Part shown: positions 1 through 64,000 of the stretch, one piece after another
How the letters are laid out: each line of letters opens with the position of its first letter
How positions within the stretch are numbered: the stretch's first letter is position 1
DNA from: Spiroplasma chinense
GTDB taxonomy: Bacteria; Bacillota_I; Bacilli_A; Mycoplasmatales; Mycoplasmataceae
Direction of reading: 5' to 3'
DNA length: 64,000 nucleotides
NCBI RefSeq assembly: GCF_008086545.1
Contig: NZ_CP043026.1
Span: 930,001-994,000 of the forward strand
The notes under the pieces: generated by a model
Databases searched by the model: none
What the model was told of the DNA's origin: nothing
The model's input: only the letters and a program-made list of their open reading frames with translations
Made by a program: the position numbers and the translations under genes

Positions 1-937
1 CTTTATCATCCTTTGACATACTAGATTTAACTTCAAATAAATTATAATTATCAACTCTAAAATCGTATGGACTGGTTTTTTTAATTTGACTCTCTCATTT
101 AAATTCTTCAAATTTTAAAGACCTTACCTTAGATATATCTGTAAATTTTTTAAGTTTATTAAAGTTCTTTAAAAAAATACTGAATAAGTATTCACCCAGA
201 AATCCAATTGTTTCATTTATAGTTTTTTCGATAGTACCCTCATCTATAGTTACTTTTTCATCATTTTTATCACCAAATAGTACATTCAAAAAAGGCATTA
301 ACTCTCTATTAGAATTAGCAGCACCTTCAAATGACTTAGTTTCGGTAGTTTTCTTCTTTTTAAATTCTTCTACTATCAATAAAATATTTGCTTTTTCTTT
401 TTTATCAGTCTCTTTATTTAAAGAGTAAAACAGATATAAAGTGAACAATAAATCATAACAAGCTCTAATCATAAAAATATTTTCTTTACTTTTAGCAAAA
501 CTTGTAATGCAATTCCAAAGATAATCCATATTGCCGCAAAAATATTCTATAAAATTATTTGAATTTTTAAATTTATCAGAAAATTTAAAAACAATATTGT
601 TATTCACTCATTGCTTACCAAAATCTATTGCTGTATTAAATACAAAATCATTTGGTTTTTCAATACATCCAAAAAGCAAAAGAACCCTCAAATACTGACT
701 TCATGCAGATCAGGAAAGTTGTTCATTGAATCCTTTTACAATTATAGTGCATCCCTTTTCATTGATTTCTTTACCTGTAATTTTTATAACCTCTAATTCT
801 GATAAATTATAACTTTTAAATTTTTTAAACATAGAAGTCAATGATGTATCTATATTTCATCATTTACAAGAATAATTGTCATCTAACCCATTGTTCTTCA
901 ATCACTTTTTAAAATTCATTACATTTGTTATATTCAT
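1..937 (-). CDS. PD-(D/E)XK nuclease, DUF4420-like (C-terminus beyond window)
   Basis: Partial gene; its 3' end lies left of the window. With TGA as Trp the frame is open from ATG at 937 through position 1. Near the visible end it reads ...GFLGEYLF..., then about 40 residues later SPYDFRVDNYNLFEVKSS. The pairing of a hydrophobic GE-helix with D-(about 10 residues)-ExK is the PD-(D/E)XK nuclease pattern seen in DUF4420 proteins. It starts 2 nt after the stop of the upstream C5 methyltransferase, so the two are translationally coupled: a methylase plus nuclease pair. DUF4420 proteins are known partners of MORC/MutL and Z1 proteins in restriction-like operons, and both occur 4 kb upstream here. 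The nuclease fold is a good call; DUF4420 membership is from motif memory only. The next gene to the left is predicted to be AIPR-like, but cannot be seen. Confidence 0.7.
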
Positions 938-939
938 GA

Positions 940-2250
940 TTACACTTCCTTAATTAAATTAAATATTGCAAGTAAGACATTTACAACTATTGAGTTACCA
1001 GCTTGTCTATACTTAACCTCACGTCTTATTAATCCTGATTTATAAATTTTATCTACATCTTGATTTTCAAAACCCATCATCAGATATGCTTCTCTTGGAG
1101 TTAAAAATCTATAATTAGCTTTCCTTTTTTCTTCAATTTTTAAATTTTCCAACTTGGTATTTTTTAAATCAATTATGCCAGCGTTGGGGTTCCTATCCTG
1201 TTTGGTGGTAAGAGTACTGCAATAATTTAAAAAATATCCATTTTTGAATTTATGGTAGATTTTTGTAAATTTATTTTCACAACTTTCTTTTTTTTCTTTT
1301 CTTAGCGTAAATAAAACTCTATTTTCAAAATACATTCTTTCCCTACTTGGAGTTCTATTCGGTATAGACTCCAACGCCTCATCTCTTATTGTTTTATCTT
1401 CATAATTTAACTTTAAAACACGTTCCATTGTCTTTTTTCTACCTAAAATTTCCGATATATCTTTTGGTTTGTTATTAGAAACTATTTTTCCTACAGAAAA
1501 ATATGTATCTTCAAATGTTATATTTTTAGGTCTTAAAATACTTAAAGCATACACTCTTTCTCTTGATTGGGGGATTCCATAATCTTTCGAATTTAAAATA
1601 TAAGTTTGAGTATTAAAACCAATACCATTTAGAAAAGAAATCCATTCAATATAATCATTCTTGTGTTTATCAGAAATCATATTTTTTACATTCTCCAATA
1701 GCAAATATTTTGGTAATTTATTGATTGAATTTAACTCTTTTAATAGTCTTTCAACCTCCCAAAGTAAACCACTTCGTGTTCCTGAACCTTTAGCCATTCC
1801 TTGATTAAAACCATGGAAACTTCCTGCAACCGATAAATCTTGGCAAGGGAATGAATAAGTTAAAAGATCAAACTCACCTATTTCGTCTATTAATCTTTGG
1901 CCATTAATTTCCACAATACTACCTTGGTTTTTAGAGTTCTTATAAGAACTATACAACATTTCTCTTGTGTGCCTTGAAAACCTAGATAAATTTTTGTTAT
2001 TTATAGGTTCTTTAGAATTATTTGAGTGGGTGAATTTTTTTAAGAAATCTTCAATTTCAATATCAGCCAATTCTTTAGCAATGTTTTCGTTATTGTGATG
2101 AATTGCATTGTAAGAAATATTCGCTCATATATCTCACTCGCTTGTCCCTACAACCTCATAGTCTAAAATGTTGTTTCTCTTTAGTATTTCAAAAGCTTTG
2201 TGTTGAGCTCCGATTCCTGCAAACGTCTCAAAAATTCTTATTTTTTTCAT
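940..2250 (-). CDS. DNA cytosine-5 methyltransferase (MTase 1)
   Basis: Full-length C5-cytosine DNA methyltransferase, 436 aa. Ordered motifs: FAGIGA (residues about 10-15, SAM binding), SFPCQDLS with catalytic Cys about 136, LLENVKN (about 185-190), QSRERV (about 228-232), RFLTPREAYLMMGF (about 400) and RQAGNSIVVNV (about 418). The target-recognition segment between QSRERV and the last motifs is about 160 residues and not recognised, so sequence specificity is unknown. The start ATG at 2250 is preceded by TAGGAG. The gene overlaps neither neighbour but runs 2 nt before the PD-(D/E)XK nuclease gene, so the pair looks like a type II-like restriction-modification unit. Its promoter has a 16-nt A-run between -35 and -10, suggesting switchable expression. 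No motif is missing, so it is probably active when expressed. Confidence 0.95.
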
Positions 2251-2269
2251 ATATTTACTCCTAAAAGTA

Positions 2270-2299
2270 ATTCTAATTTTTTTTTTTTTTTTATTGCAA
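2270..2299 (-). promoter_or_regulatory. Promoter of MTase 1 with poly-A spacer
   Basis: On the minus strand TTGCAA (2299-2294) and TAGAAT (2275-2270) are separated by 18 nt consisting of T, 16 A and T. The segment from -10 to the ribosome site, TAGAATTACTTTTAGGAG, is identical to that before the M.SssI-like gene. A homopolymer in a promoter spacer is a known mollicute phase-variation device; here it is inferred from sequence only. Confidence 0.65.
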
Positions 2300-2330
2300 G
2301 TGTAATATGTGATTAATTAAAGAAAAAAAT

Positions 2331-2361
2331 TAAAATAAAAAAAGCAACTTAAGTTGCTTTC
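2331..2361 (-). terminator. Terminator after HNH nuclease gene
   Basis: Hairpin AAAGCAACTTAAGTTGCTTT followed on the minus strand by a T-rich tail. It lies 9 nt after the HNH gene stop and before the MTase 1 promoter, so the MTase 2-HNH and MTase 1-nuclease units are separate transcripts. Confidence 0.8.
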
Positions 2362-2370
2362 GTAAAGTAT

Positions 2371-3495
2371 CTAAAAAACATTTGTTGTTTTATTTCTCAT
2401 TTCAAAATAATAATTTTTTTTGTCACTAAAAAAAGGTCTTTGTATCACCAAATAATTATTCAACAACCCTAATTCTTTAATTCTTTTCCCCTCATCATTT
2501 ACCACTTTTAATACCCCATTCACATAAGTAAATGTATGTTTATCGAATTTTCTGTGCAGCTCTTCTGGTAATGGGATAAAATTCTCTGGATCTGAAATCA
2601 TTGCCAAATATTTATTACACTCATTTACATTATTTGTATATAAACATTCTTCTATTTTATCTCTTAGCATATAATACTCATATATATGACACTTTTGATA
2701 ATTTCAATTATCGTTTCAAGAAAAACCAAAAGGACAAGGAATATTTTGACCAGTGTAATATCGAATAATATTAGTACTATATTTATTTCTTTCATTTCTA
2801 GCTATTTTTTCAGCTTCTTTTTCATAATCACAATATTTTTTATAATAATCCTTAACTTGTTCCATATAAATTTTAAATTGACCTGAATCCTTGCTCTCTT
2901 GCATAAAAATAAATAGTTTTTTTATGACTTCATTTAAATTTGTGAATTCTTCCAAACTAATTTTTTTCGCATTTATCTCATATAAATCAAAATAATTTGG
3001 TCTCTTTGAGATTAAATCACCTATTAAAACAGCAAAGTTTTTTATATTTCCACTATAATCAAGTATCATTTCAGCACTTCAGGGATTTTTAACCTCCCCA
3101 GAAGGATTACTACCTTTCAATACAGTCAAAATATTTTTAATTGTAGACCTATATTTATTTCTATTATTTAAAAATTCATTAACAATTTCAATTTCATTAG
3201 AATTCAAATGACGAATTTCATTATGATTTTGGTTTTTTCTTGGAATTTGTTTTAGATTTAATTCTTCGAAAAGTTTTTCTCTAATTTTAAATATATCCTT
3301 TTTTCCATCAAATCAACTTGGGGTAGTGCTTAAATCTAACCATAGTTCATGAAATGTAATTTTTCAATCTTTAATGATTCCAAATTTGTTAGAGATTATT
3401 TTTAACACTCCTTTGAATTTGGCTGAATTTGTTGCAGAAAAATTCCTCCTAATTATAGGCAACTCTACAACATACAAATCACTTTGTTTACTCAT
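2371..3495 (-). CDS. HNH endonuclease, putative partner of the M.SssI-like methylase
   Basis: 374 aa when four or more TGA codons are read as Trp. The C-terminal third carries a plausible HNH core: KCHIYEY (His about 267), DPENFIPLPEELHRKFD (Asn about 305, His about 314), then a F-x-x-x-NG strand. This spacing and the LH-x-x-FD signature match HNH_2-type restriction nucleases. The N-terminal 250 residues are not recognised. Its ATG overlaps the end of the upstream methyltransferase by 8 nt (ATGAGTAA), which is strong evidence for coupled synthesis as a restriction-modification pair. If the methylase is CpG-specific, the nuclease would be expected either to cut unmethylated CG-containing sites or to need another function; that is inference. 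No own ribosome site is needed because of the overlap. Confidence 0.7.
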
Positions 3496-4633
3496 TACTA
3501 TCTATCCTTTCAAAAATAGCTTTCAAAACTTCTATTGAAATTGAATTTCCACAAACAAAAATTTTTTGTGTGTCTGTTAAAAATTCAAACTCATCAATCT
3601 TTTTATAGTCTTCATCATCAAAACCCATATACCTGAATGACTCTAGTGGACTCATTCTTCTAATAAATCCTTTATCATAAATTTTAATTCTTGAATTTGC
3701 TCCGCTTGCTGTTAAAGTTGGACCTGTAAAGTCAGGATCATACACATATGCTTCAGAGTTGAATTTTGTATAATTTATTAAACTGCATTTTTTAATATTT
3801 GATTTTGTAAGAGAAAATTCAGAAAAATCATATTTTTCTAAATTAGTCATAATAAATTTATCTTCTACATTCTTTTCTAAAATATCGTTTAATTTTCCAG
3901 GTTTACTTTTTCCGACAGGTAATTCTATTTTTTTATTTCTAGAAGAAATCATAAAAACTCTTCTTCTTGCTTGAGGAGATCCAAAGTCTGCAGCATTTAA
4001 TATTCCAATAGAATTTTTATAACCCATGTTTTCAAGTTTAATTAATCATTCTTTCAATTCTAATTCATTTGTTTTATTTAGCAAGGCTGGGACATTTTCC
4101 ATGAGAAGAATTTTAGGCAAATTATTTTTAGGTGTATTATCTATAGCTTTTTCAATCTCTCACAATAACCCAGATCTTGTCCCTGAATTCTTTTTCATAC
4201 CTTTTTGTATCCCTTGTTGTGATAAATCTTGACAAGGAAAAGAATAAGTTAAAATATCAATAGATTCTAAGGTTCTTTCATGTAAAGTTCTAACATCAAA
4301 AATGTTACCTTCTTCTTCAGATTTTTTAACAGCAGAATATATAACATTCAAGATATCTTGACTTTTTCGATTTCAAAAATTTTTTGAAACTGGTTTTTTA
4401 GAATCTCAAGATAAGCACTTAGAATTCAAATAATCTATCACTTCATCCCTGGGAACATTGTCTAGAACATTTTTTTTAGAAAAATCATTATTTATAATTT
4501 GATACATTACAATTGCTGGTACATATCACTCTGCTAATCCTGCAATCTCAAAATTATTACCAACAACACTTTTTAAAGCTCTTCTTTGTGAACCTATACC
4601 TGCAAAAGCTTCAAATAGTCGAATTTTTTTCAT
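3488..4633 (-). CDS. M.SssI-like DNA cytosine-5 methyltransferase (MTase 2)
   Basis: 381 aa, complete C5 methyltransferase: FAGIGS (about 10-15), SFPCQDLSQQG (catalytic Cys about 134), GTRSGLLWEIE, LLMENVPAL, PQARRRVFMIS, and CGNSISIEVL at the end. Along its length it matches M.SssI (CpG methylase of Spiroplasma sp. MQ1) as I recall that protein, including AEWYVPAIVMYQ near the N-terminus and the target-recognition stretch YDPDFTGPTLTASGANSR. Similarity within the recognition region makes CG the likeliest target; this is inference from remembered sequence, not an alignment run. The start ATG at 4633 follows AGGAG. The stop overlaps the HNH gene start by 8 nt. The promoter has the same poly-A spacer layout as MTase 1. 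Confidence 0.93.
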
Positions 4634-4653
4634 TTACTTTTCTCCTAAAAGTA

Positions 4654-4683
4654 ATTCTATTGTTTTTTTTTTTTTTTTTACAA
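4654..4683 (-). promoter_or_regulatory. Promoter of MTase 2 with poly-A spacer
   Basis: Minus strand: TTGTAA (4683-4678) and TAGAAT (4659-4654) with an 18-nt spacer of A15 followed by CAA. The plus-strand T-run is 17 nt (4663-4679). The 18 nt after the spacer are identical to the MTase 1 promoter. Change in run length would change spacer length and hence promoter strength. Confidence 0.65.
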
Positions 4684-4703
4684 GACCCTTTTTAAAGAAA
4701 ACG

Positions 4704-4739
4704 CAAAAAAAACATGAATTATTATTATAATTCATGTTT
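4704..4739 (-). terminator. Terminator after Z1 gene
   Basis: Ten-base-pair hairpin AAACATGAAT...ATTCATGTTT followed on the minus strand by eight T. It separates the HNH-MORC-Z1 operon from the M.SssI-like unit. The rest of 4740-4890 holds nothing I recognise. Confidence 0.8.
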
Positions 4740-4890
4740 AAATTTTGTTATTGCTTTTACTTTCAAAACCTTATTAAACAGAAAGTTGAAAAGTAATTAT
4801 TTTAAAAAATCAGTGATAATTTTAAATATAGAATATTGTAAATACTTATATTTATTCTAATCTATAAAGTGAGAAAGTGAAAATTATACT

Positions 4891-7023
4891 TTAACCCCTT
4901 GTTATACCTTTTACTTTATAATTCGGAAAAAATACAGAATATGCAATAGCATCTTCCTCAATTATTTCTCCTTCTCTCTTATAATTAAAATTATAAACCT
5001 GGATTATAACCTTATTCTTATTTTCACTATAGTAATCAATTTTTGAATCACCAAAGTATTGTGTTTCATCATTATAATCCACATCTTTATTAGCTCCTGA
5101 TGCATGAATTGTGAAACGTTGCTTTTCAGAAACAGAACGAAATGGTTTGTCTCTATTTTGTGGCTTCATCAGAATAACTCTTACTGGAAATTCCTTAAAG
5201 TTAGCTTCCGCTATTTCATATCTTGATTCTAAATTAATTTTTTTAAATATATAACTAGAAATATTTGATTCTTTTGTAAACTCTGTCAAGCTTTCATAAT
5301 CTTTATATTCAAATCTTCTGCCACCGAGTTCAATATTTTTAGATTGTTCTTCTACATTTTTATAGAACATTCTTTCTATTTCTTTTGTTGGATGTACCAT
5401 ATTTTGGTTTAATCAAGAAAAGATTCCAACTGGTTTATAGTTGGCAACATTTGGTCTAGTTATTTTTAAAGTTTCATCATCTAGTGAAAAGAAAATGGAA
5501 TTCATAAAACCTTCTACAGAAAGTTCTCCTGTTTCAATTCTATCTAACTTTTCTCAAAGATCATTTTCCAAAACTGAAATATCAAAAAATTCTTTAATAA
5601 GTCTTTCTATTATAAAAATTTTCATATATTTAAGAGTTTTTCCTCTATATCCAAATCATCTTGCTCTTTGCAAAATTGTATCTGCTTGATTTTTAGATTT
5701 AGCTGTTCTTGTCATATATGTTACTAAAAGATTTTTTAAAGTAATTCCTCTTCCAAGAAGATTAGAACCAATGTAAATTCTGAACCTTTGTTGTTTATTT
5801 TCACCGAAACGATCACCTTTGCTGTTTATTGAAAAGGCTCTTGTGTCTTCTATTATACCCAAAAAATCTTCTATAAATGCGCAATCCTTAGGATTGCTTT
5901 CATCAAGCTTTCTATTGTTAATCATTTCAAAACCAAGATTAATAAATTCATGATATGTTTTTTTCATTATAGAATTTGGGTCTTCTTCTAATTCTTCTGC
6001 AATTTCTACAATTTTATCTAAATAAATTCTTATTTTTTCTTTAAATTCATCATGATATCCAGTTTCTCTATCGGTATTTATAAGCATTTCAAAATATTTA
6101 TTTTTTGATTCTTCATTAATAAGACTTAAAGAAGCACACAAAAAATAACTTAAAGCTTTTTCTAAAGAAGGATTTATATCCTTGTTTTTAAATTGTTTTT
6201 CATCTAATGAATATAAATTTTCAAGTTCGTGCTCAGGAATTTCAACTAAGTATTTATCCGAATCTTCTCCATGAAAAGTTTCTAAACCACAGTAACCTTT
6301 TCCTGGTTTTGTTGTTCTAACAAATTTTGGAGATAATTCATCATTCTGTTGAATCAACATGTTTGCATATGGAGTCGCTGTTACAGAAAGATATGAAAAT
6401 TGTTCAATTTGATCTTTAATATCAGAAATTTTTTGATTTCACTTTGTTCTTGGTTCCTTGTTTGTATTTGCATTTCCATCTAAAGTACCTTGATCACCTT
6501 CATCATCAATTATAAGTATTCTTTTATCTTTAAAAATATCTTTATAATATGTAAGAATTGATTCTAAATTTGATAGGTGATTAATGTTTTTTAATACTGT
6601 AATTATGCTTTTTTTATCTTTTGATGAACTTAAAAATCTTCTATTACTTTCAACCCAGTCAGCTTTCCTATCAGCACCAAATTCATCAGAACTAAATATC
6701 CCACTAATTCTTCTTTTATTATTTTTAACATCCGAATACACTTCAGACACCCTATCTTTATTTTGACTCAACAATTCATTGTCAACTCCACCAATTAAAA
6801 ATACGATATCATACATATCAGAATCAAAAGCTTCTGCAATTAAACCAAGAAAATTAGAGGTTTTACCTGATTGAACTTTTCCAACTATTATCCCAGTTTT
6901 ACAGTTTGGTTTACCATCTTCTAATGTATCTTGTAAAATTTTTTTAGATTTACTTAAAATTTCATTTACTGCTGCCGCTCCAATTTCTGGTGTGTAAATT
7001 TCTATGAATCTATTTCTAAACAT
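4891..7023 (-). CDS. Z1-domain ATPase/helicase
   Basis: 710 aa after reading TGA as Trp. The motifs follow the Z1 family order: Walker A GKVQSGKT (about 48-55), Walker B-like IIDDEGDQ (about 171-178), SVTATPYAN (about 212-220), and the Z1 signature LQRARWFGYR (about 451-460), then MVHPT (about 542) in the C-terminal part. Z1 proteins are superfamily 2-like ATPases that occur with MORC/MutL ATPases, DUF4420 nucleases and cytosine methylases in restriction-like defence operons. ATG at 7023 is preceded by GGAGGATTAAAAT. It follows the MORC gene by 3 nt, so they are one transcript. It may remodel or translocate DNA for a partner nuclease; the partner is not shown by sequence. All key motifs are intact. 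Confidence 0.93.
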
Positions 7024-7026
7024 ATT

Positions 7027-8673
7027 TTAATCCTCCAAAAGATATTCGTTAATTTTGTTGGTAATAAGTAGAGGGTCTACTTTTCCATCTAATGATCTTG
7101 TTTTTAAATCTAATATTGCCGAAGCATAAGCTAATGAAAATTTTTTCATAAAAATTATAAATTCAGGTTCTTGAGCAAAAGGTTTTAAAAACTTGTGTTC
7201 TACAAATAAAGTAATTGAAAATAAACCTTTACTCTCGTTGATTATTGAAATAGTTATTCAATTTTTTGGATTAACTTTTTCAGAAACAAAGTAAGCAAAA
7301 CTTAATTCGTTATCTCCACTTTTATTAGTTATAACAGTATCCATAATGTTTGTATCTTTTTTATCACCATTATTGTCGTTTTTAATTGCAGTTATCAATT
7401 CTGAAGGAATTTCTGTTCCTTCATTATAATCTTTAATTACTTCTTCTACAGTTTTAACCTCTGAAGTTTTAAGCATTTTTTTAATTTCTTCATTTGCTTC
7501 TTTATTAAGTTTTGTATTAACTTTCTTAGCTCCTGATTCGTCAGACTTTCTTAATTGTGTTGCTCAAATTTTAAATCTTCCCACTTTTCTGTTTAAAAAA
7601 TCTATAAAAGCATCTTCTAAACCATCATCTCAACTAAAACCATCTTTAGCTTGATTTACCGGGAAACTGTCTACATCAATTTCTCCATAAAGTCTTTGAT
7701 AAACAAAAGAAGAAGCATCTCCAAAGATTTCTCTTGGTCTATAATTATCTTCATAACCACCGATGATTGCTCTATTTCTTCTAAATAATGTAAATCCAGC
7801 TTCCTTACGACTACCCACATCTCTAATTCCTACCAAAAATTTCACTAAGTGAGTTTCTCCTGCAAATTCAAAACTATCTTCAAAAGTTCCCACACATAGA
7901 GTTTCGTTATGAATTCCAGTTACTTGACCAGGTAGAATAGTTCTTGGTTTTACCTGAGTAAATTTAACTGCTGGAACTTTTTGCAAACTTTCAAATACAT
8001 TACCTTCAAAGTCACATCATACTCCATCTTTATTCTCAGCAAAAACTATCTGAATATTATTATTTCTTATATCTCTTCTATACATACCTGTAATCATTTT
8101 AGCAACAGTTTGTTTTTGTTTTTTTGTTGCAAATGGTTTTAATAGATCTTCTAGAACCAATTCTGTATAGTGAGCTGTTGCTTCCACTTCTGAAGTTTTT
8201 ATAGGTAAAGTGCTTGGATTACTTCTTTTTAATTCTTCAATATCCATTGTAACTGCATATTCTTTATTTGAACCCAATTGAGTAGATCTAATTGTTCATT
8301 TTTTACTGAATCAAGTTGCAGCTGTTTTCAAACCCATACCAAACTCATTTCTTCCTCCTTTTTTCACTGGAGGATTACCTAACACAACAGCTCTTTTAAA
8401 ATTTTCAATTTCCATACCGTATGCATTGTCTCTAATTTTGATAATAGAATTACTTTTATCATGACTATAAAGAACATAAATTTTAAGTTTGTAATCTTTA
8501 CCATTCTTTTTATAAAATTCTTTTAACTCTTCTTCATGCTCAAAATAACTTGCAGTTGAATTATCAACAAATTCAGCAAGTGCATAAGTTGGTTTGTAAC
8601 TTAATCTTTGATAAGTTGCATATATACTAGACTCTGGTCTAATATCTATCTCATTAATATTGTTGTTACTCAT
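7027..8673 (-). CDS. MORC/MutL-type GHKL ATPase of a Z1-linked defence system
   Basis: 548 aa. N-terminal GHKL ATPase: ALAEFVDNS (catalytic Glu and Mg-binding Asn about 34-38), RDNAYGM (about 81-87) and GRNEFGMGLKTAAT (about 107-120). It continues into an S5-like domain with GFTLFRRNRAIIGG (about 330-343), typical of MORC rather than of mismatch-repair MutL. The C-terminal 150 residues are charged and not recognised. The gene overlaps the upstream HNH gene by 8 nt (ATGAGTAA) and is followed 3 nt later by the Z1 gene, giving a tight HNH-MORC-Z1 operon. MORC ATPases clamp or compact DNA on ATP binding; in bacterial operons of this kind they are thought to act with Z1 in recognising foreign DNA. 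The role here is from family context. Confidence 0.92.
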
Positions 8674-9769
8674 TTTCTTCTAACTCTTTTCTATATACTT
8701 GTAAATAAATTTCTTTTAGTTTTTCTAAAGAATATTCAGGATAGACTTTTAAAAAATCTTCATTTACAACTTTTTTTGCTATAAATTCAACCATTTTACC
8801 TTGTTCTTCTTCATTAGATAAGTGTATCATTTTATGACACAAAGGACATAATGAAACCAAGTTAATCTTACTATCTAATGTTTTTTTAAATTTTTTTTGC
8901 ACTTTTAAGTGATAAGGGATGAAATGATGAACATCAAAATACATTATATCTAAACCATTCTTTATAAAAGTTTGTTTTTTTAAACAATTAATACACTCTT
9001 GATAATTTTTGAGATGTTCTTCTACTATCTTTTGATTTCTAATAAGTTTGTTTTTATGTATTAAATCAGTAATGTTCTTGTCATTAAAATCTTCAACTTT
9101 TAAATCACTTAAATCTGTTTCTACAAAATCGAATAACACATCTAAATCATTAAATGAAGTTAGTTGATTTTTTCCATTATAGTTAATTCTTGAATCCAGT
9201 TCTTTTATAATTTTTTTCAAATCTTTTGTCTTGTAATTATATTTTTCATCAATAGTTGCTTCGTTTTTACCAAAAGCAATTTCTTCAACTTCTTGGAAAG
9301 TAGAAATTCAATATGAAGAGTATGATTCACCATCATATCGTGTCAAAAAATCGTATAAATTTGCAGTTAAAGAGACTATATATTCTTCTCCTATAGAAAG
9401 CACTCCCAATGCAAAAATCATAGTATCCTTAACTAAAAATTTTTTGTATAGTTGAAGCCTTTTGTTATCATCATTATCATTTCCAGAATTTTTTATTTGT
9501 AAAAAATAAACTATTATGTCTTTGTCATCTTTTTTAAATCTAATAAATTTTTTGTTATTCTTTTTTTTATTGGATAATGCTGAATTACTACCATCTAAAA
9601 AAATTTCAGAGGGTTTTATTTCTTTGTATATTAGTTTTTCAGCTTCTGTTACAAATTCATCATAATGGATTTGTAACTTATCAAATTCATTATGATTCAT
9701 CATTTTAATTTCACCGTTAACTATATTTCTGTAAAGTTTTTCATTATTTTTTTTAACTGTGTCACTCAT
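8666..9769 (-). CDS. HNH nuclease-domain protein in the MORC-Z1 operon
   Basis: 367 aa. The C-terminal part has a zinc-stabilised HNH module: ECINC (about 258-262), DVHHFIPYH (His pair about 281-282), KINLVSLCPLCHKMIHL (Asn about 303, Cys-x2-Cys about 308-311, His about 316). The N-terminal 180 residues are mixed alpha/beta and not recognised. A clear GAGGAG ribosome site precedes ATG 9769, making it the first gene of the HNH-MORC-Z1 operon; its 3' end overlaps the MORC start by 8 nt. Position suggests it supplies or assists DNA cleavage. It is not one of the standard members of MutL-Z1-DUF4420-AIPR operons as I remember them, so it may be an added component. Confidence 0.85.
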
Positions 9770-9800
9770 AATTACTCCTCAATAGTAATATTTTATAATA

Positions 9801-9827
9801 AAAAAAACACTGCTACAGTGTTTTTTT
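9801..9827 (-). terminator. Terminator overlapping the MTase 3 stop
   Basis: Hairpin AACACTG-CTA-CAGTGTT flanked by A7 and T7, so it can act in both directions. The MTase 3 stop codon TAG lies in its loop. A fresh -10-like TATAAA follows before the HNH gene, so MTase 3 and the MORC operon may be separately initiated. Confidence 0.75.
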
Positions 9828-11117
9828 ATCTATTTTCAATAATTCTTCTTGAATATAAGAAACTACTTTAACATTTACAGAATTACCAAATTGTTTATAA
9901 CTGAAAAAATCTTTTCTATCTTCGCTAATTTCATTAAAAATTCTATAATTTTTTGGAAAACTTTGTAAATTAGCAGTTTCTCTTGGCGTTAAGTGTCTCC
10001 ACCCTTTTTTGTTATCATCAAATATTATAGGTATTTGAACCATAGCCACTAATGTAGGAAACTTTGTCGGTCTTCTACATCTTATTCCGCTTTGTCTTAA
10101 CTGTATAAAAGATTTTCTAATATCATTAATATCTTTACCAGCTTGTCATTCAAATTTTAATTCTCTTTTTTTTCAATTATGTACCTCATATTTGATTAAC
10201 CATTGATCGATGAAATCTTTATTATTTTTATAAATATTTCTCATATCTATAATATATTTTTTTCTTCATTCCGCTCAATCCGAAGGTATTCTATAACTTT
10301 TATTTAACTCATTAGCCCAAATAACAGGCAAAGTTCTACCTTCTGGTTTTTTTACATTAATTAAAAATTCATTTCATGCATCAAAAACATCAAGTAAATA
10401 TTGATTTTTCGGATCTGATGCTAAGAAATATTTTTCATCCACATCTGATTCCAAGAATTTTTCTTTTATAAAACTAACTATTTCATTAGCGTTCATATTT
10501 GAGAGTGGATTCATTTTTTTTCTGTCTTCTAAAGAAATATGTAAAAACTCAGTCTTGGCCTTTTCCGGACCCACATAAATACCAGGTATAAAGACTCTGT
10601 ATCTTTCCTGAGGAATTCCAAATTCATGTGGTGATAAAATTAATGGATTTTCAGGTATTAAATAACCTATTTCTCTTAATTTATCATTAATTATTTTTCA
10701 TGTTTTACCGTTATCATGATTAACAAGGTGTTTTACATTTTCCAACAATATATATCTTGGAGTTCTCTTACTTAAAATATTTGCAATGTCAAAAAACAGA
10801 GTTCCTCTAATTTCATCTAGAAAACCTCTTTTTTTACCAGCATTAGAAAATGTTTGACAAGGGAAACCTGCGAATAAAAAATCGTGTTCAGGTACGTTTG
10901 TAGCTTCTTCATCAACATCTCTAATATTTATAATGTTTTTATCGCTTATATTAAAGTTATTAGTATATGTTTTTATAGCGTATTCGTCAATTTCAGATAC
11001 AAATACACATTCAGTTGTCATATTCATATCGTTTGCTACTTTATTTATTGCATTATGGAATCCACCTATTCCGGCAAATAAATCAACAAACCTGATTTTA
11101 CCGTTATTTTTTTTCAT
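9813..11117 (-). CDS. DNA cytosine-5 methyltransferase (MTase 3)
   Basis: 434 aa, complete C5 methyltransferase of a different branch from MTases 1 and 2. Motifs: DLFAGIGGF (12-20), GFPCQTFSNAG (Cys 87), ILLENVKHL (about 123-131), FGIPQERYRVFIPG (about 170), WRHLTPRETANLQSFP and FGNSVNVKVV near the end. The recognition domain contains SGIRCRRPTKFPTLVAM; specificity is unknown. ATG 11117 follows AGAGGTAGGA, 24 nt downstream of a TATAAT box at about 11146-11141. It is the methylase nearest the MORC-Z1 operon and probably protects host DNA from it. It lacks the poly-A promoter spacer of the other two methylases, so it may be constantly expressed while the others switch. Confidence 0.95.
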
Positions 11118-11173
11118 TTCCTACCTCTAATTTCTTTAATAATTATATATTAATTTTTTATAATAGCTACATT

Positions 11174-11207
11174 ATTACTATCGTAATTTTTTTTAAAAAA
11201 ATGTACA
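11174..11207 (-). promoter_or_regulatory. Bipartite element shared with the C39 exporter promoter
   Basis: Minus strand reads TGTACATTTTT, 12 nt, ACGATAGTAAT. Exactly the same two 11-mers at the same 12-nt spacing lie at 53884-53917 before the C39 peptidase-transporter gene. The two spacers differ, so this is not a simple duplication. It lies upstream of the MTase 3 -10 box. Function unknown; a shared operator or unusual promoter is inferred. Confidence 0.5.
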
Positions 11208-11208
11208 C

Positions 11209-11244
11209 TTTTTTTAATTTTTTTTAATTTTTTTTAATTTTTTT
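11209..11244 (+). promoter_or_regulatory. Phased T-tracts (10-bp period) upstream of ABC promoter
   Basis: Four T-runs of 7-8 nt, each separated by AA, repeat every 10 nt, the DNA helical period. Such phased tracts usually bend DNA. They sit 16 nt upstream of the -35 box of the ABC exporter operon, where an UP-like or curvature effect on transcription is plausible. Confidence 0.6.
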
Positions 11245-11260
11245 GAAAATGTGTCTTAAT

Positions 11261-11289
11261 TTGACTATCATAAACCTTTAACATAAAAT
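11261..11289 (+). promoter_or_regulatory. Promoter of ABC exporter operon
   Basis: TTGACT (11261-11266), 17-nt spacer, TAAAAT (11284-11289). It lies 21 nt before ATG 11310, with AGGGGGAA as ribosome site. Confidence 0.8.
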
Positions 11290-11309
11290 AATTGTAGGGG
11301 GAATAAAAA

Positions 11310-12044
11310 ATGATAGAAATTAAAAATCTTACAAGGGTTTTTAAGAATGATACAGGTATCAAAAATGTTACTTTTAACATTAATGATGGAGATATCATTG
11401 CTTTCGTTGGGGACAACGGAGCTGGGAAAACTACAACAATTAAAGCTATCTTTGATGAACTTAAAGTTACTCAAGGAGAAATCTTAATTGATGGAGAAAA
11501 CCTATTTAAAAACAACAATCTACAAAAACTGGCTTTCTTTCCAGATACAAACAACATTCCATTGGACATGAAATTAAGTGAATATATCTTATTTTTATGT
11601 GCAGCTAACGGGATAGAAAAGCATGAAATTGATAAAAACTTACAAAACGTTTATGAAATGCTACATTTAGAAAAATTCATAAACAAAAGAATTAGAGAAC
11701 TTTCAGCGGGTTGAAAGAAAAAAGCCATTATGGCAAGTGTTCTTATTAGATCACCAAAATACATTATTTTAGATGAACCAACAGCTAACTTAGATGTTGA
11801 GTCAAAAATTGAGTTTATTTCAATTCTAAAAGAATTAAATAAACTTGGAGTTACTATTATGATTACAAGCCATATTATTGAAGAACTTCAAGAAATAGCA
11901 AACCACTTAGTGTTAATTAAAGCTGGTGAAATTGTATATGATAAAGCATTTGATAACAAAAAAGAGTTGATTATAGATATTTACAGAAAGTTTATAGACC
12001 CAAGAAATGTTGAAGTTGGTCTATTAGAGAAACTTTATGCATAA
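11310..12044 (+). CDS. ABC transporter ATP-binding protein
   Basis: 244 aa with one TGA-Trp. Walker A GDNGAGKTTT (about 34-43), ABC signature ELSAGW (about 131-136, a variant of LSGGQ with Trp in the last place), Walker B YIILDEP (about 151-157) and H-loop TSHIIEE (about 190). This is the CcmA/DRI-type subfamily that pairs with an ABC-2 permease. The permease gene begins inside its end (8-nt overlap), so the two form one exporter. Substrate unknown. The first gene downstream of the defence island on the opposite strand, it has a strong promoter with phased T-tracts upstream. Confidence 0.92.
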
Positions 12045-13785
12045 GGAAATTCAATTAACAACAAAAGAAAATCAACCAACTCTTAAAAGATTAAACATTA
12101 TATACAGATTAAACTTAAAATTAGCACTTAGAAATAAAGGAATTATAGCAACTGGTTGTGTTTTTGTCTTAATGTCACTATTATTTGTATTCATCATGAC
12201 ATTAATGGGAAAAAACTTAACTGAAAGTTTTGTAAACTTTAACATGATGAAAGGAATCTATTACTTAATTGTAGGATTCTTCTTTACAATTTTTTTAACT
12301 TTAATTTCATTCTTCTTTTTCAAAAAACAAAAAGATGATGGAGTTCACAACATAGAACTTAGAGCAGGTATTAAAACTTGAATATCTTACCTATATAGAT
12401 ATTCACAAGCTATTATAATTGCATATATTTATGTAACTATAAACTTATTATTATCTGCAGTTATTGCAGGACCTGCAGGATTGGTAGGAAGCTTATTTTC
12501 AAGAGGAATTATGATTATTTGTGCTTTCTACTACTTCTTGCCTTTAGCATACTTTCCAATAGTTGCTTTAGTTACAATGATATGTTCTGCTGCAATTGGT
12601 ATTTTATTTAATATCCTAATTGCTTTATGTGTATTTTTCTACCCCTTCACTATGGGATTGACACAATCAATTGTAAGTGGTGAAGAAAAAGGAGAAAGTA
12701 TTTCAAGATTAAATCTTGGACTTTCAGCTGGAGCTGAATTTTACAATACTTTTAAAGATGATGTAAATCTTAAAAATATTTTTACAGACAAAGAATATGC
12801 TGAAAAAATCAGTACTTTAAGTAGTGGTTCTGGAAAAGGAATTTGAGGTAAAAATTTATATGCTGGTCAAATAAACTATAGCCTTTCAAATCCAGAAGAT
12901 AACTTTTACTATGGAACTGAAATATTGAACGTATTTAACAAAATTGAACAACAGTCAAAAAATATATCTTCATATATTGATTATTTAACTTTAAAAAATA
13001 AAAATTGAGGTGTTGTAAGTAGTGGTTATAGTTCAAAACCATTTACAATTGACATTAAACCTCAAATAAATAACTTAAAAAAATCATTACCAGAATATGC
13101 AAGTTTATTTGACTTTATATATGAAAAATATGCAGTAGAAACTCCTATGTACTTTGCAGGAGTTTCTGGTTCTTATTCATCTGGATACTTTGAAATTTCA
13201 AGTAATTTAGATGAACTATTCTCAAGAGCTTCATTAACTTGAAATCAAGAAGAACCAGAAAATAATTTGGATTATTATAAAGAACATCCAGAAGTTATGT
13301 TGATCAACGCAGCAATAAGTAATTACTATAGAATATCTGTAAGATCAATTAACGCTGTTGAATACTTAAGTAATTATGATGATTCAAAAGATGTAACTAA
13401 TGAAGTTTATATACAAAGATATGAAAATTTCTTTAAATCTTCAAATAGATCTGCAAATCTAAACTTCTTAAACAACTTCTTCTTAATTTTCTTTGGTGGA
13501 GATAAAGATAAATTCTTTAATGACTATGAAAAAGGTGTAAGTTCATTTATGCACCCTGCAGCACCACTTCACCACTTTAAAACAGAGGTTGTTGAAAAAA
13601 TTGTCAACAATTATCCAAGTACTCCAACAAACAACAAAACTGATGACATTTCAGTGTTTAATGGGGTAGATACAACTGTTAAAGGTGGATTTAGTATCCC
13701 TGGAGCTATAATTGCTTGAATAGCATTTGGAATAGTTTTAGGTTACTTAGACTTACTAGTATTTAACAAAAAATCAAGAATTTAA
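12037..13785 (+). CDS. ABC-2 type permease with large extracytoplasmic loop
   Basis: 582 aa. Six TGA-Trp codons are read through. Predicted membrane segments: one at about 40-60, a second at about 75-100, a cluster at about 130-215, and a last one near the C-terminus before VFNKKSRI. Between about residue 225 and 555 there is a long polar region rich in Ser, Asn and Tyr that should lie outside the cell. Start ATG overlaps the ATPase stop by 8 nt. Together they form a two-gene exporter; lipids, peptides or drugs are possible substrates, none supported by sequence. A strong terminator follows directly. Confidence 0.8.
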
Positions 13786-13790
13786 CAAAC

Positions 13791-13820
13791 AAAAAGTAGT
13801 TTATATAAACTACTTTTTTT
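13791..13820 (+). terminator. Terminator of ABC exporter operon
   Basis: Hairpin AAAAAGTAGTTTATATAAACTACTTTTTTT, 6 nt after the permease stop. Its T-run abuts the stop of the convergent small membrane-protein gene. Confidence 0.85.
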
Positions 13821-14043
13821 ATACCTTTTCATTTTTTTCTTTTACTAAAAATACAATATGTGCTATTGATCAAAGTAGAGTTAATCCTCCACAAACATAA
13901 ATTCCATTTATTGCACCGTTTACTTTAAAATACATCAATAAAATTGTTGCAAAGAAACCTAAAGCAATTATAGCTATTGTAATTTTTAAAATTAATCCTG
14001 GTTTACCTTTAATAGTTACCCTATTATTTCTGTGTCACGCCAT
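13819..14043 (-). CDS. Small two-TM membrane protein, paralogue of the gene at 14161
   Basis: 74 aa, begins MAWHRNNRV and has KGKPGLILK before a first membrane segment (about 16-37) and a second at about 44-63, ending in a charged KEKNEKV tail. The first 8 nt of the gene and its ribosome site (GGTGAGAGTATGGC) are the same as those of the divergent gene at 14161, whose protein has the matching motif IPGKPGLWL. The pair therefore looks like an inverted duplication. No family recognised. Confidence 0.7.
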
Positions 14044-14106
14044 ACTCTCACCTTTCCATAACTACTATCATTATATACAATATTGTTCATTATATAAGCA
14101 TCAAAA

Positions 14107-14136
14107 TTAACACTTATGGGGTTTTTTGATTATAAT
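14107..14136 (+). promoter_or_regulatory. Promoter of small membrane-protein gene
   Basis: TTAACA (14107-14112), 18-nt spacer, TATAAT (14131-14136), 24 nt before ATG 14161. Confidence 0.6.
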
Positions 14137-14160
14137 TTATTTAAAGGAATGGGTGAGAGT

Positions 14161-14430
14161 ATGGCGTACAGAAGAAAGTACGATTATAGAATTAGAAGAT
14201 ATCGACGAGGTATGAAAATACCTGGTAAACCAGGACTTTGACTTATAATAACCATGTCAATACTTGGAGCTGCTTTTATTTTTTCAAGTTTATTACAATT
14301 TTGAAATAAAACAGCTTCAAACATTGGTTTAATGATTTGTGTTGGATTTTTAGTTATTTGATTAATATTTTATGTATTCTTTTATATTAGACAAATGATT
14401 ATAAATGCAAAAGCAAAAAACGAGTATTAG
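14161..14430 (+). CDS. Small two-TM membrane protein
   Basis: 89 aa. Strongly basic N-terminus (about 12 Arg/Lys in the first 25 residues), then KPGLW, a membrane segment at about 30-50 and another at about 58-80, then a basic tail KAKAKNEY. The positive ends suggest N-in, C-in. Divergent from and paralogous to the gene at 13819-14043; both share GGTGAGAGTATGGC at the start. Function unknown. Confidence 0.7.
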
Positions 14431-14440
14431 AAAAAAACAC

Positions 14441-14480
14441 AAAAAAAATCCTTAAAACATTTAGTTTTAAGGATTTTTTT
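14441..14480. terminator. Bidirectional terminator
   Basis: Hairpin AAATCCTTAAAAC...GTTTTAAGGATTT flanked by A-run and T-run. It serves the convergent genes ending at 14430 (plus) and 14479 (minus). Confidence 0.8.
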
Positions 14481-15255
14481 AAACTAATAAAGCTTTTGCT
14501 TGTGGTGATTCGAAATAATCCAAAATAATATAAACAAGGTATTCTGTAATAAAATCTTGAAGAATATCTTCTACCCCAATACTTAAGAAGTTTTCTTTAA
14601 TTTGTTTTTTTAAACTTTGTTTTTTTGCAAATCCAATTACAGAACCTACTAATCCACCATGATTTTGTGTTTCATTTTGAATAGTTGCATGTTTTGTGTT
14701 TTCATTTGCCATTTTTAAAAATTTACCAAATTTATCAACAAACTTGTCTAAATTAACTTTTGCAGGGATTCTTCCTCTTTCAACTAAACTATCTCTTAAA
14801 ACTCCTAAGAATGCTTCAAAATCAGAATAGTATTGATCTAATTCACTACCTACAAAACCATTTGCTTTAAATACTTCTGAAACTAGATAAACAAAATCTA
14901 CTTTTTCGAATTTTTCCATTTGACTATAATCTAGTAACATTACTGTAAATCAGCAAACATTTTTAAATAATTTAAAATTTTCTGTTTCTTTTGAAACTTC
15001 CATAGTAACTTCAATTACACTTTCGTCCAACTCTATTTCTTTTTCATCTTGTAAGAAATAAGGTAATGACAATTCTTCTACAATTTGAGTTGCTCAATTA
15101 TACATTTTTTGCAAAAATTTTTCATCATTTTTTAGTGCTTTTGGAAGTGGCCCTTCCCCTATTACAAAATTGTAATCTTTTGTATAAGCTAATACATCAT
15201 TTATAAAAGTTTTGTAAGGTTTATTTGTTAAAGGTATTTTATTTGTTATATTCAT
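14479..15255 (-). CDS. Conserved hypothetical soluble protein
   Basis: 258 aa starting MNITNKIPLTNKPYK at 15255, preceded by GGAGAATAAAT. No signal peptide or membrane segment. The middle is acidic (KEIELDESVIEVTMEVSKETE) and the C-terminal half is helical with a short Gly/Val patch GGLVGSVIGFAKKQ (about 198-211). No family recognised. Flanked by its own terminators, so it is monocistronic. Confidence 0.7.
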
Positions 15256-15308
15256 ATTTATTCTCCGTTCTTTACAATTATAATATAAAATAACACTTTT
15301 TAGAGTCA

Positions 15309-15344
15309 AAAAAAACCTTAAAACTAAATGTTTTAAGGTTTTTT
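15309..15344 (-). terminator. Terminator after small membrane-protein gene
   Basis: Hairpin AACCTTAAAAC...GTTTTAAGGTT with T8 on the minus strand, immediately after the stop at 15346. The stem sequence is nearly the same as the terminator at 14441 with one base changed in the middle. Confidence 0.75.
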
Positions 15345-15345
15345 C

Positions 15346-15723
15346 TTATAAAGCGAGGTTAATAGTCTGTTTTTTAATTTTTAACTTGTTTACTTTTTTA
15401 TGTTCTGCAAATTTTACTACAAAATAAATTCAAAAAAAGATAAATGGAGTAAATATTGTTATTGAACTGACAATTACTAAAGTTAAGTAACCTTTTTCAG
15501 TTTGATCATATTTGTTAACTTTATAAAAAGCTATAGAAAATATTAATCCCATTAATGCAATACCAATTGAGAAAAATATATATCAATTTCTTGCTATAGC
15601 GTTTGATTTAAAGCTTAAATCATCAATAATGACAAACATTGCTCAATAACCAATAATCACTGTCCCGACCAGGAATAATGTCATCCCTACTATACTTGCA
15701 TTTTTAACACCTTTGTTAAACAT
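15346..15723 (-). CDS. Four-TM membrane protein
   Basis: 125 aa: four hydrophobic segments at about 12-32, 46-68, 78-100 with a short break, then a basic tail EHKKVNKLKIKK. ATG 15723 is preceded by AGGGAAGAG. No recognised family. Its leader (15724-15850) contains a GC-rich hairpin, unusual for this AT-rich DNA. Confidence 0.65.
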
Positions 15724-16037
15724 TTCTCTTCCCTCATTCAAGAAGAAATAATCAACATATTGATAATTGTTATGCAGCACCCGATATTGCTGCTGTTTTG
15801 TCTTTCACTCCTTCTTGTTCTTTCTATAGGTAATATTACCTAATTATTTGCCTTGCCTTATTCTTGTTACAAAATTATTATATCTAATAAAAACCAAAAA
15901 GTGTATAATTGGCATAAAATTTTGAAAATTGTAAAAGTAGAAATAAATTTTCAATATTAATAAATTTATTGGAAATTATTACTTTTTTTTATTTAATATG
16001 TACTATTAAGGTGTAACAAGAAATTGAGGTGAATAAG
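15724..16037. other. Gene-free stretch with hairpin and perfect palindrome
   Basis: Between divergent genes. Contains GCAGCA...TGCTGC stem (15774-15793) and the perfect 16-bp palindrome TAGGTAATATTACCTA (15827-15842), suggestive of a dimeric regulator site. A TATAAT at 15904-15909 has no good -35. The plus-strand lplA ribosome site GAGGTGAATAAG ends the stretch. No ORF or tRNA seen. Confidence 0.4.
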
Positions 16038-17033
16038 ATGTTTATTTTTAGAACTAGCAATACAGATCCAAAGTTGAATTTAGCTATTGAAGAATTTTTA
16101 ACTAAAAACAAAGTTTACAAAGAACCTATTTTATTTTTGTGACAAAACAAAAATACTATAGTTATTGGTAGAAACCAAAATACAGTTGAAGAGGTAAATA
16201 TAGTCAAAGCAAAAGAAGATAAAGTAACCATTATTAGACGAAATACTGGTGGAGGTGCTGTTTTTCACGATTTAGGTAACCTAAACTTTAGCATTATTTA
16301 CACAGATGTAAAAAATAATGCTGTAAGCATGTTTGAACAAATGCTTGAACCTATAATTAAAACCTTAAAGGATTTAGGTATAAATGCACAATTTTCAGGA
16401 AGAAATGACATTCAAGTAAATGGAAAAAAAATTTCAGGAAATGCTATGTGAAAGTGGAAAGACAGATTTCTTCAACATGGAACAATTTTAGTTAATTCAG
16501 ATTTAGCTAAAATTGCCAAATATTTAACAGTTGATAGAAGCAAAATTGTATCAAAAAACATTGAATCTATTAGTTCAAGAGTAACCAACATTAACAATGA
16601 AAGTGACAAAGAAATTGATGTACAAGAGTTTATAAACTTAATAATAAACACTTACCAATCATTAGATAGTGTAAAAGAGTTAGTACTTAGCAAATCAGAC
16701 TATGAACTAATTCAAAAAATAAAAGAAGAAAAATATGATACTGAAGAATGAACCTTTAACAAACACTCAACCTTTACCTATAAGAATAAAACAAGACTTG
16801 AAGGAAAAGGTTTGGTAGAAGTTCTTTTAGATATCCAAGAAGGTTTAATTAAAAACGCTAAAATTTATGGTGACTTTTTAGGTTTTAAAGGTACTTTAGA
16901 ATTTGAACAATTACTTTTAAACAAAAAATATTCTCTTGAAGTTTTAAGAGAATGTGTTGAATCAAGTGATATAGAAAATATCTTTGGTAATAACTTTTCT
17001 TCTCAAGATATATTAGATTTACTAATACAATAA
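16038..17033 (+). CDS. lplA: Lipoate-protein ligase
   Basis: 331 aa. Attaches lipoate (via lipoyl-AMP) to the lipoyl lysine of the E2 subunit. Motifs: RRNTGGGAVFHDLGNLNFS (about 75-93), GRNDIQVNGKKISGNAM (about 121-137, lysine of the K-(I/V)-SG loop binds lipoyl-AMP), and a C-terminal accessory domain from about 240. Complete. It is first gene of an lplA-pdhABCD operon, 15 nt before pdhA, so lipoate attachment is made together with its target. The ribosome site is GAGGTG, 7 nt before ATG. Confidence 0.93.
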
Positions 17034-17048
17034 GGAGGAATTAAATTA

Positions 17049-18158
17049 ATGCAATTTATTGGAAAATACGATCCTTTAAAGAATGAAAAAATACAAATCC
17101 TTGATAATCAAGGAAATATAATTAATAACAATATAGAATTTGATATCAGTGATGAAACTTTAATAGAAGCTTATAAAATAATGAACTTATCTCGTAAACA
17201 AGATGAGTTTCAAAATATAGTTCAAAGACAAGGAAGACTTTTATCTTTCTTGTCTTCAAGTGGACAAGAAGCTTGTGAAGTTGCATATGCTATGAGCATG
17301 GAAAAAGGTGTGGATTGACTTTCACCAGGTTATAGAAACAATGCAGCTTGGTTAGCATCAGGAATTCCTGTTAGAAATATAATGCTTTATTGAACTGGAA
17401 ATGAGTTTGGAGGCCAATCACCAGAAGGAATTAATGTTTTGCCCCCAAACATCATTATCGGTTCTCAATATTCACAAGCAGCTGGTTTAGCATTTGGAGA
17501 AAAATACTTAAATAAAAAGGGAGTCGTTTTAACAACGACTGGTGATGGAGGTATGAGCGAAGGAGAAGTTTATGAATCAATGAACTTTGCCCAACTTCAT
17601 AACTTACCTGTTATATTTATTTGTGAAAATAACAAGTGAGCTATTTCTACCCCCTATTCTAAATCTACAAAATCTTTAAACATTGCTGTAAAAGCTATTG
17701 CATCAGGTACCCCTTCTCTTATAGTTGATGGAAATGATTTTTTAGCTTGCTATGCAGTAATTCAAGAATGTTTAAAATTTTGTAGAGAAGGAAATGGGCC
17801 TGTCTTTATAGAATTTGATACTTACAGACTTGGAGCTCATTCCTCTTCTGATAACCCAGATGTTTATAGACCAAAAGATGAATTTGAGAAAGCTAAATTA
17901 GACGATCCTTTAACAAGAATGAAAAACTATTTAGTAGAAAAAGGAATTTGAAGTAAGAAAAAACAAGAAGCTTTAGATAGTGAACAATTTGAATTTTTAA
18001 AAACTGAATTTGAGTGAGCTGAAAAAAATAAAGACTATCCTGTAAGTGATGTTTTTGATTATATCTATGATCAAAAACCAGATTTTTTAGTCGAACAACT
18101 TGCAGAAGCCAAAACATTTTATCCAGATAATGAGAATAAATTTGGAGGTGACAAGTAA
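17049..18158 (+). CDS. pdhA: Pyruvate dehydrogenase E1 alpha subunit
   Basis: 369 aa. Thiamine-diphosphate-dependent decarboxylation of pyruvate, with pdhB. The TPP motif is GDGGMSEGEVYESMNFAQLHNLPVIF... (starting about 163) with the expected ENNKWAIST follow-up; YRNNAAWLASG (about 94) and the phosphorylation-loop-like TYRLGAHSSSDNP (about 258) are also present. AAGGAGG precedes ATG 17049. The stop overlaps the pdhB start by 1 nt (TAATG). Confidence 0.95.
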
Positions 18159-19147
18159 TGAAAACTTTAAATAATATAAAAGCTGTTAATGAAGCTTTAG
18201 ACATAGCCATGGAAAAATGAAATGAAGTAATTGTCTTTGGAGAAGATGTTGGTTATGAAGGTGGGGTTTTTAGAGCTACTGAAGGTTTACAAAAAAAATA
18301 TGGTGAAGAGAGATGTTTTGATGCACCAATTAGTGAAAGTTTATTTATTGGAGCTGCTATCGGAATGGCTATGAATAAATTAAAACCTGTAGTTGAATTA
18401 CAATTTTTAGAATTAGGAATGGCTTCTTTACAAAACATTTTAGGACACATGGGTAGAGTTAGAAATAGAAGTCGCGGAAAATATCCAGCTCCAATTGTTG
18501 TAAGAACTCCAATGGGTGGAGGTATTCGTGCACTTGAATTGCACTCTGGTGCAATTGAAGCTGTCTTTGCACATACTCCAGGAATAAAAGTTATTATTCC
18601 TTCAACCCCTTATGATACAAAAGGATTATTATTGGCAGCAATTGAATCAAATGATCCTGTAATTATTTTAGAACCTACAAAATTATATAGAGCTTTCAAA
18701 CAAGAAGTACCTGAAGGTTATTACACAGTACCAATTGGTGAAGCTGCATATATTTTTGAAGGTAATGATTTAACTATTGTAACTTATGGTTCTCAAACAG
18801 TTGATTGTCAAAAAGCTGTTGAAGAATATGAAAGCAAAAATCCAAATGTAACAATTGAATTAATTGATTTAAGAACTATTAAACCTTGAGACAAAAAAAT
18901 GATTATTGAGTCTGTTAAAAAAACAGGAAGACTTCTTGTAGTACATGAAGCTGTAAAATCTTTTTCTGTTTCTTCAGAAATAATTGCAACAGTAAATGAA
19001 GAAGCTTTTGGTTATTTAAAAGCACCACCAATGAGATGTACTGGATATGATATTGTTATTCCTTTAGAGTCAGGAGAAACTTATCACCAACCTACAAAAG
19101 AAAAAATTTTAAGCAAAATTAATCAACTTATAGAATACGAGTTTTAA
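18158..19147 (+). CDS. pdhB: Pyruvate dehydrogenase E1 beta subunit
   Basis: 329 aa. Forms the E1 heterotetramer with PdhA. Motifs: VFGEDVGYEGGVFRAT (about 26-41), APISE (catalytic Glu region, about 56-60), VVRTPMGGGIRALELHSGAIEAVFAHTPG (about 112-140) and the transketolase C-terminal domain with LIDLRTIKPWD and VVHEA. Complete, normal length. Starts within the pdhA stop. Confidence 0.95.
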
Positions 19148-19152
19148 GATTT

Positions 19153-20448
19153 ATGTTTAAAGTAAAATTTGCAGATATTGGTGAAGGACTTACAGAAGGA
19201 ACAGTACAAGAAATCTATATCAAAATTGGTGATGTTGTAAAAATGGGAGACCCTCTCTTTAATGTAGAAACAGATAAAGTAACTTCAGATATTTTCGCAC
19301 CAACTGATGGTGCAATATCAAAAATAAATGTAGAACAAGGTTTAGAAATAAAAGTTGGAGATGTAGTTGTAGAAATTGATGATGGAAAAGAAAGTGAAGT
19401 ATCACAAGACGTTGAAAGTAAAGTTGAAGAAGTTAAAGTTGAAGAAATTAAAGTTGAAGAAGTTAAAGTTGAAGAAGTTAAAGTTGAAGTAGAAAGCGTT
19501 TCACCTTCTACTAGCAATGAAAATCAGAATAATTTAGTTTGAGCAACTCCTCTTGCACGTAAAACTGCAAAACAATTAGGAATTGATATTTCACTTGTTA
19601 CCCCTACTGGTAAAGGTGGAAAAACTTTATTGGCAGATGTTGAAAATTACAACAAAGCTCCTAGTCAGGTTTTTGTAACAAGTACCTTGGAACAAAAACC
19701 TCAAAAAGATTATTCAAATCCTTTAATTGATGTACCAAGTTTTGACAACACTTTAACATTCTCTTCAATGCCAATGAATCAAGTAAGAAAAGCTACAATA
19801 AAAGCTATGGAAAGATCTCATAGTGAAATTGCTGCATTTACTGGAATGAGAAATTTAAATGTAACAGAACTTGTTAAGTTAAGAACTCAGCTTAAAGAGC
19901 ATGCAAATAATTTAAATATTAAATTAACTTATTTAGCTTTTATTGTAAAAGCTGTTGCTCTTTGTTTAAAACAGTTTCCAAATATTAATTCAAGAATCAA
20001 CAAAGAAAAAAATACAACAGATTTTGTAAATCAAATTAATATTGGAATTGCATGTGACACTCCTGAAGGTCTAATGGTTCCAGTAATTAAAGATGCAGAT
20101 AAATTAAGTGTTTATCAATTAGCTATAAAAATAAATGAACTATCTGTAAAAGCCAAAAATAAATCTCTTTCAATGAAAGAGATTAGTGGAGCTAGTTTTA
20201 CAGTAACAAACTTTGGATCAGTTGGTTTGGAGTATGCAACTCCAATAATTAACTTCCCTGAATCTGCAATTCTTGGTTTAGGAGTTATAAAAAAAGAACC
20301 AGCTGTTAAAAATCAAGAAATAATTATTCAAGACATTATGCCAATTTCAATTTCAGCAGATCACAGAATAATTGATGGAGCAGATGCTGGTAGATTTTTA
20401 ATTAGTTTAGAAAACTATTTAATTAATCCAGCTACCTTGTTAATTTAG
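19153..20448 (+). CDS. pdhC: Dihydrolipoamide acetyltransferase (E2)
   Basis: 431 aa. One lipoyl domain (about 1-78) with lipoylation site ETDKVTSD (Lys about 40). Then a low-complexity linker of VKVEE repeats (about 90-116) encoded by 15-bp tandem repeats, an E3-binding domain ([19 protein letters not shown]..., about 130-165), and the catalytic domain with [17 protein letters not shown] (His about 398, Asp about 402). Complete. Transfers acetyl groups to CoA and is the core of the complex. Confidence 0.95.
19405..19495 (+). repeat. 15-bp tandem repeats in the pdhC linker
   Basis: About five imperfect copies of GAAGTTAAAGTTGAA (VKVEE). All keep the frame, so copy-number change would only lengthen or shorten the flexible linker between the lipoyl and E3-binding domains. 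Confidence 0.75.
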
Positions 20449-20461
20449 AAAGGAAATAGAT

Positions 20462-21997
20462 ATGACAAATAAAAATGATAATGAAGAAAATGCTTCAGTT
20501 ATTGGTTCCACTCCTGTTTCTAATGACTTAATTAAACGAGGCAGAAGTAATAACAAAATAAAAAATGATGAAGACTTAAAAATAAAAGAACAAAATAGAT
20601 ATGAAGTAATAGTTGTTGGTGCTGGAGTTGGAGGTTATGTTTGTGCAATACGTTGTGCACAACTTGGTTTAAAAACTTTAGTTGTAGAAAAAGAAAATTA
20701 TGGTGGAGTTTGTTTAAACAAAGGTTGTATACCAACTAAAGCACTATTAAAATCTTCAAAGATTTATTCAAGTCTTCTTCATTCAACACAAGAATTTGGA
20801 ATTACTTTGGATGTTAAATCTGTAAAAGCAGATTGAGAAAAAATACAAGAAAGAAAAAATGATATTGTAAATAAACTTACAGGAGGAGTTAAAGCTCTTT
20901 TAAAGAAAAACAAAATTGATTTTGTAAAAGGAACTGCTAAAGCTGTAAATAAAAATACAATTCAAATAGATTCAGAAATATATTGAGCAGATAACTTAGT
21001 AATAGCAACAGGTAGCGTTCCGAATGGAATGAAAACTAAAGGTTATGAAAGTGCATTTGAAAATGATTTTGTAATTGATTCTACCAAAGCACTTTCATTA
21101 CCAAAAATTCCAAAATCAATAATCATAATTGGTGGTGGAGTTATTGGAATTGAGTTTGCAAGTATTTACAAAAATCTTGGAAGCAAAGTTACTATACTTC
21201 AATTCTTACCAACAATTCTTGAAATGTTAGATTCAGATGTTGCAAAAGAAATGACAAAACAACTTTTAAAAGATGGGAATGTCGAAATAATTACAAATGC
21301 AGAAACTTTGGAATTTAAAAACAACAGTGTTGTTTTTAAACAATTAGAAGAAGTCAAAGAGATTAGTGCAGACTATTGTTTAGTTTCTGTTGGAAGAAAA
21401 ACTGTTACAACTGGTTTTGAAGACATAAACTTAAAAATTACAAATAGAAATCATATTGAAGTAAATGATTATTGTGAAACAAACATTGAAGATGTATTTG
21501 CAATTGGTGATGTAACTGGAAAAGTTATGTTAGCTCATGTTGCATCTCACCAAGGAATAATTGTTGCAAATAGAATTGCTAAGAAAATGAAAAAACCTTT
21601 ATGAGAAGATAAAAAAATGCATTATGATAGAATTCCAAGTTGTGTATACACAAAACCAGAAATTGCATTTGTAGGTTTAACAGAAGATCAAGTTAAAAAA
21701 GATGGTTTAGATTATTTAACTTATTCTTTCCCCTTCCAAGCAATTGGAAAAGCTTTGACAGATGGTGATCCAACAGGTTTTGTAAAACTAATTTGTCAAA
21801 GAGATAATAAAAAAATACTTGGAGCACATATAATTTCTGATAATGCTACAGAAATGATTTCAGAAATAACAGCTGTTATGGAGTCTGAAGGTACAATTTC
21901 AGAAATAGCAAACTCTATTCACCCTCACCCCACTTTAAGTGAAGCTATGGGAGAAGCTGCTATTGCATTAGAGTATGGGAAACCAATTAACTTTTAA
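20462..21997 (+). CDS. pdhD: Dihydrolipoamide dehydrogenase (E3)
   Basis: 511 aa. FAD-binding [17 protein letters not shown] (about 54-70), redox disulfide [13 protein letters not shown] (about 81-93), NAD-binding [11 protein letters not shown] (about 222-232), second FAD site AIGDVTG (about 349) and the catalytic HPHPTLSE (about 480) at the dimer interface. The first 45 residues include [12 protein letters not shown], which looks like the linker that follows a lipoyl domain in other mollicute E3 proteins as I remember them, but no lipoyl domain is present here. Complete enzyme; terminator follows. Confidence 0.95.
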
Positions 21998-22028
21998 AAA
22001 AAGTTTGACAATTGTCAAACTTTTTTTA
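21996..22028 (+). terminator. Terminator of lplA-pdh operon
   Basis: Perfect hairpin AAGTTTGACAATTGTCAAACTT with flanking A- and T-runs directly after the pdhD stop; it also overlaps the stop of the convergent gene at 22026. Confidence 0.9.
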
Positions 22029-22760
22029 TTTATAAGCAATAAAAGTTGCTGTTTTTAAATTTATAAAACTTTTTTTATTATAATTTTTTATAACTTCAAT
22101 TTTAGAAAAACCTAAATTTGAAAGTATCATTTTAAATTCTTCAATACCATATCAAGACATTTTAAAGTTTTGTGTTTCTTTTAAAGTTGAATCAATATAA
22201 TAGTTAACTTCTGTTAAGCTATATTGTTCTTCTCAATTTATACTCTTTGAAATATTTTCAACCTCTATTTCAAGATCAAATACATTGTGTTTTAACTTAT
22301 GAGAAACACCAACTTTAAACTCTGATGGAAAAATTAAATCTATCATGACAAAACCATTCTTTTTCAAACTAGTGAAATAGTTTTGTAAAATTATTAAAGC
22401 TTTTTCTCTAGTTTCAATCAAATTAAAACTTGCATTTGGCATAATGATAGCTTCAAACTCATCTGGTCTACAGAAAGTTTCTAAAGATTGACAAATCAAT
22501 TCTGATTTTAAGTTATTATTTTTTAAATGTTCTTCACAAAGTTCTAACATTTCATTTGATTTGTCAATTCCTATAATGTCTACCTTATATTTCAAGAAAG
22601 GTATCAACATTCTTCCATTTCCAACTCCAGCTTCCAATACCTTACCTTCAACTGGAAGAATGTATTCTTTATAAAATTCTAAATCTCCATCCACACTTGT
22701 TCCTGGAGGTTTTGTAGCATCATATAATAAACTACTATATTTTTGATATTTATTTTCCAT
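22026..22760 (-). CDS. Class I SAM-dependent methyltransferase
   Basis: 244 aa. Rossmann motif VLEAGVGNGRMLIPF (about 38-52) followed by VDIIGIDKSNEML (motif II acidic residue) and a motif IV-like AIIMPNASFNLI. Methyltransf_25/11-like. Start chosen at ATG 22760 with GAGGAAAAAAAT; an upstream in-frame ATG at 22802 would lie inside the terminator of the preceding gene. Substrate unknown. Confidence 0.85.
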
Positions 22761-22785
22761 ATTTTTTTCCTCAATATATAGATAA

Positions 22786-22813
22786 TAAAAAAACTTGCAC
22801 AAAAGTGCAAGTT
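22786..22813 (-). terminator. Terminator after nucleosidase gene
   Basis: Hairpin AACTTGCACTTTTGTGCAAGTT then T7 on the minus strand. Confidence 0.85.
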
Positions 22814-22817
22814 ACTA

Positions 22818-23492
22818 TTATAAATAGTTTTTTGTTTCTAAAAAACTAATAATTTTCTTAGCTATTTCTTGACTGGCAAAATCAAGAATAGTTTTAAATT
22901 GTGTTTCATTTGAGGGTTCAGATAAGGTATCACTTACAATTTTAAAAGACATAATTGGCTTTTTGAAAATGTATGCTGCTTGATAAAAACCAGCACACTC
23001 CATATCAACAACATCTATTTCATCATTTATTGGCAATATAAATAATAATTTTTTTGGCAAGTTATTGATAAATACATCGCTAGATGCAATATTAACATTT
23101 TTAAAATTGTTTGTTTTATTAAAATCGTTTTTTAAAGTTGAATCTGAAGAATAAGATTTTGGCATTTTTGGGACTTGACCATAATCGTATCCAAAGCCTG
23201 TAGCATCAGCTGTGCTATTATAGACTTTGTCAATTAATACCAAATCTAGCGATTTTAAATTTTCACTGACACAACCAACCAGTCCTGAGTTGATATAATA
23301 CTGGCAATTGTATTTAGTTTCAACGTAAGTAAAGCAGCTTGAGGAATTGGCAATCCCTACACCACTAATTGCTATAAGTGTGTCACCTTTTCTGTAGATC
23401 TTGTACGGAAGTTCTTCGACCAATTCTGGCATTAATTGGTCTATCAGGGGTTGAGCTTCGTCTGTCATGGCAAATAATAGACAAATCTTCAT
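22818..23492 (-). CDS. mtnN: 5'-methylthioadenosine/S-adenosylhomocysteine nucleosidase
   Basis: 224 aa. Hydrolyses MTA and SAH to adenine plus a thioribose product, removing methyltransferase by-product inhibition. Family motifs: ISGVGIANSSS (about 42-52), VVDMECAGFYQAAY (about 166-179, catalytic Glu of MExA) and FKIVSDTLSE (about 188-197, catalytic Asp). In an island-bearing genome with three or more DNA methylases, SAH removal is useful. Follows nadD-yqeK by 3 nt. Confidence 0.93.
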   Translation of the reverse strand: MKICLLFAMTDEAQPLIDQLMPELVEELPYKIYRKGDTLIAISGVGIANSSSCFTYVETKYNCQYYINSGLVGCVSENLKSLDLVLIDKVYNSTADATGFGYDYGQVPKMPKSYSSDSTLKNDFNKTNNFKNVNIASSDVFINNLPKKLLFILPINDEIDVVDMECAGFYQAAYIFKKPIMSFKIVSDTLSEPSNETQFKTILDFASQEIAKKIISFLETKNYL

Positions 23493-23495
23493 AAT

Positions 23496-24593
23496 TTATT
23501 CCCCCTTTACTCAATAAGAGTAAGTTTCTATAAGTTTTTGTCCAATAGAATTTGGACCGTGTTTTTTAACAGCAACATTATATTGTTGCTCTAATAGAGA
23601 TATAAAACCCGTTTTTAAATCAGAGTAAACTAACGCTCTGTATTTTTCAACATCTGGATAGTTTCTTTCACTAGAAATTTTGTCAGCACAGAACACTATC
23701 ATATCAAGTGTTGACATTTCCTTATCCCCAACAGTATGTTTGAAAACTGCATCAACAACCTCTTGGTCATCAAGCAATCAATCATACTTTAGATGAAATG
23801 CTCCTGCAAATGAATGCAATACAGGTTCTGGTTCACTTAAAAGTGATTTATCATATTTTGCAATAAATGATTTCATTTCATCAATGGTTCATCTTTTTGC
23901 AACATCATGAAGAGTTCCTGCAACAAGAGCTTTATTTAAATCATAGTTGTTCAATTGAGCTAATAATAAAGCTTCTTGACCAACGTTTAATGAATGAAAA
24001 TATCTTTCTTCATCCATTTTTGACTCTACTCTTTCATATAAAAACATAAGTTTGTTATTAACATAATCATTAACTTCCTTAATTTGTAAATTTAAATCTT
24101 CTAAATTCCTTATTTTAGTAGAACTTAGGAAGTTATTTTCAAATGTGAAAGTTTCTAAATTGTATTTCTCAACAATGTCTTTGTTGTATACATCGCTTCT
24201 AAGAAATACTTTAAAATCAATTGACTTAATAAGATCGCTAAAATGATCTCAATTTTCAAAGCTATCCAATTGGTCAGACCCCATAATGAATGAAAATTCA
24301 ATATCTGGGTATGACTTTTGAAAATGACAAACAGTGTCATAAGTGTAGCTTCTTTCGTGTTTTCTAACTTCAAAAGTTTCAAGACGAATAAAGTCTAAAC
24401 CTTTGATTGCAATATTTATCATTTCAAGTCTTTGAGTTACACTCGAACTTGAAAGTGTTTTAAAAGGATTGACATAGGCAGGAACGATTCATACTTCTTC
24501 AAATCCCAACTTTTCATGACATGCTTTCATAATGTTTACATGGTCTGTGTGAATTGGGTCAAAGCTTCCTCCAAAAATAGCAACTTTTTTCAT
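23496..24593 (-). CDS. nadD: Nicotinate-nucleotide adenylyltransferase fused to YqeK-type HD domain
   Basis: 365 aa. N-terminal nucleotidyltransferase: GGSFDPIHTDHV (about 8-19) and SSTKIR (about 158-163, the adenylyl-binding SSTxIR motif). From about residue 190 an HD phosphohydrolase domain: HSLNVGQEALLLAQ, AGTLHDVAKRW, DMIVFCADKIS; this matches YqeK, known to hydrolyse Ap4A. In Firmicutes nadD and yqeK are adjacent separate genes; in mollicutes they are often fused, as here. The start is ATG 24593, one nt after the HAD gene stop. Confidence 0.92.
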
Positions 24594-24594
24594 T

Positions 24595-25455
24595 CTATTT
24601 ATTTTGGTCTACTAATTCTCTTAAGTATTCTCCTACTCCATTATCTTCTATATGTTTTAAAACTCTTTTTGCAATTTTTTTAGCATTTTCAACACCATTT
24701 TCAACAATACACCCAAAAGGTGATTGTTCTGTCATTTCAATATCATTATTATTGTCCCCAGCTGTATGGATAGTGTTTATATCAACATCCATAATTTCAG
24801 CTCATTTTTGTAAACCAGTTGCTTTATTAATACCATTATTCATAGCATCAACCAAGAACCTATCTCCCATTTTAGTTGTTGGACAATTTAAATCTAATTG
24901 GTTTAAAAATTTTATAGTTTCATCAATTATCTTGTCATTTCCATCTAGTGGAAATGAGAACAAATATTTAACAGGTTTGTGGATTCCATTCATAACACAC
25001 TCTTTTAGCTCGTCTAGATTTTCAAAACAAATCATTTCAGGTCTTAAACTAGAGTCTAAATCCTTGTATGATTCTCCAAAAGTTACGATTCTTTCAGAAT
25101 CGTTTAAACCAACTATTGAAGTTGCTGTATAAAAGATTAAATCAAGATTATTTTCTTTGGCAAAATCGATAATCTTTTCACTAAACTCTTTCTTTACAAC
25201 ATCTTCAAATAATACTTCTCTTGTAATTGGATCTACAATGGCTGCACCATTACATCCAACAACAGGTAAAGTTACATTTAATTGATTTATATACACTTTT
25301 GAAGTAGCAAATACCCTACCAGTAACAATAAAGAACTTAGAACCGCTCTTTTCTTGATAATTTAAAATATCTTCTATTGTTTTGTCTAAAATTTTAAAAT
25401 CTTTGTTTTTTACGATTGTTCCGTCTAAATCACTAGCTACAAAGGGCAATGTCAT
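24595..25455 (-). CDS. Cof-type HAD-IIB phosphatase
   Basis: 286 aa. HAD motif I ASDLDGTIV (about 7-15), motif II TGR (about 45), large C2 cap, and motif III/IV HTAGDNNNDIEM (about 231-242). Mollicutes carry many such sugar-phosphate or nucleotide phosphatases; substrate cannot be read from sequence. AGGAGAGAT precedes ATG. First gene of the HAD-nadD-mtnN operon. Confidence 0.9.
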
Positions 25456-25698
25456 AATGAATATCTCTCCTATTAAATTTTGATTTCATTATTATTTTAC
25501 ACTATTAGATTGAAATAGTGAAAAAATCGCAAATTATTTAGAGCTATTAGGGTTTAAATAATTTGAAAAAATAATTATTTTTAAAAATAAATTACTTTAT
25601 ATTCTTTAAAAACCTCCATTTTAAGGGCATATCAATAATTGAAATATTGTAATCACAGTTTTGTAATCATATAGTTTACTTATAGCGAGAGTGAGAGA

Positions 25699-25839
25699 AT
25701 GAAAAATATTTTATATAGATTAACTAAAATACTTGGGTGAACCTTTCCATGATCAAGAGCCAGTTACAGATATTGATTTGAAAGAGCTTTAAAAGATCAT
25801 GAAAAATCTAAAAGAAGTATAAACAATAATGAAAAGTAA
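25699..25839 (+). CDS. Small basic protein, 46 aa
   Basis: MKNILYRLTKILGWTFPWSR... contains three Trp and many Lys/Arg; two of the Trp codons are TGA. A good GAGAGTGAGAG precedes ATG. Its last 11 nt overlap the next gene, which argues for real translation. No family recognised; looks like a short amphipathic or phage/plasmid-type protein. Confidence 0.5.
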
Positions 25840-26155
25840 TTGAATTTCTAAAAATTTATTACACAGAATCACAGAAACTGGAGTAGATAAAGCAAATGGT
25901 GAATGAAATAAACCTGCAAGCAGCGTTTATCATATTATAAGAAAGGCTTTAGACGATTACTATATACCCGATATTGATAAAATCTATAACTACGAATGAT
26001 GAGTTGAACAATATGGAGAAAACGCTTTGAAAGAATATTGTTATGATTTAGAATTTCAAGTTAGAACAATTTATGACCAGCCTAACAACCCTGACATATT
26101 AGGACTAAATATGTATGGTTGAGAGTTAATCGAAATTATAAAAGAAAGAAGATAA
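25829..26155 (+). CDS. Hypothetical protein, 108 aa
   Basis: Starts inside the preceding small ORF (11-nt overlap). Five TGA-Trp codons. Starts MKSNWISKNLLHRITETG, acidic overall, Tyr/Trp rich (YYIPDIDKIYNYEWWVEQYG). No domain recognised. High Trp/Tyr content and a lone two-gene operon next to repeats suggest accessory or mobile origin. Confidence 0.55.
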
Positions 26156-26199
26156 TTATTACAAATGATTTAATAAGATTTTTTATTTTATATTTAAAT

Positions 26200-26238
26200 A
26201 AAAAAACATATTCTATACTGTTTAGAATATGTTTTTTT
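26200..26238. terminator. Bidirectional terminator
   Basis: Hairpin ACATATTCTA...TAGAATATGT with A7 before and T7 after, between convergent genes ending at 26155 and 26247. Confidence 0.85.
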
Positions 26239-26246
26239 GATATAGT

Positions 26247-26771
26247 TTATTTTTTTGACCAGCTTGTAAGTTCGTCTTCTGTGTAATTATATGTATAACG
26301 CTTATTATTTCATATAAAAAAAACCTCAATACTTTCAAAAAAATATGTTCAACCATATAAATAAAACACCATTGTAAAGAATTCTGTTTGGGTACCAGAA
26401 ATTAAAAATTCATTTTCTGTGTCTGTTAGACTGTGATCTAAACGAATTTCTATATAACCATCACCAAAGTGTTTATCACTTAAATATAGTCCGAAGTCAT
26501 TAAATTTTATACTAAATGAAGAATTTGGCACAACATCAAACAATCTTCAATTAGCAAAGAAAATTATATTATCTTCTGATAAAACTCTCGCCCTTAAATT
26601 TGTGAGTTCTAGATTGAAATCTTCTGTTTTAATTAATTCTTCTTTTCCTAAATCTATTTTTTCATAATTAGGTCACTCTCTTGGAATAGGTTTATACCAA
26701 CAACTTACAACATTAGAACTGGTTCCAATAATTGTGGTAAACCCCATAAAACTGTAAAGTAATTTTTTCAT
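26247..26771 (-). CDS. Lipoprotein, copy 1 of a tandem family
   Basis: 174 aa. Signal peptide MKKLLYSFMGFTTIIGTSSN followed by lipobox VVSC; the Cys (about residue 24) should be lipidated. The remainder is soluble and beta-rich with NEFLISGTQTEFFTMVF. It is about 70-80% identical by eye to the gene at 26978. Upstream DNA is duplicated too. No function recognised; surface-exposed by signal. Confidence 0.75.
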
Positions 26772-26977
26772 TTTATTCCCTTCTAAAAAAACTATATTTA
26801 CATTAAAAATAAACCCTTGCTTAAATATCAATGATTTTTAATGTTTAATACAATTTTTCATTAATATTTAATCTTTTTTAAACAGATTATTATTACTATT
26901 CTATCTAAAATTAAAATGCTTACAAGTTGATTATTTTGCTCTTATTTTTATAAATATACTAAAACATTTTTCTAATG

Positions 26978-27505
26978 TTATTTATTTTTTAATTGACTTG
27001 TAAGTTCTTCTTCATTGTAAGTATATGTGTATCTATGATTGTTTAATAGAAAAAAAACCTCAATACTTTCAAAATAATATGGTCAATCAAATGAGTAAAA
27101 AACCATTGTAAAGAATTCTGTTTGAGTACCAGAAATTAAAAATTCATTTTCTGAGTCTGTTAGACTTTTACTTACATAAAATTCTTCCCTCCTAGAACCA
27201 GAGTCTTCGTAAAGCAAATATAGACCAAAGTCACTATAATCTATACTAAATGAAGAATTTTGAACCACATCAAACAATCTTCAATCAGCAAAGAAAACTA
27301 TTTTTTCATCCGATAAAACTCTAATTCTTAAATTTGTAAGACCTAGATTAAAATCTTCTGTTTTAATTAATTCCTCTTTTCCCAATTCTTTTTTTTCATA
27401 ATTAGGAGATGTTGGTCCACCAGGATTAGTCCAACAACTTACAACATTAAAACAGGTTCCAATAATTGTTGTAAATCCCATAAAACTGTAAAGTAATTTT
27501 TTCAT
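26978..27505 (-). CDS. Lipoprotein, copy 2 of a tandem family
   Basis: 175 aa. Same signal peptide and lipobox NVVSC. Strong blocks of identity with copy 1: GKEELIKTEDFNL, NSSFSI, DFGLYL, NEFLISGTQTEFFTMVFY, ESIEVFF. They differ most in the region after the lipobox and in the middle loop, as expected for diversifying surface proteins. Same 5' flank as copy 1 (about 200 nt). Confidence 0.75.
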
Positions 27506-27712
27506 TTTATTCCCTTCTAAAAAAACTATATTTACATTAAAAATAAAACATTTCTTAAATATTAATGATTTTTAATGTTTAATACAATTTTTCATTAATA
27601 TTTAATCCCTATTAAGTAGATTATTATTACTATTCTACCCAAAACCAAAATGATTACAAGTTGATTATTTTGCTCTTTTTTTAAAAATATACTAGAATAC
27701 TTTTCTAAAGGT

Positions 27713-27935
27713 TTTTTTGATCAGCTTTTAAGTTCGCCTTCTGTGTCTGTTAGACTGTGTAACCATCACCAAAGTGTTTATCACTTAACTATAGTCCAAA
27801 GTCACTAGATTTTATACTAAACGAAGAATTTGGCACAACATCAAACAATCTTCAATCAGCAAAGAAAATTATATTTTGGTCCAATAAAACTCTAGCCCTT
27901 AAATTTGTAATTCCTAAATTAAAATCTTTTGTTTT
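27713..27935 (-). pseudogene. Decayed third lipoprotein copy
   Basis: Recognisable fragments in order: end-of-gene GACCAGCTT-like and TTCTGTGTCTGTTAGACTG, then the NSSFSIKF-DFGL block and LKTEDF-like start, but with large deletions, stops and frameshift, and no signal peptide. The last homology fades near 27935. Confidence 0.75.
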
Positions 27936-28001
27936 TAGAATGATTAACTTTTTTAGTTATATAATTAATATTTTCCCCATTTTTTGAGCAGGAAAATTGC
28001 T

Positions 28002-28068
28002 AAAAAAATATATATAAAAATATATATAAAAATATGTGTAAATATATATAAAAATATATATAAAAATA
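28002..28068. repeat. AT-only tandem repeats
   Basis: Repeats of TATATATAAAAA (12-nt period), about five copies, one with a TGTG change. Slippage-prone; might be a melting region. Confidence 0.6.
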
Positions 28069-28138
28069 ATTTCACCTTTATATCCTTTCTATTAAATTTT
28101 TTTGAGTTGTGTATCTGTAAATAAAAGTTAATTATAAA

Positions 28139-28290
28139 TAAAAAAAGAGCTCACGCTCTTATAAAATGAACCGCAGTATCATTTTTTTAGACTTCATTTA
28201 GAAGTTTATTGAGGAACAGCAATTTATAAACGTGCCCGGTGCGGCATGCACACCTATGGTTTATAAATCCTTTTCTACTGTTAATTCAAT
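28139..28290 (-). ncRNA. Candidate small RNA A
   Basis: Promoter-like TTGAAA (about 28310), 16 nt, TACTAT (about 28288-28283) on the minus strand. The transcript would start with a 10-bp stem ATTTATAAAC/GTTTATAAAT enclosing a GC-rich apical part (28225-28270), unusually GC-rich for this genome, and ends at terminator AAGAGCGTGAGCTCTTTTTTT (28141-28160). No ORF. Not matched to tmRNA, RNase P or SRP RNA by the conserved segments I know. Confidence 0.5.
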
Positions 28291-28504
28291 AGTAGCATCT
28301 TTATGTAAAATTTCAATAATTTTGAACAAAAAACACACAAACAACTTTTTTTAAAAAACCAACACTAATCAAAGTGGAGCAAAGTCTCTGCTAGTGCTAT
28401 TTCAAGCAGACCGTGGCTAACTTAATTACCAATCTTATTAAATAAAAGCATAGTTATTTATATGTTTACAATACTTTATTACAATACATTGTCATTTAAA
28501 TATA

Positions 28505-28605
28505 AACAAAAAAAGAGCTGATGCTCTTTTGAGTTTGGACTCCACGCCCTGTTTTGTCGTATGTCATATCACATAAGATATACAACCCAGTCAATTGAAA
28601 ACTGA
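28505..28605 (-). ncRNA. Candidate small RNA B
   Basis: Minus strand: TATTAT (about 28625) as -10 with TGG extension, then a stem GTTGTAT/ATACGAC, a second hairpin GAGTCCAAACTC and terminator AAGAGCATCAGCTCTTTTTTT (about 28507-28527). No ORF. The terminator resembles that of candidate A. Region 28365-28440 has another stem (GTCTGCT...AGCAGAGAC) that could belong to the transcript running into A. Confidence 0.45.
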
Positions 28606-28663
28606 TTAATTTAATAATACCATAATTTTGAACATTTTTAATAATGGTTATTTAAGTTAACGA

Positions 28664-28690
28664 AATAAAAAATCACCTCAAGGTGATTTT
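28664..28690 (-). terminator. Terminator of single-chain ABC transporter gene
   Basis: Hairpin AAAATCACCTTGAGGTGATTTT then T6 on the minus strand, 5 nt after the stop. Confidence 0.85.
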
Positions 28691-28694
28691 ATTA

Positions 28695-30500
28695 CTATAA
28701 TGGTAAATCTTTTTTAGTAAATACAAAGTAAGATCCAACATATAATCCAATCCCAACACCTAATAAAACTAAATATTGAGCAAGATATTTTCCAACTTGA
28801 CCTACACTTGTATAATCTACATTAAATAAAGTATTTAATGAGAAATATTTAAAGAATGCTACTGAATCATCAATCATACTTACAAAGTATAATACGTAGA
28901 ATAAAATAGCTATTCCAGCTGCCGCTCCTATTGAAGCTGAAGATTTGTTAAATCATGTACTTGAAAAGAATGCAATTGCAGAAACTGCAAATAAAATTAA
29001 GAATAATCCTAAATAATTCATTGCAAGAACACCAAAGTCTAAGTTAGCGCCTTGTCCTCAAGCACTAACTGTTATAGTTGTTGCTAAAAATTGAATTAAT
29101 ATACTTACAAATAATGAATTAATAAAAGTTAACATTTTAGTTAAAATAACACTTTTTCTTGATTGATTTGTAGTTAATAAATTAACCATAGTTCCTTTAT
29201 CAACTTCACTAGCTACCAAACTATTTCCAGTAACCAAAACATAGACCAATAATAACAAGTAACTTATACCTGTTGATGAAGTTATCAATCCTTGAGAAGT
29301 TTGCATTAAAATTTGATTTCAAGTTAATCCATTTGCAGCTTCAGGACTGACTTGAACTGGAAGATTTGGATTATTAATAAGCACTGAGAATGCAATTATT
29401 ATCATAATTGTTGGTAGTGCAGTCATAAAGAATCATAATCCCGCAGATTTTCTTATAGTATCTTTAATTAATTCAAAAGATATAATAGATTTTTTATTTG
29501 AAGATTTTAATTCAATATTATCTAATGAATCCACTACATCAGTTTCTATTTCGTTTTGATAGTATTTCATAAAATATTGTTCAAGATTTAGTGGATGTTC
29601 TTTTATGAATTCCAAATCAAAGCCACTCACTAGTTTAATAAAATCATTAATATGTTTATTTTCAACAACTACTGTTAAAGTATTATTTTCAAAACTTTTA
29701 ACTTCAAAGTTTTTATTATCAAAAGTTTTTTTGTCAACTTTAGATTTAAATTTAACTTCATAAGTTTTTTCATCATTATATTGGATATCTTTAATATCAA
29801 TTGTTGATATTATTTTCCCTCTTTTAATAATTGATACATAATCACAAGTTCTTTCAATTTCTGAGAAAATGTGAGAAGAAAGAATAATTGCTTTTCCTTC
29901 TTCTTTTGATTTTTGAACCAATTTTACAAATTTTTCTTGCATCAATGGATCTAAACCAGTTGTTGGTTCATCAAGAACAATAATGTCAGGATTGTGCATT
30001 CAAGCAATTACTAATGCAACTTTTTGTTTCATACCTTTTGACATTTTTTTGATTTTCATATTAGGATTAAATTCTCAATAATCGATGTATTTTCTAACAT
30101 CATCTCAGTTTGTCATGTTTCTTAATTTGAAAATTTGTTTTAAAAGTTCAATTCCTGTCATTTGAATTGGAAAAGCAATTTCTCCAGGAACATAACCTAT
30201 GTTTCTTTGAACTTTATTTGCATCAGTTCATGAATCAAATTGTGTAAGTTGCGCAATTAAAGAATCTTCATTCTGTTCTTGTTTTGCATCAGCTACATTT
30301 TCGATCATTACTGTTGAAGTTCCACTATCTGGTTTTATAAATCCCATTAAACTTCTAATGGTTGTTGATTTTCCAGCCCCATTTGGACCTAAGTAACCAA
30401 AAACTTTTCCGTATTGGACGTTAAAGTTTATATCAAAAACTCCATATCCAGATTTGAATCTTTTATTAAGATTCTCAACTACTATAGCTTCTTTTTTCAT
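28695..30500 (-). CDS. ABC transporter, ATPase and permease fused in one chain
   Basis: 601 aa, one open frame with TGA as Trp. N-terminal ATPase: Walker A GPNGAGKSTT (about 38-47), signature MSKGMKQK (about 150, variant of LSGGQ), Walker B IIVLDEPTTGLDP (about 171-183), H-loop SSHIF (about 208). From about 340 to the end six hydrophobic segments form an ABC-2 permease. ATPase and permease are usually separate genes in this family; here a linker of about 100 residues joins them without any stop. AGGAGAAAAAAAT precedes ATG. Substrate unknown. An independent second exporter besides that at 11310. Confidence 0.88.
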
Positions 30501-30576
30501 TTATTTTTTTCTCCTCTTTTTTTAAAAATAATTTAAATATTGTTAAATTTAATAATTAGTTTTTAAAAAAAGAGTA

Positions 30577-31224
30577 TTATAAATAATCACCATTTAAAAT
30601 GGTACTTAAATATATTTGATTTTTCATTTTAATACTATATTGTTGTTGACCTTTATTTATTAAAAATACTTGTTTAACTTTCAAAGAAAAAATTATAAGT
30701 TTTTTGTTAATCATTTCAATAATTTTAGTTCCAAAAGTTTTAATGCTTTTAATTAATAATGAAACAAGTTTTCAAATGTTAATTAAAACAGAGGTAATGA
30801 TTCTTTTGATAATATAACCTTTTGCTAATTCAATTTTTAAAGCTAAATATCAAATAATTGAAAAATATAAAGTAGCTTCCAAGAAAACAGGTGTTTTTTG
30901 GTGACTTGAATTAAGAGTAAAATTAGTGATTAAAATAAAAATAACAAAAATCAAGTTATAAATTAATATCTTTATTTCTCTTTTATCCATACTTGCGTTT
31001 GAATGTGAAAAATTATCTTCTTTTAAGTCATTATAATTCTTTCTTATCATTTTTCACATTCTAAATTGGTAAACAAAATAAACTGCTACTATAGAAATTA
31101 AAATAGCTGCTTGAAATAATCTAAATAATAGACCAAGATCTGCTAATAGGCCTAGAATTGAAATCGCTAAAAGAACACTAAATGTTATTTTTGCTGTAGA
31201 TTTATTTTTAGTATTTTTAAACAT
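30577..31224 (-). CDS. Four-TM membrane protein
   Basis: 215 aa beginning MFKNTKNKSTAKI at 31224 with GGGGGAATTGAA. Membrane segments at about 13-30, 35-52, 78-97 and 105-120, then a hydrophobic/basic C-terminal half (LINIWKLVSLLIKSIKTFG). An in-frame ATG at 31050 is internal. No family recognised. It lies 76 nt upstream of the fused ABC transporter and may be co-transcribed. Confidence 0.65.
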
Positions 31225-31299
31225 TTCAATTCCCCCTTGTTTAAATATAATCATACACTATTATTGAAAATTTTCAAAAATATTGAAATTTTATTTCAC

Positions 31300-31326
31300 A
31301 AAAAAAATCACCTAAAAGGTGATTTT
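31300..31326 (-). terminator. Terminator after the 569-aa gene
   Basis: Hairpin AAAATCACCTTTTAGGTGATTTT then T8 on the minus strand, touching the stop codon at 31327. Confidence 0.85.
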
Positions 31327-33036
31327 CTATTTTTTATAAATAAAACTTGTTAAGAAGAACTCTAAAGTAGAATAATCTACAATAAAAATGTTGTAATCTT
31401 CCATTTCAATTTTTGGATCTACTTCTAATACTTCATTTACAAGTAGAACAACCGAGAATTTAACATCTTTTGGTAAATTCATTTGTTTTCTAAGTTTTTT
31501 AATATCTTTTGCAAATGAAGAATATCTATTTTTAACAACTCTATCAACCAAGTTACCTGGCCCAATAATTGTTTTTAATGAGTCTTTGTATTTTGCTCAA
31601 GGTTCTGCATTATCTGTAAAAATATTGTTAAAGAAGAAGAAACAAATGTTTGCATTTCTTTCATAGGCAATTGCATCTACTAAGTTATTTGTTTTTTTAT
31701 CTCTATTTCTGGTTGCAAAGTAAGGTACATTATTTGGATCTATATTTTCAATAACAGCAAATCTTTTACCCAATTTTCAAATGGTTCAATTTACCATATC
31801 GTGCATTTTTTCATCACGTAATTCAAACATTTTGTTTCTTACAACACTGTCAAATAACATATATTCTTTTTGTGCATGAATTGACATTCAAATCATTTCT
31901 GGATAACCAACAATAAAGAATCTTCTTTGAGTGTCATTAAATCCTAGTAATGGTCTTTTGTAAATTCCTGTTTCATAAAAGTCATCTAAGACATCAGTTG
32001 TGTGAGTTGTGATATTATAGAAAGTTGCATCTTTTATCATGTCTGTCAACATTTCAAAGTTTATTTTTTCTCCAAATACTTTTTGAATTGTTTCAAAAAG
32101 ATTTGTCATATAACCTGTATAGTCATAGACATTGTAATATTCAAAAGAGAAAATTAATTTATCAAGAACTTTAATATAATCTTCTAAAGTTAAGAATTTA
32201 GAAAAAGGTACATCTTTAAACAACTCTTCTTTAGTATCTTTTGCCATCTGTCTAAGTTCTGGGTCAATTCAAAGAGTTAAGTCTTCAATTCTTCTCTCTT
32301 TTCTGTCTTGTTCTTCTTTATCTAATTCTAATAAAGAACCAAATTTTAAAGGTTTTAAAACATTTCTATCAACTTTAACATAAGCTTCAGTTTTTGGGTC
32401 TAATGAAAGATGAAAGTCTCTGGCGTCTTTCGCCTGTTTTGCATAAGAATACATTCAAATTAACATAAATAAATCTTTATAAGCTTTTAAGTCATAAATT
32501 TTTTTATCAATAAAGTCATCCATTTTAGAGAAGAATGATAGCATATCTTCATTGTTTTTGATAAAGGTATAACTTCAAGCAGAAAGTGCTTCATAAAAAA
32601 TTCTTAAACTATTTTGATAAATTCTATAATTATATTTTTCTTTATCAAATTTATATACTCTTAAATCTACTGAAAAGTTAGCTTTATTAACTGTTGAAAG
32701 TAAAACAAATTCTTGAGCTAATAATCTTGCTCCAAGATAGATCATTGATGCAACAAACGCTCTTCCTGATTGAATAGTTTTTTCATCAAAAATTCTAATA
32801 AATCCTGCTTTTGCATCTCTTACATTTGTTGAATAAAATTCAACTCTATCATAAATCATTTGTTCTAATTCTAATAAATAAGAACCCATTCTTTTTTCGT
32901 TTTTTTCAAGTTCATCAAACATTTGAATAATATCTTCTGGTTCAATACCAAAGTAATCAAAATAGTTTAATTGATCATCGAAATCATAAAAATTTCCTCT
33001 ACCAGAAATTTTTTGAAAGTAACGTTCACTTGCCAT
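31327..33036 (-). CDS. Conserved-looking hypothetical protein, 569 aa
   Basis: Soluble, no signal or membrane segment; begins MASERYFQKISGRGNFYDFDDQ. Long helical stretches, rich in Phe/Tyr, with short motifs such as DARDFHLSLDPKT and YFATRNRDKKTNNLVDAIAYERN. About ten TGA-Trp codons. AGGTGG precedes ATG, and TATAAT lies at 33068-33063, 27-32 nt upstream of the start codon. I recognise no family. Preceded by a strongly structured region (33112-33420) that may regulate it. Confidence 0.75.
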
Positions 33037-33062
33037 GCAATTGCCACCTCGCTCATTTATAT

Positions 33063-33068
33063 GATTAT
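33063..33068 (-). promoter_or_regulatory. -10 box of the 569-aa gene
   Basis: TATAAT on the minus strand, preceded by AAGG and without a convincing -35. If this is the only promoter the leader is short and the structured region upstream belongs to another transcript. Confidence 0.5.
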
Positions 33069-33111
33069 ACCTTATTTTTGGGTGTTTTTATGCTTGAGTT
33101 TACAGTACAAC

Positions 33112-33420
33112 ACATAAGTGTAAAAAAAGTCAAATCTCTTAAATTTTACACTTATATGTTTTATTTTGCTGTTTTTTGTGAAAAAAATTTGCAAAATTTC
33201 AAAAAAAAGTTGCAATGTTATTTTTTATATGATACATTTAATTATGTCCTTTCGGACCGACACTTATGGTTCATAACCCCTTTCTTTACATCACTTTCAT
33301 TAAGGGGTCAATGAAATAAACATCCTTTCTTTCGACTTGGCTTGTGTCTACTTCCATAAGTGTTTTCAGTTGACACAAGTCTTATTCATTACTCATTCAT
33401 ATCTTTTTAATTATTAGCAA
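33112..33420 (-). ncRNA. Structured, possibly pseudoknotted RNA region
   Basis: No ORF. Helices: ACACTTATGG (33260-33269) with CCATAAGTGT (33354-33363); CTTGTGTC (33341-33348) with GACACAAG (33372-33379), which interleaves with the first and so makes a pseudoknot; ACCCCTT (33276-33282) with AAGGGGT (33302-33308) extended by TTCAT/ATGAA; GTCC/GGAC (33246-33257), whose loop is GAAA on the minus strand; and ACATAAGTGTAAAA (33112-33125) with TTTTACACTTATATGT (33144-33159). Loops are purine-rich on the minus strand, favouring that strand. A plus-strand promoter-like TTGCAA-17-TACATT (33210-33238) and terminator at 33463 keep the other strand possible. Confidence 0.5.
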
Positions 33421-33462
33421 ATCAACAATTTGAAATGCAGAAATGCATAATTAATAATATAA

Positions 33463-33490
33463 AAAATGCCTGTCAAAGGGCATTTTTTAA
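33463..33490. terminator. Bidirectional hairpin terminator
   Basis: AAAAAATGCC...GGGCATTTTTT. On the plus strand it would end a transcript starting near 33240. Nothing else is recognised between 33421 and 33510. Confidence 0.65.
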
Positions 33491-33510
33491 TATCTAATTT
33501 TAGATAAAAG

Positions 33511-33537
33511 AAAAAAGCGCATTATTGCGCTTTTTTT
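33511..33537 (-). terminator. Terminator overlapping gene end
   Basis: Hairpin AAAAGCGCAATAATGCGCTTTT with T6; the stop codon TAA of the gene at 33522 is in the loop. Confidence 0.85.
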
Positions 33538-34241
33538 CATAATCCTCTATTCATGATTGAGTGAACTATCATCATAACAGATGGGAAAACTGATCCGAAA
33601 AATAATAATACTAAAGGATTTTTCATATCAGCTTCATAAGCTTTAGCTGCAAGATTTTGATTTAATGGTAAAAAATTTTCAGGATATCTTGGATCTGTAA
33701 ATGTTTTACCTTTAAAAATTGCTGGAAATACAATGTAAAAAGAGATAATAATTGCAATACTTGTTATGGTAAAGATTTTAATAAAAACATCGATAGTTCT
33801 TGCTAATTTAACTTTTTTTCAAATAAATACATTTTGAAGAGCCATTAATGAGTTTAATGCAAATAAAATGGTACATGCCAATATTAATGCAGGTTCAATT
33901 GTGTTTAAAACAAAATCATATTTTGTATCAAATGAAGTTTCTGTTTCAGTAACTTTAATTGAAGCTATTGTCATAAATTTTATAAAATCTATAAAACCAA
34001 CATAAATTTGTGATTCTTGCTCTATTCCTTCTCCTGCTGCATTGACTGTAGATCAGTCAAAACCAGAAGAATATCAACTGTAATAATCAGATTTATTAAA
34101 TAATCCAATTACGTGAATAGTTTTTTGACCATCATCACTTTCAACTTTTAAACCAATTACAAAAATGAATAATAGTAAAAATACAAGCACAACTAAATTT
34201 ATAACTAATTGTGCAAATTTTGCAGGTAATCTAAATTGCAT
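33522..34241 (-). CDS. Membrane protein, four TM
   Basis: 239 aa. Start ATG 34241 with AAAGGAGCTGATAT. Membrane segments at about 8-30, 110-132, 145-170 and 208-230; an extracytoplasmic domain at about 31-105. Ends GLWKKAQ if TGA is Trp. It sits just downstream of the large lipoprotein (81-nt gap with a terminator between). No family recognised. Confidence 0.7.
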
Positions 34242-34296
34242 GTATATCAGCTCCTTTATTTTTGTTCTCTATCTATAAATTATATATAAAATCAAT

Positions 34297-34324
34297 TAAA
34301 AATATGCTCTAAAAGCATATTTTT
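34297..34324 (-). terminator. Terminator of large lipoprotein gene
   Basis: Hairpin AAAAATATGC...GCATATTTTT that includes the stop codon. Confidence 0.7.
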
Positions 34325-36683
34325 AACTATATGGCGGGAAATAATCTGGGTTATTTTTATTATTTGTAACATTATCTGCTCAATAATTTGCAAATGCCAT
34401 AAACATTTCTCTTGTTATACCAACGTTTATAAAAATGTCAACTTTTGTAATATTTGAATCACTATTTAAAGTTGAGTCTTTTCATCAGTTTGCATAATCT
34501 TGGTTAGTTAAAATATCACCGTAAGTTGATATTTTACCACTCATAATTCTTGTATTAAAGCTTGTGTTGTTAAATCCGCTCATGTAAATATTTGTTCTCA
34601 TATTTCCTTGACCACTTGAGTTTACATCAGTAATATGGAATCTTGAAGTATCTCTGTTTAGCATTTCTGCAAATGCTAAATCATCATCCATGTTTTCTGG
34701 GTTACCAGAATCTATTCCAAGATCTTGATATTTTCCAAGTACTAAGTTGTCTGAACTTATTCCTAATTGTCAAATGTTTTTGTATTCTGCTTCTTTTGTA
34801 ACATCAAATAACTCTTGAATTCTTGAATAAGTTGCTGCAATAAATGCATCTTTTAAGTCATTTACTCGTAAATTGTCAGTTGATGTTGCATTTGTAAGTT
34901 GTGCTAAGTAACCTGCATCTTTAAATCATGTATTATTGCTAAAGTCTTGATTTGCAATTTTTGAAAGATCAAATGGTGTAACTGCAAGAGTGTTAGCATC
35001 TGGTTGATAAACTCATTCACTTGCAACTTGTTCATTGAACTTTGCTTTAATTGTTTCAAGCATTAAATCCATTCTTGATTTAAAGAATACGTTTTTAAAT
35101 CCTTTATCACTCACAAATTCATTTTTTTGAGTAACTGGGTCTTTTCCTTTATCTGGATCATATGCAAAATTTGCTCTATTTGCTTCTTGTTCCTCAGTTA
35201 AAGTTTTATTTTGATAAGTTATTCCTAAACGATATGCTGAGTTAAGACCAAAGTCTCGATACATTGCTTCACTATCAAGAATAGCTCCACTTCAAAGAAC
35301 TCCGTCAGGTGCAACCTTATACATTTTTATTGTAATATTGCTTGCTGCAAAGTCAATTTCACCATCATTTGGATTAGTTGGATCTTTACTGTATGCAATT
35401 AATGTTAAGAAGTCGTCAAGTACTTTTTGACTTTGACTAGTTGAAAGACCTGGTGAATTTACATCTTCATCTTGGTCAATTATCCTCATAGCATTAAAGT
35501 TTTGGATAATTGCACTAACTTCTGCTTTTTCACCTGAAGTTAAGTAATTTGCACTTTCAACAACTTTTGCATTTTTATTTAAAGCACTTCATCAACCGTT
35601 TAAAACAGTTTTTCCATATGCTAAATCTTCATCTGTATTTTCATAAATTGGGTTTTTTCTATCTAATAGTGATTTAAACAGAATTGCATAAATTCTGTTT
35701 TTAAACCTCACATTAATATGAGTAACATTAATTCCTTCACCAATATAAATTTGGTTATCATAATCTAATAAGTAGCTGTTTAAGTATTCTGTAATTTCTT
35801 TTTGTGTTTCTTTATTACCTAAAGTTTCATTAATAATATCTGATTCCATCATAATATTATTTACAAAGTCTGTTGTTGAAGGAGTATAACCTAAAATTCC
35901 TCCAGGTACAGAAACATCATTTGGATCAAAAATACCATCTAAACCAATTAATTGTGAAGAGTTTACAAAACCTTGGTAAATAGCACCTCTATTTTTTGTT
36001 TGCTCATGAGTTGATTGGTTAATTGGTGTAATTGCTGAAGGATAAACTCCATTTTCATCCATTCAAATGGCATTTGGATTAGATTCTTCTACAACAATTT
36101 CTCCGTCACTATCTACAACGATTCTTTTATTAACATTAATTCTTGCATAAGCTGGATCTCCAACACCAACTCAACCTAATTTTTCTTCATCTAAAAATGT
36201 AACAGAAATTGACCATTCATCATTATTAACCATTCATCCACTAACATTTTTACCAATAGATTGAAGAGCATTTTCATCTCCTCCTCCATATAGGTCGTTA
36301 AAACTTCATCTAGAAGCCTGTCACTGCATTTTTCCAGCAATTCACCCATATCCAGGAACTTTTGAAGAAATTTGGTTTAAAAGTAGGTTAGCCATAATAA
36401 AAACTTTCATACTTCCCAATAACATTTGCTTTGAAGATGAACTAGTGTCAGTATTTCCACCCAATAGTTGAATAAGTTTTAATGATTCTTCTTTTGAAAC
36501 ATTTCCACCAAATTTGATTTTATAGTCTTTTAATATTTTTTCATTTAAACTTGTAATACCCAATATTCTTTCATCTTCAGTGTAACCAGATGACATACCA
36601 GCCCCGCCACGACATGCCACAACCAGAGAGGCACTTGATGAAAGTAAAATTGATGTCATTAATAGATTTATCAGTTTTTTCAT
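34323..36683 (-). CDS. Large lipoprotein, 786 aa
   Basis: Signal peptide MKKLINLLMTSILLSSSASL and lipobox VVAC (Cys about 24). The mature part of about 760 residues is Asn/Ser/Thr rich with no membrane segment; expected on the outer face of the cell membrane. Short motifs GYTEDERILGITSLNEKIL and SGKISTYGDILTNQDYANW. About ten TGA-Trp. AGGGGAGGG precedes ATG and a TGG-TATAAT lies at 36715-36710. No homologous family recognised; function could be adhesion, nutrient capture or immune interaction, none shown. Confidence 0.8.
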
Positions 36684-36709
36684 ATCATTACCCTCCCCTT
36701 ATTAGAATA

Positions 36710-36718
36710 ATTATACCA
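36710..36718 (-). promoter_or_regulatory. Extended -10 promoter of large lipoprotein
   Basis: TGGTATAAT on the minus strand 27 nt before ATG 36683. No good -35 is seen at 16-18 nt, consistent with an extended -10 promoter. Confidence 0.6.
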
Positions 36719-36757
36719 AAAAAAGTGTTATTAATATTTTTCTCAAAACTTTATTCA

Positions 36758-36786
36758 TATAAAAAACCCTACAAATAGGGTTTTAA
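36758..36786 (-). terminator. Terminator after membrane-protein gene
   Basis: Hairpin AAAACCCTATTTGTAGGGTTTT then T-run on the minus strand, just after the stop at 36792. Confidence 0.85.
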
Positions 36787-36791
36787 ATTGC

Positions 36792-37535
36792 TTATTCTTT
36801 TTTTGATTTTCTACTAGCTTTTGCTTGAGCTTTAGCTTCCATTCTATCAAGTTTTTCAGCTCTTTTTGTTTCTTTTCAAGCAGCATATTTTGCTTTTAAA
36901 ATATCAATACCTTTTTGTATTTGTCTTCCAACTCAACATAAAGCCATTCAAATACTTCAACCAATAATAATTACTGCAAATACGCAACCAACTCCATAAT
37001 AAAGAAAAGCACAAATTCCAGCAACTCTTTGCATAAAGTTATTTGTAAATGCTCCTGGAATTGCTCCAAAAGTGTGTTGAGGTAGTATTCCCCCACCCCC
37101 AGCATAACTTATAAGTCCAGGGATTAATAAAAATACTACAGCAATTCCACTAAAATGATAGAAAGTAGATCATTTCATGTATTTTTCTTTTGGAACATCA
37201 ATATATTTATCACTTAATTTTTCTTGAATAAATCAATTTGCAAATGTAAAGTAAAGAACTGGGATTATTGGAATTATCGGGATAAAACCAACAATTGTTG
37301 CTGCAAAAATAAATCCTTGTGCAGCATTTGGTTCAGTCCTAGAATCACCCAATAATGCGTGAAGTCCATTAAATCAGTAATAAAATCCACTTCTATTATG
37401 AGGAACTACCATTGAAAGAGTTAACATTAAGAATTGAAATATCAACATACAACAAATGATAAATACCATTCAAAACATTTTATATTTTCTTTTATATGGT
37501 TTTAATTTTAATAAGAAAATACTAAATTTTTTCAT
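36792..37535 (-). CDS. Multi-TM membrane protein with charged tail
   Basis: 247 aa. Basic N-terminus (KLKPYKRKYK), membrane segments at about 20-42, 70-100, 128-148 and 172-205, then a Lys/Ala/Glu-rich cytoplasmic tail (KAKYAAWKETKRAEKLDRMEAKAQAKASRKSKKE). AGGGGGAAC precedes ATG. No family recognised. Confidence 0.7.
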
Positions 37536-37671
37536 AAGTTCCCCCTATTTCTACATAGAATTATTTTAAATTAATTTCTTCTTAATTACTTTATATTTAG
37601 AGAAAAAAATTAATATTGAACCTTTATTTTAGTCTATTTTAGTTAAAATAAGTAAAGACGAGGTGAAAGTT

Positions 37672-38541
37672 TTGAAAGTACATAAAGTAACCCCAAGAGG
37701 TTTTTGTTTGGGTGTTGTAAAGTCTATAAAAATGGCAAAAGATGCTTTAAGACTTTACCCAAACAAAGACATTTATATGATAGGTTTGTTAGTTCACAAC
37801 AAAATTGTTGTAAGTGAACTTGAAGAATTGGGCATAAAAATGTTAGATGATTGAAAAATACCAAGAGAAGAGTTGATTAAAACTATACCCAAAGATAGCG
37901 TTGTAATTTTATCAGCTCATGGAACTAATAAAAAAGTTATAGAACTTGCAAATCAACTTGGTTTGATTTGCATTGATACTAAATGTGAATGAGTTTTAGA
38001 AACTGAGCAATTAATTGAAAAACACTTAAATTTAGGTTATAAAGTAATATTTATTGGAAAAGAAAATCACCCAGAAACTTTAGCATTAACAAGTTTGGAT
38101 AAAGAAAATATCTATCTTGTCACAAATATAGAACAAGTAAATGAATTGAATATAAAATGTGACAAGATTTTTGCCACTAATCAAACTACTTTATCAATAA
38201 TTGATACAGATTTAATATATAAAGCTATTAGTTTAAAATATCCTCAAGTTTTAATTAAAAACGATATTTGTGAAGCAACTTATGTTAGACAAAATGCTGT
38301 CTTACAATTAAATGAAAAAGAAATTCAATTACTTTATGTAGTTGGTGACAAAAGAAGTAACAATACTATGAAACTGGTAGAATTGGGTATTCAAAAAAAT
38401 ATTCGTACCATAAGAATTGATACAAAAAACGATATAAATTTAGAAGACTTGAAAAATGTTGAAACAGTTGCAATAACAGCTGGTGCTTCAACAAGTAGTG
38501 TTGTACAAAATCAAGTTATAAAATTTTTAGAAGAATTGTAA
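37672..38541 (+). CDS. ispH: 4-hydroxy-3-methylbut-2-enyl diphosphate reductase
   Basis: 289 aa. Last step of the MEP pathway, giving IPP and DMAPP. The three Fe-S cluster cysteines are in FCLGV (about 11), TKCEW (about 104) and DICEAT (about 202); further motifs AHGTNKK (about 82), ENHPET (about 129) and TAGAST (about 271). TTG at 37672 is chosen as start because GAGGTG ends 6 nt before it; GTG at 37663 would be within that ribosome site. Complete. Together with dxr at 61270 and uppS this shows a MEP route rather than mevalonate. Confidence 0.92.
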
Positions 38542-38576
38542 AAAAAATCAGCTTAATTAAAAGCTGATTTTTTTAA
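38540..38576. terminator. Bidirectional terminator
   Basis: Hairpin AAAATCAGCTT...AAGCTGATTTTT between convergent ispH and the Nif3 gene. Confidence 0.85.
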
Positions 38577-39367
38577 ACGTATTGAAATAAGTTTTTAATA
38601 TCAAAGTCACAAACTACTAAATCATCTCCAAATGTTTTAAATAATTTAACTTTAATATCATCAATAAAATGGTTTTCCATGTAGTGACCTAAAGTAAACA
38701 TATCGATTTTATTTTGATCTGCATAAAGTCATTCATGTCATTTAGCTTCTCCTGTTACAAACATAACATCTTTTAATTGTAAGAATTTCATTGTATCTGC
38801 ACCACTTCCTGGTGTTAAATAAATTCTATCAACCATTTTTTCCATGTCTGTATTTTTAGTTAATAAACTATTTTGTTTTCCAAAAATAAATTTCAACTTA
38901 TCAACTATTTCTTTAATAGAAATATCTCTTAGGAATTTAATTTTGTAACCTTCGTTGAATTCTCCAACGCTATCTGTACTCTTGATATTAAATTGAGTTT
39001 CTAATAAGTCTATTAAGTTATTGTTTGGACTATTGTCATAGTTTGTGTGAATTGAAAAGACTTGAATTTCATTCTCTAATAATAAGTCATAAATTTCTTT
39101 TTTTGCTAAGTCTTTTAATTCTTCTTCAACTTCTCCAAAAAGAAATGGATGTCTTGAAATAATAAAGTTTGAATTAATTTCAATTGCTTTTTCCACAACC
39201 TCTTTTGTTAAATCTAAACAGATAACAACTTTTTCAATCTCATCTTGACTTTCAAGGTTGTACACTTCTTCTATTTGTAATCCTACTTTATCTCAATCGG
39301 CAGCAGCCGATTGAGGAAAAAGATCATTCAAATAGTTTATTAAGCTATTAGCTTTAATCTTTGCCAT
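38573..39367 (-). CDS. Nif3-like dinuclear metal centre protein
   Basis: 264 aa. Matches the Nif3/YqfO family: SAAADWDKVGLQI (about 20-32), ISRHPFLFGE (about 70-79; the first metal-binding His pair is usually HHP, here RHP), FSIHTNYD (about 105-112) and TGEAKWHEWLYA (about 206). Function of the family is unclear; GTP cyclohydrolase I-type activity has been reported for some. Starts within the trmK stop (TAATG). Confidence 0.88.
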
Positions 39368-40056
39368 TAATTACTGTTCTCCTTCTTAAGCATTTTAGTT
39401 ATAATATTTTTTCGCTTTAAAAATTCTTTATATTTTTTTTCATTTTTAGGAATTTGATTTAACAATGTAGTTAATTTTTGTTCCTCTTCCATTCACTTTG
39501 TTAAAAAGTATTGGTTATGTTTTGTTTTATAAAGAATAGGTCCAAAAATTAAATCTTCTTTAGTTTTAATTTTTTGACCTGCAAATTTATTTATTTTAAT
39601 AATTTCATAAATTATGTCATTATCTAAAATAATTTCTTCGCGTTCAATAAAATATTTTTTACTTTTTGCTCATTTTCTAATAGGTTCAACATCTGTGTTA
39701 GAAGATATAACATAACAATCAATGTTTTTGCAGTCATCTTCCAATATTTTTAGAATGGTACCTGAACCCATTCCCGCCATAATACAAGAAGAGATTTTTA
39801 AATCTTTTTCTCGTATTCATTCTATTCCATCTGCCAATAAAAGTTCGATTTTGTCAGCAACTCCAAAGCTCATAATATTGTTCTTTGCAACAGCTAATGG
39901 TTTTTCATTTATATCTGTTGCAAAGATTTTAGAAGCTCTTTTGTCTTTTGCTAAATAGATAGAAAGATATGCGTGGTCTGTCCCAATATCTGCCACTACT
40001 TCTCTATCTGAAATCATATTTGCTATTGCAAATAATCTGGGTGTTAAGAAACTCAT
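39367..40056 (-). CDS. trmK: tRNA (adenine-22 N1)-methyltransferase
   Basis: 229 aa. TrmK/YqfN family: TPRLFAIANMI, VADIGTDHAYLSIYL (SAM motif, about 22-36), ATDINEKPLAVAKNN, and IMAGMGSGTILKIL (motif IV). Position between rpoD and nif3 equals the Firmicutes order rpoD(sigA)-yqfN-yqfO, which supports the call. ATG follows the rpoD stop by 2 nt. Confidence 0.9.
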
Positions 40057-40058
40057 GT

Positions 40059-41474
40059 TTAGCCTTTAAAGAAGTCCCTTAAAACTTTTGCTTTTGGATT
40101 TGAAGCAGAAGGTTTGAATTTTCTAATTGTTTTTGCTTCAATTTGACGGATTCTTTCTCTAGTAACTTTTAATTCTTTACCAACTTCTTCTAAAGTTTTT
40201 GGTGAATCATATTTTGATAAATGTAATTGAATTAGTTTGTGTTTGTATCTTTGCACTTTTTCAATTGAAGTGTCGTAATGAACATCTAAAACGCTGATAG
40301 CTTCTTTTAAGTCTTCATAAGTTTCATCTTCACACTCTTGTGCAAGTCTAACTAAAGTTCTTAGTTTTGTTGGTAAAATACCAAATCTCATTCTAATAAC
40401 TTTTTCTTCTCTTGGTTGTAAGATTTCTGCAAATACATCATCAATAACTTCTCTTAAAGCTTCTTTTTCAGCATATTCATCTGGTGAAGAGATATCTTTA
40501 TCTTCAACAAAGTCTCCAAAGTGAGTATCATCTTCATCTCCAAATGGTTTTTCTAAACTAACTGGTTCAATTGAAAGTTTTTTAATTTCAACAACTTTTT
40601 GAGGAGTAATTCCTTTTCCAAATTTCTTTGCAATTTCTTTTGAAGTAGGTTCTCTTCCTAACTCTTGAGTTAATTGTCTTTCAATTCTTGTTAATTTATT
40701 AATTGTTTCAACCATGTGAACTGGAATTCTAATTGTTCTTGCTTGGTCAGCAATAGCTCTTGTAATTGCCTGACGAATTCATCATGTTGCATAAGTTGAA
40801 AATTTAAATCCTTTTTTGTAATCAAATTTGTCAACGGCTTTCATTAAACCAATATTTCCTTCTTCGATTAAATCTGCAAAGTCTAATCCACGGTTTAAGT
40901 GTTTACGAGCAACTGAAATAACAAGTTTTAGGTTTGAAGTAATTAATTTATCTCTACCTTCTTTTGCAATTTCTGGATCTTCATCTTCTAACATTTTTGC
41001 ATATTCAACTTCTTCATCTTTTGTAAGAATTTTTGAAGAACCGATTTGGTTAAAGTAAGATTTAATGATATCTTGAATTTTAGTATCATTACTAATTCCA
41101 CCAACTCTGTATTTTACAGGTCCTGAGTTTTGGTTTGCTTTTTTAAGATCTTTTTGTTGTCTTTTTCTTTCTGCAAAACCTTCTGCAAGTTCTGATGCAG
41201 TTTCTTCGTCTCCATCTTCGTCGTCATTATCTTCTATTGAAGATAAACTTTCTAAGTCCTCTTCATCTAAAAGTTCATCAGTGAATACTACATTCTTTTT
41301 GCTTAATTCTTCGTATAGTTCTTCAATTTCAGATTCTTCAACATCTTTAAATTTTTTGAATAATACGTCTTGTAATTCTTCTTGAGAAATTTCATTATCA
41401 TTCTTTTCTAAGTAGTTAAAAAGATATGATTTAAATTCTTCCATTGTTTCAAATTTTTTTAAATTAAGTGCCAT
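40059..41474 (-). CDS. rpoD: RNA polymerase primary sigma factor
   Basis: 471 aa. Region 2 [46 protein letters not shown] is canonical (split here for length). Region 3 follows, and region 4.2 has [27 protein letters not shown]. Between RMRFGI and PKTLEEVG there are about 60 residues ([13 protein letters not shown]...) where standard sigma-70 has about 6-8, so region 4 carries an insertion of about 50 residues. Start chosen at ATG 41474 (MALNLKKF) behind GGAGAGAATAAA; upstream ATG at 41489 lies in dnaG. The acidic region 1.1 is present. Confidence 0.95.
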
Positions 41475-41476
41475 TT

Positions 41477-43474
41477 TTATTCTCTCCATTTACTTTCTAT
41501 TTGCTTTATTTTTTCTAACAACCATTCAATTCTTTCTAAATAAGTTTTTTGTAATTCATAATCATTTGTAGAATCTATTTTTTCTTTATATTCAATTACT
41601 TCCATAGCTATTTTATAAACTTCTATTTTATCAAATGCATCTTCAATTGCTTTCTTAGTTTTAATTCCAGTTTCTTCTAAGAATAAGATGTTTTTCATAT
41701 AATAAATAACTTCTTCAAGTTTTTTATTAAAATTTGAAAGTTCATTTGCTATTTGTTGGAAATCATCACCGTTATAGTTGTTACTCTTATATTTTTCAAT
41801 AATAAATTTTGCTATAAGTTTTAGATTTGTATTTTCAAATCTAACTGAATTTTTCTCAATCAGTTCTAAGTTTTCATTACTTTTAAGTAAATCTAAAATT
41901 ATTCCTGCTTCTGAAAAATTCTTTTTAGCTTTTGCTCTTGCAAATAATATATCTAAGTTATTTTTAGATATTGATTTATTATTATTGGATGGGCTTACAG
42001 CTTGATGGTTTTCTTTGACTACTTGGTCAAAGTCATTTAGTGATTCCATAAAGAAACCACCTTGTTCCTCATCAGGTCCAGCCATTCAATGATCTTCAAT
42101 CATTTCATTATTAACAAACCCTTGTTCGTCATAAACATTAGATATTTCTCTTTCTATAATAGGTGTTGGTTCACTTATTACAGGATTATTTTTTAACTTT
42201 GTAAAATAATTTAAAATTGTTTCTTCATTAATTCCAGTTAAGTTAGAAAGTTTTGAAATAGAACTTTCTCTTACAATTAAATTGGTTTCGTGAGAAATAA
42301 TTTCAACCATATTATTTACAAAATCACTAAGTTGATTTGAGTCTTTAATATTGTATTGCCCTTGATAATACTCAAAAGCAAAATCAATTGGATGTAAAGA
42401 CTCTTTTATCATTTGATTAATTAAATTAGTTTCACCAGCAATGACCAATTCATCAGGATCTTTGCCGGTCTTATTTGAGATAACAGTTACATTTATTTTT
42501 CTGTCCATTAAAAACATTGCCGTTTTTAATGAGGCTTTAACTCCAGCTTTATCACCGTCTAAAAATAATTTAAAATTCTTTGTAACTTTTGAAAACAGTT
42601 TTACATGAAAATCAGTAAAACTAGTTCCCATAATAGCTACAGAGTTGAAAATACCAACTCTTTCTAAACTAATAACGTCCATAAAACCTTCTAAAATTAA
42701 TATTTCATTTTTGACTCTAATCTCTTTTTTTGCATTTGAAAAGTTATAAGCCAATTGTGATTTTTTAAAAACAATATTTTCCATACTGTTTTTATATTTG
42801 GGTTCGTCACCCTCTTTAAAAGCTCTTCCAGAAAATCCAATAGTATTTCCTTCATCATCTAATATTGGAAATACTATTCTGTTTTCAAAAAAACATTTGT
42901 TACTAATTCCTTTTGAATAAATCAAACCAGAATTAACAATATCTTTTTTTTCAAAACCTTTTTTTATTAAATATTCATACAATTCAACTTCACTAGCTGC
43001 ATACCCGATATTAAATTTAGATATTTCGCCTTTTTTTATGAATCTTTCATTTAAATAAGCTCTTGCAAGTTTTGCGTGATTTGAAATTATCAAACCATTA
43101 AAAAAATCTGCAGCAGCTTTATTAATTTCAAGAACTCTAGATTCAGCTGTCGTATGTTTTGGAGCTTCTCGCCCTTCATTAAGACCATCAATTTTTAAGT
43201 TGTAGTCTTTTGAAATAATGCTTAATGCTTTAAAAAAAGTTACATTATTAAATTCTTGCACGAAGGTAATTACATTACCCCCAGTTCCACAAACAAAACA
43301 TTTAAAAATCTTTTTGTCTGGTGAAATATGCATTGAAGGATCTGAGTCATCGTGGAATGGACATATAGAAAGATAATTTCTACCTTTTTTTTGTACATCT
43401 ATATACTTGCTAACCACATCAACTATATCTACTTTATTAATAAGGTTGTCAATTTGATGTTGATTGATTGCCAT
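41477..43474 (-). CDS. dnaG: DNA primase
   Basis: 665 aa in one frame when TGA at 42086-42088 is Trp. Zinc ribbon [14 protein letters not shown]...FKCFVCG (about 38-64), primase core, TOPRIM with LILEGFMD (about 255) and LFLDGDKAG (about 300). The last 200 residues are helical and probably bind DnaB. Ends 2 nt before rpoD. Synthesises RNA primers at the replication fork. Confidence 0.95.
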
Positions 43475-43490
43475 TCCACTTACCCCCCTG

Positions 43491-44858
43491 CTATTTTAAT
43501 TTATTATTTAAGTAATCTTTTAAGTCTTCAATTTTAATTCTTTCTTGTTCCATTGTGTCTCTGTTTCTTACAGTTACACTTTGGTCAGTTTCAGTATCAA
43601 AATCGATTGTAATACAGAAAGGTGTTCCAATTGCATCTTGTCTTCTGTATCTTTTACCAATGTTTCCAGTTTCATCAAAAGTAGCATCAAATTCTTGTAA
43701 TAAATCTTCAAATAAATTAAATGCTTGTTCTTTTTGTTGTTTTTGTAAAGGCATAATTGCAATTGAGTAAGGTGCAAGTGCGTATGGTAATTCCATAACA
43801 ATTCTTTCACCGTTTTCTAATTGTTCTTCTTTATAACTTTGGCAAAGTATTGCCAAAATTAATCTTTCAACTCCAACACTTGGTTCAATTACATTAGCTA
43901 AGTATTTTTGATTTGTAGCTGGGTCAAGATAAGTTAAATCTTGTCCACTATGTTCTTGATGTTGTTTTAAATCAAAATCAGATCTATGAGCAATTCCTCA
44001 TAATTCTCCAGTTCCAAATGGGAACTTAAATTCGATATCAACTGTTCTTTTTGCATAGTGAGCCAATTCTTCTTTATCATGTTCTCTTAAAATAAAGTTA
44101 TCTTTTTTTAATTGAACTTTTTCAAGTAAAAATTGTTGTACTTTTTCAAGTCAGTATTCAAATCAGTCTGTTGTATCATCAGGTGAAAAGAAGAATTCTA
44201 ATTCCATTTGTTCAAATTCTCTTGTTCTAAAAATAAAGTTACCTGGGGTAATTTCATTTCTAAATGATTTACCAATTTGTCCAATACCAAATGGTAGTTT
44301 TTTACGCAATGCTCTTTGACTATTTTTGTATTGAGTAAAAATACCTTGTGCAGTTTCTGGTCTTAAGTAAACTGTTGAGCCTTCATCTTCAACTACTCCT
44401 TGATTTGTTTTAAACATCAAGGCAAATTGACGAATGTTTGTAAAATTACAAGCACCACATTTTGGACACTTGATATCTTTTTCTTTGATAAAGTTTTCTA
44501 ATTCTTCATTTTTTCATCCACCAACATTCATGTCTGTGAATTTTTCTTCAATTAATTTATCTGCTCTTCATCTTGATTTACATTCTTTGCAATCAATTAA
44601 AGGATCATTAAAGTTACCTAAATGACCACTTGCTTTTCAAACATTTGAATTCAAAATAATTGAAGTATCTAGACCAATATTGTATGGATTTCTTTTTACA
44701 AAGAAATCTCATCACATTTTTTTTAACTTAGATTTTAATTCAGCACCTAATGGTCCATAATCTCATGAATTTGCCAATCCTCCATAAATTTCTGAACCTT
44801 GAAACACAAATCCTTGTGATTTAAGGTGAGCTATAAGTTTTTCCATCTCTAGTTTCAT
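43491..44858 (-). CDS. glyS: Glycyl-tRNA synthetase
   Basis: 455 aa, the eukaryote/archaea-type alpha2 enzyme found in mollicutes. Motif I region YGPLGAELK, motif [27 protein letters not shown] (about 205-230), motif [16 protein letters not shown], anticodon domain [10 protein letters not shown] CxxC pair set (CKECKSRW, CPKCGAC) marks the inserted zinc module. Start ATG 44858 after AGGAGATAAC. First gene of the glyS-dnaG-rpoD-trmK-nif3 chain. Confidence 0.95.
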
Positions 44859-44880
44859 TTTTGTTATCTCCTAAAACAAA

Positions 44881-44962
44881 AGGAATTTAGCGCGTCTTTG
44901 GACGATACTAAATTCCATACTTATGAATTTTCTACCTTATTAGTGTATTTGTCAATACACTA
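44881..44962 (-). promoter_or_regulatory. Two hairpins in the glyS leader
   Basis: Minus strand order: TAGTGTATT...AATACACTA (44941-44962), then GGAATTTAG...CTAAATTCC (44889-44923) enclosing CGTC-CAAA-GACG, followed by TTTTGTTTT. The second could act as an attenuator. No T-box sequence is present. Confidence 0.45.
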
Positions 44963-44968
44963 TGAGTG

Positions 44969-45751
44969 TTATTTATATTCCTCTTGGTTTTTATCGCTTA
45001 AATACATAGAAGCACTCTTTCTCAATATCTTACTTGCACTAATATAAACACCTAACTCGTTTTCTAAATAGTCAGATAAGAAGTTATGCAAAACTACAAG
45101 ATCTTTACTATCATAGTGTTTTTCAACTAAATAGTGAAATGTGTGTCTATCAAAGTTGTAAAAAATGTCTACAAAAGATTCTGGTTGAATAACCTCTCCT
45201 GGTCATAGACATTTTTTACAAACAAGAGCTTTTTCTCGATATTCAAACCTCATCATTTTATTTGTATTTTTTCGACATCTATAACAGTAATTTAAACGCA
45301 TCTTATATTGACTGTTTTGAATAAAAAACATTAAAAACATTAAATAGTTAACAAATACATTTGAATCATTGGCTATATTGTCTAAAACCACTTTTAAAGC
45401 ATTATAAACTTTAGAATTTTTAATCCCATATTCAGTTAACTGTTCTGTAACATTTACAATTACAGTGCAATAAATATAATTGCTATAACGTTTTGAAATG
45501 TTGAAATGATCATCTTTTAAGTAACCCGTTTTCAGCTTACTTACTTTGTCTTCTTTTCTTGCTTTAAATATTTCAAATTCACTTAATGAGAAAGTTTGTA
45601 AAGAATATCTATTCTTTGAACTTTCCTTATTTACTCCAGGCGCAAAAAAAGATAGCAAACCAAATTGCTTTGAATATACTTTTATTACTTTTGCATAATC
45701 TTCATAGTCAAAACCATTAATAACTATACCTTCGATTTTCGTAATACCCAA
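44969..45751 (-). CDS. recO: DNA repair protein RecO
   Basis: 260 aa. N-terminal OB fold (TKIEGIVINGFDYEDYAKVIKVYSKQFG), helical middle, and a zinc finger CYRCRKN...LVCKKC (about 172-200). Loads RecA on SSB-coated DNA. The start is taken as TTG 45751 because AGGTGAG lies just before it; GTG at 45760 would be within that ribosome site. Downstream of era, as in many Firmicutes. Confidence 0.88.
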
Positions 45752-45760
45752 AACACTCAC

Positions 45761-46663
45761 CTAGTAACTATCTTTATCGTAACCTAATTGTTTAATTGTT
45801 GAAGCTGATTGTCTTCATTTATCTTTTGTTTTAACAAATAATTCTAAATAGAATTGTTTGTTAAATAAGCTTTCAAGTTTTTTTCTAGCTTCTATTCCTA
45901 TTGATTTAATTTTACTTCCTTTATTTCCAATAATAATTCCTTTTTGACTTTTTCTTTCACAAATAATTGAAGCCATTACTTTAATTAAAGTACTTTTTTC
46001 TTCTAATTTGTCGATTAAAATAGCTACACTATGAGGAACTTCTTGTTCAGTTTGTAAAAGAATTTCTTCACGAATTATTTCTCTTATTACAAATCTTTCT
46101 GGTTGGTCTGTAAATTGTTCATCAGGATAAAATTTAATACCAGTTTCTGGTAACTCTTCTTTTATTTTTTCCATTAAAAGATCTAAGTTATTTCCTTTTG
46201 TAGAAGAAATTGCAATTATTTCTTTAAAGTCAAAACCTTGTTGACTTCATTGTAAAACCTTTTCATCTAATCTTTCTTTTTTTACTAAATCACTTTTAGT
46301 GACAACTAAAAAGACAGGTAAACCTCTCTCTTTTAGCGAGTTTAAAATGAACTTGTCATTTTCACCAATAAACTCATCACAAGGAGCTAAAAATAAGATT
46401 ACATCCACTCCTTTTGTAGATTGTAGTGCAACTTTATTCATGTGTCTATCTAATTCATTTTTTGCTTTGTGAACTCCTGGTGTGTCTACAAAAACATATT
46501 GACAATCTGGTTTTGTAAGAATTCCAGTAATTTTATTTCTAGTAGTTTGTGCTTTGTCTGTAACAATTGCAATTTTTCTTTGTAATATTGTATTTAATAA
46601 AGTTGATTTACCAACATTTGGTCTACCAACAATACCTATAAATCCTGATTTTATATTTTCCAA
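45761..46663 (-). CDS. era: GTPase Era
   Basis: 300 aa. G1 GRPNVGKST (about 13-21), G3 DTPGVH (about 60), G4 TKSD (about 121), and the KH domain with GIIIGNKGSKIKSIG (about 240). Binds 16S rRNA 3' end in 30S maturation. Start TTG 46663 chosen by GAGGAG 9 nt upstream and by normal Era length; ATG 46714 would overlap the upstream gene. Confidence 0.93.
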
Positions 46664-46679
46664 AATGATTTTCTCCTCT

Positions 46680-47855
46680 TTAAATTGTTGTAGCAGCTTC
46701 TGCTTGCTGTTCATTTTTTTGGTCTAAATATTGTTCAAATTCATCTTCAGTTTCAAACATATTTAAAACAATAGCTTTAATTTCTTCTCTATCTTTTAAA
46801 GTTCAAGTGTATCTTATTGCTGCTTTAAAACTTAATCATCAAGGCAAAATTAAAGCTAAATATGCATACATATACGCGTTTTTTGGACTTACTCATGCAT
46901 AATCTTGTACTAAAACAAATCCATAAATCATTAAGACCAATAAAAATGTTTGACTTGTTCAATAGAAAATTAAACTTATTTTATTGTAAGGCATTGCATA
47001 TGCTCCTAAAAAAACAAAGTAACCAAATGCCAAAATTAAATATTTCATTGTAGTATATTGAGTATTAAAGAACACATCTGTTAATTGAAAAACTGATGCT
47101 GTGATAATTGCAAATCACCCTGCAATTATTAACATTTTTCTTGCTCAGATTTCTCCTGGTGTTACTCAAGTTTTGAAAACAAAAGCATTTTCTTTGTCTT
47201 CTGTTTTTCTGTATCTATCAACTCTAATTCATTCTCTGTTTCACATGTTTATATCTTTAAACATTCCAATTAATGGTTTAAAAGATCTTACAGCTACAAT
47301 AATAGCAATTATTCATAACCATTGAGTTTTTAACATCTTTGCAACTTCAGATAAGTTTTTAAATTTTCTTAAAATACCTGCTCAATCAAGAATGAAAACA
47401 AAACTACCATAAAATAATGCTTCTGCTAAAAACAAAACATTAAAGATAACGGTAAATACTGTCGTTCCTTTTCCCATCGTCATATTTAACATAACAATCA
47501 TAACTGTTGACATTAATATTATGTGGTAAAGTTGAATAACTACCAACATATTTAAAACATTTAGTTGATCTTTTATTAGTCAAGCTTCATCAAGATCTGC
47601 AACCATAGCACTTCCAGCACTATGACCTACAACTAAACGAGCATAAACATAAAATAATGCTCAAATACCTTGAATTGGAATTAGATATGTTGCGCTACAT
47701 AGACATCTAATTCTTGCTAAAAAATCTCCTTCTGAAACCATGTTTACGTGTTTAGATTTCAAAAATCTTTTAGTATACATATTTCCAATAGGACCATTAA
47801 TAATTTTGTCCGTTAACTTTGGGCCTCTAGTTCGACTTCTTCGCATTCTAGCCAT
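46680..47855 (-). CDS. Polytopic membrane protein, 391 aa
   Basis: Very basic start (MARMRRSRTRGPK), then about eight to nine hydrophobic segments from residue 50 to 350, and an acidic tail EDEFEQYLDQKNEQQAEAATTI. GAGGAGGAATTAG precedes ATG. No family recognised; follows another membrane protein (16-nt gap) and precedes era, whose ribosome site overlaps its end. Confidence 0.7.
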
Positions 47856-47871
47856 ATCTAATTCCTCCTCT

Positions 47872-48546
47872 CTAACCTATAAATATATTTACAAAAATAA
47901 AGAAAAACCCCACACCCATTACTGAGATAGAACCATAAAATATTATTTTATAGTCTTTTCAAACTTTTTCTTTTTTTGCTAAATTAATTTGTCTAACTTC
48001 GTCATTTACAACTGTTTTTATTTTTTTATATTCTAATCATTTATTTAAAGTAGTAAAACCTACTGCAAATAAAAATAAAACTCATATAGAAACTAAACCT
48101 GAATTTGCATCCATTGTGTTCATTTGAAATAATCAGTGAAATATATCAAAATAACTTCCACCCATAATTACAAGAATTGTTCCAATTCAAATTCATACAT
48201 GTAATCAAGTTTTTTTCAAAATTACTGAGTGAATAAATTTCTTAGCATATAGTTCATTGAAATACCAAACCAATTCTCTAGAGTTATATTCCATAGCCCC
48301 TTTAAAAATAGTTCTTGCATAATCAACATCCCTATAAAGTCTTCTCTTGTCGACACCAGTAATTTTTGAAAGTTTAAGGTCATACTTTAACCTTTCAAAC
48401 ATTTTTTCTCCATCAACTCGAGTATGCAACCTTCTATTTAAAACTCTTCTTTGCAGGTTTGAAAAATATAGTGGTGAAAATACAATTAAAAATAATCCAA
48501 AAGCTGATAAAACATCGGTTACTATGGTTTTTTCACTAATTCACAT
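47872..48546 (-). CDS. Membrane protein, 224 aa
   Basis: One TM at about 12-30, then a basic cytoplasmic domain (RRVLNRRLHTRVDGEKMFERLKYDL...) to about residue 112, followed by three membrane segments at about 115-135, 148-168 and 200-222. AGGAGTGAAAAAT precedes ATG. No family recognised. Likely first gene of a transcript running into era and recO. Confidence 0.7.
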
Positions 48547-48621
48547 ATTTTTCACTCCTGACTAATCTTATTGATTATATAAAAATAAATGCCAAATTAA
48601 CATATAAATGAAAGATTGAAT

Positions 48622-48648
48622 AAAAAAATACCCACAAGTGGGTATAAA
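48622..48648 (-). terminator. Terminator after hypothetical gene
   Basis: Hairpin ATACCCACTTGTGGGTAT then T7 on the minus strand, right after the stop at 48649. Confidence 0.85.
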
Positions 48649-49359
48649 TTAATTTGCATAGTACTCTGGATGATATAGAAGAAATTCTTCAGATAATGAA
48701 ACGCATAAATCGCATAATTTTTTGTATGTTTCAAGTTTATTTCATTCATGAGGCATTGTTTTTGCACATTCCACAGATAATTTCATAAATAATTTCATAA
48801 ACTCCTCGTTCACATCTTTACGATCTGAAATTACAGGTGAGTGATTTTTGAAAATTAATATTGCATTTGCCACATATGAACAAAACTTAAATGTAAGTTC
48901 TCCCAAAGCTTCTTCTCCCACTGCTTTTAAAGTAAATTGAAATAAAACTTCAATATTTTCTCTTAAATCAGTGACCTTAAATAATTGATTTTTTAAATAT
49001 TCTAATTGATCAACAAAAGTGTAACTTTCTCTATTTTCAAATAATTCTAGATATTCTAAAGTTGGGTCTAAAGCAATATAGACGTCTTTAAACTTTGTCA
49101 TATCCATAAAAGGTCCATCTTCACCAGCCAACATTTTATCTTTAGCTTCTGAAATGAGTGCGTGAGTTTTATCTCAAGCTTTTGCCATTCCTACAACTAA
49201 AGGGTCAATATCTTTTGATTTTTGATCATCTAAATAACTTTTATCTAATAATATTGGCAAAATTTCATCTTCTTGCATATCGCATCCTTCATTTCTTGTG
49301 AAAGAGAAGATAAATTTTGCACCAATTTCATTTCAAAAATTTAATTCATTGTATACCAT
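48649..49359 (-). CDS. Hypothetical soluble protein, 236 aa
   Basis: Starts MVYNELNFWNEIGAKF after AGGAGAAAAGC. Acidic and mostly helical (DPTLEYLELFENRES, ENIEVLFQFTLKAVGEEALGEL). No motif recognised. Last gene of the C39-transporter to cdd block. Together with the gene at 49386 it looks lineage-specific. Confidence 0.65.
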
Positions 49360-49385
49360 AATGCTTTTCTCCTATTTAATAGATT

Positions 49386-50114
49386 TTATACAATAAACTG
49401 GTCTATGTCAAAAAACCCGTTTGTTTTTTCTATATAAACACCTAAATGTTCTTTAAAAAATTTATTGTTATTTCAATCTTCAATAGGTTCTTCTTTAAGT
49501 TGATTTAGTGAGTTTCTATCAACACAAAAGATTTCTTCACCATTTTCTTGAATCGAAAGATTTAATGGTGAGAATCCAATATATATTAATACACTTTGAA
49601 TCAACAGCATAGAAAATACATTTGCATTTTCCCCTACTCAATTTTGTGTAAGAAATCATAATCTATATTGAAGTAAAAATTCCACAACAGATTCAACTGT
49701 TTTTCTTCCATATAAATTTTTTTTGATATATACAAGAGTTGAAACAAAATCTTTACTTTTTTCACTTTTAAGATCGAAAAGCTCAGTGTTTTCATTATTT
49801 GGAACCAAAATACCATAAACTTCTTTTAGTTCATTGAGTGGGAAATTACAAATTTCCCCAGTTTTTGCTTCTGCTTCTTTTAATTTAAAAGTTTTATTTT
49901 TTAACTCTATTCAAGCTCTTGCTATATTTACAACTTCAGGTTCAAAGATGTTGTAAATTTCATCATCTAAAAATTCATCATCAACAAAACAATCATAAAT
50001 TTCTTCAAATGATAGATTAATTTTTTTAGAAAGTGCATAACTTTGTAAAAATTCACTTCCTACGATATTTCATATAAATTTGTTTTCGTATAGTTTTTTA
50101 GATTTAGAATTCAT
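49386..50114 (-). CDS. Hypothetical soluble protein, 242 aa
   Basis: MNSKSKKLYENKFIWNIVGSEFLQSYALSKK... helical, acidic, with TGA-Trp at several sites. NWVGENANVFSMLLIQSVLIYIGFSPL (about 178-205) faintly recalls Fic-type helices, but there is no HPFx(D/E)GNGR motif, so Fic is not claimed. Starts 3 nt after cdd. Confidence 0.65.
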
Positions 50115-50117
50115 TTT

Positions 50118-50519
50118 TTATCCTAAATCAGTCTTTGTAAAACTTAAAGGTAGGAAATATTCTAAAGTATATTCCCCTGAAAACTCATTTATATTGAAAA
50201 TTCAAATTTTTTGATCTGGATTTAACAGTTCAATAAGTGTCTGACGACATGTTCCACAAGGAGAGCCAACTCCTTCAGAATCTGTGTATAACGCTAAAAG
50301 CTCAACATCATCTTTGTTGTAACCTTGGGTTACCAATTGTGAAACCGCAGTTCTTTCACCACAAATTGTAGGGTTATATGCAGCGTTTTCTACATTAACA
50401 CCCTCAATTTTTTTGCCATTTTTTAGATAAATAATACATGCCACTCTAAATTTTGAATAAGGAACATATGCGTTTGTTCTTAAAACTTTTAATTCCTCAT
50501 AAACTTTATTTTTGTCCAT
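50118..50519 (-). CDS. cdd: Cytidine deaminase
   Basis: 133 aa. Zinc/catalytic motifs ENAAYNPTICGERTAV (Cys and catalytic Glu, about 45-58) and SPCGTCRQTLIEL (about 86-98). Deaminates cytidine and deoxycytidine for pyrimidine salvage. Homotetramer type, normal length. GGAGGTTTTTTT precedes ATG. Confidence 0.95.
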
Positions 50520-50541
50520 AAAAAAACCTCCGTTTTTTAAT

Positions 50542-50946
50542 TTATTGAACTAAGCTAATAATTGTGTTTATAAACTTTTCTAGATAAATTAAAAAACCAA
50601 TACCTACTGCAATAACTGCATTCAAGATACTTGCTGCCGCACAAATATCTTTAATTTTTTTGGCCTGAATGTTATACTCGAAACTTAGTAAATCTACAAA
50701 GTTTTCTACTGAAGTATTTACGAATTCAAATCCAAGTAAAACCCCAATTGTAAGTAAAACAATTGACCATTCAACAGTTGAAAGTTTCAACCAAATACCT
50801 AAACCAACACACAAGAATATTGCAATTAGATACACCAATAAAGTAGATTCTTCTTTAAATGCTGTAATAATTCCCCTAGCTGCATTTCCAAACTTATTTT
50901 TAACTCTAGTTCCAACCCTAGACTTTTTTCCATTCTTGCCTGCCAT
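50542..50946 (-). CDS. dgkA: DgkA-family lipid kinase (undecaprenol or diacylglycerol kinase)
   Basis: 134 aa, three TM helices. GIITAFKEES (amphipathic N-terminus), EFVNTSVENFVDLL (about 74-87; family ExxNTxxE motif with Asp), and KDICAAASILNAV (about 99-111). Phosphorylates undecaprenol or diacylglycerol. ATG 50946 chosen, with AAGGAGG 8 nt upstream. Located between ybeY and cdd, exactly as in Firmicutes. Confidence 0.92.
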   Translation of the reverse strand: MAGKNGKKSRVGTRVKNKFGNAARGIITAFKEESTLLVYLIAIFLCVGLGIWLKLSTVEWSIVLLTIGVLLGFEFVNTSVENFVDLLSFEYNIQAKKIKDICAAASILNAVIAVGIGFLIYLEKFINTIISLVQ

Positions 50947-50966
50947 ACTCAAACCTCCTTATAAAA

Positions 50967-51437
50967 TTATACTACTTTATACACTACATTAACTCTTTTT
51001 AAGATATTATTTGTTAAATCAAACATCTCTTTTTCTTCATTTTCTCCCAATTCATGGTCATATCCAAGGATATGTAAAAGACCGTGAACAAATAATCAAC
51101 ACATTTCTTCATAGATTTTGTGATTGTAAAGTTTTGCTTTATTCAAAGCTTCGTCATACGTAATAAAGATATCTCCAATTTCTTTAAAATCTAATTGTTC
51201 GTAAATTCCCATTGGATCGTCAATTGGAAATGAAATAACATCTCCAACATACTCTTTTCCTCTATATTCAGTATTTAACCTAATTGATTCTTCTGGTTTA
51301 ATAAAAGTTACTGATAACATTAAACTTTTATCAATCTTTAATTCATTTTTAGTATGAGTTAAAAGTTCTTCAAAAACTTTTTCGTATTGTTCTAAATCTT
51401 TATTATCATCTTCATAAATAATTGTAATTTCATCCAT
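50967..51437 (-). CDS. ybeY: Endoribonuclease YbeY
   Basis: 156 aa. Zinc motif HGLLHILGYDHE (about 116-127, H-x3-H-x5-H). Also EYRGKEYVGDVISFP. Acts in 16S rRNA 3' end processing. ATG 51437 after AGGTGAAAATT. Neighbour order ybeY-dgkA-cdd is conserved in Firmicutes; era follows 3.5 kb later, split by extra genes. Confidence 0.95.
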
Positions 51438-51468
51438 AATTTTCACCTATTTTTATTTATTATAACAA

Positions 51469-51846
51469 TTAATAAAGATTTGAAATCAAATACTTGAAAA
51501 TAGTGACTTTTTTGCCAAACAATAGAATTTGATTATTGTTTGGTAAAATACTGTCGTATTTTATATTTTTTATTATTAACATACCCTCTTTGTATTCTAA
51601 ATTTGAAGAAGATATAGTTTCATATCCAGAAACATATTCAATTTTTAAGTACTCTATTTCATTTATATTTATTTTATCTGGCATTATTACATAAGCTACT
51701 TTAACGGTTTTTTCTTCTTGTATTTCAACTTGAACAAATACACTACCATAATATATTTGAGTTTTTTCAAAAAATAAAAGTGATATTATGGTTATAAAAA
51801 TTAAAATAACTGATATAAATAATAATTTATGATTAACATTTTTCAT
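51469..51846 (-). CDS. Single-TM accessory protein of the C39 exporter
   Basis: 125 aa: N-terminal membrane anchor (LLFISVILIFITIISLLFF, about 8-26), then an extracytoplasmic beta-rich domain. ATG overlaps the transporter end by 14 nt, and it carries its own GAGG. Coupling suggests a membrane-fusion-like or chaperone role for export. Not recognised as HlyD: no long coiled coil is seen. Confidence 0.65.
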   Translation of the reverse strand: MKNVNHKLLFISVILIFITIISLLFFEKTQIYYGSVFVQVEIQEEKTVKVAYVIMPDKININEIEYLKIEYVSGYETISSSNLEYKEGMLIIKNIKYDSILPNNNQILLFGKKVTIFKYLISNLY

Positions 51847-53872
51847 TTAATACCTCCAATTTGTCTTCAAAGAATTGCTGATAATGACTATTGTGATCTG
51901 ACATTAAAATGATGCTGTTTTTCTTTAATTGAATAAATTGGTCAATTAAATAGTAAGCAGTTGCTCTGTCAACATTACTTAAAGGTTCATCAATTAAGTA
52001 AATATCTTTTTGAGTAAAGAATGCCGACATGAAGTTTATTATTTGTCTTTGTCCTTTGCTTAAATTTGTTCCATTATCTATAATTTCTTTTTCAACTTCT
52101 ATATTGTTGCTTGCTAAAACTTCAAAAAATCTTAATTTTTTGAAGAGTTCTAAATCTATAGTATTTTTAAATTGTTGAATATTTGACCAAACAGTTCCAT
52201 TAAATAAGTAATCGTATTGACCAATAAAAAGAACTTTTTCTCTATAATCTCTTTTATCAACTTTTTTAAAATCTATTTCATTAATTTTTATAGATCCTTC
52301 ATATTCATTTACATATCCAGTCAACAATTGTAAAAGACTTGTTTTTCCACTTCCACTTTTTCCATATATAAAAGTGTTCTTTTTAAATTCAAAATTAATA
52401 TCACTTACTACTCTATTTTCATTTTTATATTTATATAAATTTTTTATTTGTATTGATTTAATTTTTTCTACCTTCACAATTTCTTCTTTATTAAGTTTTT
52501 TCTCATCAAGTATAAATTCTAATTCATTCATAGACAATTTAATTTCTTGTCTATTTAAGATTAGAGAAAAAATAGTTTGAGAAAAAGAACTTATATACAT
52601 GGAAATAGAAATATAAAATAACAGTTCATTAAAGTCAAATTTTTTTGCCAAAATAAAGTTTGCAGATAAATAAAAAATCAATAAATAAAATAATCTACTT
52701 AAAACTTTTACAATCACTTCATTAATACTTTGAATATTATTTATTTGATTTTCATTTTCAAAGTTATCATTAAATCCATTTGCAACTTTTACATTAAATA
52801 CTTTTTCTAAATTCTTTGTACGTATTTCAAAGTTACCATCAAGTAACTCTCTAAATATTACAGAGAACTTAATACTGTCTGATAACTTTTTAACTTGTTT
52901 CTCTTTTATAAAGGTATAAGAAATATATGAAAAGAATATTGTTAATATATTTTCAAGTATTACCAATAACAAAATTACATTTGATATAAAAGTTAACATA
53001 ACCAAAGACATAACAAATAATAAAAATTGAGATGGTACCAATAAAGTACTGTTAACAATAAATTGAGAAAGTGAACCAATATGCATTATTTTTTTACTTC
53101 ACTCTTCTTTTTTTAGAGCACTGTATTTTTCGTATTCAATAGATATTAATTTTTCACTAAACATTTCAAACATTTTTTTAGCAATTGAAGAGCGAATATT
53201 AAATATAAGTTTTTCTATTATTGAACTTATAAATATTTGAACTATAAAGATTAATATGAAAGCTAAAAAAATGTATTGTAAATTTGATTTATCAACTATC
53301 ATTAAGTTTTTGGAATATACCTTAATAAAAGTATTTGAAACTAAAATTATAATGTTACACAAAAAAGAAACTACAAAAAATATAGAAATTAAAACAACTT
53401 GATCTTGAAGAAAATATCATCACTTCATAAACGAATTAGTTTTAAATTGATATTTTTTAAATTTAACAGCTATTCCAAAGTAACCATTAAATTTTTTTAT
53501 AAATTCATTTTTATCAATTCACTTCATGTCATTTTTACTTGGATCTGCAACTAAAAACGCTTTTTTTGTTTTTTTATAAATTACTACATAATGTTGTAAA
53601 TTTTCATCATTCATAACACTTGCAATAAGCGGTGTATTGAATTCAAAATCTAAAAACTCTTGATGAGTTGCTTGATATGTTTTGAATTCGATATTATATT
53701 TTTCTAACAAAACTTCAATATTATAAAAACTAAGTTCACTATCAGCAATAGCATTTTCAAACTTAATTTCTTCTATTGTTAAGTTTTTATTATGTAAAGA
53801 ATTAATTAACATAGCTGAAGTTGCAACTCCACAATCATTAATTCTTTTTTGTTTTAAAAATTTGTATTCCAT
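51833..53872 (-). CDS. Peptidase C39-type ABC transporter (leader-peptide processing exporter)
   Basis: 679 aa in one frame with TGA as Trp. N-terminal C39 peptidase: KQKRINDCGVATSAML (catalytic Cys about 14), LQHYVVIYK (His about 93) and LVADPS (Asp about 109). Then six TM helices at about 170-450. C-terminal ABC ATPase: Walker A GKSGSGKTS (about 493), signature LSKGQRQ (about 588) and Walker B IYLIDEPLS (about 606). Such proteins cleave after a GG-type leader and export bacteriocins or signal peptides. No candidate leader peptide gene is seen beside it. Its promoter shares a bipartite element with MTase 3. Confidence 0.92.
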
Positions 53873-53883
53873 AACTACCCCTA

Positions 53884-53917
53884 ATTACTATCGTCATATT
53901 TTAGAGAAAAATGTACA
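53884..53917 (-). promoter_or_regulatory. Bipartite element shared with MTase 3
   Basis: TGTACATTTTT, 12 nt, ACGATAGTAAT on the minus strand, 12 nt before ATG 53872. Identical halves and spacing occur at 11174-11207. Confidence 0.5.
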
Positions 53918-53925
53918 AAAAAAGC

Positions 53926-53962
53926 AAAAAAAAAAAAAAAAACAAGAATAAATCTTGTTTAT
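53926..53962 (-). terminator. Terminator with 17-nt T-run
   Basis: Minus strand hairpin AAACAAGATTTATTCTTGTTT followed by an uninterrupted run of T (A-run 53926-53942 on plus). It ends the rimP-nucleotidyltransferase transcript. Confidence 0.8.
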
Positions 53963-54816
53963 GAAATATAGTGGATCAAAATGTCGATGTAATTTTCTGA
54001 GTTTTTCTCTCTAATTTTTTCATCCATTTCTCTTGCCATTTTTTGAAGTCTAGCAAAATCTTGTTCATATTTTTCATATGTTTTTCATTTGCTATATTTT
54101 TCTATTACATAAGTATTTAAATCACCATAAGCTACTTTAGAAATAACTTTTCTAAAGGCTGTTATATGATTGATTTTTCCTAAATCCATGTATGTATCTA
54201 AAATAAAGTTTTCTATAATGTCTCCACTAATATTTGGGAATTTATTTTGAATAATAATTTTTAAAGCAATTATTAAAGTTCTAATATTATCCCTTGAACC
54301 TTTTGTTCCGATTTTTTTGAACTTTACATTGAATTCTGGTTCTGGAAGGATATCTGTTTCTTCATCTAAAGATAAACTTCCTTTTTTTGTTTTATACATT
54401 CTTCTTATGTTTTGTTCTCTATCAAGAACAAAAGGTACTACAGATATATTGAAGTGATCTTCAATATTAATATCTATAGAAGATTTTGTTTGATATGTTG
54501 AAACTGAATATTGAGCAAACTTTTCTTTCATCATACCTTCAAATCAGTTGAAGATAAATAGGTTATGCTCTTCATCATCCTTCTTTGAAACTTTTTTAAG
54601 TAGTATTCAAATATCGATGTTTGTAGTGTAATCACTATCTAAATTATGCGCAAAAGAACCTCTGACCAAATAAGGTTTTTTATCATGTCACTCTAAGAAA
54701 AACATTTTGTTTTCTTGAACAAAATCATCAAGAATTTTAATTGTTTTATCATAAAGTTTTTTTCTTTTGTTTTCGTTTCTATCAATAAGATTTTTTAATG
54801 TTTTCAAGTTTTCCAT
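53959..54816 (-). CDS. Nucleotidyltransferase-like protein with altered active site
   Basis: 285 aa. VRGSFAHNLDSDYTTNIDIWILL (about 51-73) resembles the hG[GS]...DhDh core of Pol-beta nucleotidyltransferases, but the second acidic residue is Trp (a TGA codon). A later strand ISVVPFV stands where CD-NTase-like enzymes have a third Asp before VP. The C-terminal half (DNIRTLIIALKIIIQNKFPN) is helical as in such enzymes. It could be a degenerate or catalytically altered nucleotidyltransferase. Follows rimP by 50 nt. Confidence 0.6.
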
Positions 54817-54866
54817 TGCCAATCAACTCTTTTCTTTATAATTAACAACACTTAAAAATTTTTTTA

Positions 54867-55358
54867 CTAGAATTTTACAGCAAATCTAATAAATGAAATA
54901 TCTTCAAATTTAAGATTTGCTTTTTTAGGTTTTCCTTTTAAGAAGAAGTTAAATAAGAAAGTATTAGTTTCTTTATTATAGTCATTTAATGTAGCATTAA
55001 ATTCATTAACTCCTTCAAAGGCTATATTACTCTTAATGTAAAAATAACTTCCAATGTTGTTTTCCAATGTTTTTTGGTCTTTTACAGCTCTTTCAGCTCC
55101 TGCTGATGAAACTTCTAAAATGTAAGGTTCTACAATAGATTCATCTTCATCTAATAAGCTTGAAATAGCTTCATTTGCAGCTATTAAAGCATCAAACTCA
55201 ATAAACTTTTTAGTTGCATCTTTGTTTTCTGCTAAAATTTGCAAAACGTTGGATTCATGTTCAAAGACTCAATTCAACTCATATAAACTAAGTTCGTTTT
55301 CCTCTAAAATTTCCTTAATTTTTGCCATATATTTGTTTTCTACAAGTTCTTTGATCAT
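54867..55358 (-). CDS. rimP: Ribosome maturation factor RimP
   Basis: 163 aa. N-terminal domain ending YILEVSSAGAERAVKD (about 86-101; family signature YxLEVSSPGxxRxL, here with Ala for Pro) and C-terminal SH3-like domain with FEDISFIRFAVKF. Needed for 30S assembly. Usually next to nusA; here followed by a nucleotidyltransferase-like gene. ATG 55358 after GGGG. Confidence 0.85.
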
Positions 55359-55540
55359 TTTTTACCCCATTAATTTTGTTCACATATGTGAAATTGCCGA
55401 TAAATTTGCAATTGTGGTATTTGCCAATCAACTGCCTCTTTACAATATAAGTTTGTCATAAAAACATAAAAGTTGCAATTAAAAGAGTAATAAAGAAAAA
55501 AAATATCTTATTTTATAAATTAATTTAATTTCTTAGTATA

Positions 55541-55568
55541 AAAAAACCAAGATTTTATCTTGGTTTTT
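55541..55568 (-). terminator. Terminator of polC operon
   Basis: Hairpin AAAACCAAGATAAAATCTTGGTTTTTTTA on the minus strand, including the polC stop. The remaining 55359-55540 holds the rimP leader with the palindrome CACATATGTG. Confidence 0.85.
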
Positions 55569-58500
55569 AGAAATCAAATGAAAGTTGTTCATCATCTTTC
55601 AAATTATCTGTAATTTTTAGTTTATTAAATATTTGAATTTGTGTTTGTGTAACTTGAGTTCTTGCTCTTAAATCTTTAACACTTGTAATTTGTCTTTGGC
55701 TTCGAGCATTAACTATAGAATTGGCCACAGCTTCTCCAAGTGAGTCAATTACGTTAAATGGAGGGTATAGAACTTTAACTCCATTTTCTTCAACAACCTT
55801 GAATTTTACTGAATCAGAAATATTGAAGTCAATATTTCTGATAGATATGCCTCTTTCAAACATTTCAATCAATACTTCAAAAATAGACATTAAACCAACC
55901 TCTTTAGCTGTTAGTTTTTGCTTATCATTTTGCATTTTTTTGTAAGTATTTAGTTTAGATTTAACACCATTAATTCCCCCAATTACAGCTTCTAAATCAA
56001 AGAAATCTGCTCTTGTTGAAAATCAAGTGGCATAGTATTCTGCAGGATAATAAAGTTTAAATCAAGCAACTCTATAGGCCATTAAAACATACGCAGTGGC
56101 GTGAGCTTTAGGGAACATATACTTGATTTTCAAACAAGAGTTTATATATCATTCTGGAACATTATGTTGCTTCATAATTTCTATTCACTCTTTTGTTAAA
56201 CCTTTTCCTTTTCTTACACTTTCCATAATTGTAAAACTAGTTGAAGGGTCTATATCTTTAGACATTAAATAAACCATAATATCATCACGACAACCAATAA
56301 CAGAAGAAATGTTTGCAACACCATCTTTAATTAGGGTTTGTGCATTTCCAACATATACGTCAGTTCCGTGACTCAACCCTGAAATTTGAACTAAGTCTGC
56401 AAATGTTTTTGGTTGAGTTTCGCGTAACATTGCTCTAACAAATTGAGTTCCAAATTCAGGTAATCCAATAGCTCCAGTTGTTTCACCTTCAAGATTCTCT
56501 GGTGATAAATTAAGTGCTGAAAGATTTGAAAATAATGAATAAACTTTTTCATCATTTGTTGGGATTGAAATTGGGTCAACACCAGTTAAATCTTGAAGCA
56601 TTCTCAATGCTGTTGGATCTACGTGTCCCAAAATATCCATTTTTAACAAGTTATCATGAATTGAGTGGAAATCAAAGTGAGTTGTAAGTCAATCACTACT
56701 TGGATCATCTGCTGGAAAGTTAACTGGTGTAAAATCTTCAACTTCATATTCCTTGGGTAAAATAATAATTCCCCCTGGGTGTTGTCCAGTTGTTCTTTTT
56801 ACACCAGTTGAAAGTTCTGCTAATCTTTCAATTTCAACTCTTCTAGCTGATATATTATTTTTTTCAAAATATCCTAATGTATAACCATAAGCTGTTTTGT
56901 CAGCAACAGTTGAAATTGTTCCCGCTCTAAATACGTTATTTTCACCAAAAATTTCTTTTGTGAAATTATGGGCTACTGGTTGATATTCCCCTGAGAAGTT
57001 TAAATCTATATCTGGAACTTTATCTCCATCAAATCCCAAGAAAGTTTCAAAAGGAATATCGTGACCATCACCAATTAATTGAACACCACAATTTGGACAA
57101 TCAATTTTTGGTAAATCATATCCACATTTAAATTCTGGTGGAGTGTCAAAGTTTGAATATTTACATTCAACACATCTATAATGAGCTTTAAGTGGATTTA
57201 CTTCAGTAATATTTGAAGTTGTTGCAACAAAACTTGAACCAACAGAACCACGACTTCCTACTAGATATCCATCTTCATGAGATTTTTTAACCAACAAGTG
57301 ACTAATTCAATAAACAACAGCAAATCCATGTTTAATGATAGATTTTAATTCTTTTTCTAAACGTGCAGAAACAATTTCTGGTAATTCTTGACCATACATT
57401 TCTCTTGCATTTTTATAACACTCTTCTTTTAAAAGAACATCAACATTATCAATTTTTGGTGCGAAAGAACCTGACTTAATTGGAACAGCTTGTTCTGTAA
57501 CTTGGTCTGCTATTAATTTTGGATTTTTAATAACTATGTCATAAATTAATTCACTATCTTCAAGTCATTTAAATTCATTTAACATTTCTTTTGTTGTTCT
57601 TAAATGTTGGTCGGGATTATCTTTAACTCTTTGTTTAAAGTCATAAAGTGGATGATAACTTCCTCCCAATCCTTTTGTATTGATGTAAATATCTCGAATA
57701 ATTTTTAATTCTGGTTCAACATAGTGAGCATCACTTGTAGCAATAATTAATTTATTTTGTTCTCTTGCAAGATCAATAATTAATTTAATGTATTTTCTTA
57801 GTTCTTCTTCAGTAACATCTCCGATTTGAACCAATTTTTTATAAACACTTGGGGGTTGAACTTCAACATAATCAAGTTTTGATATTGCATCAACTATCAT
57901 TTCAATAGTTCCAGTTCTTACATAATCAAAGATTTCACCATTTACACAACCACTACCAATTAAAATGTTTCCTTTTTCTCTCATTTCAAGTAATTTTGAT
58001 TTAAAGATTTTTGGACTACCTAAAAAGTTTTTAGTATGTGAGAAGGAAATTAATTTATATAAATCTTTTAATCCTTCTTGGTTTTTAACCAAAACATTTA
58101 CATGGTGTCCTCTAGTTCTTCTAAAGTTTTCATCTTCAAATTTATCTACCATAAATTTATTTCAATCTAAATCAGTATCAATTGGATAGATTTTTTTAGC
58201 TTCACTTCACATGTGTTCGTACATATTTGTAAGCACTTCTGCATCATAGTCAGCACGGTGAGCAATTTTCTCATCATAAAGAATTCCATAAACTTTAGCT
58301 ACACTTCCAAGTCTGTGGTTTTTTAATTTTGGATTTAAAGTTCTTGCAAGTGTTAAAGTATCAATTACAGTATTTTTTAACTCTCCATAACCAAATCTTT
58401 TAGCATTAACATTTAAAAAGTTAAAGTCAAAGTTGGCGTTGTGAGCTACAAGAATTCCATCTTGTATAATTTCCATAATTTGTTTAAATTCAACTTCAAT

Positions 58501-60009
58501 AGGATTTTTATTTTCTAACATTTCATTTGTAATATGAGTTAAATCTGTTGTAAATTGAGAAACTGGTTTTTTAGGTTTAATTAAAATATCATATTTTTTT
58601 GAAGTACCTTTTTCATAATCATAAACATTTGCTCCAAATTCAATAATTTCATCAAACTCAGGAGAAAGTCCTGTAGTTTCTAAGTCGAAAACTACAAATT
58701 TAGATTGTCTTAGTTTTTGCCCTGTTGGATTTTTTACAAATCAAACAGAATCTGGAATTACAACAAGTTCACTTCCATAAATTAATTTTAGTTTTTCTTC
58801 ATCTGGCACACCTTTGTTTGCGGCACTTATTGCATAATGAGCATCAGGAAAAGTTTGAACATTTAAGTGATCGGTAATTGCAATTGCATTTCAACCTCAT
58901 CTCTTAGCAGTGTCAATATAGTCTTTTACAGGACTTACACCGTCCATTACACTCATTTTTGTATGAGTATGTAACTCCACTCTTTTTTCTGGTGCATCAT
59001 CGTTTCTATAAACTGTTTTTGAAGCTATTTTTTGATATTTGTCTATGTAAAAAATGTATTCTCCATCATAGTCAGAATATGTAAATCTACCATTAAAAGA
59101 AACTCAATCATTTTTTCTTATTATTTGTTCTTCAAAACCAGATAACTTTTCTTTATTTTCTTCTGTTATTTCATCAAAGAATGTTGGTTCTGTATTTCTT
59201 TGGAAATACACACACATAACAGAAGAAGTAGCATCAGTTATTGCAATATTATAAATATTTCTTCCACTTTTTGAAACTCTAGATTGTTTTGAAATTACTT
59301 GTCCATGTATTGTTACATTTTGAGCATTTTCTTCTAAATCTTCAAGTTTTTCATAAGTTGGAGTTAAAAGTATTTCTTGATTTGATCTGTATTTTGTTTT
59401 AAAAGTTTTAACTTCTTTATTTGCACTTTTTTCTTGATTTGGTTTTTCAGCAGAAGGTTTAATTAAACTTGCTTTAGAATACATTTCTTGTACTTGATTT
59501 AAAGAATCGCTATTTCTTTCGCTTGAAACTTCAATATCTAGGTCCAAGTCTCTAAAACCATATTTATATAGTTTTTCTTTGTAATATTGTCTATGTTCTT
59601 CTAATAAGTTTTTTTGAGTTTCATTTTCTACTAAAAATTTAACAAGTCTGTATTCAGGAAAATATTTCACAGTTGAAGGTGAAAGTATTTTTATAGTTCC
59701 TGTTTTAACTTCTGCTTTTAAATCTTTAACATATTCAATATGTCTTCAGATTAAGTCATTATCATAATTTTGATTTAAAACTTCTAAATTAATTTTTGTT
59801 GGTATATGAGTATTTGTTCTAAGAGACATTTCTAATTTATGTAAAATGTTAGTTGGTAAAAAATCTTTAACTTCAATAAAGACCCTTAACATATTGCCCG
59901 ATTTAGAAAAAGATGCATTTAAAATTTTTGCATCTTCAAAATAGTTTTCTTCTTCTTCATTGAAGAATATGTTCATTTTTTCAAAAAAGGCTTTTAAATT
60001 ATCATGCAT
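55567..60009 (-). CDS. polC: DNA polymerase III alpha subunit, PolC type
   Basis: 1480 aa in one frame with TGA as Trp; normal for mollicute PolC. Order of domains: PolC N-terminal (1-200), OB (about 220-330), PHP with [15 protein letters not shown] and ITDH (about 340-390), DEDDh exonuclease VVFDLETTG...HNANFDFN (about 435-600), then polymerase with zinc motif CVECKYSN...CPNCG, catalytic PDIDLNFSG (about 987) and TGQHPGG (about 1065). Replicative polymerase with proofreading. Fifth gene of the uppS-cdsA-dxr-rseP-polC block, as in Bacillus. Confidence 0.97.
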
Positions 60010-60025
60010 CTTTTTTCCCCCTAAG

Positions 60026-61267
60026 CTACAAGACCAGGTCTAAAACTGTTATTACCACAAATAGTCCAAGGAACAATATTGCTCCAATTGAGTAAACTAC
60101 AAGTTTGTATTTTTCTGGTAATTCTTTTCTAATTATCATTTCAATTATAGTTTCAAGTATTTTATAACCATCTAATGGTGGTATTAAAATAAAGTTAAGC
60201 ACAAATAAGTTAGCACTTAATAAAGCTACATATAAGAAGAATTGTTGTGCACTTGTAAACATTGCAGCAGTTTGATTTGCAATACCCACAGGTCCAGCAA
60301 GATCTTTAATTCCTCCAGTAAAGATTCTACCAAATGATTTTAATATTGAAAATGATTGAGTAAAAGTTTCTTTTCAACCAGCTCCATATGCTACTCCGGC
60401 ATTTTTATAATATCTGTTTGGAGCTGCAATTCCAACTGAACCTCCACCAGTGTATTGTTCACTTGTTGTTGCTTGAGTTACTTTGTATTGCCCAATAGCA
60501 CTTCCATTAACTCTATCAATTTGTTTATATGCAAATTGAATAGATACATTTTCTTTATCTTTACCTAATTGTAAGTTATTAATGAAGTTATAAACAGTTT
60601 TGTAGTAAGTAACTGCTTGTTTTGATTCAAAGCTATTTATAACTTCATTTGTTCCACAGTCAGTTCCACTTTCAGTACATAAATTATTAAATAAAACTGT
60701 TGTTTCTTGGTTTTGGTCTGTTGAAATTAACTTTCAACCTCAAATCGCATAAGTTTGGTCAATATTAACCAGAGGCATTTCAGGATTATCTTGTTTTTCT
60801 CTTTCTCAAATCATTTGTTGAGCAACTGAATTTTGAGCAAATTTTGCTCCATAAGCATAAAGATCATTTGGTTTTGATTGAGTTGCTGCAAAAATTGTTG
60901 TAAATAAAAATAAAGCAACAAATAAATTCATTAATGGTCCAAATGCAATGAAAAATAATCTTTTTCATCTTGCAATGTAATCAATCATTCTTTCTTCTGG
61001 AACTATTTCATTTTCCCTTTCAGTTGGTGGATCAACTTTACTTGAAGCAATTGAACAAAAACCTCCTAAAGGTATCATTCTAATTGAAATTCAAGTTTCT
61101 TTTCTCTTTCAAACTCAAATTCTTGGTCCAAAACCAATTGAAAATTCATAAACAAATGCATTTGCCATTTTAGCAACAATAAAGTGCCCAAGTTCATGAA
61201 CTGTAATTAATGAAAGTAAAATTAAAACCCCCACTAAAAAACCTAAAATCACCATTCCACTTGACAT
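60026..61267 (-). CDS. rseP: Site-2 protease RseP
   Basis: 413 aa. Zinc motif VHELGHF (about 23-29), GFGPR, PLGGFC, and LIPPLDGYK (about 367; variant of NxxPxPxLDG). TMs at about 6-25, 100-120, 340-360 and 385-410. An extracytoplasmic region (about 120-290) replaces most of the PDZ domain. Intramembrane cleavage of membrane-bound peptides. AAGGGGAAT precedes ATG. Confidence 0.92.
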
Positions 61268-61269
61268 AA

Positions 61270-62400
61270 CTATTCCCCTTTTATTACTCTTTCTGTATCT
61301 TTTCTAATTTGATTGTCAAACTCAACAATCTCACTATAATTATTGTAATTTATTTCTTTAACACTATTAAAAATTTTTGAAACTATTTCAGTTATTTTAT
61401 AAAACTCTAACTTACCATCTAAAAAATATTGAACACACACTTCATTTGCTGCATTTAAAGCTATTGCTTTTGCATTAGTTTTTCCAAAACACTGTTGTGC
61501 TAATTTAATTGGTTCAAATCTCTCTTGGTCAATTTTTTTCAAATTTAAAGATATTAAATTTGAAAAATCTAAAAACTCTAGATTTTCAAACTCTTTTCTT
61601 GTTGGGTAAAATAAAAAGTAATTAATAACTTGTTTCATATCTGGTTTTGAAAGTTGAGCTTTAATTGAACCATCTTTAAACAAAACCATTGAATGAATTA
61701 TTGATTCAGGATGAACTAAAGTTTCAATTTTATCAGTTTTAAATAAATGATAAGCTTCTAAAATTTCAAACGCTTTATTAAACATGGTTGCACTATCAAT
61801 TGTTATTTTTTTACCCATACTTCAATTTGGATGTTTTAAAGCATCTTGTAAAGTTACTTGTTTAGTTTCAGCTAGAGTCATATTTCTAAAAGGACCACCA
61901 GACGCTGTTAAGTATATTTTTTCTATTTCATTTTCTTTTTCTAGACATTGAAAAATAGCACAATGTTCAGAATCTAAAGGAAATATTTTAGCTTGTTTGT
62001 GCTCTTTTAGTTTTTCTTCAATTAAATTTCCAGCTGTTACAAAAGATTCTTTATTTGCATTTAAAAGTAATTTATCATTTTCAATTGCTTGTAAAGTTAC
62101 TTTAAGACCAAAAAATCCAGACAAGGCGTTTATAACAATGTCAGATTCTACTTGAAATAGATCGCAAATTTCATTGTTTATAAACGTGATGTCTGGATAA
62201 TTATTTTTAATCACATCTATTTTATTTGATGAAAAAACCATTTCAATAGATTTAAATTCTTTAAGAATCTTTTCTAACGCTTGAGTATTTTGACCAATAC
62301 TTACCGCTTTTAAATTAAATTCATTTTTATTATTCTTTAAAATTTCTATTGTTTGTTTTCCTATGTTTCCTGATGCACCAAATAAAATAACATTTTTCAT
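61270..62400 (-). CDS. dxr: 1-deoxy-D-xylulose 5-phosphate reductoisomerase
   Basis: 376 aa. NADPH motif GASGNIGKQT (about 8-17), NANKESFVTAG (about 113), PLDSEHCAIFQ (metal Asp, Glu; about 140), SGGPFR, and MGKKITIDSATMFNKAFE (about 195-212). Second step of the MEP pathway. Starts ATG 62400 and ends 2 nt before rseP. Shows the organism makes isoprenoids by MEP; partner ispH is at 37672. Confidence 0.95.
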
Positions 62401-62410
62401 TATTTAAATC

Positions 62411-63472
62411 CTAAATTAAAATAATAATAAAGAATAGTACGAATCAAGAAAAGATTACAGAATCTAATCTATCTAAAAGTCCACCGTGACCAGGAATTAG
62501 TCTAGAAAAATCTTTAACTCCAGAATATCTTTTTACTGCAGAGAAAAGTAAATCCCCAAATAATCCAATAACTGGAAAGGCAATACTTAATAAAATATAA
62601 ATAAATACACTAACAACTGGTTTATTCAATTGGTCAATTGAATTATTTAATGGTTTAAAGTTTGGTGCAAAGAAGTAGAACATTAACGCATAAACTGTTC
62701 CACCAATAAATGCACAACTTAAACCAACAGCTGCACCTTCTCAAGTTTTTTTAGGACTAATTTTTGGTGCAAGTTTTGTTTTACCAAATGCCATTCCACC
62801 AATATATGCAAAAGTATCACCAAAAATGATCATTAATCAAACTCAAATAATTGTATTAAATGAGAATTTAACAATTACTTCATTACCAATACCTGGAACA
62901 GTTTCTAATGAAACCATTGTAAATGTTTTAAATGCTAAAATTATCATTAATGAAATACCAAAATTAATTGAAAGTTTAGTGATTCCAATGTTTTTGTCTA
63001 ATAAACCAATTAATAAATATATTAATAAGTTAATTACCACAACTACAACAAACTGTCAGTTTTGTAATCATTTGTCCATATCCATTTTTTCGTAAAATCC
63101 ATAATCATAGAATCCTAGTAATGGATATCCATATGCTAAAACTGAAGTTGAGATTGTAATTAATTGTTGATATCATTTTACAAATCCCATAGCTTTGTTC
63201 ATTTCATAAACACAAAGTCCAGTTAAAATTGCACTAGCAATTATTGTGAAATATGCAGCTATTTCAATATTTGAAAGACCATTTTTATATGTATAGATAG
63301 CACCAGCTGACACATACCCTGTTAAAAGAATTAATAAAACAATAGCAGAAATAAGTCTTGTTTTAAAACTTTGTCTTCCTTCTTTTGTTTTAAATCTATT
63401 TATTGGTTCTTCTGGGGTATTTACTTCAATGGTGTCTGTAATATCAAAATCGTCAATTTTATTCTTTTTCAT
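62411..63472 (-). CDS. cdsA: Phosphatidate cytidylyltransferase
   Basis: 353 aa. Signature SAVKRYSGVKDFSRLIPGHGGLLDRLDS near the C-terminus (split motif: KR...KDF...PGHGG...DR.D), about eight TMs, and KKTWEG. Makes CDP-diacylglycerol for phospholipids. N-terminal 35 residues are a polar extension (DDFDITDTIEVNTPEEP). Starts 2 nt after uppS. Confidence 0.93.
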
Positions 63473-63474
63473 GA

Positions 63475-64000
63475 TTATTCCTCTATTTTCCCAAATCGTC
63501 TATCGCGTAATTTGTATGAATTAATAGCCTTTTCAAACTCTTGTTCGTTAAAATCTGGTCAATAAGTTTTTGTAAAGTAAAACTCAGCATAAGCAGATTG
63601 AAGTAACATAAAGTTACTTAATCTCTGCTCTCCTCCAGTTCTGATTAATAAATCAATGTTTGGACTATTTTTTGTATATAAATTATCAAGTATTTCTTGA
63701 AAAGAAAAGTTATCTATATTTAAATTCTTATCTTCATACTTATTAAACACTATTTTGAAAGTATTTTCTAGTTCTTCATAACTTCCATAATCAAAGGCAA
63801 AGTTTACAAAGATTTCATTTAAATCTTTTGTGTTTTTTTCAATTTCCTCTAAAGTTTTTTTTGTCTCATTAGGTACTTTAGTGCGTCTCCCAACCCAATT
63901 TACACATATACCGTTTTCAATATATTTTTTTTCTTGCTTTTTATTAAAAGCTTCAACAGGAAAATCCATAAGTCATTTTACTTCTTTTTCGGGTCTATTT
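63475..64000 (-). CDS. uppS: Isoprenyl (undecaprenyl) diphosphate synthase, N-terminus beyond window
   Basis: Partial; the 5' end lies right of the window. Visible C-terminal part: ending of NRPEKEV, then FPVEAF, VNFAFDYGSYEELE (about one third), and IDLLIRTGGEQRLSNFMLLQSAYAEFYF, the family signature, with the conserved RTGGxxRLSNF. Condenses IPP units into polyprenyl diphosphate. First of the uppS-cdsA-dxr-rseP-polC chain. Confidence 0.93.

Follow-up and report, generated by a model that had tools for sequence, protein, structure and literature searches.

Candidate phase-variable poly-A promoters before two restriction-modification operons of Spiroplasma chinense

The DNA analysed here (hereafter, the window) is a 64,000-nucleotide stretch from Spiroplasma chinense, a mollicute with a 1.37-Mb genome in which UGA encodes tryptophan. 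Two C5-cytosine DNA methyltransferase genes, MTase1 and MTase2, are each followed by a gene for a nuclease-like partner (Table 1). The catalytic motifs of both methyltransferases are intact, with matches to PF00145 (E-values 2e-52 and 6e-57) and a PCQ motif in each. The partner of MTase1 starts 2 nt past the MTase1 stop and carries a PD-(D/E)XK-like C-terminal domain (NOV_C PF13020, 34.6 bits versus a cut-off of 22.1). The gene for the MTase2 partner shares 8 nt with the end of MTase2 and encodes the invariant HNH residues H270, N305 and H314. Its predicted structure (pLDDT 86) was matched to the HNH part of VcaM4I with a Z-score of 11.3; the structure search matched the HNH part only, and the N-terminal half was without a listed match. 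VcaM4I is presumably a modification-dependent enzyme. We do not conclude that the MTase2 partner cuts methylated DNA: next to its own methylase, such a nuclease would be self-destructive. Judged from gene order, each methyltransferase appears to head an operon with its nuclease-like gene, with which it would be co-transcribed.

Table 1. Genes, promoter elements and hairpins of the two restriction-modification (R-M) operons, with the adjoining gene block
Feature	Position	Strand	Basis or detail
MTase1 nuclease-like partner	1..937, cut by window edge	-	whole gene 386 aa (L043:3501-4661); NOV_C PF13020, gene order
MTase1, C5-cytosine DNA methyltransferase, 436 aa	940..2250	-	Pfam PF00145, E 2e-52
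MTase1 leader inverted repeat	2255..2270	-	contains Shine-Dalgarno AGGAG 2258-2262
Shared 18-mer TAGAATTACTTTTAGGAG, MTase1 copy	2258-2275	-	MTase1 upstream region
MTase1 promoter -10 hexamer TAGAAT	2270..2275	-	sequence reading
MTase1 promoter A16 tract	2277..2292	-	inside 18-nt spacer 2276-2293, reading T A16 T
MTase1 promoter -35 hexamer TTGCAA	2294..2299	-	sequence reading
Putative intrinsic terminator ending MTase2 operon, insulating MTase1 promoter	2340..2361	-	-9.3 kcal/mol, z -3.9
MTase2 nuclease-like partner, 374 aa, HNH	2371..3495	-	HNH residues, gene overlap, model
MTase2, C5-cytosine methyltransferase, 381 aa, M.SssI/M.MpeI type	3488..4633	-	homology
MTase2 leader hairpin TTACTTTT-AGGAG-AAAAGTAA	4634..4654	-	Shine-Dalgarno in loop
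MTase2 promoter -10 hexamer TAGAAT	4654..4659	-	sequence reading
MTase2 promoter A17 tract	4663..4679	-	spacer 4660-4677 (18 nt), reading A15 CAA
MTase2 promoter -35 hexamer TTGTAA	4678..4683	-	sequence reading
Terminator hairpin and U-run upstream of MTase2 promoter	4710..4739	-	-11.9 kcal/mol, z -5.4
Z1-domain helicase-like gene	4891-7023	same as R-M operons	
MutL/HATPase-like gene	7027-8673	same as R-M operons	
HNH gene	8666-9769	same as R-M operons	
Third C5 methyltransferase gene	9813-11117	same as R-M operons	

MTase2 is a candidate CpG methylase of the M.SssI/M.MpeI family. It matches M.MpeI over residues 2-378 (E 6e-79; PDB 4dkj/8c56) and is 64% identical to an enzyme of genome G008 which we take to be M.SssI. 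The MTase2 partner is in turn 49% identical to the protein adjoining that M.SssI-like gene, in whose promoter no tract was found. Homology to CpG enzymes is the basis for expecting genome-wide methylation by MTase2. CpG depletion was examined as a possible trace of earlier CpG methylation: the observed/expected ratio of 0.36-0.40 in the source genome fits, but does not discriminate, given 0.18 in the species with the M.SssI-like gene and 0.21-0.88 in relatives that lack a close MTase2 match.

Adjoining the two operons is a block of four genes in the same orientation (4891-11117); it partly resembles MzaB/MzaC (PADLOC), and no homopolymer was found in its promoter. A GmrSD protein is encoded just outside the window (L043:1374-3434) and makes, with the block and the R-M operons, a defence island. 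In most relatives (L199-L216) MTase1 stands in a different system, preceded by a PLD/NgoFVII-DEAD helicase of ~1000 aa and followed by a GmrSD-type DUF262/HNH protein of ~830 aa and a 220-aa protein, with a candidate phase-variable promoter between helicase and methyltransferase. This gene set is possibly an undescribed multi-gene restriction system.

The initial annotation had placed a nearly all-A, 18-nt spacer between the -35 and -10 hexamers of both methyltransferase genes. This is confirmed: runs of T16 (2277-2292) and T17 (4663-4679) on the forward strand give A16 and A17 on the coding strand, and the hexamers are 18 nt apart in both promoters. The own-genome data therefore do not display two different states. 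An identical 18-nt segment reaching from the -10 hexamer to the ribosome site had also been described, and TAGAATTACTTTTAGGAG is indeed an exact match, the longest between the two upstream regions; 300 shuffled pairs yielded at most 14 nt. As these segments are identical despite only 39% identity between the two proteins, the putative switch of MTase2 probably arose as a copy of the adjacent MTase1 promoter.

Three homopolymers longer than 8 nt occur within the window, of 16, 17 and 17 nt. The genome as a whole holds 22 A/T runs of at least 10 nt and 18 of at least 14 nt, and those 18 are all 15-17 nt long; these lengths are taken from assemblies and may be in error by one. The poly-A tracts before the two methyltransferases are not a product of chance. 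The third long run of the window (53926-53942; A17 on the forward strand, T17 for a reverse-strand gene) stands between a hairpin and a gene for a C39-peptidase-like transporter (51833-53872), and may be another tract promoter or merely a terminator tail. A scan of the region for -35/-10 consensus pairs returned 23 promoter-like sites against 20.8 in shuffled sequence. In the absence of enrichment the consensus alone is weak evidence and was left unused; the promoter assignment is carried instead by conservation across species.

For this comparison 298 genomes of the order were searched with MTase1 and the DNA upstream of each orthologue was read. MTase1 orthologues are widespread in the family (52-63% identity), and a profile scan with the MTase1 family alignment matched relatives including Mesoplasma seiffertii, M. 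grammopterae and Williamsoniiplasma lucivorax. Before 13 of the 19 family orthologues, TTG[C/A/T] is followed directly by A16-18 and then directly by the -10 hexamer; in the window the MTase1 tract comes after TTGCAAT. The tract-bearing orthologues span four genera, namely the window's own (g1), g2, g3 (including W. lucivorax) and g5 (including M. grammopterae), and their -10 hexamer, which is poor in the Williamsoniiplasma clade (TAACCT/TAAACT), sits 19-49 nt before the ATG. Most intergenic sequence around MTase1 diverges between orthologues, and the poly-A spacer is kept in these 13. Six orthologues are without a tract, which is therefore dispensable for expression. Runs of at least 14 A within 70 nt were found before 14 of 20 methyltransferases and before none of the 162 other ORFs (at least 150 aa) of the same loci (Fisher 1e-16, indicative only, the orthologues being related).

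The -35/-10 spacing among MTase1 orthologues takes the values 15, 16, 17, 18 and 19, read from one assembly per species, as expected from snapshots of a slipping tract. Four close relatives with near-identical flanks have runs of 18 (G006), 17 (G002), 16 (G019) and 16 (G013). Tract presence is scattered on the methyltransferase tree, with six changes, a patchy distribution as expected for a switch that would be gained and lost. A single origin is unsupported by this scatter, which is partly owing to weak inner branches. In G017 an intact A16 promoter stands before what looks like a decayed MTase1-like start.

Homopolymer-spacer promoters were then counted across 60 family genomes. The pattern TTGN-A12+-N0-9-TANAAT occurs 24 times, versus 3 for a reversed-pattern control, and the poly-T form TTGNN-T11+-N0-8-TANAAT 131 times, again versus 3; the poly-A form was also found in other families in an order-wide search. 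The downstream genes mostly encode lipoproteins and membrane proteins, and in the source genome a number of the other runs form poly-T spacers upstream of lipoprotein genes. Phase variation in mycoplasmas classically acts on lipoproteins. The second recurring class is that of modification genes: MTase1 orthologues, MTase2, DndC, and an N6-methyltransferase with an EcoRI-like nuclease. The initial annotation had pointed to poly-A promoter switching of mycoplasma surface lipoproteins; in this family one promoter type stands before the methyltransferases, lipoproteins and other modification genes.

Several individual loci may be recorded here. A DndC homologue of G015 (L110:1555-2982; E 6e-104) lies behind an A17 spacer promoter, for which phase-variable phosphorothioation is possible. 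An EcoRI-like restriction endonuclease and an N6-methyltransferase of G065 (L262:110-1466) follow a poly-T spacer promoter. The gene for a 90-aa protein is present in two copies in G017 (L117, L118), each behind TTGC-A16/17-TATAAT. Perfect T14-A14 junctions (TTTT..AAAA) recur at several genome positions in G018, G001 and G002.

Both methyltransferase promoters of the window have a strong terminator a short way upstream. An inverted repeat that includes or surrounds the Shine-Dalgarno sequence is present in all 15 leaders examined; in 11 the folding exceeds that of at least 95% of shuffles, and one more lies at the 5% line. Among 14 tract promoters, nine have a leader repeat ending in a U-run across the start site and five have an upstream terminator, the two being mutually exclusive in every case. 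The 5' arm of the leader repeat overlaps the -10 hexamer, so that a transcript from the tract promoter would lack this arm. In read-through RNA the terminator-like hairpin would be complete and the Shine-Dalgarno sequence masked. The arrangement, noticed post hoc and among related species, is suggestive of insulation for a switch that needs a tight OFF state.

No match to MutS_V was found in the source genome; the control was positive in 11 of 14 genomes. With MutS absent, runs of A16-18 should change length often, which is difficult to reconcile with the main alternative, that the tract is a fixed structural spacer of rigid or curved DNA which tunes RNA polymerase binding and is held in length by selection, with no functional switching. 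A fixed spacer would also give tracts near spacer length, as are all 18 in the source genome (15-17 nt), and a position conserved in 13 species. Nevertheless, hexamer spacing varies from 15 to 19 among the orthologues, and sigma-70 promoters ordinarily lose activity across such a range. Moreover, poly-T can replace poly-A within the same architecture, pointing to length rather than A-tract geometry, and the downstream gene classes match those of contingency loci. We regard a fixed spacer as unlikely.

It is far less probable that the runs are mere T-tails of opposite-strand terminators that lie before the methyltransferases by accident. Some long runs of the genome do adjoin opposite-strand hairpins; at the methyltransferases, however, the opposite-strand hairpin is 6-8 nt from the T-run and the true coding-strand terminators sit further upstream, for which reasons this explanation is rejected for these tracts. 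In addition, the flanking genes share one orientation there, and accident does not account for a tract upstream of the same gene family in 13 species. An artefact of sequencing or assembly is hardly credible: several platforms have most difficulty with homopolymers and exact lengths are accordingly uncertain, but such errors shift length by one or two and do not create a tract, and the same tract is present in independent genomes of 13 species, which refutes an artefact of presence.

We consider it likely that both tracts act as contingency (phase-variable) promoters, forming a vlp-like transcriptional switch of two R-M operons. This reading, put forward in the initial annotation, is supported on sequence grounds by the conservation of the tract before MTase1 orthologues, its lack before the other ORFs of the same loci, run lengths of 16-18 that differ between species, the operon layout, the terminators before each promoter and the absence of MutS. 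Counting against it are the six orthologues that lack the tract, the poor -10 of the Williamsoniiplasma clade and the equal 18-nt spacing of both window promoters. Slipped-strand mispairing in the A-run would add or remove A residues and alter both the distance and the turn between -35 and -10, to either side of an optimum near 17 nt. The entire operon downstream would be transcribed more or less as a result, with putative ON and OFF lengths. As a nuclease-like gene follows the C5-methyltransferase gene in each operon, methylation and restriction would go on and off together. Two independent switches would give up to four methylation states per clone, with the upstream terminators holding the OFF state tight. 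The target sites and the effects on gene expression are likewise putative. Very probably, the cells turn DNA methylation across the genome on and off at random.

A broader proposal, to which we give an even chance, is that DNA-modification operons of spiroplasmas and their kin (the conserved C5 methyltransferase system, a CpG methyltransferase, an EcoRI-like R-M system and a Dnd gene) are wired to insulated, lipoprotein-type homopolymer-spacer contingency promoters. A clone would then hold combinatorial methylation and defence states, and the switch would be a mobile module, the M.SssI-type CpG methylase having copied the promoter of its neighbour. Operon-wide transcriptional switching would spare the cell the risk of a nuclease left without its methylase. 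It would also account for the tight 15-17 nt range of homopolymer lengths in these genomes, and it predicts in which assemblies mixed methylomes will appear. Species of Spiroplasma and Mesoplasma thereby become testable models for phase-variable cytosine methylation, including that of CpG. A literature search of incomplete coverage returned no paper on phase-variable methylase promoters in Spiroplasma.

The promoters described here may be compared with several known systems. In Neisseria, a homopolymer between -35 and -10 sets the promoter strength of porA and opc; those spacers are poly-G or poly-C and the genes encode outer membrane proteins, unlike the poly-A R-M promoters of the window. 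The modA genes encode Type III N6-adenine enzymes and carry their repeats within the coding region. A DNA methyltransferase that switches at random, as proposed here, characterizes the type III mod phasevarions, among them modA of Haemophilus and Neisseria (PMC2667262) and M.MmyCI of M. mycoides capri (PMC3498834). M.MmyCI is a Type III N6-adenine enzyme with an AG repeat in its coding region, whereas the operons here are C5 and Type II-like with the tract in the promoter. The lipoprotein vlp genes of Mycoplasma hyorhinis switch through poly-A promoter tracts, according to PMC10502178, citing Citti and Wise (1995). They share with the methyltransferase promoters an A-homopolymer in the promoter and a mollicute host without mismatch repair; random ON/OFF transcription is shown for vlp and we infer it here, and vlp switches surface lipoproteins whereas here two R-M operons would be affected. 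The CpG methyltransferases of Mycoplasma agalactiae, M. pulmonis and M. crocodyli are phase-variable by intragenic frameshift (PMC9465063). They are of the same M.SssI/M.MpeI-like class as MTase2 and would have simple-repeat slippage in common with it, but their repeat, poly(G) or poly(GA), is intragenic, whereas a promoter tract would co-switch methyltransferase and nuclease. Known phase-variable methylases of mycoplasmas rely on frameshift or recombination; the switch proposed for the window would be transcriptional and would act on the whole operon.

Follow-up and report, generated by a model that had tools for sequence, protein, structure and literature searches.

Comparison of homologues points to a stand-alone pseudoknotted RNA gene in Spiroplasma chinense and its relatives, possibly an antisense regulator

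The window analyzed here, a 64,000-nt stretch of the genome of Spiroplasma chinense (NZ_CP043026.1, positions 930,001 to 994,000), contains a structured intergenic region next to the gene of a 569-aa protein of unknown family. This raises the question whether the region serves that gene as a regulatory leader, as in a riboswitch, or whether it is an RNA gene of its own; a sequence-only reading of the locus had allowed for both. The comparison of homologues indicates that a structured RNA is encoded here by a separate plus-strand gene, which has a sigma-70-type promoter and an intrinsic terminator of its own and is not the leader of a neighbor. Taken jointly, we consider gene, strand and fold to be close to certain. 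The extent of 33112-33420 given in the sequence-only reading has to be shifted, as the RNA starts at about 33246 and continues beyond 33420 to about 33488.

A DNA search of 60 genomes of the family retrieved the stretch from each of the 20 that belong to the same genus, which we take to be the Apis clade. A sequence-only model gave E values from 1e-22 to 3e-34 in these 20 and of 2.4e-8 in G006, which belongs to another genus; the model was built from the 21 homologues and thus met its own members, and the values mainly confirm one strong copy per genome. It was kept free of structure because MAFFT misaligns the helix P3 between subgroups. Nothing convincing was found with this model in the remaining 39 family genomes. 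Weak matches in G016 (one of two), G021, G056, G005, G003 and G004 were inspected and judged to be chance, and others with E values of 0.02-0.09 occurred in G019, G047, G050 and G052 and as second matches in G016 and G030. In a sample of 395 genomes of the class, an exact pattern matched 10, and these are without exception of the same genus; the same-genus genome G034, also in the sample, was missed because its M2 segment reads ATATCC. The pattern scan of a genome-contig collection, which may omit near relatives, returned 27 stretches, and the sole homologue among them (L080) is a record of G006. A phage or plasmid origin was rejected: no plasmid matched, the pattern scan of viral contigs was without any match, and three phage matches covered the terminator hairpin only.

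The fold indicated by this comparison is an H-type pseudoknot, in which 33260-33269 pairs with the loop of P3 and the hairpin P2 is inserted in the first loop. The order of the strands is pseudoknot 5' strand, P2, M2, P3 5' strand, pseudoknot 3' strand, P3 3' strand and M3. Both interleaved helices of the sequence-only reading (33260-33269/33354-33363 and 33341-33348/33372-33379) are present in the sequence, and the pseudoknot proposed from them is borne out by covariation in 21 homologues. It forms the top covarying diagonal in a structure-blind MAFFT alignment of these sequences, with 97.5% of 161 cells paired against 78.5% in shuffles, and compensatory two-sided changes occur at all eight of its pairs (38 such cells). 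On four of five measures none of 500 shuffles came as high, and on the fifth, further pair types, 144 of the 500 did; the homologues are related, so that this count is no probability, and the better control is sliding the strands by one to three columns, after which pairing drops to 26-55%. The P3 core, CTTGTGTC with GACACAAG, extends to ten pairs with one G-U and is paired in 94% of cells, compared with 67% in shuffles (maximum 76% in 2000 shuffles), in an alignment of hand-anchored strands that leans towards the helix. For P2 a candidate exists in every homologue, with uneven quality, and the nested GC-rich 7-bp helix described before is found at 33276-33282/33302-33308. The GAAA tetraloop, also described before, does exist on the minus strand (GTCCGAAAGGAC), but the loop on the RNA strand reads UUUC and varies (UUUA, UUUU, UUU, UUGU). 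A helix P4 is tentative and weakly supported, with a score of 8.8 versus 7.2 in shuffles. The energy z-score of about -3.2 on both strands is modest on its own.

A promoter of the type TTG-N16/17-TATATT lies at the same place in all 21 homologues, 6-7 nt ahead of a 5' G; in G036 and G028 its hexamer register was assigned by eye from the sequences, as the script had chosen another. Because of this spacing after the -10 box, the 5' end of the RNA is placed at 33246. The promoter fits the core promoter mapped in Spiroplasma melliferum and its usual 6-nt start spacing, as given in the promoter passages of that study (PMC5138195). In the present genome (G000) alone, the plus-strand promoter is too weak to be found by a generic promoter scan. 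An A-tract/hairpin/U-tract terminator follows 3' of the conserved part in all 21 homologues, detected by script in 20 and by eye in the window, where a generic scan assigns these hairpins to the minus strand. Between the RNA and the convergent gene of a 239-aa protein, 33461-33536 holds two consecutive bidirectional terminator-like hairpins. With helices found under a scoring that is neutral between G-U and A-C, the ratio of G-U to A-C is 48:17 when read as plus-strand RNA. It is this G-U excess, together with the conserved promoter, the terminator and the minus-strand genes on both sides, that favors the plus strand. A coding RNA was rejected, as short frames differ between species and no reading frame is conserved. 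By comparison, the locus thus appears to combine what is looked for in a trans-acting antisense sRNA, an own promoter and terminator without a conserved ORF.

Table 1. Features of the RNA locus and its divergent neighbor (window coordinates)
Feature	Position	Strand	Remark
Divergent neighbor, 569-aa protein of unknown family	31327..33036	-	outside the RNA gene
Promoter	33210..33238	+	-35 TTGCAA 33210-33215; 17-nt spacer ending TGA; -10 TACATT 33233-33238
RNA gene, predicted transcript of ~243 nt	33246..33488	+	5' end predicted; 3' end from terminator
P1 hairpin GUCC-UUUC-GGAC	33246..33257	+	5' end of the RNA
Pseudoknot helix, 5' strand ACACTTATGG	33260..33269	+	covariation
P2 hairpin, 33274-33282/33302-33310	33274..33310	+	variable sequence; presents loop motif M1
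M1 loop ACAUCACUUUCA	33288..33299	+	mean unpaired probability 0.88 in 19 scored
M2 CU-rich unpaired segment AACAUCCUUUCUUUCGA	33319..33335	+	ATCCTTTCT in 21/21
P3 helix, 5' strand	33339..33348	+	strand counts, hand-anchored alignment
Pseudoknot helix, 3' strand CCATAAGTGT	33354..33363	+	within P3 loop; covariation
P3 helix, 3' strand	33372..33381	+	strand counts, hand-anchored alignment
M3 nearly invariant unpaired segment UUAUUCAUUACUCAUUCAUAUC	33382..33403	+	ATTACTCATTCATA in 21/21
Conserved U-rich strand UUUUUAAUUAUUAGCAAAUCAAC	33404..33426	+	possible 5' strand of A-U helix P4
P5 small hairpin	33435..33448	+	AUGC-GAAA-GCAU in several relatives
Intrinsic terminator (A-tract, hairpin, U-tract)	33461..33488	+	bidirectional

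The sequence-only reading had assigned the region to no known class and had considered a stand-alone RNA; both points agree with what was found, the latter through the plus-strand promoter and terminator and through conservation in genomes without the 569-aa gene. At gathering level, Rfam gave no match in the window or in ten of the 21 homologous loci (~3 kb each), and a permissive scan of 32950-33600 yielded matches far below gathering scores, which were strongest on the A/U-rich terminators. RNase P RNA (RF00011), tmRNA (RF00023) and SRP RNA (RF00169) were rejected for lack of a match here, for tmRNA also of a tRNA-like domain, and their genes lie at 480575-480925, 132500-132916 and 8420-8515 of the genome, respectively. 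In Spiroplasma, tmRNA and RNase P RNA likewise contain pseudoknots and come from single-copy chromosomal genes, but they are unrelated in sequence. 6S RNA was rejected as well, with no match to RF00013. A search of the whole genome, which found the three RNAs just named, gave no 6S RNA at E<=1. The preQ1 and SAM-II riboswitches are H-type pseudoknots and share the topology, but the RNA described here has its own promoter and terminator, a large inserted hairpin and no Rfam match, and it is not immediately followed by a gene on its strand. Searches of the open-access PMC literature returned no description of the RNA.

The fold is predicted to hold two nearly invariant segments, M2 and M3, single-stranded. 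Their predicted unpaired probabilities over all 21 sequences are 0.87 and 0.86, compared with 0.43 elsewhere outside the pseudoknot strands, which were held open in the computation. The loop motif M1 is less constant: three of the 20 same-genus sequences have an altered core, and G006 lacks it. M2 shares UCCUUUCU, a match of 8 nt, with the 3' tail of the 16S rRNA of this genome (GGATCACCTCCTTTCT). The RNA may act in trans, with regulation as its most likely task: M2 would pair with the Shine-Dalgarno regions of target mRNAs and lower their translation, M3 could make a second contact with RNA or protein, and the pseudoknot would protect and display both segments. S. aureus RNAIII and RsaE are CU-rich trans-acting RNAs of Gram-positive bacteria, and RNAs of this type are likewise stand-alone and structured and expose CU-rich segments whose sequence is complementary to that of Shine-Dalgarno sites. 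The present RNA differs from them in its pseudoknot core, its long invariant M3 and the lack of an Rfam match, and any targets of it are putative. As a whole, the statement that this stand-alone pseudoknotted RNA works in trans as an antisense regulator is a tentative one, to which we give somewhat less than an even chance, and the antisense mechanism carries the same restrained expectation.

The search for targets bears directly on this mechanism. In 340 genes from the window and 360 kb of the 1.37-Mb genome, M2 prefers start regions over gene interiors by 2.19 kcal/mol, compared with 1.12 for shuffled M2; for M3 the preference hardly exceeds that of the shuffled sequence (1.72 versus 1.59), and for M1 it is smaller (0.80 versus 1.20). 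Any sequence that resembles the 16S tail would, however, be expected to favor Shine-Dalgarno sites as M2 does. The best M2 target in this sample, a 339-aa protein, is present in just two of 20 genomes. Outside the RNA, the 12-nt complement of M2 occurs at two places in 20 genomes, compared with four for a reversed-pattern control, and the 13-nt complement of M3 at 12 places. Seven of these 12 fall in the same conserved coding sequence, where they encode the peptide HEWVI, the only context in which the complement recurs; three lie in other open frames, one is intergenic and one lies in G035. The complement searches in 20 genomes and at the start sites of the window and the 360 kb thus revealed no conserved target, long ones included. 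In G030, a 29-nt stretch (L026, C1:922563-922591) agrees at 93% with the complementary strand of the conserved M3 region and sits some tens of bases ahead of a start-like ATG; it may be a target or chance. With regard to expression, S. diminutum and S. taiwanense have been examined by RNA-seq in a study that assembled those intergenic reads which passed a coverage cut-off. Rfam, ARAGORN and Bcheck served to annotate the resulting contigs, and the passages on highly expressed ncRNAs name only tmRNA and rnpB (PMC5726471). As far as these passages go, they speak against very high expression of the RNA, with the reservation that the study may have left a contig without annotation unmentioned.

The role as cis-regulatory leader or riboswitch of the minus-strand 569-aa gene draws on proximity, as this family is the nearest gene of at least 100 aa on its side in seven of 12 neighborhoods (11 of the 20 same-genus genomes and G006). 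On the minus strand, 33476-33447 resembles a promoter with a score of 10 of 12, but five such sites were found where 3.2 are expected. In the 12 neighborhoods the conserved genes next to the RNA on either side lie on the opposite strand, and the first conserved plus-strand gene, where seen, is ~1-4 kb away, separated from the RNA by the terminator and by an antisense gene. Gene and RNA are also separable: the 569-aa family occurs in 18 of 60 genomes (16 of the 20 same-genus genomes, G005 and G006), four of the 20 keep the RNA without it, and in G005 the divergent region upstream of the gene, read by eye, has no RNA motif. The protein itself has no Pfam or NCBIfam match, its confident AlphaFold model (pLDDT 87) has no PDB match at E<=0.001, and ten columns are invariant among 18 homologues. 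The hairpin 33112-33159, noted in the sequence-only reading, is present; it lies between the promoter of the RNA and the divergent gene of the 569-aa protein and carries ATAAGTGT/ACACTTAT, which are also strands of the pseudoknot. The idea that this shared strand competes for pairing as an expression platform did not hold, as the hairpin lies upstream of the promoter, outside the transcript, and is unconserved; the recurrence of ACACTTAT/ATAAGTGT in it is peculiar to this genome and, partly (7 nt), G032. G046 has a similar 8-nt upstream recurrence of its own with a different pseudoknot strand, which is not a general feature. With the RNA on the opposite strand, occurring separately from the gene and ending in a terminator, we think that a leader function is extremely improbable.

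For the stand-alone RNA, the antisense reading is slightly favored over a protein- or ribosome-binding RNA, an RNP core or a sequestering RNA, in which M2 and M3 would be a binding surface or tertiary core and not antisense seeds. The long invariant unpaired stretches around a pseudoknot with freely changing helices argue for such binding, as does the outcome of the target searches, and the invariant unpaired bases exceed what a seed needs, which counts against the antisense reading. On the other side, no partner protein is known, and the 569-aa neighbor cannot be an obligatory one, since some genomes keep the RNA without it; we regard binding as a serious possibility, if still a doubtful one. 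A single copy in each genome and a core that hardly varies would also suit a disguised housekeeping RNA, such as RNase P RNA, tmRNA, SRP RNA or a 6S-like RNA, and no 6S RNA was found anywhere in this genome. However, the other three have their genes elsewhere, the ten homologous loci gave no Rfam match, and 6S RNA is a long hairpin with a central bubble whereas a pseudoknot is found here, so that this identity is very unlikely. Equally slim is the chance of a self-cleaving or otherwise catalytic RNA, whose cores the pseudoknot and conserved joining segments resemble in outline only; no Rfam ribozyme matched, and promoter and terminator are those of a gene and not of a processing site. It is unlikely, though less so, that the RNA founds a new class of the Apis-clade spiroplasmas, with pseudoknot and unpaired core forming an RNP, a ribosome factor or a catalyst without counterpart, perhaps with a 6S-like global role.

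To our knowledge, few structured RNAs specific to the reduced genomes of Mollicutes have been described, and the pseudoknotted RNA gene is new in that no known RNA family matched. The result is a defined gene with strand, ends and structure, which can be checked in public RNA-seq data. The identity of a neighboring protein falls to 18% while the RNA stays in every genome of the clade. Spiroplasmas and other reduced Mollicutes have few transcription factors, according to the passages on regulation in PMC5138195. As the RNA is kept throughout the clade while a neighboring protein diverges, and as transcription factors are few, we think that it probably matters to these insect-associated bacteria.
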